This document shows, one piece after another, positions 1 through 37,073 of a stretch of 37,073 nucleotides of DNA (positions within the stretch are counted from its first letter, which is position 1; each line of letters begins with the position of its first letter). Location: NCBI RefSeq assembly GCF_014651635.1, contig NZ_BMXG01000029.1:1-37073 (forward strand), read 5' to 3'. This DNA comes from Cerasicoccus arenae (GTDB lineage Bacteria > Verrucomicrobiota > Verrucomicrobiia > Opitutales > Cerasicoccaceae). A program made the translations under genes and the position numbers. Under the pieces are notes generated by a model. It made no database searches, had not been told where the DNA came from, and saw only the letters and a list, made by a program, of their open reading frames with translations.

Positions 1-2
1 TA

Positions 3-76
3 CCAATGGTCACCATTAGGAAATCGCCACTAACTCCAAATCATTACCAAGAAGAAAGGCCAATGGTTACCATTGG
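3..76. repeat. Two copies of a 17-18 bp palindrome
   Basis: CCAATGGTTACCATTGG (60-76) is a palindrome with 8-bp arms around one base. A near copy, CCAATGGTCACCATTAGG, lies at 3-20. Both encode PMVTI in a frame open from base 3 to the TAA at 132-134, a different frame from the downstream CDS. They could be operators, a recombination scar or remnants of an earlier gene; the sequence does not decide. Confidence 0.5.
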
Positions 77-88
77 CAGTCAAGAAGG

Positions 89-1690
89 GTGGAGGCCGGA
101 CGCTTACAAAAAAGCGATGGGGTCTTCTATTTAATGCTGTGGAATGAAGTTTTGTCTTATCAAAACAATCGCACCAGCGAAAACTATGGAAATATTATAC
201 AGAATGCTCGTGTGCCTGTGACTATAGATCTGCAAAATTCTGCTGATATAACCATTTACAATCCTATGGATTCTACTAATCCCATATCTTCAATTAGTAG
301 TGCGCGGAGCATCGAATTACTTGTTCCTGATGAAGTCATTGTTGCAACGATAGCCTTTACGCAGCCAAGGACTATCGAACCAGTACAACCTCCAATCAAT
401 TTCCAAGCTTCAGCGGATGGCGAGGCCGTTCAGCTTTCATGGGAATCTCTAGCGTCACATAATGAATTTTTCATCAGACGAATGGGGAAATTAGTAGGGA
501 AAACATCAGAAAACTATTGGACAGACTCTAATGTTCCTTCCGGATATGGATATGAGTATTCAGTAGAAGCTCGTGACTCCAGCGGTAATTTATCAGAACC
601 TGTTTTAGCAAAGGTGATGCTGGCACCTGTTTTGTCGGACTTGATTTTATCGAGGGTTTCTTGGATTCCAGAGGACCCGGAACCTGGGGATTCGGTGCTT
701 TTCAGCGCCACCATTAAAAATATTGGAAACTCCCCCACTCCCGATGGGGTTACGCATGGTGTAAAATTCATGGTGGACGATCAAACCGTCTCGTGGTCTG
801 CAAGCTGGAGACAGCCGATTCTGCCAGGTGAAAGCGTCGCGATCACGTCAAGTAATGGCCCAGGAAGTAACATGTATTGGGTGATGCCCGATGCAGAAAT
901 ACACACGGTAAGCGCTCTCGTTGATGACGTGGACAGAATTCTTGAATTGAATGAAAACAATAATCTCATTGAGACATTACTCGTAAACCTGCCGGACTTA
1001 ACATTGACGAGCCTTTCTTGGAGCCCTGAAAATCCAGAACCTGGAGATTTGGTGCTTTTCAGCGCCACCATTAAAAACATAGGAAATTCCCCCACCCTCG
1101 ATGGGATTACACATGGGGTAAAATTCATGGTGGATAATCAAACCGCCTCATGGTCTGCAAGCTGGAGACAGCCAATTCTGCCAGGCGAAAGCGTAGCGAT
1201 CACGGCAAGTAATGGCCCGGGAGGTAACATGCATTGGGCAATGCCCGATGCAGAAATACATACGGTAAGCGCTCTCGTGGATGACGTGGATAGAATTCTT
1301 GAATTAGACGAAAACAATAATCTCATTGAAACATTGAGTGTAGATCTGCCGGACTTAATATTCTCAGACATTTCCTGGAGTCCTGAAAATCCGGAGCCTG
1401 GAGATCCGGTGCTTTTCAGCGCCACCATTAAAAATATTGGAAATTCCCCCACCCCGGATGGAATTACGCATGGTGTAAAATTTATGGTGGACGATCAAAC
1501 CGCCTCATGGTCTGCAAGCTGGAGACAGCCAATTCTGCCAGGCGAAAGCGTAGCGATCACCGCAAGTAATGGCCCGGGAGGTAGCATGTATTGGGCAATG
1601 CCCGATGCAGAAGCACACGAAGTAAACGCTCTCGTGGATGATGTGGACAGAATCCTTGAGTCAGACGAAAACAATAACAGCCTGTGGTAA
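89..1690 (+). CDS. Secreted Fn3/CARDB repeat protein, probably 5'-truncated
   Basis: The 533-aa product starts abruptly, with no signal peptide, in what resembles the end of a larger beta-rich or glycosidase-like domain (DGVFYLMLWNEVLSY, about residues 10-95). A fibronectin type III-like domain follows (about 100-175), then three CARDB domains of 119 residues each. CARDB modules are extracellular Ig-like adhesion or spacer domains, so an exported or surface role is inferred. The GTG at 89 is only the first available start. The frame is closed upstream by TAG at 17-19 and there is no good ribosome binding site, so the N-terminal and catalytic part has probably been lost or frameshifted. The last CARDB ends at ENNNSLW, slightly shorter than the others. 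The gene lies outside the 117-bp att repeat, in the left chromosomal flank. Confidence 0.7.
   Translation: MEAGRLQKSDGVFYLMLWNEVLSYQNNRTSENYGNIIQNARVPVTIDLQNSADITIYNPMDSTNPISSISSARSIELLVPDEVIVATIAFTQPRTIEPVQPPINFQASADGEAVQLSWESLASHNEFFIRRMGKLVGKTSENYWTDSNVPSGYGYEYSVEARDSSGNLSEPVLAKVMLAPVLSDLILSRVSWIPEDPEPGDSVLFSATIKNIGNSPTPDGVTHGVKFMVDDQTVSWSASWRQPILPGESVAITSSNGPGSNMYWVMPDAEIHTVSALVDDVDRILELNENNNLIETLLVNLPDLTLTSLSWSPENPEPGDLVLFSATIKNIGNSPTLDGITHGVKFMVDNQTASWSASWRQPILPGESVAITASNGPGGNMHWAMPDAEIHTVSALVDDVDRILELDENNNLIETLSVDLPDLIFSDISWSPENPEPGDPVLFSATIKNIGNSPTPDGITHGVKFMVDDQTASWSASWRQPILPGESVAITASNGPGGSMYWAMPDAEAHEVNALVDDVDRILESDENNNSLW
634..1690 (+). repeat. Three tandem 357-bp repeats (CARDB units)
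   Basis: The string GCTTTTCAGCGCCACCATTA recurs at 697, 1054 and 1411, exactly 357 bp (119 codons) apart. The units are near-identical in DNA as well as protein, and the last is short by about 14 bp. This points to recent tandem duplication or ongoing gene conversion. Confidence 0.9.
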
Positions 1691-1882
1691 TCTACAACCG
1701 AGCTTAAGGGGCTGTTGGCCGCCGATGCCCAAAACAAGTGCCCGCAGATCGCCCTAGAAGAACATCTGAGCGAGGAACGTCAACGCAAGGACTGCCTGAA
1801 ACCTCGTCAGCGACTACACCCGGCGCAGAGCTTGCCGCCTCGCTGTGGTAGTTGATTGAGCTCTCCTTCTGAGCCGCAGTCA
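1691..1882. other. Gene-free junction between the CARDB gene and the left att
   Basis: No convincing gene is present. The stretch after the CARDB stop stays open in the same frame for about 50 codons (STTELKGLLAADAQNK...), which may be the remnant of another gene. On the minus strand only short frames broken by stops are seen. It probably represents degraded chromosomal sequence next to the insertion site. Confidence 0.4.
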
Positions 1883-1999
1883 CACATGTAAGCAGATTAC
1901 CGCGTTTTGGCGCGAAACCCTCATCAATAGAGGGGCTTAACCGATTTTCAAGTGGTACTCCCGCCGGGAGTCGAACCCAGATCGACGGTACCGGAAACC
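1883..1999 (-). repeat. Left attachment repeat with tRNA-Arg 3' fragment
   Basis: Identical over 117 bp to 9900-10016. It contains the last 47 nt of the tRNA (1953-1999, from the anticodon arm through CCA) and 70 bp of sequence downstream of the tRNA. The 5' half of the tRNA is absent here, so this copy is not a functional tRNA gene. Confidence 0.95.
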
Positions 2000-2149
2000 T
2001 CCATGAAGGCCCTATTAATAAGGCAAAATTTAATTTTCCCGAAACGTATACTCGAAATCCAGTTCCAGAGGGGTAAAAACGGAACCGTAGACCTTCTCTC
2101 ACCCGAAGAGAAATATTGAAATATGCCCGCAGTAGATTAGATTATCCCC
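2000..2149. other. Left inner end of element; possible integrase arm site
   Basis: ACGTATACTCG at 2044-2054 is matched by ACGTATACCCG at 9852-9862, just inside the other end, beside the integrase start. A near-palindrome around TATTAATA is also present. These may be integrase arm or excisionase sites. The reading frame that crosses the att repeat here is an accidental junction frame, not a gene. Confidence 0.35.
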
Positions 2150-2362
2150 ATGCTGACGGAAAACGAAGTTAGAGGCATGCCGCTAAATGAAAAGCTCAGA
2201 CTCATGGAAATGATCTGGGACAACATTCACCATGCCGCTGAAAGCTTCGAATCCCCAGATTGGCACCGCTCCGAGCTGGAAGCCACCGAAGAACGCCGTA
2301 AAGCTGGCCTAGAGATTCCGATGGATTGGAACGAGGCAAAGCAAAAGTTGCTCAAGCGGTAG
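2150..2362 (+). CDS. Addiction-module antitoxin, TIGR02574-like
   Basis: A 70-aa acidic protein of the short addiction-module component type: LNEKLRLMEMIWDNI near the N-terminus, a PDWHRSELEATEERR segment and a C-terminal MDWNEAKQKLL tail, which in this family wraps the toxin. It should neutralise the RelE/ParE-type toxin encoded 1 nt downstream and repress their shared promoter, as such antitoxins usually do. The length is normal for the family. The pair sits just inside the left att, a common place for stabilisation modules of integrative elements. Confidence 0.85.
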   Translation: MLTENEVRGMPLNEKLRLMEMIWDNIHHAAESFESPDWHRSELEATEERRKAGLEIPMDWNEAKQKLLKR

Positions 2363-2363
2363 C

Positions 2364-2654
2364 ATGGAACCCAGATTACTTCCATCCGGCTTCAATGACC
2401 TTGAAGACGGCCGCGACTTTTATGACGCGCAAGAAGCGAACCTTGGAACGTATTTTCTGGAATCGGTATTCGCCGAGATCGAGTCACTACGCATATACGC
2501 AGGTATCCACAGCAAGCGCTTCGGCTTTCACCGCCTGCTAGCCTCCAAGTTCCCCTATGCCATCTACTACAAGGTAGAAGGCCAAGAGGTGATCATTTAT
2601 CGCGTGCTCGATTGCCGCAGCAATCCTAAGAAGCACCGCGAGGCACTGAAATAG
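2364..2654 (+). CDS. RelE/ParE-family toxin
   Basis: A 96-aa protein with the RelE/ParE fold pattern: an N-terminal helical part (LEDGRDFYDAQEANLGTYFLESV), a central GIHSKRFGFHRLLASKFPYAIYYKVEGQEVIIYRVLDCRSNP sheet region read in two parts (residues about 48-85), and a basic end (KKHREALK). Families of this fold either cleave ribosome-bound mRNA or poison gyrase; the sequence alone does not tell which. The start lies 1 nt after the antitoxin stop codon, so translation is probably coupled. Likely role: post-segregational maintenance of the element, or a phage-responsive toxin. Confidence 0.85.
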   Translation: MEPRLLPSGFNDLEDGRDFYDAQEANLGTYFLESVFAEIESLRIYAGIHSKRFGFHRLLASKFPYAIYYKVEGQEVIIYRVLDCRSNPKKHREALK

Positions 2655-2750
2655 CCAGCAAGACGCTCCGTTACCGCTGCTTCAATACTCAAAGGATTGA
2701 AGCCCGTTGGCTGCATCGCTCTGCTCGCACAGCTACACGCATTTGCTGGC
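2654..2750. repeat. Nested inverted repeats after the TA pair
   Basis: Outer arms GCCAGCAA (2654-2661) and TTGCTGGC (2743-2750) enclose inner arms GCTTCAAT (2679-2686) and ATTGAAGC (2696-2703). The layout resembles an attC-like fold, but canonical attC core boxes are not seen and there is no U-tract, so I only report the structure. Confidence 0.5.
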
Positions 2751-2825
2751 TGTAGAATGCTCGTTATCGCACCTCTAAGGTTAATTGATATTGTTGTTGC
2801 CATCTTATTACCACCAAATCTAAAT

Positions 2826-2839
2826 GCTATATGCTATAA
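2826..2839 (+). promoter_or_regulatory. Possible extended -10 promoter of the two-gene unit
   Basis: TGCTATAAA resembles an extended -10 element about 70 bp before the start codon at 2912, in an AT-rich intergenic stretch. No clear -35 is visible. Confidence 0.3.
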
Positions 2840-2911
2840 ATGTACAGCAGTGGGATTTTGGTGATCCTTCAACTGCATCAATATTATTGCTCTTACAGAT
2901 TAATAGAAAAA

Positions 2912-3943
2912 ATGGCTAATACATCCACCCCGACTCTTGAGATAGCAAACTTCATCTGCAGATTTGGCGAAACATATAGGCTGCTTGATTTATTCAATGA
3001 GGTTGTTAGCCCCGCATTCTTCGGGAATCTTTCTCGAAAGTATGATAGAACGAGATACTTCATTTATCAGCCAAAATTAATCGAGTTGGAGGTGCATGAG
3101 GGGTATCCCGTTATTGGATTAACTGGGCGGTTCGTTAAAGACACATTCCTAGAGCGTGAGCAAATATTTGACCCAGTCGAAGGGATTATACCTGATTCCC
3201 AAGAGATGGAGTCCGCCCCGTCCTCAATTTTTCTTTTGATTTTAAACGTTCACCGGCTGATGTATGTGAAAGAAACTATTGGCGCTCCATCCATCAACTC
3301 ATTCCGTTCAACTATTCAATCATTTCTAAAAAAAACCCATAAGTCTTTTACTAATAGACTTTATGATGAAAATGTTTACTTAAGGGAATCAGAACCTAAT
3401 AGCCCCAAGGTCACTAAGAAGCAAATTTTATCCAAATATCCGTGGCCTTCTTTGGAAGTAGTCCCCTTGGCATCCGAACAATCACTAGAGGCGTTTGTTA
3501 GTAAATACGATTTGTTGAAGTCGCTTGAAATCAAGCTGGTCGAACCAAATGATGAGATTGACGATGAAGATTTTTTCGATGCTCTGCGATCAAGGAAAGA
3601 TTCAATTAAGAGTTCAAATACAGTACTCCGGCATTCCAGTTCAAAAGGACTTGATAAAGCTGAAGCGGTAGAACAGCTGAAAGCTGTTGTGTCGCAAGGA
3701 AATCAGAAAATTAAAATGGATGGAACTGATAGCTATGGAGACAAATTGAGCGGGAACAATGAGAGTTTTAAGATCAAAACGGCGCTACCTTTAAATGATG
3801 ACGGCATTGAGGCTGCCGCAAAACGTATGTATCTTAGCTTTGTTGGGTTAGTTGAGCATGAGATCATTAAAGTTCCGGAGCCTACTGATTCGGCTAAGGC
3901 GAAGATTCAGGCCATTAAGTCCAGGCACCTAGATGGAGGATGA
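2912..3943 (+). CDS. Unknown soluble protein, first gene of a candidate two-gene membrane system
   Basis: I do not recognise this 343-aa protein. It has no signal peptide or membrane segment. An N-terminal part of about 130 residues looks folded (FICRFGETYRLLDLFNEVV, RTRYFIYQPKLIELEV, PVIGLTGRFVKDTFLE). A helical middle follows (INSFRSTIQSFLKKTHKSF), then an acidic and low-complexity linker (NDEIDDEDFFDALRSRK, about 215-290) and a short C-terminal domain. I start it at ATG 2912 (MANTST); the frame opens earlier at 2840, but that extension reads like translated promoter sequence. Its last 11 nt overlap the next gene, so the two are translationally coupled. It is visibly more AT-rich than the chromosomal genes, which suggests transfer. 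A cytosolic sensor partnered with a membrane effector is a plausible but unproven reading. Confidence 0.75.
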   Translation: MANTSTPTLEIANFICRFGETYRLLDLFNEVVSPAFFGNLSRKYDRTRYFIYQPKLIELEVHEGYPVIGLTGRFVKDTFLEREQIFDPVEGIIPDSQEMESAPSSIFLLILNVHRLMYVKETIGAPSINSFRSTIQSFLKKTHKSFTNRLYDENVYLRESEPNSPKVTKKQILSKYPWPSLEVVPLASEQSLEAFVSKYDLLKSLEIKLVEPNDEIDDEDFFDALRSRKDSIKSSNTVLRHSSSKGLDKAEAVEQLKAVVSQGNQKIKMDGTDSYGDKLSGNNESFKIKTALPLNDDGIEAAAKRMYLSFVGLVEHEIIKVPEPTDSAKAKIQAIKSRHLDGG

Positions 3944-4565
3944 TGTCAAATTTAGGTTTCTGTTGGAAGAGAAGGGCTTGCTTCAGATCTACATGAAAGC
4001 AAGGAAGATTCCTGAATCTAAGTTTAACTGGATTTCGAGCTTGGGCGTTTTTTTTGCTATTTTCATAATTGAGTACTTTTCATTTAGTGATGAAGAATCA
4101 TTAAGGACACAAGTAGAGGACTATCTTTGGATGGGCTTTACTGTGTCCTTTACACTTATTGGCCTTCTAATCGCAGGTTTTACTATATTCTCAACTGTCG
4201 GAAAACCAGAACTGTTTTTGGCAATGGCTGAAGTAAAAGAGCCGAGGACGGGCTTACCCAAGTTGAAATACAACTACTTTATTTTCATCAGAGTTTTTTG
4301 TAACTATTTTTCCTTTTTGATAGTTCTCTTGTTTCTTGGAATGATAAGCGGGAAAAATGGATTTATAGAAAATGCTTTTGATTTTCTATATCCGGATACG
4401 AATGCAATCGAGTGGTATTACAAGTTGTGCTCGGTTTTGGTAGTAGGTATTTTTTACGTTATGGTTGTTCAATTAAAGTCATTTGTGTTTAATATCTATC
4501 ATTCCGTAATGACCTCCCTGGTATGGCATGCCAATTTTGGCATTAAAGGCAATCATGAGTCGTGA
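3933..4565 (+). CDS. Unknown four-TM membrane protein, second gene of the unit
   Basis: A 210-aa protein with four hydrophobic segments: about 32-50 (ISSLGVFFAIFIIEYF), 68-90 (FTVSFTLIGLLIAGFTIF), 118-142 (YFIFIRVFCNYFSFLIVLLF) and 170-190 (LCSVLVVGIFYVMVV). Between the second and third lies a charged loop with LAMAEVKEPRTGLPKLKY. The family is not recognised. It starts inside the last codons of the preceding gene (11-nt overlap) without its own clear Shine-Dalgarno. Size, topology and pairing with a soluble partner resemble many defence effectors (Kiwa KwaA is one example of a four-TM partner), but I see no specific sequence match and do not claim homology. It is AT-rich like its partner. 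Confidence 0.78.
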   Translation: MEDDVKFRFLLEEKGLLQIYMKARKIPESKFNWISSLGVFFAIFIIEYFSFSDEESLRTQVEDYLWMGFTVSFTLIGLLIAGFTIFSTVGKPELFLAMAEVKEPRTGLPKLKYNYFIFIRVFCNYFSFLIVLLFLGMISGKNGFIENAFDFLYPDTNAIEWYYKLCSVLVVGIFYVMVVQLKSFVFNIYHSVMTSLVWHANFGIKGNHES

Positions 4566-4573
4566 TCTCGATA

Positions 4574-5191
4574 TTAAACGACCAGCGACGGCTCGCCGTA
4601 GAATGGCACTAGATCGCGATTTCCTTCAGCATCAACTTCACCGTAGGCCACTAGCACTTCTTCCATGCATGGTTCGTCCATGAAAAAGCCTGCTTGCTGC
4701 ATTTGCTCGACTCGCCATTTACATGCCAAGCGTGCGGCTTCAAATTCGCCATATTTCCGCACTGAATAGCGACGGTATGTGCCTCGAAAATATGCCCTCC
4801 AAGAGTATTCAGTCCGTGAGTAGGAGACGCCCGCAACGACGCCCCCTTTGAACCATTCTGGCACAGCTTTTCCGCCAACGTCTGAGCGAGGGAAGATTTT
4901 CAAGTTAGACTTTCGATTGTCTAGCAAATCGCCATTGGAATGCATGACGCACTCCGTTTGCGAGCTGATCGCCATTATCTTTCGGTGAAAGCCGACTGTC
5001 TTGCTGCCAAATGTGGCATAGAGTTGCTTACCGCTAAACTTCCATGTCCTGGACTCGAAGAGTTCGATGAACTCAGCGTCAAAGAGGTAGTTATGAACAT
5101 CCTCGAAGCGGTCATAAAGTGGCAATATTACGACGTCCTCGACGATTTGAATGTTCTTCCCGACTGTGCATTTTCCGATGCTATAATCCAT
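4574..5191 (-). CDS. HNH endonuclease-like protein with AP2-like DNA-binding domain
   Basis: A 205-aa protein starting at MDYSIGKC. The middle carries an HNH_3-like core, HSNGDLLDNRKSNLKIF, in which H..NGD..DNR..NL matches free-standing phage homing nucleases; the usual first-box histidine pair is replaced by a V-M-H context, so activity is uncertain. After it comes an AP2-type DNA-binding segment (GVSYSRTEYSWRAYFRG, then KYGEFEAARLACKWRVE). Such HNH/AP2 proteins are typically mobile intron-less homing endonucleases. It is the last gene of the Rep operon, and the upstream ORF stops 9 nt before it. The frame extends further upstream but would overlap that gene, so the ATG at 5191 is preferred. 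It might spread itself, or nick invading DNA. Confidence 0.75.
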   Translation of the reverse strand: MDYSIGKCTVGKNIQIVEDVVILPLYDRFEDVHNYLFDAEFIELFESRTWKFSGKQLYATFGSKTVGFHRKIMAISSQTECVMHSNGDLLDNRKSNLKIFPRSDVGGKAVPEWFKGGVVAGVSYSRTEYSWRAYFRGTYRRYSVRKYGEFEAARLACKWRVEQMQQAGFFMDEPCMEEVLVAYGEVDAEGNRDLVPFYGEPSLVV

Positions 5192-5199
5192 GGTGGTGC

Positions 5200-5457
5200 T
5201 TATTGTGGTGTGAGTTGATAACGTGGGTTGTAAACTTTGCGGGGAATCTCCGTGACCCCTGCTTTTGAAAAGGCTTCTTCCCAACTTTTGGTTGAGCGGC
5301 CTTTGACGTCGTAGCTCAGGGCGTCTTTCGCGACCCCGATACGGTATTCCATCCTTCCGGTGGTTCTGAGTGGCTTTCTGAGTGCGATAGCCATCTTTCC
5401 GAGGCATTCACGAGCGAACCGCATTGCGGCTATATCATTCATTCTTTCAGTCTTCAT
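5200..5457 (-). CDS. Small unknown protein of the replication operon
   Basis: An 85-aa basic, helical protein (MNDIAAMRFARECLGKMAI) with no recognised domain. The start at 5457 is supported by GGAAAG about 5 nt upstream; a second in-frame Met lies five codons later. It sits between the 98-aa unknown and the HNH/AP2 gene in the same direction. Small proteins at this place in rolling-circle elements often regulate replication or bind DNA, but nothing here shows that. Confidence 0.6.
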   Translation of the reverse strand: MKTERMNDIAAMRFARECLGKMAIALRKPLRTTGRMEYRIGVAKDALSYDVKGRSTKSWEEAFSKAGVTEIPRKVYNPRYQLTPQ

Positions 5458-5504
5458 GATCTTTCCGTCAGTTATGTTACCTATTTAACAAGGAAAAGGC
5501 GGTG

Positions 5505-5541
5505 ATGGGATGGGGCAGCCTAAAGGCTGCTTCCATCCCAT
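5505..5541. repeat. Strong hairpin across the end of the 98-aa gene
   Basis: ATGGGATGG (5505-5513) pairs with CCATCCCAT (5533-5541), and GCAGCC (5515-5520) pairs with GGCTGC (5525-5530) around a TAAA loop: a 15-bp stem with one small internal asymmetry. It includes the stop codon of the gene ending at 5520. There is no U-tract, so it is not a classical terminator. In a rolling-circle element it could be a single-strand origin, a packaging-type signal or an mRNA stabiliser. Confidence 0.75.
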
Positions 5542-5816
5542 TCGCCGCCGATCTCCCAGCCGTTATCTTTGAGGTTTTCAAATAACTCTTCGTGTCCATG
5601 AGAGAGACTTTCAGCATATCCGCTGACATCCATCCATAGAGCTTCACGCCGACCCCTTTGCGGGCCAGCGTAAGCGTATTCCTGATCATCCTGTCCGACT
5701 AGAATGTCCATCAGGACACCGCCAACTAATGCGCTAGCGATGACCTGAAGGAATTGATCTACCGGAGGATTGTCGCGCCGTTCAAAGCGCACGCCCGAGA
5801 GAGTGAAACTAGCCAT
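5520..5816 (-). CDS. Small acidic unknown protein
   Basis: A 98-aa protein with no recognised family. Visible features are a short hydrophobic stretch (FLQVIASALVGGVLMDILVG, about residues 22-41) that may be a buried helix or a single membrane segment, and an acidic C-terminal half (HEELFENLKDNGWEIGGEWDG). Its ATG overlaps the end of the SSB-like gene by 8 nt, so it is translated as part of the rep operon. In filamentous phages small hydrophobic proteins at this place can be coat proteins, but no signal peptide or typical coat pattern is seen, so I do not assign that. Confidence 0.62.
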   Translation of the reverse strand: MASFTLSGVRFERRDNPPVDQFLQVIASALVGGVLMDILVGQDDQEYAYAGPQRGRREALWMDVSGYAESLSHGHEELFENLKDNGWEIGGEWDGSSL

Positions 5817-6105
5817 GACTCAGGACCTCACCTTTAACGACCGTGTTGCCCTTTTCGCTATTGGCGCTTTGGACAATAATCAGGATGCGCCGGAAGGGGT
5901 GGATTTCGGGAATCGGGCCGGCCGTATCGCTGAAACGATAGAACCACGTTGATTTCCCGTTCGTGATCGTCGCTTCAAGACGCTTGTAGTTTTTGCCTTC
6001 CCAACTCTTGTCTTCGACCTTTACCGCGACGACCAGTCCTTTCAGGATTAGGCCATCATCAGCAAGGAGATTGTTGTTATCCGGTTTAGTTGTATTTTCT
6101 GCCAT
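5809..6105 (-). CDS. Probable ssDNA-binding protein (OB-fold, gp5-like position)
   Basis: A 98-aa protein: a disordered N-terminus (MAENTTKPDNNN), then a beta-rich stretch typical of an OB fold (LILKGLVVAVKVED, YKRLEATITNG, WFYRFSD, RRILIIVQSAN, NTVVKGEVL). Filamentous-phage and rolling-circle elements commonly encode a small ssDNA-binding protein right after Rep that coats the displaced strand. The assignment rests on that order, the size and the strand pattern, not on a firm motif. The start overlaps the last 58 nt of rep in another frame. Alternative: another small OB-fold accessory protein. Confidence 0.6.
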   Translation of the reverse strand: MAENTTKPDNNNLLADDGLILKGLVVAVKVEDKSWEGKNYKRLEATITNGKSTWFYRFSDTAGPIPEIHPFRRILIIVQSANSEKGNTVVKGEVLSHG

Positions 6106-6995
6106 TGTTCAATGCTTTCCATTATCTTAGCTGGTGTTAGATAGACACACAGACCCGACAGAGCAGCCTTGCCGCGAAGTGTGAGATTTACCCCTTTTTG
6201 GTAAAATTCGGTGTAGTGCGTCCGAAGCACTACGTAGATTGATTTGATCGGGTAATGGCACCGTTCATCACGGATGCAGACTTTCGCCTTACGCATCCAA
6301 ACGCGCCATTGTTGCCGGATGGTGCGCCGGATGTAGCTAAAGCGCTTCACCGTGCTTTTTTCCTGTGCAGGCTCATAGTATTCTTGGCCGTAGCAGCCCA
6401 CGCCGTAGCGTCCGCCTTCGAGCACATCCCAATCAGGGTCTTGCGTCTTGGTGTAGAAACCACCGCCCGTTTGCCAAAAGCGCATACGTCCGCCGTTTTC
6501 GTAGTCCAGGAGCCATTCAGGCAAGTTAAGCCCTTCCGAGCTATCGCCATCGAATGCGCCTTTGGAAACATACTTGAACAGGTAGCGAAATTTCTTGTAG
6601 CGGAGACGTTCAACGTTCGTCCGACCAAGGCCCCACCATTGACCAATCAGGCAAAGGCAGTCCCGAGGAATCCGCTTCTTGTAATGCACGATCAAGTGCC
6701 AATGCGCGTAGCCGTTATCCTGAAATTCCAGCTTCCACGCCCAAGGGAAAGGACCGATGACGTCACGCAACGCAGACAAGAAACGTCGAACTCGGTCCTT
6801 TCCCCGTTCGTATGCCTCCACGGGCTCGCCGATGATGGGGTCCAGCGTAAGCGTTAAAAATAAGCACTGCTTCCAAGGCGGTAGCCCCTTGCGCTCAATG
6901 GCGCGCCGCTTCAATTCGACACCGGAACGAGTGAACCAATTGGGCGCACTGTATGGCCGAACCTCTAACGTGGAATCGCGATGCTTCTTGGCCAT
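6048..6995 (-). CDS. rep: Rolling-circle replication initiator (HUH endonuclease)
   Basis: A 315-aa protein with the three HUH Rep motifs in order and spacing: motif 1 FLTLTLD (46-52), motif 2 HWHLIVHY (metal-binding H98 and H100) and motif 3 YLFKYVSKG (Y138-G146, with nucleophile Tyr138 or Tyr142 and Lys141/145). Such proteins nick one strand at a double-strand origin, bind the 5' end covalently and start rolling-circle replication. No helicase domain follows, so a host helicase is needed. The 110-residue basic tail may bind DNA. The start lies 2 nt after the stop of the preceding small gene, so translation is probably coupled. It implies that the excised element replicates as a circle through ssDNA. 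Confidence 0.9.
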   Translation of the reverse strand: MAKKHRDSTLEVRPYSAPNWFTRSGVELKRRAIERKGLPPWKQCLFLTLTLDPIIGEPVEAYERGKDRVRRFLSALRDVIGPFPWAWKLEFQDNGYAHWHLIVHYKKRIPRDCLCLIGQWWGLGRTNVERLRYKKFRYLFKYVSKGAFDGDSSEGLNLPEWLLDYENGGRMRFWQTGGGFYTKTQDPDWDVLEGGRYGVGCYGQEYYEPAQEKSTVKRFSYIRRTIRQQWRVWMRKAKVCIRDERCHYPIKSIYVVLRTHYTEFYQKGVNLTLRGKAALSGLCVYLTPAKIMESIEQWQKIQLNRITTISLLMMA

Positions 6996-6997
6996 CG

Positions 6998-7309
6998 CTA
7001 TACTGATTGCAGTGTTAAATGGTTCTTCGGGATGCGACCACCGCGCAGAGCAATGCGCTTAATCTCACGTCCGCGAATTTGAAGACTCAGCTTGCGGCCG
7101 CGACCACGAATCAGAGCACCACGTCCAAGCAAACGAGCGTCGTCAGGGTCAATGATACCTTCATCGAAATCGCGAACAACCGGGGCAAGTGTCTTCATCC
7201 CCATTGCCCCCGCATAGATTGAGGCGTCGTAAAAATTTGAGTTCTTCAACCGCTCGACCTCATCAGGAGTTAAGGGAGCGATGGATTTGCGTTTAACGGT
7301 ATCTTGGCT
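6998..7309 (-). CDS. Small basic protein, first gene of the rep operon
   Basis: 103 aa from ATG 7309 (MSQDTVKRK); a GTG at 7327 would add six residues but lies in the iteron region. Not recognised. The N-terminal half is mixed (IAPLTPDEVERLKNSNFYDASIYAG) and the C-terminal half strongly basic and Arg/Gly-rich (LLGRGALIRGRGRKLSLQIRGREIKRIALRGGR), suggesting nucleic-acid binding. It is placed directly upstream of rep and downstream of the iterons, so a copy-control or origin-binding role is possible. Confidence 0.62.
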   Translation of the reverse strand, partial: SQDTVKRKSIAPLTPDEVERLKNSNFYDASIYAGAMGMKTLAPVVRDFDEGIIDPDDARLLGRGALIRGRGRKLSLQIRGREIKRIALRGGRIPKNHLTLQSV

Positions 7310-7319
7310 CATGTTGCAT

Positions 7320-7405
7320 AAGCTCACGCAATCTCACGCAGCTAACAAGCATTAATTGCACGCAATCTCACACAAGCTCACGTTAATGTCGAATAACTCC
7401 CTCAC
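7320..7405. promoter_or_regulatory. Iteron-like repeats between divergent operons (operator/origin candidate)
   Basis: AAGCTCACG occurs at 7320-7328 and 7374-7382; CACGCAATCTCAC at 7325-7337 and 7359-7371. The core CTCAC lies at 7323, 7333, 7367, 7377 and 7401, in pairs 10 bp apart, one helical turn. The block sits between the rep operon (leftward) and the possible RHH regulator (rightward). It could be the operator of that regulator, the Rep origin region, or both. Confidence 0.7.
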
Positions 7406-7415
7406 AATCAAGTTG

Positions 7416-7445
7416 TTGCACTCTAAATTTTTTTTCGTTTAGATT
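7416..7445 (+). promoter_or_regulatory. Promoter of the RHH-like regulator, possibly leaderless
   Basis: TTGCAC (7416-7421), an 18-bp spacer with a T8 run, and TAGATT (7440-7445). The predicted transcription start falls at about the ATG at 7453, and no Shine-Dalgarno precedes that ATG, which would make the message leaderless. Confidence 0.4.
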
Positions 7446-7452
7446 ACTAAAA

Positions 7453-7821
7453 ATGAGACGAGCAAACACAGATGGCGAAAATGACAAAAGTAGCCCTAGA
7501 GGAATCCGGATTCGTAAAAATGACTGGAAACGCATTGATGCGCTTGCTAATCAACTACATACGAATGCAAATGGAGTTTTCCAAATGCTCGCCGATGCCT
7601 TGTTTGAATACGCAGAGGAAAACCCTGACATAGCAACACCGGTAAAAATAGTCTCCAAGCGGGACTACGAACAGTTTGCTGCCGTATTACCCAAATTAGA
7701 ATTGCGGCTACGCGAGGAGGCCAATCTGCCACCACGTCAAGAAGCTCAACCCTCAGTTGATCATTCGATCTACGAACGCCCTAAGCGAAAAACGGCCCGC
7801 AAGAAGGCTAGCGGAGAATGA
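7453..7821 (+). CDS. Possible ribbon-helix-helix regulator
   Basis: A 122-aa protein with an N-terminal strand-helix-helix pattern (RGIRIRKNDWKRIDALANQ, then HTNANGVFQMLADALFEYAEEN) like Arc/CopG-type repressors: a basic strand for major-groove contacts followed by two helices. A C-terminal extension ends in a basic tail (RPKRKTARKKASGE). It is divergent from the rep operon across phased direct repeats, which fits a repressor of replication or of its own operon. The family assignment is by pattern only; an unrelated small DNA-binding protein is possible. It overlaps the next gene by 4 nt. Confidence 0.55.
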   Translation: MRRANTDGENDKSSPRGIRIRKNDWKRIDALANQLHTNANGVFQMLADALFEYAEENPDIATPVKIVSKRDYEQFAAVLPKLELRLREEANLPPRQEAQPSVDHSIYERPKRKTARKKASGE

Positions 7822-8204
7822 GCGAGGAGGAGTTTCAGGCACACGGCATGCGACCGGCTGCCCGTGCATATCGTTGTGCGCTTTGGGCAGCAGAGTCCTT
7901 GGCTGGACGTCTTCGGCTTACCTTAATGCTGTGTGAGGAAATTATGCTCTTAAGCCAGCAGGTTTCTTACCTGAATCATTCTTTGCCGGAATGGGAATTG
8001 CCCAATCTTGAGGTTGAGAGCATGTCCGAAGCCTTGGATGCTGGGCTTGATCTCTGTAACCGAATGGAGCTTTTGAAAACCTACATACGCGATTTATCTC
8101 CTGATGTTATTCCTTGGAGAGCGAGAAATCCGGACGAAGTTTGGAGTCAATCCGAGCGCGAACCCGAACAGATGATTTTGGCTAGTGCGAGTTTGCAGGA
8201 CTAA
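7818..8204 (+). CDS. Unknown helical protein, co-translated with the regulator
   Basis: A 128-aa, largely helical protein (CALWAAESLAGRLRLTLMLCEEIMLLSQQ) with no recognised domain, signal peptide or convincing membrane segment. Its ATG overlaps the upstream stop (ATGA), with GGAG just before it, so the two genes form one translational unit. It might act with the regulator; nothing in the sequence shows how. Confidence 0.65.
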   Translation: MSEEEFQAHGMRPAARAYRCALWAAESLAGRLRLTLMLCEEIMLLSQQVSYLNHSLPEWELPNLEVESMSEALDAGLDLCNRMELLKTYIRDLSPDVIPWRARNPDEVWSQSEREPEQMILASASLQD

Positions 8205-8290
8205 CCGCACATAAGGGATTTTATTTATCCCAAAAAGTGGTAGACATCCTAGATTTGGAGGGTTACAGGTCTAAGTGAACTGTAACTGCT

Positions 8291-8677
8291 ATGAATAATA
8301 TACTATTATCAATAATACTTTTCTGTTTAATCAATGCAGCTTCTGCCAAGGTGGAAGTTGTCGTTCAGTATGAGTACAAGTCAAAGTATTCGACACGCGA
8401 AGGATCAGATAAGCTTAAGTTCTATTCTGGCGCTGAAGTCAGCCCGATTGCTGATTCTTTGGAGCAAAACAGTGTGTATGTCGAGTATCGTAGCAAATAC
8501 TTCAAGCTAGAGCGAAAGCCACATACATTCACCGAAGGACGCCCGCTTGATATCGAGAACTTCAAAGAGATTTTCGACATGAGGAAGGACGTTAGAGGAA
8601 AGACAAAGGACGGCGAAACAATCGTGATAACGTCACAGGATAGATTCCGAAAGTGGTTCGATAGCAGCTTGAACTAA
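8291..8677 (+). CDS. Small exported protein of the element
   Basis: A 128-aa protein with a clear Sec signal peptide (MNNILLSIILFCLINAASA, cleavage after ASA-K) and a mature part of about 109 residues rich in Tyr and Lys (VVVQYEYKSKYSTREGSDKL). No lipobox and no recognised domain. It is AT-rich like the cargo genes. A secreted product on a small mobile element could be an exclusion or surface-modifying factor; this is only a guess. It lies 86 nt after the previous gene, so it may have its own promoter. Confidence 0.7.
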   Translation: MNNILLSIILFCLINAASAKVEVVVQYEYKSKYSTREGSDKLKFYSGAEVSPIADSLEQNSVYVEYRSKYFKLERKPHTFTEGRPLDIENFKEIFDMRKDVRGKTKDGETIVITSQDRFRKWFDSSLN

Positions 8678-8767
8678 CGTCTTCTTCGGCTTCGCCTGCG
8701 AAATTTGGGGTAATATATGATTGTTTCGATTGGGGGTAACTTCGCTCGAAATAAACAAAGTAGAAAA

Positions 8768-9853
8768 CTAAGGGGATATTGCAAAGTATGCCTTGGCCTC
8801 TGCGCTCGATACTAGCTCGAAGTAAGCCGCGTAAATCATGTCTGGTGAGTTACCAGCTTCGCGTGACACTTGCCTTTCGTCTTCCACGATTGCCATTCGG
8901 TAGGAAATGAAGGAATGGCGGCAAACGTCTTCCTTCCATGTAACAGGGCAGAGGCGTCTTGCTTCAACGAATACGGGTGAATCTAAGCGATGGGGGCAGA
9001 GGGAGCCACTAAATGAGTTTAGCCATTTGGCTAGATTGGGAAGTAATGGAACGTTACGGCGCGCACGCCCTTTCATTTTGCCGCCATCAACTCGTATCGT
9101 TTTTTGACGTATGTCTTCGCGGTCCAGGTCGGCTATTTCTGATGGACGCAATCCAGCGAACAGGGAAAGCGCGAAATAAGGCACGAAAAGGCCGTCTCGG
9201 TGCTTTGCAATTCGTTCCATGAACACTGCCGCGTCATCTGCTTTCATGATAGCGGGCCGCTTTTTCGCGGTATCCCTTGGCCGTTCAACACGGGCAAGAG
9301 GACTCTGCTCGATCTGGCCGCGCTTCAAGAGGAAGTTGAAGAGGTTAGAAAAGGCGGCATAATCGTTAATCTGATTTCGGACGGAGCAGGGGCGATAAAT
9401 GTATTCCTGCAAATCTTGAGCGCCTACATCGTCAATGAGCTTTATCCCCGAATGTTCTGCGAAGTTCTTAAGGCGGCTTGTGAGATTCTGAGAAGTGCGC
9501 TCACTGACGCCTTGCCGCTCCCGAGCCTCAAGCAGAGAAAATACGGCATCTTTCCAAGTTAGAGAACTGCGCTTTCGGGTGTTCTTTTCAATGAATTCTG
9601 CCGCCTGATTGATTGTTAATCCGCGATCTTTGAGAATGAGTAAAAGATTCTGCAACTCGCGTCGTTCGCGTGGGCCAATGTGAACCCCTTCTGAACCTTC
9701 GCGAAACAGCTTCTTATTGAATTCTGCGGCATCAGTATCAGCTGAACTGCGGTCGTGGAAGTAGCGCCGATAAGGCTTAAAGCCCTTTCGCGAGAATTTC
9801 ACCATGAACGAATATCGCTCATGAGTAACCGGATATACCTTTGCTTCATTCAC
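8768..9853 (-). CDS. int: Tyrosine recombinase, integrase of the element
   Basis: A 361-aa site-specific recombinase. The N-terminal half holds an arm-binding region and a SAM-like core-binding domain (WKDAVFSLLEARERQG to about residue 190). The catalytic half shows Arg I in AGLRPSEIADL, the strand Lys in GGKMKGRARRNVPL, Arg II in CRHSFISYR and the nucleophile Tyr in IYAAYFELV. The usual first His and the H/W position are Asp/Val and Asn (EAGNSPD), as in other members of this subfamily that I recall. The GTG start at 9853 lies 47 nt from the att repeat, and TATAAA precedes it. Function: integration into and excision from the tRNA-Arg gene. No separate excisionase is recognised. Confidence 0.93.
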   Translation of the reverse strand: MNEAKVYPVTHERYSFMVKFSRKGFKPYRRYFHDRSSADTDAAEFNKKLFREGSEGVHIGPRERRELQNLLLILKDRGLTINQAAEFIEKNTRKRSSLTWKDAVFSLLEARERQGVSERTSQNLTSRLKNFAEHSGIKLIDDVGAQDLQEYIYRPCSVRNQINDYAAFSNLFNFLLKRGQIEQSPLARVERPRDTAKKRPAIMKADDAAVFMERIAKHRDGLFVPYFALSLFAGLRPSEIADLDREDIRQKTIRVDGGKMKGRARRNVPLLPNLAKWLNSFSGSLCPHRLDSPVFVEARRLCPVTWKEDVCRHSFISYRMAIVEDERQVSREAGNSPDMIYAAYFELVSSAEAKAYFAISP

Positions 9854-9899
9854 GTATACCCGTTTTATACCGTTTTCGCAGGTTTACGAGACTTTTGAG

Positions 9900-10016
9900 C
9901 ACATGTAAGCAGATTACCGCGTTTTGGCGCGAAACCCTCATCAATAGAGGGGCTTAACCGATTTTCAAGTGGTACTCCCGCCGGGAGTCGAACCCAGATC
10001 GACGGTACCGGAAACC
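9900..10016 (-). repeat. Right attachment repeat, inside and downstream of tRNA-Arg
   Basis: The 117-bp copy identical to 1883-1999. It covers the tRNA from the anticodon stem to CCA (9970-10016) plus 70 bp beyond it, including a short hairpin. Confidence 0.95.
9935..9951 (-). terminator. Weak hairpin after tRNA-Arg
   Basis: CCCTC and GAGGG arms around a 7-nt loop, followed on the minus strand by TTTCG. It may end tRNA transcription, but the U-tract is short. The same hairpin is carried in the left att copy. Confidence 0.4.
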
Positions 10017-10044
10017 GCTGTTCTATCCATTGAACTACGGGAGC
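9970..10044 (-). tRNA. tRNA-Arg (anticodon CCG)
   Basis: 75 nt with encoded CCA. Acceptor GCTCCCG pairs with CGGGAGT (G1-U72 wobble); D stem GTTC/GAAC; anticodon stem GCGGT/ACCGT with loop TTCCGGT, so the anticodon is CCG (reads CGG); T arm CTGGG-TTCGACT-CCCGG; discriminator A. The gene is complete and is the integration target of the neighbouring element. Confidence 0.96.
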
Positions 10045-10276
10045 ACTTGATTAATGAAAGGCTTATGCGATGTATGTGTGCTAAACCAACGAGTTTCTAA
10101 AATAATTCCAAAATGACAATGGATATTCAAGAAGCTTTACGCGTGTTTAGGGGATCAGCAATAGAAGCCATTTCCATACAGGTAAAGCTTGGAATTTACA
10201 TGTGTGATGATTCGTCTACTCCTCCTCGGCAACCACACGTGTCATGCATACTATTCTGTTCATCCCCCTAATCCTT

Positions 10277-12919
10277 TCATTCCTGAAGCGTCGGGAAGGC
10301 GAAACGGAGGAACTCCGTTGGTTCGGCAAACGGTGCTTCAATCTGCATCGACGGCGAGGCTGGATAGTCAATCTTAGCCGGTCCGTACGGCCAGATTGAC
10401 CAATCCACCAGATTCGTTGATGACTCAATGATGATGGGCGTGCCTGGCATTGTGGCGAACTCGATATGCCAGTTGTCTCCGATTTGAATTTCTGGCCGCC
10501 AAGCGGAATGATAGCGGGTTGGATCAGTCTTGGCGAGGTACTCCACCTCATTGTGCTGACCATCTTGGTCGGGGTCGCTCCCCAGAGCTGCCTCGGGGGC
10601 ATGCGGTTCACCAAAATATCTGGCAGTCCAGTCTTCATAGGATTCGTAATCAACCATTGATGCGATCCAATCGTGGATTAGCTGCACGCCGCCCTCATCG
10701 ATCTCATAGGAGCCGAGCGGAGGCATACGGGAGAAGCCTTCGCATTCGCACATCCGTTGTAATAAAACGGATAACTCTGGTTCCCCGGGAACAATGATAC
10801 GGTTGTCCGGGTTGCCATTTCCACCGGAATCATTACCGGGCAGAGCGTTCATCATTTGTGTCTGGTGGAGTGGGATCTGTGGTCGCACGTCAAATGGAGT
10901 GATTGCGGGGCCGCCTGGTTGGTGACATTGGACGCAGTTGACGGCCAGATAGCTCCTCGCACGGTGTTCGAGGCTCTGCGTTGCGTCATTGGTTACGGCG
11001 TAAGCTGGCAGGTAGGGCAGGTCTGCTGCGGTTGGTCCATCTTGCAGGTAGCCCATTTGTGTGAGAGCCTGCAGGACGTTTTGCTCGGCTTCCTGAAACT
11101 CGGTGACGCGGTTCAGTTGGCGAGAATTAAAGCTCAAGGCATAACCAGCGATCTTGGTGTGACATTGCATGCATTGGGATCGGCTGGGGATGCGCCAGGG
11201 TTGAGTGCGCTCAAGGCCATTTTCGTCGATTATCTCAAACTCAAGGTCAACGCCCTCCTGCGGTGCTAATTGAGCGTTTGTGCCAGCCTCATTCCATTGA
11301 TAGGAGACGCCATAGGCGTCATCTTCGGTTTTCACGATGAAGCGGGTCTCTACGCGTCGCTTGGACGCGGGATTGCCGCGCTCCATCTCTAGCTCAAAGT
11401 GTTTGATCCATACAGTGCCTTCTGGGTACGTCCATGGCTCGTTCTCATGGTAGTCAATAGGCGTCGTGTTGGGTAGGGCGAACCAGCGCTGTTTAACCGC
11501 CATATCGGACCAAAAACTGAGATTAGGCGTATAGGGGATCACGCCAGGGGCGGGTATCAGCTCATTCACCGATAGAAAAGCAAGCGTACCGGATAGCATG
11601 ATCGGCAGGTCGTCATTTACATCGTAATTGCGCACCAGCTTCATGATTTTGTTGCCCAGGCTGGAGCCTTTAACCATTATCAGAATGTCGCCCGTGACGG
11701 GATTGGTATCGAAGCCGCTCACCAATTGCTGAGCTAATAGTAATTCCGGCTTGTAGTTGCCATCGGCATTGCGTAGAGCGGTGATCCTTCCGGAAACATA
11801 ATCGGCGAACAGATAGGCTCCATAAAGCTCGGGATGAACGGAGCCCCGATAGAGAATTCCCCCGATAATGGCATGTCCAAGCTCGCGGGGATACGTGTAA
11901 ACCGGCGGCGTTTCAACGAACGCTTCCGGCGCTTCGTGAATTTTTGGGCCATTCAGTGAACCCTCCCGAAAAGCCCAGCCAAAATTTTCCCCACCGCGGG
12001 CAATATTGATTTCTTCCTCGGAGTTTTGCCCGACGTCGGCGATCCAAATGTCGCCCATAAACTCATCAATATAGAAGCGATAGGGATTGCGCAACCCAAT
12101 GGCGAAATACTCCATGATTACTTCATCGGGATTGACGGGGAGTCCGTTGAATTCCGTTGCGCCCACCCAAGGATTGTCGACTGGCACTGAATAGTTTGCG
12201 AGGTCTTCCGAGGTCTCTCGATAAACGCTTGGGTGCGGATTGGGCTCAAGGTTTTCTGGGCGCTTATCGACATCGATGCGGAAAAGACCCGAAAAATATT
12301 CGTGATCCAATCGCTGGGATACATTATATTGGTCATCCGCCCCGCCCCGGTCTCCTATAGTGAAATACAAGTAGCCATCAGCTCCAAAATGGAGGTCTCC
12401 TGCGTCATGGAAGGGTTCAGCGGGGTCTGCCTGATTGATCAGGATTGTTTCACTGGAATGATCGGCTTGATTGGGGTTGCCTGCACTGACTTGAAACCGG
12501 GAAATGCGGTTGCGGCGGATATCCCCCTGAGCCGTGTTCTCGGGGCAATAGAATACATAGAAATAGCCGTTTTCGGCATAATTCGGATGAAAGGCTACGC
12601 CGAGTAGCCCTGCCTCCCAAACATTTGGCACTCGGTGGAGTACGGTTAGGTCTAGGAATAGCTCTTTTTCAGGTATTGAAACATCGGGGATTACCCAAAG
12701 CTTTCCGCCTTTTTCCGCCACGTAAATCCGATTCGGATCGGTCGGGTCGTGCTCAATGGATAGCGCATCCCTGAAAGTTAATCCGGGGAATGCGTCCTCA
12801 AGCATATATTCAGATTGGACCCCTGTGGGCATAGCCAAATCGGCAGGCGTAATTGCTGCCATAGCCATTTGTGGCAGCATCAGACTGCCTATCGCCGTAA
12901 GGGCTAATCCTTTCATCAT
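10277..12919 (-). CDS. PQQ/GSDH-type dehydrogenase fused to a diheme cytochrome c
   Basis: About 880 aa from MMKGLALT; a longer start at 12970 is possible, but a TATAAA box at about 12971-12976 argues against it. After a signal peptide (cleaved near MAMA) comes a glucose/sorbosone-dehydrogenase beta-propeller (GLLGVAFHPNYAENGYFYVFY, HDAGDLHFGADGYLYFTIGDRGG, EYFAIGLRNPYRF, GENFGWAFREG). A second region matches the SO2930/HNE_0200-type diheme family, with CMQCH (11159-11173) and CVQCH (10922-10936) binding two c-type hemes. Near the end, SDPDQDGQHNEVEYL is a Ca-binding TSP3-like loop. Likely a periplasmic sugar or alcohol dehydrogenase passing electrons directly to its own cytochrome. The substrate is unknown, and PQQ dependence is inferred from the family. 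Confidence 0.85.
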   Translation of the reverse strand: MMKGLALTAIGSLMLPQMAMAAITPADLAMPTGVQSEYMLEDAFPGLTFRDALSIEHDPTDPNRIYVAEKGGKLWVIPDVSIPEKELFLDLTVLHRVPNVWEAGLLGVAFHPNYAENGYFYVFYCPENTAQGDIRRNRISRFQVSAGNPNQADHSSETILINQADPAEPFHDAGDLHFGADGYLYFTIGDRGGADDQYNVSQRLDHEYFSGLFRIDVDKRPENLEPNPHPSVYRETSEDLANYSVPVDNPWVGATEFNGLPVNPDEVIMEYFAIGLRNPYRFYIDEFMGDIWIADVGQNSEEEINIARGGENFGWAFREGSLNGPKIHEAPEAFVETPPVYTYPRELGHAIIGGILYRGSVHPELYGAYLFADYVSGRITALRNADGNYKPELLLAQQLVSGFDTNPVTGDILIMVKGSSLGNKIMKLVRNYDVNDDLPIMLSGTLAFLSVNELIPAPGVIPYTPNLSFWSDMAVKQRWFALPNTTPIDYHENEPWTYPEGTVWIKHFELEMERGNPASKRRVETRFIVKTEDDAYGVSYQWNEAGTNAQLAPQEGVDLEFEIIDENGLERTQPWRIPSRSQCMQCHTKIAGYALSFNSRQLNRVTEFQEAEQNVLQALTQMGYLQDGPTAADLPYLPAYAVTNDATQSLEHRARSYLAVNCVQCHQPGGPAITPFDVRPQIPLHQTQMMNALPGNDSGGNGNPDNRIIVPGEPELSVLLQRMCECEGFSRMPPLGSYEIDEGGVQLIHDWIASMVDYESYEDWTARYFGEPHAPEAALGSDPDQDGQHNEVEYLAKTDPTRYHSAWRPEIQIGDNWHIEFATMPGTPIIIESSTNLVDWSIWPYGPAKIDYPASPSMQIEAPFAEPTEFLRFAFPTLQE

Positions 12920-13203
12920 AAAATCGTATCTTGAAATCGTTTTTCGGGACAAGCTTAGAGTGAAAATCATTTATATTGTGGTGTAGGTGCTTGGGATGAT
13001 CAAGTGAGCTACGGATGCAGCGCACCTTTCTCGGGGTGGTGAATCCCTGCAGCGACTACAGAAATGCCACAGGGTTTCATTTGTGCCCCCCCCTAAAAAA
13101 GACGGCTAGCAGTGAGGTGCTTTTGAAAAATAACCATTGCCTAGAATCAATGAAATGGCAGATTAATTGAACAAGGTTGTCGGTAGACAGTCTTAGTTCT
13201 TCG

Positions 13204-14103
13204 ATGTTGTACGACCGACCATACATGCGGGATCGCGCCCCGATTAGGCATGTGGACTACTTCTGGTGGTCCTTATGGATTTTTGTGGGCGCATTTGTGC
13301 TCCAGAATGTTCTTGGCGTTTGGCTAGGGGCCGGGGGGTTCCTGTTCGACTGGTTTGCCTTGTCGATCATGGGGATTACGCAGGGCAAAGTTTGGACCTT
13401 GTTCACCTATTCCCTGATGCATGCCGACATGATGCATTTCTTTTTCAACATGCTGGTGTTCTTTTTCATCGGTCGTTGGTTGTCGCGCCAACTTGAGCCG
13501 AAGAAGTTCCTGCATCTAATCATTGCCTCGGCATTTCTCGGGTCATTGGTATGGCTGGTGGTTCATGCCATTTTTGGTGGGGGCGCTGTCATTGGCATGT
13601 CTGCGATCACCGTCGGCATGACGATTGCGGCGTGTTTGCTCTGGCCGGGCGAAACGATTACATTGCTACTGTTTTTCCTGATTCCGGTTAATATCCGCGC
13701 TCGGGTGTTGATGTGGGTTGTCGTGGGCTTGCAGGCGGCTGGTTTCCTTTTCATTGAATTGCCTCAGTTGATGGGGCGCACGCTGGTCATGAATGATCCT
13801 GGCAGCTCTTTTTCCGCTCACCTGGGCGGGGCGTTGGCGGGTTATCTCTTTTACCGTTTGCTTCAGCGCCCCACGCCGTTGTTTGAATCCGTGACGAAAA
13901 AAGTGTCCGTCGAGGCACCAAAGTGGACAAAAAAGCGGACTCCGGCGACTTCCGGCAAGTTCAAGGTCAACCTCTCCAGTCGGAACGAATTTAGCCGCGA
14001 AGTAGACCGAATTCTCGACAAGATCAATCGCGAGGGCTTCCAGTCGCTTAGCCCGGAGGAGCATAAAATCCTCGATGAAGCAGGTGACGTGTTGAAAAAG
14101 TAG
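13204..14103 (+). CDS. Rhomboid-family intramembrane serine protease
   Basis: 299 aa from ATG 13204; a TTG at 13177 would add nine residues. Six or so hydrophobic segments. Rhomboid signatures are HADMMHFFFNML (H-x4-H-x3-N) in the second helix, the nucleophile Ser in GMSAIT (Ser133; Ala replaces the usual Gly) and the catalytic His in SAHLGGALAGYL (His205). A cytosolic C-terminal tail ends in DRILDKINREGFQSLSPEEHKIL, a segment also found on other bacterial rhomboids. Function: cleavage of membrane-anchored substrates; the substrate is unknown. Divergent from the dehydrogenase gene; the 284-bp gap between them holds a C8 run (13086-13093) and no clear further gene. Confidence 0.9.
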   Translation: MLYDRPYMRDRAPIRHVDYFWWSLWIFVGAFVLQNVLGVWLGAGGFLFDWFALSIMGITQGKVWTLFTYSLMHADMMHFFFNMLVFFFIGRWLSRQLEPKKFLHLIIASAFLGSLVWLVVHAIFGGGAVIGMSAITVGMTIAACLLWPGETITLLLFFLIPVNIRARVLMWVVVGLQAAGFLFIELPQLMGRTLVMNDPGSSFSAHLGGALAGYLFYRLLQRPTPLFESVTKKVSVEAPKWTKKRTPATSGKFKVNLSSRNEFSREVDRILDKINREGFQSLSPEEHKILDEAGDVLKK

Positions 14104-14168
14104 ATTTTTCGGCGATATTTTCGTTTTACCTGCAACTTTTGCCGGAATTCACCGGTTCCCTATAAGTT

Positions 14169-15500
14169 ATGAATTCAAAGTGGATAACCCTCGCAGCGCT
14201 TTGGATAGCCAGTCTCGCTGCCGCTTATTTCGTTGGACAGAAAGCACCGGAGGACACCGGTTTGACTGGATCAACTGCACCATCTACGAGCACCGCACAG
14301 GCGAAAACCGACGCATCTGAGGATGACGAATCGGCCTTGGCGGGTAGCGGGGCGGACATAGCTGCAGCGGCTGAAGCGGTTGCCAAGAAGTCCGGGAGCG
14401 CGTTCACCGCCTTGGAAAACGGCAATTTCAGTCGAGAAGCGTGGATGCTCGCGACCTTGGAAGCGCTCAACTATAACCCTGCCCAGCTTCAAGATGCTTT
14501 GGGCAAGGTGCTGGCGATGCCTGCTGGCCGTGAACGTAACGCGTTGGTGTATCAACTGCTCGCGCGTTGGGGCTCACTCGACCCGATCAACGCCTTGGCC
14601 TATGCCTCCAGCATTCAATCCATCGAAATGCGCAACCGTGGCACGGGCGAAGTACTGCAGGGCTGGGCGATGCGCGACCCGGTTTCGGCTATCAATTGGC
14701 TCAACACCAATGGGACAGAGTTCTCCGCTCGTATTTATGGCGACTACTTGGAAGACATCGTCCAAGGCTATGCGCAGAGCAATCCGCAGTCTGCATTTCA
14801 ATTTGTAAGCGGTTTACCAGACGCGACGGTATCGGACCGCCGCATCAAGGAAGGTGCCCTCCGCGAGGTCATTGACGCCATGGTCGAGCAAAACCAAGTC
14901 AATCAGGCTCTGGATCTAACTTTGGCCATGGAGGCGTCCAGCAGCCGTGACAACGCACTTTCCCGCCTAGTTAACGAATGGGCCGAGCGTGACCCCGCCG
15001 CCGCGCTTAAATTCGTGGAATCGATGGCGGAAGATTCCGCCTATGGCGACATGCAGCGTTCACTGCTCCGCTCTTGGGCAGATGACGACCCCGCCGCCGC
15101 CGCTAAATGGCTCAGCAGCCTCGACCCGGAAACCAACGATCAGGCGCGCCTCGCCACTTCGCTCGTGGCCAATTGGACTCGCTACGATATGGAAGCCGCC
15201 GCCAACTGGCTAAACACTCTGCCGCAGTCCCCTGATCTTGACCGTGCGGTTGGCATTTTTTCGATGCGCGCTGCGCAGGATGACCCCGCTGCTGCACTCA
15301 CCTGGGCCAGCTCTGTCAGTGACGATCAATCCCGTGAACGCTTGGAAAAGATGATCCTGCCAATGCTGCGCGAGCAGGATAATGAGGCATTTGAGGCTTA
15401 TCTGGCCGACTCCGACTACTCCGATGACAAAAAAGCACAATACCGCGAACTTCAGATCCAAGAGGGCCGCCGTGGTTACGGCGGTGGCCGTTGGCGTTAA
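14169..15500 (+). CDS. Membrane-anchored W-DP-A repeat protein, unknown function
   Basis: 443 aa: an N-terminal signal anchor (ITLAALWIASLAAAYFVG), a low-complexity Ser/Thr/Ala/Asp linker (about 30-70), then about seven helical-hairpin repeats of 32-40 residues with the core W-A-x-x-DP-A-A-A-x-x-W (ARWGSLDPINALAYA, QGWAMRDPVSAINWL, NEWAERDPAAALKFV, RSWADDDPAAAAKWL and others). It ends GYGGGRWR. Such alpha-solenoids usually mediate protein binding. The repeat type seems common in Verrucomicrobiota (recalled, not searched). It is followed by a terminator at 15552. Confidence 0.7.
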   Translation: MNSKWITLAALWIASLAAAYFVGQKAPEDTGLTGSTAPSTSTAQAKTDASEDDESALAGSGADIAAAAEAVAKKSGSAFTALENGNFSREAWMLATLEALNYNPAQLQDALGKVLAMPAGRERNALVYQLLARWGSLDPINALAYASSIQSIEMRNRGTGEVLQGWAMRDPVSAINWLNTNGTEFSARIYGDYLEDIVQGYAQSNPQSAFQFVSGLPDATVSDRRIKEGALREVIDAMVEQNQVNQALDLTLAMEASSSRDNALSRLVNEWAERDPAAALKFVESMAEDSAYGDMQRSLLRSWADDDPAAAAKWLSSLDPETNDQARLATSLVANWTRYDMEAAANWLNTLPQSPDLDRAVGIFSMRAAQDDPAAALTWASSVSDDQSRERLEKMILPMLREQDNEAFEAYLADSDYSDDKKAQYRELQIQEGRRGYGGGRWR

Positions 15501-15551
15501 GGACCCGACACGAAATTGACCACTGGCCCCCGCTCCTTTCGCTTGACTAGG

Positions 15552-15580
15552 CGGGCAGGGGGTTGCAACCTGCCCGTTTT
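15552..15580 (+). terminator. Rho-independent terminator directly before the next start codon
   Basis: CGGGCAG (15552-15558) and CTGCCCG (15570-15576), with an inner palindrome, followed by TTTTCGCTTTT. It ends 7 nt before the ATG at 15588, leaving no room for a Shine-Dalgarno. Confidence 0.75.
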
Positions 15581-15587
15581 CGCTTTT

Positions 15588-16367
15588 ATGAATCGCCCGC
15601 CCAAGAAGAAGAAGCCACACAGTGATCTCGTCGAAGACCCACGCTTTTCGCGTGAGGAGCTGGAGCACGCTGCTACCCACAAACCTGCCCCACACACCGA
15701 AGGAGACGACCGCAACTTGGTGGAGATTGACGATGCTTTCGCCGAAGCCGACATCGAGGATCGCGCTTGGCTGTTCTGGCAGAAAAACAAGGGCGGCGTC
15801 ATTGCGGCCATCATCATTGCTGTTCTCGGCGTGGTGGGGATCAATACTTGGAAAATGATCCAAGAGAATAAGGTGGTGAGCATCCAGCAGGACTACAGTG
15901 CTGCTTTGGGCGACCCCCAGAAGTTACTAGCCTTTGGCACTGCCCACCCTGACACCTTACTTGGCGGCATTGCCCTGCTGAGTACTGCTGATGGCAAATA
16001 CAGTGCCGGTGATTATACCGCTGCCATCGACTTTTATCGCCAGTCACTCCCCGCACTGCAAGACTCTGTAGTCGTCGCCCGAGCTCGTTTGGGTCTTGGC
16101 ATGTCGCAGATTAAGGCTGGCGATGTGGATACCGGTAAGGCCACGCTGTCGTCACTTTTTGAGTCCCCTGCTTTGTTGGGTGCCGTTCGGGCAGAAGCTG
16201 GCTTGGAAGTCGCTCAGCTCGAATTGGCTGCGGGTAACCGCGATACCGCCGCTTCCCTTCTGCAACGTGTGGCCGATATGCCCAATGTCGACTATTGGAA
16301 GAGCATGGCTGACCGATTGATGCGCTTGGAAAAGATTGGCATACACGCGCCAGAAAACGAAGGCTAG
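15588..16367 (+). CDS. YfgM-like single-pass TPR membrane protein
   Basis: 259 aa from ATG 15588 (MNRPPKKKKPH): a Lys-rich charged cytosolic N-terminus (1-68), one TM helix (GGVIAAIIIAVLGVVGINTW, about 72-91) and a TPR-type periplasmic part (about 110-240; SAGDYTAAIDFYRQSL, ARLGLGMSQIKAGD, VAQLELAAGNRDTAASLLQ). This N-in topology and repeat type match the YfgM / ancillary SecYEG-subunit group, which assists export of envelope proteins. The match is by architecture, so the exact role is uncertain. It starts right behind a terminator, see above. Confidence 0.75.
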   Translation: MNRPPKKKKPHSDLVEDPRFSREELEHAATHKPAPHTEGDDRNLVEIDDAFAEADIEDRAWLFWQKNKGGVIAAIIIAVLGVVGINTWKMIQENKVVSIQQDYSAALGDPQKLLAFGTAHPDTLLGGIALLSTADGKYSAGDYTAAIDFYRQSLPALQDSVVVARARLGLGMSQIKAGDVDTGKATLSSLFESPALLGAVRAEAGLEVAQLELAAGNRDTAASLLQRVADMPNVDYWKSMADRLMRLEKIGIHAPENEG

Positions 16368-16402
16368 GCCATCTTTTACCAAGCCAGTTCGTGGGAGGAA
16401 AA

Positions 16403-17149
16403 TTATTCCGTCACGTATTCTGACTCTTCCGCCAAAACGTCGATGAGGTTTGAGGCTGTTTGCACCGTCGCAATCATCTGGTTGCCGAGGCGGTTCTTCA
16501 TTACGAAGTAAAACACCATTGAGGGGATCCCGATGACCAAGCCGGTGGCTGTTGTGATGAGCGCCTCGCCAATACTGCCAGCTAGCAGCTCAGGCCGCCC
16601 CATGCCGCCAGTGCCAATGGTCTGAAACGCGCTGATCATGCCGCTGACCGTGCCGAGTAGCCCGATCATTGGGGCGACCGTTGCCACCACATTGAGATAA
16701 TTGACCCATTGGCCTACGGCATTTTCCTCGGATTCGAGATTCTCGACGAGGATGGTTTCCACCTTGGCCCGATTGGCGTCGTGCCGTTCGGGGCGTGCCT
16801 TGCTCAAAGCAGGAACGAGCGCGCGTGATAGCACGGAGTCGCTCTCTTGGAGCGCCATTTGCGCCTCAGACACCTGTCGGGCTTGCAGGTAGCTTGAGGC
16901 CTGCGTGATCATTCCCTCGGGGATGAATTTTTTGCGCACGGTCTCCTTCCAGCAATAGAAGATCAGGAAAAACATGAAGATCGAGCAGAGCCCGAGCGGG
17001 ATCATGGCCCAGCCCCCCTCGCCAATGAGTGCGAAGAGGCTCTTGCCTTCTTCTGCGGTGGCCCCCTCTTGAGCGTAGAGCGTGGAAGCGCCCACTAGTG
17101 CTGCGCATCCGAGGGCAAATGCCCGTTGGGTGATGATGGTTGATTTCAT
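16403..17149 (-). CDS. exbB: MotA/TolQ/ExbB-family proton channel
   Basis: 248 aa. An N-terminal hydrophobic or signal-like segment with TLYAQEG, then TM helices at about 42-66 (GGWAMIPLGLCSIFMFFLIFYCW), 148-172 and 190-215. The family core is clear: YLNVVATVAPMIGLLGTV and GGMGRPELLAGSIGEALITTATGLVIGIPSM. These proteins form pentameric channels that use the proton gradient together with ExbD/TolR. The third gene of an overlapping operon (ATGA overlap with the gene before it), with two TPR-type periplasmic proteins upstream. No ExbD/TolR gene lies next to it: the following gene converges on the other strand 36 nt away. Confidence 0.88.
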   Translation of the reverse strand: MKSTIITQRAFALGCAALVGASTLYAQEGATAEEGKSLFALIGEGGWAMIPLGLCSIFMFFLIFYCWKETVRKKFIPEGMITQASSYLQARQVSEAQMALQESDSVLSRALVPALSKARPERHDANRAKVETILVENLESEENAVGQWVNYLNVVATVAPMIGLLGTVSGMISAFQTIGTGGMGRPELLAGSIGEALITTATGLVIGIPSMVFYFVMKNRLGNQMIATVQTASNLIDVLAEESEYVTE

Positions 17150-18027
17150 GGCTTGGTCGGTTCAGTTTTTAAAGGATTGGCGGCTGGCTCTTGATAGGCA
17201 GCTAGATCGTCAATGTTCGGCCAGGCAATGCCACGTTGGGCCATTTCCTGACGAAGGGATTGTTCCTCGGTTTCGTTTTCCAGCTCTACGCAGGCAGCAA
17301 TGGCGAGCGCGTAGCAGTAGTCCAGATAGTCCATCGGAAACTGGCTGCTGAGCGCCACCGGTTCCAGTGTCCGCCAGAGCGCGGATTCGTAATTATCCTG
17401 ATCAAACTCCATGCGGCCAAGCACGTAATAGCCGAGAGCAGATGGGCCGTAAGGCTCATGATTGGCAATCCAGTCGTTGGCGAGCTGTCTCGTGTTTTGC
17501 TTGAGCGGTAGGCGGTAATAACCCAGCAGCACGAGATCGTCCACCGTGCGCTTGAGTTGTGGGTCCTGAATGGCTGGCAGCAGCGACAAGCCCGCTCCAA
17601 GGCCCGCATACGGATCACCCAATTTAAACTCCAACTCGGCATACCGGGCAAAATAGGCCTGCTCGCCGATCGTGAGTAGTGCGAGGTAGTCCTTACGTTG
17701 CTCATAGAGCGCTCGCATCAGCGGAAGGGCCTCTTCGTCTTGGCCCGCGCCCAGCAGCTCGTTGGAGGCAAAGGCGACCTCATTGCCAGGAAATTGCAGG
17801 CGCTCAATCTCCCCGAGCGCATAACGGTAATCCAGCGTCCCCCCCCCCCTCTGGCTGCGGAAAATCAATTTCCCGTCGATAATTCCCATTGCCTTGCCAC
17901 TGAGTGGTGCCCGGTTCTTCAGCACGAGGCCTTGCGGTCGATCAAGCGTTGCTGTGATCTCCTCCGGGCTCATCGCCCAAGCCATTGATGCGAAACACAC
18001 CAAGCAAATGAGCATGAGCCGTCTCAC
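17146..18027 (-). CDS. Periplasmic TPR-like protein of the ExbB operon
   Basis: 293 aa from a GTG at 18027 that overlaps the upstream stop (GTGA); ATG 18015 is an alternative. A signal peptide (LMLICLVCFASMAWA) is followed by a beta-rich part (GKLIFRSQRGGGTLDYRYALG) and a helical repeat-like region (DDLVLLGYYRLPLKQN, SALGYYVLGRMEFDQDNYESAL). No family name is certain. The coding G11 tract at 17839-17849 (RGGGT) could slip and switch the gene off. It is translationally coupled on both sides, so it likely works with the large TPR protein and the ExbB-like channel. Confidence 0.75.
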   Translation of the reverse strand: MRRLMLICLVCFASMAWAMSPEEITATLDRPQGLVLKNRAPLSGKAMGIIDGKLIFRSQRGGGTLDYRYALGEIERLQFPGNEVAFASNELLGAGQDEEALPLMRALYEQRKDYLALLTIGEQAYFARYAELEFKLGDPYAGLGAGLSLLPAIQDPQLKRTVDDLVLLGYYRLPLKQNTRQLANDWIANHEPYGPSALGYYVLGRMEFDQDNYESALWRTLEPVALSSQFPMDYLDYCYALAIAACVELENETEEQSLRQEMAQRGIAWPNIDDLAAYQEPAANPLKTEPTKP

Positions 18028-20933
18028 AGTGGGCCCTCCGTTTCTTTGGAGCTGGGAAGGTCGGCGGTCAGTGCATCGGGTTCTGCTGGCAAGAGCAGTT
18101 CCAAGCGGGCTATGGCTTCGCTGGCCTGCTTCTTTGCCTCGGTAAAGCGGTCTAGGCGTGGATCGCGTTGCAGCTCGGCCCAAGTGTTATAAGCGGCACG
18201 CAGGTCACCTCGAGCCTCAAAAAGCGGTGCACTGGCAATATAGGCTTGGACGACTTCGTCTGGGTAAGCGCGGTAGAGCGTGTAAATCCGCTGGTAATGG
18301 GCGATGGCTTTGTCCGGCTGGCCCGCCAGCTCATAGGCCTGAGCAATGCCAAGTAGGGCTTGAGCATGAGGGCGGCCACGGGCGGATTTCAGTCGCAGCA
18401 GCTGTTGGAGCACTGCAACGGCCTGTTCTGGCTGGCCGAGCTGCACGAGCAGTTGTCCGCGGAGAAGCTTTACCTGCGGGCCTGCCGGGTGGTAGGAGGT
18501 CTCGGCTTCAAAACGATTAAGCCAAGCCTCGGCCTCGGCGGGCTTGTCCTTGATCAATGCTAGCCGGGCGCGTCCGTAGTAGGCGGCACCGAGCTGCATA
18601 CTGCGCGGATATTCTTCGATCAGGTAGTCAAAATACTCGTCCGCGGAGGATATCTCCAGGTCCACGAGCAGGTTGCCCGCGGTCGCCAGACCCTCTGGGT
18701 CGAGTCGCTCCAATGGGACTCTATTCACGATTTCAAGCAGGGCGTCGCCCTCGCGGATGTCGTCCTTGCGCTGGCGATAGAGCATGGCGCGGTAGAGATT
18801 GATACGGGACAGCCAAGTCCATTGCTCGGCCTCGTAGGCTTGGGCATATTGGCCTTCCAGCCATTCCTCGAAATCGGGCGTCGTGAGTAGGCCAAAGGGG
18901 TCTAGGACCACACTTGAGAGGCTCAGTTCGCCTGATCGGTATTGGCCGTGTAGCTTGTGAAGCGCCTGAAGGATCGCAATGGTCTCGCCTGCTTTTACAT
19001 CGTTACCGTGGACGGCGAGCGCCTCGATAAACAGCGGAAAAGCTCGGGCGGGCTCCTCCTGCTGCTGATAAGCCCAGCCGATCCAGTAAAGCGCCTCGGC
19101 AATGCGGACCTTGTCCGGGACGTCTTCGCGGCGCACGTAGCCGGTAAAGTGCTCGATCATCAGGTCATAGGCCTCCATGGCCTTCTGGATTTTCCCACGC
19201 TGGAAGACGGCGTAGGCAAACAATGGCCCGGCCTTTGGCGTGACACGGGCAAATTGGTTCGAGGCCTCGAGTAGGCGGCCTTCACCCATCAGCACATCAC
19301 CCCGAAGCACGCGAGCCTCCGGGGCGCGTAGGTGGTCGCTGTGGCGTTGGAGAAAGTCGTCGGTGGCCACGAGTGCAGCGGCGTAATCCCGAGCAGAATA
19401 CAGCGTTTGTGCGCGACGATAGACCATCTCTGGGTAAAGCGGATTGTCCTTGTGAGTGGCCTCAATGCTGGCGTCAAAGCGCCTCAACGCCTCGGGGTAA
19501 TTGCGCTCAAAGAAGTGGGACATCGCATCCCACAAGCGGATCTGAGCAGCGAGAATGGGGTCTGGGTTGGCTTGCAGGCAGGTCTGGAAATCTATCCGGG
19601 CAGACGGGTAATCCTGCGCCAGCACTGAGTTGTAACCTCGGATAAACCGCCAACGCGTGGCTAGCTGGTGCTCAGGAAACTGGTCGAGTAGTTCGGTCAG
19701 TATGGTCACTGCTTGACGGAATTCCTTTTTCTCCTGATAGGCATTGGCGATGAGATACATCGTGCCGGGGGCCTCGGGGTGATCCGGGTAGCGCTCCAAA
19801 AAGAGCCGTGCAATGCGCAAGGACTCATCCCAGTCGTCGAGGCTATTAGCGGCTAGAATCCAGCGGTAGTGCGCCGAGCCGCGCAGGGTGCCATTGAGGG
19901 ATTCGTCCGCGGCCAGCATACGGAAAACGATATAGGCTTCGTGGGGCCGATTCGCCAAGAGGAATGCTTGCCCGAGCCGCATTTGGAAGCTCGGGGTGAA
20001 GTCTTCTGAGGTGTGCAGGCTTAGTAGCTGTGCCTGTACGCGCTCCATAAGGTCGCGGTAGTAGTCGTTCCAAATGGCCTCGGCGTGATAGCCTTGCCCG
20101 GCGCTCTGCTGCTGGTCGTTCCAAGTGATCTGGAGGCCCTGTAGACGGGCGTTCTGGGCGGCTATGAGCTGGCTGGCTGGCGTTACCAGGCGGTAGGCGC
20201 GGATGGCGTCGAGGTATTGCCCATCGTCCAGCAGGCGGTTGCCGACTTCGAGTGCGGCAAAGGTCAATACGGCCAGTTCGGGCATGGCCTCAACGCGCCA
20301 TTCATAGCCAAAAAGAATCGTTTGCGCCTGCGGGTAATCATCCAGTTCAAGGGCCTTCTGGAGGGCGCGAAGCTGGGCCTGAGCGCCCAGAGAGGGGGGC
20401 ACGCGGTCACTGGCGGCGAAGCCAATTAACCGGTCGATGCCGGCCTGATCATCGCCTTTTTCAAAGTGTAATTCCGCCTGTCGCATGGCGCTGAGAACGG
20501 CTTCGGGGGAGTCTGGTGCGGCCTCAATAAAGCTCTGGTAGGTGGCCACTGCCTTGTCGAAATCACCGTTTTGCTGGTAGGCTTGGGCGAGGCTGAACAG
20601 CACGAAGGCGCGGCGTGAGGGTAGCTGGTTGGGCAGGCCCAGAAAGGCCTGGTAGTGCGTGATGGCGTCGCTGGGGCGGTCGCTCATCTGGCAGGCGTAG
20701 CCGTGGATGGGGAGCAGAGTGGGGGCCAGCGGGAGGTATTGTGACTCCTCGCCAAACTGCTCAGCAAGGTGGTCAAAGGCCTGTGCTGCCTTGTCGTATT
20801 CCGCATGGGTAAAGGCCGTCACGCCGATCTGGAGCGTCTCCTGCATGGTGGGGGGCATGTCCGTCAATGCGCCGCGTGCCGTTGCTATAAGCAACAGCCA
20901 ACCGAGTAGCAGCAATGGGCCAAATTTCGCCAT
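18024..20933 (-). CDS. Large periplasmic tetratricopeptide-repeat protein
   Basis: 969 aa with a signal peptide (LLLLGWLLLIATARG) and TPR repeats over nearly the whole length. The TPR pattern of W/L-G-Y-A-F-A-P residues shows in FVLFSLAQAYQQNGDFDKAVATY, in GTMYLIANAYQEKKEFRQAV and in LLGIAQAYELAGQPDKAIAHY (each read from residues 104, 410 and 880 onward, roughly). TPR arrays bind proteins; with ExbB downstream, a role in an energised envelope complex is inferred. It resembles the Tol-Pal/YbgF type of arrangement only loosely. First gene of the operon; the next gene overlaps its stop codon. Confidence 0.85.
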   Translation of the reverse strand: MAKFGPLLLLGWLLLIATARGALTDMPPTMQETLQIGVTAFTHAEYDKAAQAFDHLAEQFGEESQYLPLAPTLLPIHGYACQMSDRPSDAITHYQAFLGLPNQLPSRRAFVLFSLAQAYQQNGDFDKAVATYQSFIEAAPDSPEAVLSAMRQAELHFEKGDDQAGIDRLIGFAASDRVPPSLGAQAQLRALQKALELDDYPQAQTILFGYEWRVEAMPELAVLTFAALEVGNRLLDDGQYLDAIRAYRLVTPASQLIAAQNARLQGLQITWNDQQQSAGQGYHAEAIWNDYYRDLMERVQAQLLSLHTSEDFTPSFQMRLGQAFLLANRPHEAYIVFRMLAADESLNGTLRGSAHYRWILAANSLDDWDESLRIARLFLERYPDHPEAPGTMYLIANAYQEKKEFRQAVTILTELLDQFPEHQLATRWRFIRGYNSVLAQDYPSARIDFQTCLQANPDPILAAQIRLWDAMSHFFERNYPEALRRFDASIEATHKDNPLYPEMVYRRAQTLYSARDYAAALVATDDFLQRHSDHLRAPEARVLRGDVLMGEGRLLEASNQFARVTPKAGPLFAYAVFQRGKIQKAMEAYDLMIEHFTGYVRREDVPDKVRIAEALYWIGWAYQQQEEPARAFPLFIEALAVHGNDVKAGETIAILQALHKLHGQYRSGELSLSSVVLDPFGLLTTPDFEEWLEGQYAQAYEAEQWTWLSRINLYRAMLYRQRKDDIREGDALLEIVNRVPLERLDPEGLATAGNLLVDLEISSADEYFDYLIEEYPRSMQLGAAYYGRARLALIKDKPAEAEAWLNRFEAETSYHPAGPQVKLLRGQLLVQLGQPEQAVAVLQQLLRLKSARGRPHAQALLGIAQAYELAGQPDKAIAHYQRIYTLYRAYPDEVVQAYIASAPLFEARGDLRAAYNTWAELQRDPRLDRFTEAKKQASEAIARLELLLPAEPDALTADLPSSKETEGPL

Positions 20934-21286
20934 CAGGTGTCCACCTTGTCGAGGAACGCGGATTTTCCCAAGTCACAAAGCAAGGGGCTGAGGGATTTTT
21001 TATTGGGCCGTCATCACGAAGGGGGGGGTAAAATTGGCTTATCGGTGGAGAGGCAGCGTTGAAGCGTGTGATCGCGGATGCGGCTCTTGGGCGCGTTTAG
21101 AAAACTGATACTTTTATGCTCTTTTTCAGCGAAAATTGCCTAAAAAATGGAAACTACAGCAAAGTTTCGACGGACAAGGAGGCCCTGAAAAAGCAAAACG
21201 CCACCAAAAGGTTGCATATTAAGGCGGCAAAAGCGTCCCCGGACAATGGCGCTCTTGCGCGGTCGAAAGGACGCAAAAAACGGCTT
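20934..21286. other. Intergenic region of 353 bp
   Basis: No convincing gene. It contains a G8 run (21021-21028) and AT-rich stretches around 21110-21150 that may hold the promoter of the leftward TPR operon. The plus-strand frames here are antisense shadows of the SufU-like gene. Confidence 0.4.
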
Positions 21287-21712
21287 TTACTGCGCGATGA
21301 GCCGGGCAAAGGTCCGCCAAGGCAAGATTGCGCAGCGCACGCGGGCGGGAAATTGCCGGATGCCGCGCAGGGCAACGGCGTCGCCGAGGCCGTCCCAATT
21401 GTCGTCGTCGGATTCGCCCCTGAGCAGGGCCATGAACTGGTCCGCCTTCGCAGCGGCCTCGACGGTCGACTGCCCGGTCAGCGCCTCGGTCATCAGGGAG
21501 CACGAGGCCCGCAAAACGGCGCTACCCTCGGCGGTGAACCCCATCTCGGCAATCTGCCCCTCAGCCAGCCGCACGGTCAACCGCACGACATCGCCCGTGT
21601 CGGCGTTGCTACCCTCGGTGGCGAGGTCACACGGGTCCAGTAAGCCGTCACCTCGCGGGTGTTGGCCGTGGTCGAGCAGGATTTCGCGGTAAAGCTCGGG
21701 GTCGTCGGTCAT
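21287..21712 (-). CDS. sufU: SufU-like Fe-S assembly protein lacking two ligand cysteines
   Basis: 141 aa from ATG 21712. Clear SufU/IscU fold: LYREILLDHGQHPRG at the N-terminus, ASCSLMTEALTGQ in the middle, FPARVRCAILPW at the end. In standard SufU three Cys and one Asp bind Zn/Fe-S. Here the NPxCGD motif reads NADTGD (Cys to Thr, Asp kept), the GCAIS motif reads GSAVL (Cys to Ser) and only the last Cys (VRCA) remains; an extra Cys appears in RASCSLM. So it may be a degenerate or differently working sulfur acceptor. sufS lies 1.5 kb upstream on the same strand, with two unrelated genes between. Confidence 0.85.
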   Translation of the reverse strand: MTDDPELYREILLDHGQHPRGDGLLDPCDLATEGSNADTGDVVRLTVRLAEGQIAEMGFTAEGSAVLRASCSLMTEALTGQSTVEAAAKADQFMALLRGESDDDNWDGLGDAVALRGIRQFPARVRCAILPWRTFARLIAQ

Positions 21713-21714
21713 GC

Positions 21715-21819
21715 CTAAAAGGGGACCAGATTCCGCCGCCATGTCAACCACTGGTCCGCGGGCAGACCACCGTAGGGCCATTCAACCTGAAAATCCCGCA
21801 CCCATTGCTTATTCGGCAT
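21715..21819 (-). CDS. 34-aa ORF or 3' gene remnant, coupled to sufU
   Basis: MPNKQWVRDFQVEWPYGG and so on to NLVPF, ending 2 nt before the SufU start codon. The sequence looks protein-like (aromatic and charged), and the frame stays open upstream through the 21826-21912 palindrome. It is either a true small protein translationally coupled to sufU, or the end of a longer gene interrupted by the repeat element. I cannot decide. Confidence 0.4.
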   Translation of the reverse strand: MPNKQWVRDFQVEWPYGGLPADQWLTWRRNLVPF

Positions 21820-21825
21820 GGCCCA

Positions 21826-21912
21826 AAGGTGGAGCCCGGTGTCCCTACCGGGCTTTGCTGCCTCACTGCCAGCAGGCTGAAACGGCCCGGTAGGGACACC
21901 GGGCTCCACCTT
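21826..21912. repeat. REPIN-like palindrome with 27-bp perfect arms
   Basis: Left arm 21826-21852 begins AAGGTGGAGCCCGG; right arm 21886-21912 is its exact reverse complement; the spacer is 33 nt. Two inverted short repeats around a spacer is the layout of REPINs, which are mobilised by RAYT transposases. There is no U-tract, so it is not a simple terminator. Confidence 0.85.
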
Positions 21913-22029
21913 CGGAGTGATCGACTGAAAGGGGCTTGGGCAAAAATGTCCATAGGACCATTGGTCTGGTGATGGCAAGGCAAAGAGTCGGTGCAATGTG
22001 AATCGTCGCCTTCCTTGCTCAGCTGTTTA

Positions 22030-22527
22030 CTATTGGTCAACGGTGAAGATAACGTGACGCCCAGCTTTTTCTGCCTGGTCGAAAAATAATGGAAGGCCAG
22101 AATACCAGTCCCACGTATATTGGCAGTCTTCCTGACTCTTTCCGGTGCCATAGTCATCGGGTAACTCAGAGTAACGCTGTCCCATGAACTCTGCTGTGAC
22201 CCGCTTTAGACTGTCGGCCAATGTACGCAGCTTCTCGTGAGGAACAAGCGATACAATGTAATCTTCACCTGAATAAAGCTGCTCACCTCCCAAAATACAG
22301 AGTCGAAGCGGTTCTGTTCCGTTCTCGAACTCAAGGCGTCCGTCGGTAAGGCATCGGTGGATTGCATCCCATGCTTTATCGGTCTCGCAAACGAACCCTG
22401 CATCTTTTTCCCACCGTTCCTCGATCTCTTCCTGAATGATTTCGATAAGAGCTTCATCAGATTCAGCAGCACGCAATGCTTTCAGATCATCGTCAGTTAT
22501 AGCGAAGTGGACTCCTCGACATGCCAT
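22030..22527 (-). CDS. DUF1877 (YfbM-like) family protein
   Basis: 165 aa. The DUF1877 pattern is visible: ITDDDLKALRA at the N-terminus, the hallmark DKAWDAIHRCLTDG (D-K-x-W-x-x-L/I-H), LCILGGEQLY, IVSLVPHEKLRTLADSLKRV, and a C-terminal W-Y near GLPLFFDQAEKAGRHVIFTVD. A cytosolic protein of unknown function; members are often single genes of the accessory genome. It lies between the lipoprotein and SufU genes and is unlikely to belong to Fe-S assembly. Confidence 0.8.
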   Translation of the reverse strand: MACRGVHFAITDDDLKALRAAESDEALIEIIQEEIEERWEKDAGFVCETDKAWDAIHRCLTDGRLEFENGTEPLRLCILGGEQLYSGEDYIVSLVPHEKLRTLADSLKRVTAEFMGQRYSELPDDYGTGKSQEDCQYTWDWYSGLPLFFDQAEKAGRHVIFTVDQ

Positions 22528-22571
22528 GGATATGTTTTTTTTGTGTGAATGTGGAGATGCGGCGCGCGGCT

Positions 22572-23069
22572 TCAGCCGTTGCCGTCACTGATTGGTTTTC
22601 CCGAATTGATTTTCGCTTTTTCTTCTGGGGTAGTTGGCACTAATTTCAGCAGAATAGGCACTGAATTACCGTCCTTCTCATTGGTTGCAATTAGGATTTC
22701 TTTCGCGCCGGGGGTAATCTCAGGAAATTGGGTTCTCATTTGTATTCCCGTTGTGTCAAACGGCTGCTTAAATGATCCGATCGTTAGAGTGTCCGCTTCT
22801 AATCGAATAGCAACTGGGGCGGGGCTTTTGGTTGAGTTGACCCATACTTGGGGCCCTGCAACGTCTCCCTCGAACAACTGAAGTTTGAACTGATCCTTAA
22901 GGAAGACGTTCAGGATCATCCGATTTCCAGAGCTTTCCACGCTCAAGATGCCAAGGGGCTCCTCTTTGATTGATTGGGCAGCCGGCTCACTTGGGGATTC
23001 GCCGCAGCCGGTTAACCACATGGCCAGACAAGCAAATACTAGCAAAGGGAATTTTTTAACTATTTTCAT
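22572..23069 (-). CDS. Predicted lipoprotein
   Basis: 165 aa starting at 23069, fixed by a strong GGAGGT (23073-23078). A lipoprotein signal peptide, LLVFACLAMWLTGCGES, with lipobox LTGC, then a beta-rich domain of about 130 residues (SSGNRMILNVFLKDQ, VAIRLEADTLTIGSF, AKEILIATNEKDG). No family recognised. Probably anchored in the envelope; the function is unknown. Confidence 0.8.
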   Translation of the reverse strand: MKIVKKFPLLVFACLAMWLTGCGESPSEPAAQSIKEEPLGILSVESSGNRMILNVFLKDQFKLQLFEGDVAGPQVWVNSTKSPAPVAIRLEADTLTIGSFKQPFDTTGIQMRTQFPEITPGAKEILIATNEKDGNSVPILLKLVPTTPEEKAKINSGKPISDGNG

Positions 23070-23229
23070 GATTACCTCCGAGTAACAAGATATTGGTGGA
23101 TTTCTAGATGTTATACCAATTAGGATAATATCTAAATAGAATAGTGGCAATTGCCGTATCCAGTCAAATGAGATAACTTGCCAGAAGGCAATGCTAATGG
23201 ATGCGCTGGGTGGTTCGCGCTGGGGAGGG

Positions 23230-24477
23230 CTATCCGAGGAGCTTTTGGACTTTGCGGAGGCTGGCGGTGAGGGCGTCGACTTCGGCGAGGGTGTTGTAGA
23301 AGGCGAAGGAGGCGCGGGTGGAGCCTTCGAGGCCGAAGCGAGCCCAGAGGGGCATCGTGCAGTGGTGGCCGGTGCGGATGGCGATGCCGTCCACGTCGAG
23401 CATGGTGCCGATGTCGTTGGGGTGGATGCCAGCCAGGGTGAAGGAAATCACGCTGACCTTGTGCGCGGCTTCGCCGTAAATTTGGAGCCCGTCGATAGCT
23501 TGGAGTTGCTCGGTGGCGTAGGTGAGCAGCTCGTGCTCGTAGGCGGCGAGGGCTTGTTGGTCGAGGCCCATCAGGTATTCTGCGGCTGCGCCGAGGCCGA
23601 TGGCTCCGGCGATGTGGGGCGTGCCTGCCTCGAAGCGTTCGGGGATTTGGCGGAAGGTGGTCCCGGCAAAGCTGACGCGGTCGATCATGTCGCCGCCGCC
23701 TTGGTAAGGGGGCATGGCGTTGAGCAGATCGGGCTTGCCCCAGAGGACGCCAATACCGGTCGGGCCGCAGACTTTGTGGCCGGAAAAGACAAAGAAATCG
23801 CAGCCGAGCGTGGCCACGTTGACGGGGAAATGCGCGGTCGATTGTGCGCCGTCGATGAGCACGGTGATGCCCTTGGCCTTGGCCAGCGGGATGATTTGTT
23901 CGACGGGGTTAATCGTGCCCAGCGAATTGGAAACGTGGCACAGGGCGAGCAGCTTGGTGCGGCTGGTCAGCAGGGCAGGGAGGGCGTCGAGGTCGAGCTC
24001 GCCGCGGTCGTTAATCGGGATGACGGTCACGGTGGCACCGACTTGCTCGGCCAGCATTTGCCAAGGCACGATGTTGGCGTGGTGCTCCATTTCGGAGACG
24101 AGAATTTCGTCCCCCGCCCCGATGTGTTCGCGGCCCCAAGTCGCGGCAACGAGGTTGATCGCTTCGGTGGCGTTGCGGGTAAAGATGCAGCTGCGGGCCT
24201 CGGGTGCGCCGATGAAGCGTGCGACGGATTCGCGGGCGGCCTCGTAGGCAGCAGTTGCCTCTTGGCTGAGGGCGTGCACGCCGCGGTGGATATTGGCGTT
24301 TTCGGTGCGGTAATAGCGGTCGAGCCGTTCAATGACGGCGCGTGGCTTCTGCGAGGTGGCGGCGTTGTCCAGATAGACCAACGGGTGCCCGTTGACTGTC
24401 TGCCCCAAGATGGGAAATTCCGCCCGTACTTGTGCCACATCCCACTGCGACACCAAACTGTCCTTATCTAGAATCAT
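23230..24477 (-). CDS. sufS: Cysteine desulfurase SufS
   Basis: 415 aa, normal length for a group II (SufS/CsdA) desulfurase: it removes sulfur from L-cysteine with PLP and hands it to a partner for Fe-S cluster building. Seen are the N-terminal FPILGQTVNGHPLVYLDNAAT, TRNATEAINLVA, EMEHHANIVPWQ, the PLP lysine in FSGHKVCGPTG and the active-site Cys in RTGHHCTMPLW. The last motif is the SufS loop, which needs a SufE or SufU partner. That partner gene, a cysteine-poor SufU-like one, lies 1.5 kb downstream. No SufBCD is in the window. Confidence 0.96.
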   Translation of the reverse strand: MILDKDSLVSQWDVAQVRAEFPILGQTVNGHPLVYLDNAATSQKPRAVIERLDRYYRTENANIHRGVHALSQEATAAYEAARESVARFIGAPEARSCIFTRNATEAINLVAATWGREHIGAGDEILVSEMEHHANIVPWQMLAEQVGATVTVIPINDRGELDLDALPALLTSRTKLLALCHVSNSLGTINPVEQIIPLAKAKGITVLIDGAQSTAHFPVNVATLGCDFFVFSGHKVCGPTGIGVLWGKPDLLNAMPPYQGGGDMIDRVSFAGTTFRQIPERFEAGTPHIAGAIGLGAAAEYLMGLDQQALAAYEHELLTYATEQLQAIDGLQIYGEAAHKVSVISFTLAGIHPNDIGTMLDVDGIAIRTGHHCTMPLWARFGLEGSTRASFAFYNTLAEVDALTASLRKVQKLLG

Positions 24478-24567
24478 TCTTACTTGAGACTCTAGCTCAA
24501 CAACGCCCTAATGCAATGCCGAAAGCGTGTTTTCGTGCGAAATAACGCCGCACCGTGGCGGGTGGGG

Positions 24568-25488
24568 CTACTTTACGGTGTAGCGCACATCCGGGGCGTT
24601 GAAAATGTAGCTGGGCAAGCCGGCATTGATTTCGGCATTTTCAATGGTGACGCTGGAATATTGCTCGCCATCGACCGAGGAAATGATCCGGTGCGGCATC
24701 ACCACGCCGTTGGTGTTTTGGTGGTCTGACATGCTCATGTAAACGGCTTTCTCCCCGGTGCCTTTTGCGGCTTCTTTCCGGCCGATCTCGTAGAAGCTCA
24801 TGACGTCGATGTAGGTCAGCACACGCTCTTGCTCGGTTTCGTATGCGATGACGTGGGCGGGCATGCCGCCCATGATGGTGTCTTCGAGGCGCGTGAAGTG
24901 CTCAGGCTCGGTCTCATAGCGCCACAAATAGCTGCCGATGTTGGAGGCGTCGCGGAATTGTTTTTTGTGTTCGTCGGTGAGTTGATCGAATTCGCGGGCA
25001 ACGCCGTTGCGACCAATTTGCTGGGCCCAGATGTTTTGGCCATCGAAGCCCATGTCGAAGCGCATGCCATCGTGTTCCAGGATGCGTCGGATGTAGTTTG
25101 GGCGTCGAAAATAGAGTGTGACGGCATGGACGTCGGTTGGGGCATCTTGCTCGCCCATGCTGAGGCTGGCCTTGAGTTTCAAGGTGGTGACCTCGTTGAT
25201 TTTGGTCGCTGTCAAATGGCGCACAATGATGTTTTCGAGAGTCAGATTTGCGGGGATTTGTTGAACGGGTTCGGGTTGGCTGACAACCAGTTCGACCTCC
25301 GATTGGTTTTCTTGAGCGCGTCTGTTGGCTGCATCGTTGGCGTTTCGTTTGAGCGCAAAAACGATCATATAACCAACCGCGAATACGCAGATCAGCCCAA
25401 AGAAAACCCCGGTGATGAATTTACGCGACGGTTTACGCTTACGTGACCATGAGGATCGCGATTTCGCACGGTTATTGGGAGATGGCAT
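24568..25488 (-). CDS. Membrane-anchored LolA-like protein
   Basis: 306 aa from ATG 25488 (MPSPNNRAKS): a very basic N-terminus (1-25), one TM helix (FITGVFFGLICVFAVGYMIVF), a linker, then a beta-rich domain of the LolA/outer-membrane-lipoprotein-sorting type (TTLKLKASLSMG, TLYFRRPNYIRRIL, GFDGQNIWAQQ, and the closing VMPHRIISSVDG with NAGLPSYIFNAP). In this superfamily the half-barrel binds lipid or acyl chains. Periplasmic and inner-membrane anchored, so probably not classical LolA. Downstream of the permease gene on the same strand. Confidence 0.68.
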   Translation of the reverse strand: MPSPNNRAKSRSSWSRKRKPSRKFITGVFFGLICVFAVGYMIVFALKRNANDAANRRAQENQSEVELVVSQPEPVQQIPANLTLENIIVRHLTATKINEVTTLKLKASLSMGEQDAPTDVHAVTLYFRRPNYIRRILEHDGMRFDMGFDGQNIWAQQIGRNGVAREFDQLTDEHKKQFRDASNIGSYLWRYETEPEHFTRLEDTIMGGMPAHVIAYETEQERVLTYIDVMSFYEIGRKEAAKGTGEKAVYMSMSDHQNTNGVVMPHRIISSVDGEQYSSVTIENAEINAGLPSYIFNAPDVRYTVK

Positions 25489-25609
25489 AGTAGGTAAAAT
25501 CACATTACCCACCGACCATGAAAACACTCTAATTGTAATTAAACGGCGACGATCATGTCGATCGGGTAACCGTATCTCAGTCGAGTGTCAGAGCGGCACA
25601 TGAATGGCA

Positions 25610-26773
25610 CTACTGTAACTTATGGATGCCCCAACGGATCACTAAGCCGACAGCAATGCACAGTAGCGTCGCGAGCCAAACGACCATCGGGACCCAAAAA
25701 GCCAGGAAAAGACAGGCTGCCAGCCCGAGCAGTGCCAGCCATTTCGGGTAGAGCCGTTGATCAGCGGGTAGCTTGAGCGCCGCCGCATTCAGGATCCCGT
25801 AATAGATGAGTACCGTGCAGGCGCTGAATGACCACGCCAGCTTGATGTCGCCCAGCATGCACAGGATGATGATCAGGGCACTCATGGCCAAGATTGCGCG
25901 CGTGGGCTCTTTGTTTTTATCAAGCTTTTTCAGTGCCGGGGCAACGTCTCCACGCCGTGCCATTGCGAGCAGCACGCGTGACAGGCCCAGAATTAGATTC
26001 AGCAAAACGCCGAGTAGCGCGACATAGCCCGCGACTTGAAACAGCTTGGTTGGCACTGTGCCGCGCAGCCACGCGAGCGTCACGCCGACATAGAGCACGG
26101 CGGAAATGATCAGCGTAATGACCATCGCACGAGGGATATTTTTCTGCGGTTCGATGATTTCCTCCCCCATGGTCGCGATGCGACCATAGCCTGTGTAGGC
26201 GACAAAAACCAGTGCGCAGGCCTCTAGCACGTTGCGGAGGGAGAACTCGGGCCTCGTCAATGCTGGGCCATCGCCTCCGGGGGCAAAGATCAGGCTGAGC
26301 AGACCTGCAATGGTGATCGTGAGGATCGCGGCGTTGACCTGATTACTGCGGCGCAGGCCGAAGATGATCGTGGCCGTGACGACCAGCACGACGGCGACCG
26401 CGCAGGCAACGCGATTTTCTGGCCGAAAAAATGTCCCAATCGCAAGAGCGGCTGTGGCGGCGCTGGCGCTTTTGGCCAATAGAAAGAGCAGGCCCGCGGA
26501 GAAGCCTGCCGAGGGGTGCAACAGGCGATAGCCGTATTCATAGGCACCACCCGAGACGGGATAGGCGGCGGCTAATTGCGCGCTGTTTAGCCCGTTGACC
26601 GTTGCCACCAGTGCGCCGATGCCGACCGCGAGCAGTACCCAGTCACCCGTTTGCAGGGTTGCCATCGATAAGATGACAAAAACGCCTGTGCCAAGGATTG
26701 AGCCTAAACCCAGGAAAATTGCGCCTTTGACGTCTGCGGTGCGTTTTAACGCGGTGGATGTCTTGTCCGCCAT
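25610..26773 (-). CDS. APC-superfamily amino acid permease
   Basis: 387 aa from ATG 26773 (MADKTSTALK). Hydrophobic with about 11-12 TM helices. Family features: GAIFLGLGSILGTGVFVI in TM1 (the broken helix with G-x-x-x-G), NGLNSAQLAAAYPVSGGAYEYG in TM2-3 (read as two parts), AYTGYGRIATMGEEIIEPQKNIPRA in TM6 to loop. It imports or exchanges amino acids or amines; the substrate is not predictable. Shorter than most members, which reach 430-480 aa. Divergent from the small plus-strand ORF at 26876. Confidence 0.85.
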   Translation of the reverse strand: MADKTSTALKRTADVKGAIFLGLGSILGTGVFVILSMATLQTGDWVLLAVGIGALVATVNGLNSAQLAAAYPVSGGAYEYGYRLLHPSAGFSAGLLFLLAKSASAATAALAIGTFFRPENRVACAVAVVLVVTATIIFGLRRSNQVNAAILTITIAGLLSLIFAPGGDGPALTRPEFSLRNVLEACALVFVAYTGYGRIATMGEEIIEPQKNIPRAMVITLIISAVLYVGVTLAWLRGTVPTKLFQVAGYVALLGVLLNLILGLSRVLLAMARRGDVAPALKKLDKNKEPTRAILAMSALIIILCMLGDIKLAWSFSACTVLIYYGILNAAALKLPADQRLYPKWLALLGLAACLFLAFWVPMVVWLATLLCIAVGLVIRWGIHKLQ

Positions 26774-26875
26774 GGCCTCATCACGAACGCCCCACAGCAC
26801 AAAGACAAGCCTCGCCTATAAAATTATCAGTAAGTTGTAATGGCCAGCCAACGCCCTATTCGCTAAGCTACTCTC

Positions 26876-26953
26876 ATGTCATTACTCCTCGTTGTCGCCG
26901 TTGTTATCGTTCTCGTTGCTATTGTGGCAATGATTGTCTTCAACCAAAAGTAG
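26876..26953 (+). CDS. 25-aa single-TM micropeptide
   Basis: MSLLLVVAVVIVLVAIVAM followed by IVFNQK and a stop: one uninterrupted membrane helix with a short polar end. The next gene starts 2 nt after its stop, which suggests co-translation. No Shine-Dalgarno is seen. Third positions are C/T-rich, as in real genes. Confidence 0.55.
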   Translation: MSLLLVVAVVIVLVAIVAMIVFNQK

Positions 26954-26955
26954 CC

Positions 26956-27543
26956 ATGAAGCAGTATCCGCAACTTGCCGCCGAGTTAAATGTACCGCTG
27001 CTGGGTGGCGACGCCTATATGCCCGGCATCCCGCTGCTCAACCTGATCAAACGCCCGCTCCATGTCGAAGGCGAGTATCGCGGTCGGCATTTGAAAATCT
27101 ATGATTTCACGCGTGGTTCAGGACAAAACAGCTCAGCACATCATGCGGTACGCCTCAGCCTCAACCAGCCAACGACACTTTCGTTCAAGCTCGGAGTGGA
27201 GGGCTTTTTCGCCAAAATTGGCAAGGCCGTTGGGATGCAGGACATCGAAACCAGTGATCCTGTTTTTGACGCCGCCTTTGTTGTTAAGTGCAGTGACACA
27301 AACTTTGTCCACGGGGCTTTGTTGCCGGAGATTCGCCAAGAGTTTCTCAACATCAAAGAGCGTTGGCCCAAGGGATTCGGATCGATCTCGCTCAATGGCG
27401 GCATGTTTGGTGGTAAGGATTCCGTGCTCATCTACGAGGAATACGGGTCCTTGCGCAAGGACGCTGACCGCCAACGCGCCGGTGCCCTCGCTAGCGCAAT
27501 GAGTGATCTGGCCGCTGCAATTGAAGTTTACACCGCGCCTTAA
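26956..27543 (+). CDS. Unknown soluble protein, DUF3137-like pattern
   Basis: 195 aa from ATG 26956; the open frame extends upstream but would swallow the micropeptide in another frame. The middle has VEGEYRGRHLKIYDF, TSDPVFDAAFVVKCSD and ALLPEIRQEFLNI, an order reminiscent of DUF3137-type proteins (E-G-x-Y-R-G-R..., F-D-x-x-F-x-V-x). No signal peptide. The adjoining 25-aa TM peptide may tether or partner it. Function unknown. Confidence 0.72.
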   Translation: MKQYPQLAAELNVPLLGGDAYMPGIPLLNLIKRPLHVEGEYRGRHLKIYDFTRGSGQNSSAHHAVRLSLNQPTTLSFKLGVEGFFAKIGKAVGMQDIETSDPVFDAAFVVKCSDTNFVHGALLPEIRQEFLNIKERWPKGFGSISLNGGMFGGKDSVLIYEEYGSLRKDADRQRAGALASAMSDLAAAIEVYTAP

Positions 27544-27587
27544 CCATTTTTCTGGCCAAATGAAGCCGCATGGCATCCAATGACGTC

Positions 27588-28088
27588 ATGAAACAAATAC
27601 TGATTGCCATCTCCCTCGCTGCAACCCTCGCCCTCGTCGGTTGCTCTGATAAATCTGACGCCGAAAAGGCCGCCAAGGAAGCCAAGGAAAACGCTTCGTC
27701 TACACTCGACACCTTGTCGAAAAGCGTGGAAGAAGGCGCTGACACCGTCGGCGACAAGGCCAAAGAGCTGACTGCTGATGTCAAAAATTGGTCTTCCGAG
27801 CAGAAGGCTGAAGCCATCGCCAAGTTCAAGCAGTCGGGCGACGCACTGGATACCCAGTGGAAGATGCTCGCAGTCAAGGCCAGCAGCCTCAAGGGTGCTG
27901 CCAAGGACCAATGGGAAAAGGCAGAAGGCCAGTGGGACGACGCGAAGGATGATTACTCCGATGCGCTTGACGACATGAAGGACGCCACTGCTGAAGACTG
28001 GAGCACGGTCGAAACCAAGCTCAAGGCCGCCTGGACATCCATGGAAGCCGCCTTCAAAAACGCAACCGCTGCATTGCAAAGCAAGTAA
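27588..28088 (+). CDS. Coiled-coil lipoprotein
   Basis: 166 aa from ATG 27588 (MKQILIAISLAATLALVGC), a lipoprotein signal with lipobox LVGC. The rest is charged, Ala/Lys/Asp/Glu-rich and helical throughout (DAEKAAKEAKENASSTLDT, AKDQWEKAEGQWDDAKDDY), like late-embryogenesis- or apolipoprotein-type amphipathic repeats. No enzymatic motif. Likely an envelope structural or stress protein; followed by a good terminator. Confidence 0.8.
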   Translation: MKQILIAISLAATLALVGCSDKSDAEKAAKEAKENASSTLDTLSKSVEEGADTVGDKAKELTADVKNWSSEQKAEAIAKFKQSGDALDTQWKMLAVKASSLKGAAKDQWEKAEGQWDDAKDDYSDALDDMKDATAEDWSTVETKLKAAWTSMEAAFKNATAALQSK

Positions 28089-28105
28089 CGGCTCGCATTT
28101 TTTAC

Positions 28106-28141
28106 ATCGGCCGCGGACCCGATCGGACCGTGGCCGATTTT
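28106..28141 (+). terminator. Rho-independent terminator after the coiled-coil lipoprotein
   Basis: ATCGGCC (28106-28112) pairs with GGCCGAT (28132-28138), with inner CGG/CCG pairs, followed by TTTTGT. Confidence 0.8.
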
Positions 28142-28166
28142 GTATCCTTACTTCCCATTCGTAACG

Positions 28167-30758
28167 ATGCCTCCGCAGAAGAAAGCCGCCCGGGAAACTC
28201 CCATGATGCAGCAGTACTGGCGCTATCGCCGGGAAGACCCACGGGTTCCCAGTGATGCGCTTATTCTGTTTCGCTTGGGCGATTTCTATGAGATGTTCCA
28301 CAGCGACGCCGAGGAAGGCGCGCGCCTGTTGGGCATTACGCTGACCCAGCGCAGCGGCTACCCAATGGCGGGCATCCCGTATCACGCTCGCGATACCTAC
28401 TTGCCCAAGTTGCTCAGCCAGGGGATCAAGGTCGCGATTGTCGACCAGATCGAAACACCGAAGCCTGGCAAACTCGTGGAGCGTGATCTCACTCGTGTGC
28501 TCACGCCCGGCACCACGCTGGAAGAGCACCAGCTCGACGCTCGGCGTAACCATTACCTGCTCGCCTTGACCAGTGACAAGAAGGGCAATTTTCATGCGGC
28601 TTGGTTAGACCTTTCCACGGGCGAATTTCAGATCGCCAGCGAAGCTTCGCCCAAGCGGCTGATGTCGTTGTTTCATTCAATCGATCCGAAGGAAATTTTG
28701 CTGCCGGAAAATACTTCCAGCCGCTGGGCGCACGAGGAATCCATCCGTGATTGGCATCAAGATTTTGACTATTACTGCGAGTCGCGGCCCGTTACGATTT
28801 TGCCGGATTATCAGTTTGAAACCGACTCCGGCGCTCGCGCAGTGCTGGATTCACTGGGCGTGCTGAACCTGAATGGCTTCGGCCTCGACGTGTCTCACCC
28901 GGCGCTTGGCAGCGCAGGCGCGTTGATCGCCTATGCGACGGACACCCTTTGCGCGCCGCCGAAAAACCTGCGCCAAATCAAGGAATATCACACGCGCCGC
29001 GCCCTGTTGCTGGACCCAGCAACCCTGCGCAATTTGGAGATTTTCCAAAGCTCACAAGGCGGGCGCAACGGTTCCTTGATTTATGCGATTGACCAGACCG
29101 TTACCGCCGCGGGCGGTCGCCTGCTGGAGCAATGGCTGGCTTCACCATTACTGGACCTTGGCGAGCTAAATCGCCGACAACAAGCCGTAGCAGACTTCCA
29201 CGCTGAGCCCACGCGTTGCGCCGCCTTAGCAGATTTACTGAAGGGCATCCGCGACATCACGCGGATTTTGGGCCGCTTGCAGAACCGCATCCGCAATCCA
29301 CGTGAGCTGGGCGGCGTGCGTGACACGATCAACCAACTGCCCGCGATTCGCACTGAGCTGGCAGGATTTGCCGGTGCCGAAGCTCAAGCTTTGCATTGCA
29401 ACGTGAGTCCGTTTGACGAGTTGCGCGACCACTTGGCAGCTGCGTTGGCTGACGAACTGCCCAGTAATTTATCGGAGGGCGGCGTGATTCGCGATGGCTT
29501 CGATAGCGAGCTGGATCACCTGCGAAGCCTGACACGTGACAGTAAGATTTGGCTGAGTGAATTCGAGGCAGGTGAACGCGAACGCACGGGCATCAAGAGC
29601 CTCAAAGTTCGTTACAACGGCGCGTTTGGCTATTTCATCGAACTGACCAAGTCTACCACCGCTCAGGCACCTGCGGACTACATTCGCAAGCAGACGATGA
29701 AGAACGCCGAGCGCTACGTCACCGAGGAGCTGAGGCAAAAGGAGAAGGAAATTCTCCACGCCGAGGAAAAAGCGTTCGCTCGCGAAGAGTCGTTGTTTCA
29801 AGATCTCGTTGCCCGCATTTTAGAAGACGCATCAATGTTGGAAGAAACCGCCGCCGCCCTTGCGCAGGCCGACGTGTTTATTGGCTGGGCGCAGCTCGCC
29901 CGTATTTGGGACTATTGCCGCCCCAAACTCAGCGATGACGATGTTTTAGACATCGAACAGGGCCGGCACCCCGTCGTCGAGCAGATGATCAAGGCCGACC
30001 GTTTGGGCCTGCGCGGCGCGCATAGCTTCGTGCCCAACGACACCTTGCTGACCGCAGGCGTGGAGCAAATTGCTTTACTCACCGGGCCGAACATGGCCGG
30101 TAAATCGACCTACATTCGACAGGTTGCGTTGATTGCCCTGCTCGCGCAGATCGGCTGCTGGGTCCCGGCGCGGCGTTGCCACATCGGCGTGGTTGATCGC
30201 ATCTTTTCACGTGTTGGCGCTAGTGATGAGCTCGCCCGCGGGAACTCCACCTTCATGGTCGAGATGAACGAGACCGCGAACATCCTTAACAACGCCACTG
30301 AGCGCAGCCTGATCATACTCGACGAGATTGGGCGCGGCACCTCGACTTACGATGGCTTGAGCATTGCCTGGGCCGTCGTGGAGCATCTCCATGGCGAAGG
30401 CGAATGTGGCCCGCGGACCTTGTTTGCGACGCATTACCACGAAGTCACGCAGCTCGAAAACACGCTCCCGCGACTGCGGAATTTTTCGGTTTCCGTGAAA
30501 GAATGGGCGGACGAAATTCGCTTCATCCACACGGTGGTCCCTGGTGCGGCGGACCGCTCCTACGGCATCCAAGTCGCCCGTTTGGCGGGTCTCCCAGCCA
30601 GTGTCATCGCCCGGGCTAAGGTCGTCTTGGAAGAGTTGGAAAGCGAGGGGAACGTCCTCCGCGAGACTTTGCGCGAGCCGGGCAGAATCCCCCCCCGTGC
30701 GAAGGCCCCGAAACCGCCCAAGCCTTTGGAGAACGACGATCAACTGGCGCTGTTTTAA
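28167..30758 (+). CDS. mutS: DNA mismatch repair protein MutS
   Basis: 863 aa from MPPQKKAARE. The mismatch-reading domain I shows GDFYEMF (Phe40-x-Glu42 intercalation motif). The ABC-type ATPase at the C-terminus has Walker A GPNMAGKST (640-648), SVIFSRVGASDEL-type N2 region (IFSRVGASDELARGNSTF), Walker B LIILDEIGRGTSTYDG (Asp719, Glu720) and the H-loop FATHYHE. It finds base mismatches and small loops and, with MutL (not in the window), triggers repair. The C-terminal tail contains a C8 tract (30689-30696, coding IPPR). The length is normal. Confidence 0.98.
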   Translation: MPPQKKAARETPMMQQYWRYRREDPRVPSDALILFRLGDFYEMFHSDAEEGARLLGITLTQRSGYPMAGIPYHARDTYLPKLLSQGIKVAIVDQIETPKPGKLVERDLTRVLTPGTTLEEHQLDARRNHYLLALTSDKKGNFHAAWLDLSTGEFQIASEASPKRLMSLFHSIDPKEILLPENTSSRWAHEESIRDWHQDFDYYCESRPVTILPDYQFETDSGARAVLDSLGVLNLNGFGLDVSHPALGSAGALIAYATDTLCAPPKNLRQIKEYHTRRALLLDPATLRNLEIFQSSQGGRNGSLIYAIDQTVTAAGGRLLEQWLASPLLDLGELNRRQQAVADFHAEPTRCAALADLLKGIRDITRILGRLQNRIRNPRELGGVRDTINQLPAIRTELAGFAGAEAQALHCNVSPFDELRDHLAAALADELPSNLSEGGVIRDGFDSELDHLRSLTRDSKIWLSEFEAGERERTGIKSLKVRYNGAFGYFIELTKSTTAQAPADYIRKQTMKNAERYVTEELRQKEKEILHAEEKAFAREESLFQDLVARILEDASMLEETAAALAQADVFIGWAQLARIWDYCRPKLSDDDVLDIEQGRHPVVEQMIKADRLGLRGAHSFVPNDTLLTAGVEQIALLTGPNMAGKSTYIRQVALIALLAQIGCWVPARRCHIGVVDRIFSRVGASDELARGNSTFMVEMNETANILNNATERSLIILDEIGRGTSTYDGLSIAWAVVEHLHGEGECGPRTLFATHYHEVTQLENTLPRLRNFSVSVKEWADEIRFIHTVVPGAADRSYGIQVARLAGLPASVIARAKVVLEELESEGNVLRETLREPGRIPPRAKAPKPPKPLENDDQLALF

Positions 30759-30813
30759 CCGTTTTGTACATGGAAGCGCCGCGACTCCTCGAGGGTTCTT
30801 CCGGTAACCAATA

Positions 30814-31605
30814 ATGAGCACGCACTTCACCACTTACCCGATTTTCGGGCCCAACGCAGACTTGATCAGCCCGGACGAGCTGCCCAACTGGGTGCTCGTT
30901 AATGACGACGACCTGCTGGCCATCGACAAGCCTGGGTGGGTCGTTTGCCACCCTTCCAAGAATGGCCCATGGTCGAGTCTGGTGGGTGCCTGCCGTGAGT
31001 GGACTGGCCTGGAGACCCTACACCTCATTGCCCGGCTGGATCGGGAAACGAGCGGCGTTATCCTCTTGGCTAAGCATAAAGCCGCCGCCCGTAAGCTCCA
31101 GATGGCGTTTCAGGAGCGCGAGGTCGAGAAAAGCTATCACGCGATTTTAGAGGGCGAAATGACGGAGGCGGTCAGCGTGGATCAACGGTTGGCTAAGGAT
31201 TTGGAGTCGCCAGTTGCGGCAAAAGTCACGGTGCGCCGGTCGAATTCCTCGCAACGCGCGATCACGCATTTTGCACCGCTAGCTGCTGCCAACGGCTATA
31301 CATTGGCGCAAGTAACGCTGGAAACGGGCCGCAAACACCAGATCCGCGCTCATGCTGAATGGCTGGAGCATAAGATTGTCGGCGACAAAATTTACGGGCC
31401 CGACGACACGCTTTTCCTAGAGTTCATCGAGCATGGCTGGACGGAGCGACTAGCTGCGAGCTTGCCCATGCGCCGTCAGGCACTGCATTGCACGGAGCTG
31501 AAATTTACCGACGGTTTGACCTTTCGTGCCCCTTTGGCCTGGGATATGGCACAGTTCGTCCACGAGCGCATGGGGCTCTCCGAATTGCCGGAAGTTTGTC
31601 GCTGA
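30814..31605 (+). CDS. RluA-family pseudouridine synthase
   Basis: 263 aa. Family motifs: DDDLLAIDKPGWVVCHP at the N-terminus, the catalytic ARLDRETSGVILLAK with the nucleophilic Asp, EKSYHAILEG, and LETGRKHQIRAHAEWLEHKIVGDKIYG (read in two parts). No S4 domain precedes the catalytic core. It isomerises uridine in rRNA or tRNA; the target cannot be told from the sequence. 55 nt after mutS on the same strand. Confidence 0.93.
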   Translation: MSTHFTTYPIFGPNADLISPDELPNWVLVNDDDLLAIDKPGWVVCHPSKNGPWSSLVGACREWTGLETLHLIARLDRETSGVILLAKHKAAARKLQMAFQEREVEKSYHAILEGEMTEAVSVDQRLAKDLESPVAAKVTVRRSNSSQRAITHFAPLAAANGYTLAQVTLETGRKHQIRAHAEWLEHKIVGDKIYGPDDTLFLEFIEHGWTERLAASLPMRRQALHCTELKFTDGLTFRAPLAWDMAQFVHERMGLSELPEVCR

Positions 31606-31671
31606 CAATTCGATTTCGCGGACTTGACCCATCGCCGCATGGGGACAAGACTGTGAATAAGTGTGATCACT

Positions 31672-32190
31672 ATGAACGACACCAACCGCCCCGCGCTGTT
31701 TGACTTGGATAGCGCTGTCGAGGCGATCAATGAGGCGATGGTAAAGCCCAACCTTCGCTTGCGGTTGGTTGAGCCCGAACATGTAAAATACCAGCAAGAC
31801 GCCTTTCGAAAGTTTCGTGATGTGCTCTCGCAATGGCGGGAGTTTGATAAGCGCGCAAAGTTCACCATTGTCGATGAACAGGGGCGTGTTCGCGGCTTTT
31901 TTGAGTATGAGCGTTACTGGCAGGGGGCCGACGACCTCGGGCGAGACGACTTCATTGAATTACTGCAAATGCAGTTACGATTCCCTTTTACGCTGAGGGA
32001 TGGAACGTCCTTGGCGGGTTATTCGGGCAAGCGTGCACGCGTCAAGTGTGGTGACGAGCCAATGGGCATGGTGTCTCTGAAGGTGGATCATGTGCCTCGC
32101 GCGCCCACGCTTTTCTGTCGTTTTGGTACAACCTTTGGCTGGCGTATTGCCGATCTTTCTGGCACCATGATGGACGAACTGTTCCGCTGA
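31672..32190 (+). CDS. Unknown protein with a possible PilZ-like C-terminus
   Basis: 172 aa from ATG 31672 (a GTG at 31663 is an alternative). A cytosolic protein without a recognised domain. The N-terminal part is helical (AVEAINEAMVKPN, FRKFRDVLSQWREFDK), followed by a beta-rich half (KFTIVDEQGRVRGFFEYERY, FPFTLRDGTSLAGYSG, RARVKCGDEPMGMVSLKVD). PilZ is only one loose possibility; the RxxxR / D-S-x-G-G signature is not seen. It may form an operon with the following gene 38 nt away. Confidence 0.6.
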   Translation: MNDTNRPALFDLDSAVEAINEAMVKPNLRLRLVEPEHVKYQQDAFRKFRDVLSQWREFDKRAKFTIVDEQGRVRGFFEYERYWQGADDLGRDDFIELLQMQLRFPFTLRDGTSLAGYSGKRARVKCGDEPMGMVSLKVDHVPRAPTLFCRFGTTFGWRIADLSGTMMDELFR

Positions 32191-32228
32191 TTCCTTCATT
32201 TACGGACATCGGCACGGTTTACGGTGCT

Positions 32229-32912
32229 ATGTCTAGTGAATTACCACATTACCAGATTCGTCTCGATGACGGGCGCATTATCGAGCTTTCGAGCCCGGCG
32301 CGCATCATGCCAGTGGAGTGGGCGAGCATTCCAAATTTGCCCGAATGGACTCGGTTAAGTTATCATCAATGTAGTAATTGTCCACTGGACGAAAAACGAA
32401 TCGAGCGCTGCCCTGCTGCTGCGTCTGTGGCGGATCTAGTGCAGAATTTTACGGAAGTCATTTCGTTTGAGAAAGTGGACTTAGTGATTACTTGGACTAA
32501 GCAGAAGTATACGGTGCGCGATTCCGCTCAGATGATTGTCTTTGCGCTACTGGTCGAATTTGTTTCCCGTGCTAAATGCCCATATCTGTTCGATCCTAGC
32601 GCGGACAAAGGTTTCTTTATTCTTTGTCTAGACATTGATCAACTGCTGTACCGGTTCTTTTCCAGCTTTCTGATCCAGCATCATTTCCTCAGTTCCGGTG
32701 AGCCCGACCCCCATGCGGTGAACTGGCACCACTTCCAAGAATACATGGGCGGAATACGTATCGCGCTGGAAGGCTTATTGGCTCGGATGCAAGCCTACTG
32801 TCGCGAAGACGCCAATATCAATGCCCTGACTGGATTCATTAGCGTTAGTAAGCTCTTGGAAGAACATTGGGATGAAAGTCTGCGGCTTTTTAAGGACAAG
32901 ACATTTGGGTGA
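32229..32912 (+). CDS. Unknown protein with a cysteine cluster (QCSNCPL...RCPAA)
   Basis: 227 aa. Near residue 47 it has HQCSNCPLDEKRIERCPAA, a C-x2-C-x9-C cluster that could bind a metal. I recall similar proteins in other bacteria with the pattern C-x-x-CPL ... CP-A-x-x-x-x-L-V-x-x-F, but cannot name the family. The middle has KVDLVITWTKQKYTVRDSAQ and SRAKCPYLFDP, giving a further Cys. The rest is helical. No signal peptide or TM. Confidence 0.68.
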   Translation: MSSELPHYQIRLDDGRIIELSSPARIMPVEWASIPNLPEWTRLSYHQCSNCPLDEKRIERCPAAASVADLVQNFTEVISFEKVDLVITWTKQKYTVRDSAQMIVFALLVEFVSRAKCPYLFDPSADKGFFILCLDIDQLLYRFFSSFLIQHHFLSSGEPDPHAVNWHHFQEYMGGIRIALEGLLARMQAYCREDANINALTGFISVSKLLEEHWDESLRLFKDKTFG

Positions 32913-32948
32913 TTGAAATGAATACTGTGCTCCAATGCGTTTCCCCCG

Positions 32949-32976
32949 TTGACGCCCTAGTCAGCCTCTGTATGCT
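32949..32976 (+). promoter_or_regulatory. Sigma70-type promoter of the DUF4136 lipoprotein gene
   Basis: TTGACG (32949-32954), a 16-bp spacer and TATGCT (32971-32976). The expected transcription start is only a few bases before the ATG at 32986. The -35 lies in a 17-bp string, GCGTTTCCCCCGTTGAC (32937-32953), that recurs at 33544-33560 before gltX. Confidence 0.6.
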
Positions 32977-32985
32977 TTGATTCCT

Positions 32986-33531
32986 ATGATACGTTGCTTG
33001 TTTTTAACGGCTATACTCGCCATGTTGGGTGCCTGCACGACAGTGCCCAAGGTCCAGACTCGATACAGCCCGTCCGCTGATTTTTCCGACGTTAAAACCT
33101 TTGCTGTGCTACCGATGCCCACACAGATTACGGGTGCAGAGCCTGGTGTGATGGTGGAGCTCGCCGCACCGGCAAAAGCTGCCATCATCGCGGATATGGA
33201 GGCCAAAGGCTACCAACAAGCACCAGTAGAAACCGCGGACATCACCGTGGGCCTACACGGCGAACTGCTGCCTCGCACGCAGGTGATCAACACTGGTTAC
33301 ATGCCTCAGACTTACAGCGACCCTTGGTTGAACAGCTATCCCTATCAACAGCAGCAGATTGTGCGCAATTACGACCAAGGAACACTTGCTCTTGAGATTT
33401 CTCGTCAAGGCAAGCTGGACTGGGTCGGCTGGTCCACCCAGAAACGTGCTCCCGGGGCCACGATTAACACGGATAATGTCATTGCTGGCATCCACGAAAT
33501 TTTGGCGGACTTTCCGCCGGATGAAAAGTAA
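32986..33531 (+). CDS. DUF4136 lipoprotein
   Basis: 181 aa from ATG 32986, supported by the promoter directly upstream; the frame opens with a TTG nine bases earlier. A lipoprotein signal ([19 protein letters not shown], lipobox LGAC) and the DUF4136 pattern: [18 protein letters not shown] after the signal, a central [10 protein letters not shown], then [23 protein letters not shown] (residues about 132-154) and a final [19 protein letters not shown]. Envelope protein of unknown role. Confidence 0.85.
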
Positions 33532-33543
33532 ACGCTGATAGAC

Positions 33544-33561
33544 GCGTTTCCCCCGTTGACC
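33544..33561 (+). promoter_or_regulatory. Copy of the GCGTTTCCCCCGTTGAC element before gltX
   Basis: Identical over 17 bp to 32937-32953. It supplies TTGACC as a -35, but no good -10 is visible 16-18 bp downstream. It may be a shared activator site or a conserved promoter type. Confidence 0.45.
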
Positions 33562-33590
33562 TTTCGTGCGCAGTGCATCAACACTGCGGA

Positions 33591-34973
33591 ATGACTCAGG
33601 AAAGCGCAGTTCGCGTCCGTTTCGCCCCTAGCCCGACGGGATTCTTCCACATCGGCAGTGCCCGCACGGCGCTGTTCAATTGGCTCTATGCCCGCCACAC
33701 TGGCGGGACATTTGTGCTGCGTATCGAGGATACTGACTCTGCCCGCAACACGCCCGAGGCCCTCGCCGCTCTGCTCGAAGGCATGCGCTGGATGGGACTC
33801 GATTGGGACGAAGGCCCCGAAGCCGGTGGTGACGTTGGCCCGTATTTCCAGAGCCAACGTACTGCGATCTATGCCGAATATTTGCAGAAGCTGATCGACA
33901 ATGGTCGAGCCTACGAGCAGGACGGCGCGATCTTCTTCAAGCTCTTGGGCGAGCGCTACACCGAGTTCGACAAATACAAGAACGCCGAGCTGGAAAAGGT
34001 GCGCACCGAGCCTGTTACCGTACACGACGCGATTCGTGGCGATGTGACTCGTGCCGTTGAGACGGACTTCGTGCTGCGTCGTTCCAATGGCGACTATGGC
34101 TTCCATTTCGTCAACGTGGTCGACGATATTGCGATGAACATCACCCATGTCATTCGCGGCGAAGACCATCTCTCGAACACCGCCCGTCACGTGGAAATCT
34201 ACCGCGCACTTGGCGCAGAACCGCCTGTTTTTGCCCACATCCCGCTCATCCTGAAGGTCGACGGCAAGGGCAAGATGTCTAAGCGCGACGAGGGTTCGCT
34301 GATCGAGGAATACGTGAAGCGCCATTTTATCCCGGAAGCGGTGCGGAACTTTCTTTGCTTGCTCGGTTGGAATCCCAAGGATGGCCAGGAAATTATGCCC
34401 ATTGCTGAGATCATCGAACGCTTTGACTTCGATGGCGTGCAGAAGGAAGGTGCCCGCTTTGACGAAAAGAAGCTGTCTCACATCAACACCGAATATCTCC
34501 GCGCATTGCCGGTGGAGACCTTCTGCTGGATGGCTGGGCCGATCTTGGCTGAGGCAGGCGTGATCGACGAATCAACGGGTGAAGATTACCTGCACGCCGT
34601 GCTCGCGATTAGCCAAGAGAAGGCGCGTGATTTCGAAGGGCTGTCGGAGTTGGTCCGCTACTTTTTCACGGAGGACTTCACCATCGACTCCGGTGCGCGT
34701 GAGCGTGTGTTCAAGAAGGGCGAGCCAATGGCTCGTTTGGCAGAGCTGGTTCCAGCGTTGGAGCAACTCGACTCGTGGTTAGATTCGGACATCGACCACG
34801 CGATCCTCGGTTTAGCGGAAAAGAAGGGACAGCGAAAGTTCGACTATTTCCCCATCGCCCGTCTCGCGGTCAGCGGACAGGCCGGTGGCCCAGACTTGCT
34901 TGCTTTGTTGCGCGTTCTTGGCAAAGAACGCGTGATTGCCCGCATGCGTGGATTTGCCGAAGCGGCGACGTGA
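33591..34973 (+). CDS. gltX: Glutamyl-tRNA synthetase
   Basis: 460 aa from ATG 33591. Class I signature HIGS (residues 20-23, in [16 protein letters not shown]) and KMSKR (228-232, in KMSKRDEGS). In between are [13 protein letters not shown], the editing-free stem region and [15 protein letters not shown]; the anticodon-binding helical domain fills the C-terminal third. It charges tRNA-Glu (and in many bacteria tRNA-Gln). Full length. Convergent with the glycosyltransferase gene. Confidence 0.97.
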
Positions 34974-34981
34974 GCAAACTA

Positions 34982-35009
34982 TTTCGCTCCTTAATCCCTC
35001 GGGGCGAAA
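34982..35009. terminator. Hairpin between convergent genes
   Basis: TTTCGCTCC (34982-34990) and GGGGCGAAA (35001-35009) form a 9-bp stem with one G-U pair, 8 nt after gltX. The U-tract is poor, so it is only a possible terminator. Confidence 0.4.
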
Positions 35010-35025
35010 GCGCGGATTTTGGGCC

Positions 35026-36084
35026 TTAATTGGAAGGCTTTAGCAGGGAAAGGATGCTTTGCGCGGACTGGTGCCAAGTGGGCAGTGGCATGCTACGAGC
35101 TGCTGTTACTGATTTGGCGTAAGCCGCATCGTTCTCAAGCCATTCCCTCATCGCGGTGGCAAGGGCTTCAGGCGTTAGCGGGTCGACGACGCGCACGGCT
35201 TCTCCGGCAGCCCAGTCATCAGCGGCAGGGAGCTTTGAGCAAATGACTGGCAATCCCTGCCAGAGCGATTCCAAAACGGGTAGTCCATTGCCTTCGGCCA
35301 AAGATGGCAACAAGGTGAAACGTGCCTCGCGGTAAAGCCCAGCGAGCTCGTCATCGGTGAGTTTTCCGTGGTGCTTGACAGAAATACCAGCCTTGGTCGC
35401 CTGTTTGATGGCTTGCTGGATCGGCTTGCCATAGTGCGGGTTCACGCGGCCGATGAAGCCGAGGCGGAAGCCAACGCCTTGCTGGTGCAGGATTTTGGCA
35501 GCGGCGAGTGAGGTGGTCTGGTTTTTACGTGGCTCCAAAATGCCGGTTTGGAGAATCTGGTGCCCAGAAGGAAATTGATCACCCGTCACGCGTGGACGAT
35601 CGGGGTGGATATCTGCGCCTGAGGGGACGACTTCGACGGGGGGGGGGGTAGGAAGGCCGAGCCATTGCCAGAATCCAACAAGCTCGTTTTTACTTTGCGT
35701 TGAAACAGCGAGGATCTGGTCGAAATGGGCGAGGTCCTTGAGGTAGCGTGGGTGCTTGCGGACGGAATGCGGCCAGGTGAACTCGGGGAAGCGAACTGGG
35801 ATGGCGTCGTGGAAAATAGCGGCAGTGCGTGCCGGACAGCTCTGGATGAAGTTCGCAAACCTAGGCCGATCCTCTTCCGCAAAGAGGTCGGGGATGAGCA
35901 GGGTATCGCTGGTCGAAAAATGGACTAAATCCCTGCCGGACTCATAGCGTGCACGGCGTGTGCTCCAGACGATGGGGATCAGTGTGGTCTCGGCTTCTAG
36001 CGCACGGCGGAGCGCCGAGGCGACACGCTGGAGGCCAGACTTGGTTTTGGAGCCGATGCTGTTCGTAACGTCGTAGTAAAGCAT
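35026..36084 (-). CDS. Family 4 (GT-B) glycosyltransferase
   Basis: 352 aa from ATG 36084 (MLYYDVTNSIGSK); the frame continues upstream through the terminator but is not coding there. GT4 features: RVASALRRAL near the N-terminus, VVPSGADI, the donor-binding GILEPRKNQTTSL, FIGRVN and the E-x7-E motif EGNGLPVLESLWQGLPVIC. It transfers a sugar from a nucleotide donor, probably in surface polysaccharide synthesis; donor and acceptor are unknown. It carries a C11 coding tract (35638-35648, PTPPPVE) that could slip. No Shine-Dalgarno: the T-tract of the upstream terminator abuts the start codon. Confidence 0.9.
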   Translation of the reverse strand: MLYYDVTNSIGSKTKSGLQRVASALRRALEAETTLIPIVWSTRRARYESGRDLVHFSTSDTLLIPDLFAEEDRPRFANFIQSCPARTAAIFHDAIPVRFPEFTWPHSVRKHPRYLKDLAHFDQILAVSTQSKNELVGFWQWLGLPTPPPVEVVPSGADIHPDRPRVTGDQFPSGHQILQTGILEPRKNQTTSLAAAKILHQQGVGFRLGFIGRVNPHYGKPIQQAIKQATKAGISVKHHGKLTDDELAGLYREARFTLLPSLAEGNGLPVLESLWQGLPVICSKLPAADDWAAGEAVRVVDPLTPEALATAMREWLENDAAYAKSVTAARSMPLPTWHQSAQSILSLLKPSN

Positions 36085-36086
36085 GG

Positions 36087-36126
36087 TGAAAAAAAAGAAG
36101 GTCTGGGTATCGCATACCCAGACCTT
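36087..36126 (-). terminator. Rho-independent terminator between the secreted protein and the GT gene
   Basis: Arms 36098-36110 and 36114-36126 (13 bp, perfect, AAGGTCTGGGTAT) around a CGC loop, followed on the minus strand by TTC and a T8 run that reaches to 3 nt before the ATG at 36084. Confidence 0.9.
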
Positions 36127-36151
36127 TGTGTAAAAGCTATTTCCGGAGTCC

Positions 36152-36838
36152 TCAGGGAGCGGGGTTAATGATAACCATGTCGTTGAATTCGACTGCTGCG
36201 GTGCGCATGTTGACTTTGATCGAGGAAGGCACGCGCTCGACGTCATCCAGGAAATTGATGAAGAGGGTCGTTGGCAGCACGACGGATTTAAAGCCAGCCG
36301 TGGGAACCTCAATGTTGACTTGTCCGCGGCGCAGTGTGCGCACGGCTCCCTCGAAGATGCCAAACCCGGCAAACTCTGCGCCATCGTCGCCAGTGATTAG
36401 ATCAATCTGGAGATTTGCTACGAGGGCGTAGCGGCCGCCGCCAGAAGAGTTGTCACCCGCATATTCACTTACAGGCGTGAAGGTAAAGCGGTCTTCAATC
36501 AGATAAAGTATGCGGCTACGCAGGCTGGCGTCCCAGAACTCGATGCCAAACAGCTCGAGCTCAACTTCAGGATCTTCGGGATCAATCGCCCCAAAATCAA
36601 AAAGAATAAACCGGGCGCTACGGAGTTCCTGAGTGCTCAGGTTGAGGCCTTCATCGTCGGCGATAATCTCAATCAAATCGCGCTGGCTGATACGCACGGT
36701 GCGATAGGATTTTCCAGTGATGTTATCTGTCGTAGCTTTGCCCGTGATGGTGACGGTCTGCTTGCCGACAATGATTGCCTGTGTTGATGTGCCTGCCAAC
36801 AAGGCGACAGCCAGAGTGAGAATAGGGAAAAGTTTCAT
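36152..36838 (-). CDS. Secreted protein, paralogue of the next gene
   Basis: 228 aa with a signal peptide (FPILTLAVALLAGTSTQA) and a beta-rich mature part (KQTVTITGKATTDNITGKSY, ARFILFDFGAID, YALVANLQIDLITG). No family recognised. Its C-terminus (TTLFINFLDDVERVPSSI, then VEFNDMVIINPAP) matches the end of the neighbouring gene at the window edge (AVLFVEAFDEFEDIPGSL, then DTDNLIIVNDEA), so the two are tandem paralogues. Likely exported; function unknown. Confidence 0.8.
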   Translation of the reverse strand: MKLFPILTLAVALLAGTSTQAIIVGKQTVTITGKATTDNITGKSYRTVRISQRDLIEIIADDEGLNLSTQELRSARFILFDFGAIDPEDPEVELELFGIEFWDASLRSRILYLIEDRFTFTPVSEYAGDNSSGGGRYALVANLQIDLITGDDGAEFAGFGIFEGAVRTLRRGQVNIEVPTAGFKSVVLPTTLFINFLDDVERVPSSIKVNMRTAAVEFNDMVIINPAP

Positions 36839-36892
36839 GGTTGATATGGTTAGATGCGCGAACGGTTGTGTATATGACTGACGGAATCGAGC

Positions 36893-36928
36893 ATAAAAAA
36901 GGCCCAGGCAATCATGCCCGGGCCTTTT
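36893..36928 (-). terminator. Terminator after the edge gene
   Basis: AAAAGGCCCAGGCA (36897-36910) and TGCCCGGGCCTTTT (36915-36928) pair with one mismatch around ATCA. On the minus strand this is followed by T-rich sequence. A- and T-tracts on both sides make it possibly bidirectional. Confidence 0.85.
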
Positions 36929-36948
36929 GGAAATCTAAACGAGGTTTT

Positions 36949-37073
36949 TTACGCTTCGTCGTTTACGATGATCAGGTTGTCGGTGTCGACAACTTGAGCG
37001 CGGAGCGTGAGGCTGAGCGAACCAGGGATGTCTTCGAACTCGTCAAATGCTTCTACGAAGAGAACTGCTGGGA
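36949..37073 (-). CDS. Partial secreted protein (3' end), paralogue of 36152-36838
   Basis: Only the last 41 codons are in the window, reading AVLFVEAFDEFEDIPGSL, then SLTLRAQVVDTDN and LIIVNDEA with a TAA at 36951-36949. It aligns without gaps to the end of the downstream gene, so it belongs to the same family. The gene runs out of the right edge. Confidence 0.8.
   Translation of the reverse strand, partial: PAVLFVEAFDEFEDIPGSLSLTLRAQVVDTDNLIIVNDEA

Follow-up and report, generated by a model that had tools for sequence, protein, structure and literature searches.

A SufU-like protein lacking two of three zinc-ligand cysteines is conserved alongside SufE in the family of Cerasicoccus arenae

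The sufU locus and the residues of its product

The DNA analyzed here, referred to as the window, comprises 37,073 nt of the forward strand of contig NZ_BMXG01000029.1 from Cerasicoccus arenae. A sufU-derived gene (21287..21712, minus strand) forms a full ORF ending in a stop codon and encodes a protein of 141 aa. On the same strand lies sufS (23230..24477), which encodes a 415 aa cysteine desulfurase of the SufS family (TIGR01979, 578.6 bits). Two ORFs, at 22030-22527 and 22572-23150, separate sufS from sufU; one encodes a DUF1877 protein (PF08974, 1.6e-26), and the other appears lipoprotein-like by eye and has no Pfam match. Approximately 20 bases separate the sufS match from the sufU match in two genomes of the same family (G004 and G006). 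A palindrome immediately upstream of sufU (21823-21915) has 31-nt arms that are 97% complementary and lie 31 nt apart. A 22-base piece of the arm has 22 copies in the genome (11 per strand, at most two mismatches), mostly as arm pairs, against 0 for the control; the palindrome is a dispersed REP/MITE-like element. Elsewhere in the window, ORFs at 6048-6995 and 8768-9853 encode an ORF2/G2P-type replication protein (PF23343, 3.3e-15) and a tyrosine-recombinase-like product (PF00589, slightly below the cut-off), which suggests an integrated single-stranded-DNA-phage-like element.

Based on profile searches, the product of the sufU-like gene passes the equivalog cut-off of the SufU model (TIGR01994, 116.8 bits, 6.7e-34; cut-off 92.5), in agreement with the SufU-like identity proposed in a previous reading of the sequence alone. 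It also matches the Pfam domain NifU_N (1.2e-15), and the nearest solved relatives in a sequence search are SufU/IscU-type proteins of Thermus and B. subtilis. Although NifU_N is shared with the IscU/NifU scaffold, the protein fails the IscU model (TIGR01999, 28.6 bits vs a cut-off of 192.4), lacks two of the three cluster-ligand cysteines, and has ligand spacing of SufU length. A Pfam search with E values up to 0.1 gave no match to SufE (PF02657); a hidden SufE identity was rejected because NifU_N is the sole Pfam match at this level. The GCQSQ acceptor-cysteine loop of SufE is likewise absent from the sequence as read. A second, canonical SufU in the same genome was also rejected, as the genome (4.13 Mb, 97.6% complete) gave no NifU_N match other than the sufU-like gene.

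Ligand positions are given in the numbering of B. subtilis SufU (Bs), and all codons below lie on the minus strand. In the alignment to the solved B. subtilis SufU, NADTGD lies opposite NPTCGD, such that Cys41, both zinc ligand and the known sulfur acceptor of SufU (PMC10216065 and PMC6006206), is replaced by Thr39 (ACG, 21596..21598). Similarly, GSAVL lies opposite GCSIS, with the zinc ligand Cys66 replaced by Ser64 (AGC, 21521..21523), and RVRCAIL lies opposite RIKCATL, with Cys128 retained as Cys127 (TGC, 21332..21334). Additionally, the motif RASCSLM contains a gained cysteine, Cys71 (TGC, 21500..21502), at Bs position 73. The alignment thus bears out the sequence-only reading in the loss of two of three ligand cysteines, the retention of the last one, and the presence of an extra one. 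That reading did not mention the fourth zinc ligand, Asp43, which is retained as Asp41 (GAT, 21590..21592). Consequently, the zinc set Cys41/Asp43/Cys66/Cys128 reads Thr, Asp, Ser, and Cys in the window protein.

The distance from Ser64 to Cys127, aligned to Cys66-Cys128, is 63 residues, which is the long spacing of the SufU type; the second and third ligands of SufU are approximately 20 residues further apart than those of IscU, according to PMC6006206. The same paper reports that substitutions of the zinc ligands disrupt zinc binding and that SufU requires zinc to boost SufS; therefore, the window protein is very unlikely to act as a classical SufU. A literature search, conducted largely outside subscription papers, found no report of a SufU without ligand cysteines.

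The AlphaFold2 model, computed with 29 relatives, has a pLDDT of 92.7 and a pTM of 0.88, and places Cys71 in helix 65-78 and Cys127 in helix 122-140. Among solved structures, it is most similar to those of the SufU type (Z 20-24 for the crystal structures; 23.6 to 2qq4 and 23.5 to 6jzw), followed by IscU and then SufE (3g0m, Z 9.6), and the SufU fold is thus predicted to be kept, as had been assumed from the sequence. The protein shares with SufE/CsdE (PF02657) this distantly similar fold and the lack of a complete zinc site. In contrast to SufE/CsdE, it has neither the PF02657 match nor the acceptor-cysteine motif, and the genome has a separate SufE gene at another locus. An alphaproteobacterial NifU-like protein from Brucella abortus (5uft, Z 18.7) also combines a SufU-like fold with incomplete ligands; however, read by eye, it has the first two cysteines (KLCGS and KACALG) and lacks Asp43 and the third cysteine (RHAST).

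SufS and SufE in the family and the order

The SufS of the window retains the catalytic Cys373 (23359..23361, minus strand), and its PLP Lys235 is present. In contrast, Asn354 (23416..23418, minus strand), 19 residues before the catalytic cysteine, stands where SufU-dependent SufS enzymes have the His that swaps onto the zinc of SufU. According to PMC10216065, His354 of M. tuberculosis SufS (catalytic Cys373) binds the SufU zinc, exposes the acceptor Cys40, and is essential, while E. coli SufS has Tyr at this position and passes no sulfur to M. tuberculosis SufU. For its ancestral SufS, PMC12803347 describes His349 as critical with SufU, vs Tyr345. The previous description of sufS as next door and normal therefore holds for Cys373 and Lys235 only: two ORFs intervene, and the enzyme cannot be called normal because the His needed for SufU is missing.

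The family of the window is represented by 10 genomes of four genera (G000-G009). The SufS position of the zinc-swapping His is Asn in eight of them, Thr in one, and Ala in one. All 10 genomes carry a SufE match (PF02657), and each carries two SUFBD-core matches. In the window's genome, the single SufE match lies on contig C19 and has the motif GCQSQLWL. The sequence-only reading had considered a non-metal sulfur acceptor like SufE; this needs correction, since Cys41, one of the two missing residues, is the acceptor itself, and the genome encodes both a genuine SufE with the GCQSQ motif and a SufS without the His required by SufU. Compared with SufU of B. subtilis and M. tuberculosis (TIGR01994), the family protein has the same fold, length, ligand spacing, Asp43, and Cys128 and, in most members, the same link to sufS, whereas it lacks Cys41 and Cys66, has gained Cys73, is encoded with a SufS devoid of the His, and co-exists with SufE.

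PMC6006206 presents SufU and SufE as alternatives that tend not to occur together. In the relatives set, 31 of the 54 genomes (the window's own counted) have a clear SufE, two more with weak matches (G036 and G039) being counted apart, and a SufU homologue stands alongside the clear SufE in 27 of the 31 (G048 among them). The zinc-swapping His of SufS is present in all 13 readable SufE-less genomes (of 22) and lost in none; 7 of the 22 have no SufS row, and SufS was unreadable in G023, G049, and G068. Among SufE-bearing genomes outside the family, 40 of 48 readable ones keep the His, and the other eight have Ser, Asn, or Tyr. The residue two positions after the SufS catalytic cysteine, which is Met in E. 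coli SufS, is Met in 10/10 genomes of the family, in 10 of the 48 other SufE bearers, and in 0 of the 13 SufE-less genomes (Gln in 12 and Lys in one), all of these being comparisons between phylogenetically non-independent genomes. Ten further genomes of the order, kept out of the comparison with and without SufE, all have the His. Since 40/48 SufE bearers outside the family keep the His and only 10/48 have the Met, the presence of SufE alone does not force a switch of partner.

Four genomes of another family (f4: G012, G038, G053, and G081) and one of a further family (f12: G020) have SufE and a SufS in which the His is lost (Ser or Tyr). Their SufU is fast-evolving, with all four zinc ligands still present.

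Conservation and distribution of the variant

A homologue of the sufU-like gene is present in all 10 genomes of the family, and in each of them the pattern at Bs positions 41/43/66/73/128 is [TARL]-D-S-C-C. Position 41 is Thr in five proteins, Ala in three, Arg in one, and Leu in one, whereas the other four positions are invariant; Cys73 and Cys128 are the sole cysteines in 4/10 proteins. Assembly or sequencing error is very unlikely to account for the cysteine losses because 10 family genomes carry the same changes. The sequence-only reading had taken close relatives with all three cysteines as the mark of a decaying gene; Cys41 and Cys66 are missing in 10/10 genomes, and the proposal survived this check.

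To describe selection on the gene, dN/dS was calculated for nine chosen pairs of the 45 possible, over stretches of 141-148 codons that include a few codons ahead of the likely start. By the NG86 method, dN/dS is 0.17-0.36 for the SufU-like protein in eight of the nine pairs, with G004-G006 saturated, and 0.11-0.17 for SufS of the same pairs; by YN00, it is 0.10-0.17 for the SufU-like protein in five pairs. The sufU-like gene is thus under purifying selection that is weaker than that on SufS. Its dN exceeds that of SufS 1.5- to 3.8-fold in 9/9 pairs. Together with the loosening link to sufS, this faster change also fits a slowly fading gene, namely, a relic that SufE has made redundant, and four SufE-bearing genomes of the order (G025, G028, G044, and G046) gave no SufU match. 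However, none of the 10 matches contains an internal stop, dN/dS is far below 1, 29 positions are invariant across the family, the gained cysteine among them, and the profile score lies above the SufU equivalog cut-off. Decay was rejected as the main reading because the changes are common to all 10 genomes, internal stops are lacking, and dN/dS is low; as an account of the gene, a relic in slow decay is quite unlikely.

In eight of the 10 genomes, sufU and sufS share a strand and a contig and lie no more than about 2.2 kb from each other; the exceptions are G003 (separate contig) and G005 (opposite strands). This proximity is consistent with a docking or regulatory partner that keeps a surface for binding SufS or SufBCD, takes no part in sulfur chemistry, and adjusts the traffic through SufS-SufE. 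The replacement of Cys41 by chemically unrelated residues (Thr, Ala, Arg, or Leu) in 10/10 proteins is also what would be expected if chemistry at this position were irrelevant. Nevertheless, the former active-site pocket (Cys127, Asp41, and Arg124) is among the best-conserved parts of the protein, which would be needless for pure docking, and we regard this role as rather unlikely. Within the family, the mean entropy of the former active-site columns is 0.42 bits vs 1.21 elsewhere, and 1 of 20000 random column sets is as low; as the columns were chosen by hand and contain positions known beforehand to be invariant, this test is descriptive.

To survey the variant outside the family, a profile of the 10 proteins was run against 372 genomes of the order. 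It matched 256 genomes, with 201-223 bits for the family and at most 145 bits for all others. In a phylum sample of 387 genomes, five reached E <= 1e-40, a threshold set by us, and all five belong to the family. Moreover, among the matches listed from named bacterial and archaeal genomes, the best 80 loci by similarity read C-D-C-x-C in 79/79 readable cases, one being unreadable. Of the 90 SufU proteins of the order that were read residue by residue, 69 lie outside both this family and the second variant described below; they have C-D-C at positions 41/43/66 in 69/69 cases and Cys128 in 68/68 readable cases. Collectively, the variant was not found outside the window's family in the order, the phylum sample, or the best 80 named loci, which is no proof of absence, as 90 proteins of the order were read by residue. 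Elsewhere, Bs position 73 is a site of small residues (Ala, Ser, Thr, Gly, or Ile), and the one Cys there, in G068, accompanies a complete zinc site. Because the site is a variable small-residue position in other proteins, Cys71 may be a packing residue.

A second family (f2) has also lost ligands. In 11 of its 13 genomes read, out of a larger number with matches in the order search, the residues are T41-N43-S66-C128, with extra cysteines at 72 in 8/11 and at 45 in 9/11 variants; the remaining two genomes (G209 and G245) have a canonical SufU. The SufS His is retained in 11/11 genomes with this variant, and thus the two stripped families do not share the change in SufS. No SufE match was found in one genome of this type (G131, 88% complete), which counts against a simple rule that stripping follows SufE. 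In a maximum likelihood tree from which the trait columns were omitted, the two families lie apart, the second beside canonical proteins of family f14 (98/96); the tree contains long branches and leaves out the truncated G226, and an AU test does not reject a single clade of both families (p 0.348). Separate origins of the losses are favoured.

The stripped sufU of the second family lies in a conserved gene block in 10/10 genomes examined (L272-L281), beside a helicase-like gene. In nine of the 10, it directly follows a same-strand gene of approximately 179 aa, 0-7 bases away, whose product we take by eye to be dCTP deaminase-like.

The second family also bears on whether Asp41, Cys127, and Cys71, each invariant in 10/10 proteins of the window's family, form a zinc or iron site of new geometry, with a further ligand or one from a partner. 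The gain of one cysteine alongside the loss of two is compatible with such a site. However, within helix 65-78, Cys71 lies seven residues, or two helical turns, past the former ligand site, and it would therefore be expected, from helix geometry, at approximately 10 Å along the helix from that site. Furthermore, the second family has Asn in place of Asp in 11/11 variants and the extra cysteine at 72 in 8/11. A new metal site is accordingly improbable.

A possible zinc-free role beside SufS-SufE

The reading that we favour, with somewhat better than even confidence, is that the gene is a SufU derivative fixed throughout the family, in which the zinc site and the acceptor would have been dismantled after SufS switched from SufU to SufE. 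In this scheme, SufS would have changed partner and lost its zinc-swapping His once SufE was present. The zinc site and the acceptor cysteine of the released SufU would then have been dismantled, while Asp43 and Cys128 stayed and Cys73 was gained. SufS-SufE would carry the bulk of sulfur transfer, and the former SufU would be retained as a zinc-free thiol accessory of the SUF pathway. We infer this order of events, the share of SufS-SufE in transfer, and the zinc-free working of the former SufU from the distribution of residues and genes.

Because the zinc and acceptor residues are lost, yet the gene is intact beside SufE, the SufU-like protein probably has a different, metal-free role. As a tentative proposal, which we hold at a little below even likelihood, it may act without metal, through Cys127 with Cys71, as a thiol relay or an accessory in redox chemistry. 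Cys127, in the conserved former pocket (Asp41, Ser64, and Arg124), could carry a persulfide or react with the thiol of a partner, and Cys71 might provide a second thiol beside it. A broader and more speculative view, to which we give a rather low probability, is that SufU was remade as a metal-free thiol protein in two families after the capture of SufE. In both, the Cys128 end would be kept, position 66 would be Ser, position 41 mostly Thr, and a new cysteine would stand approximately two helix turns off. The two would then form a new sulfur-relay or redox-sensing class beside SufS-SufE.

The SufU label on the stripped proteins may misstate their function. Across the families of the order, the states seen are a full zinc site, loss of the SufS His, stripped ligands, and no SufU match; therefore, the replacement of a zinc-dependent by a metal-free transferase could be tested residue by residue. 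The worth of the finding lies in the coupled changes of SufS and SufE and in the natural series that these states form inside a single order.
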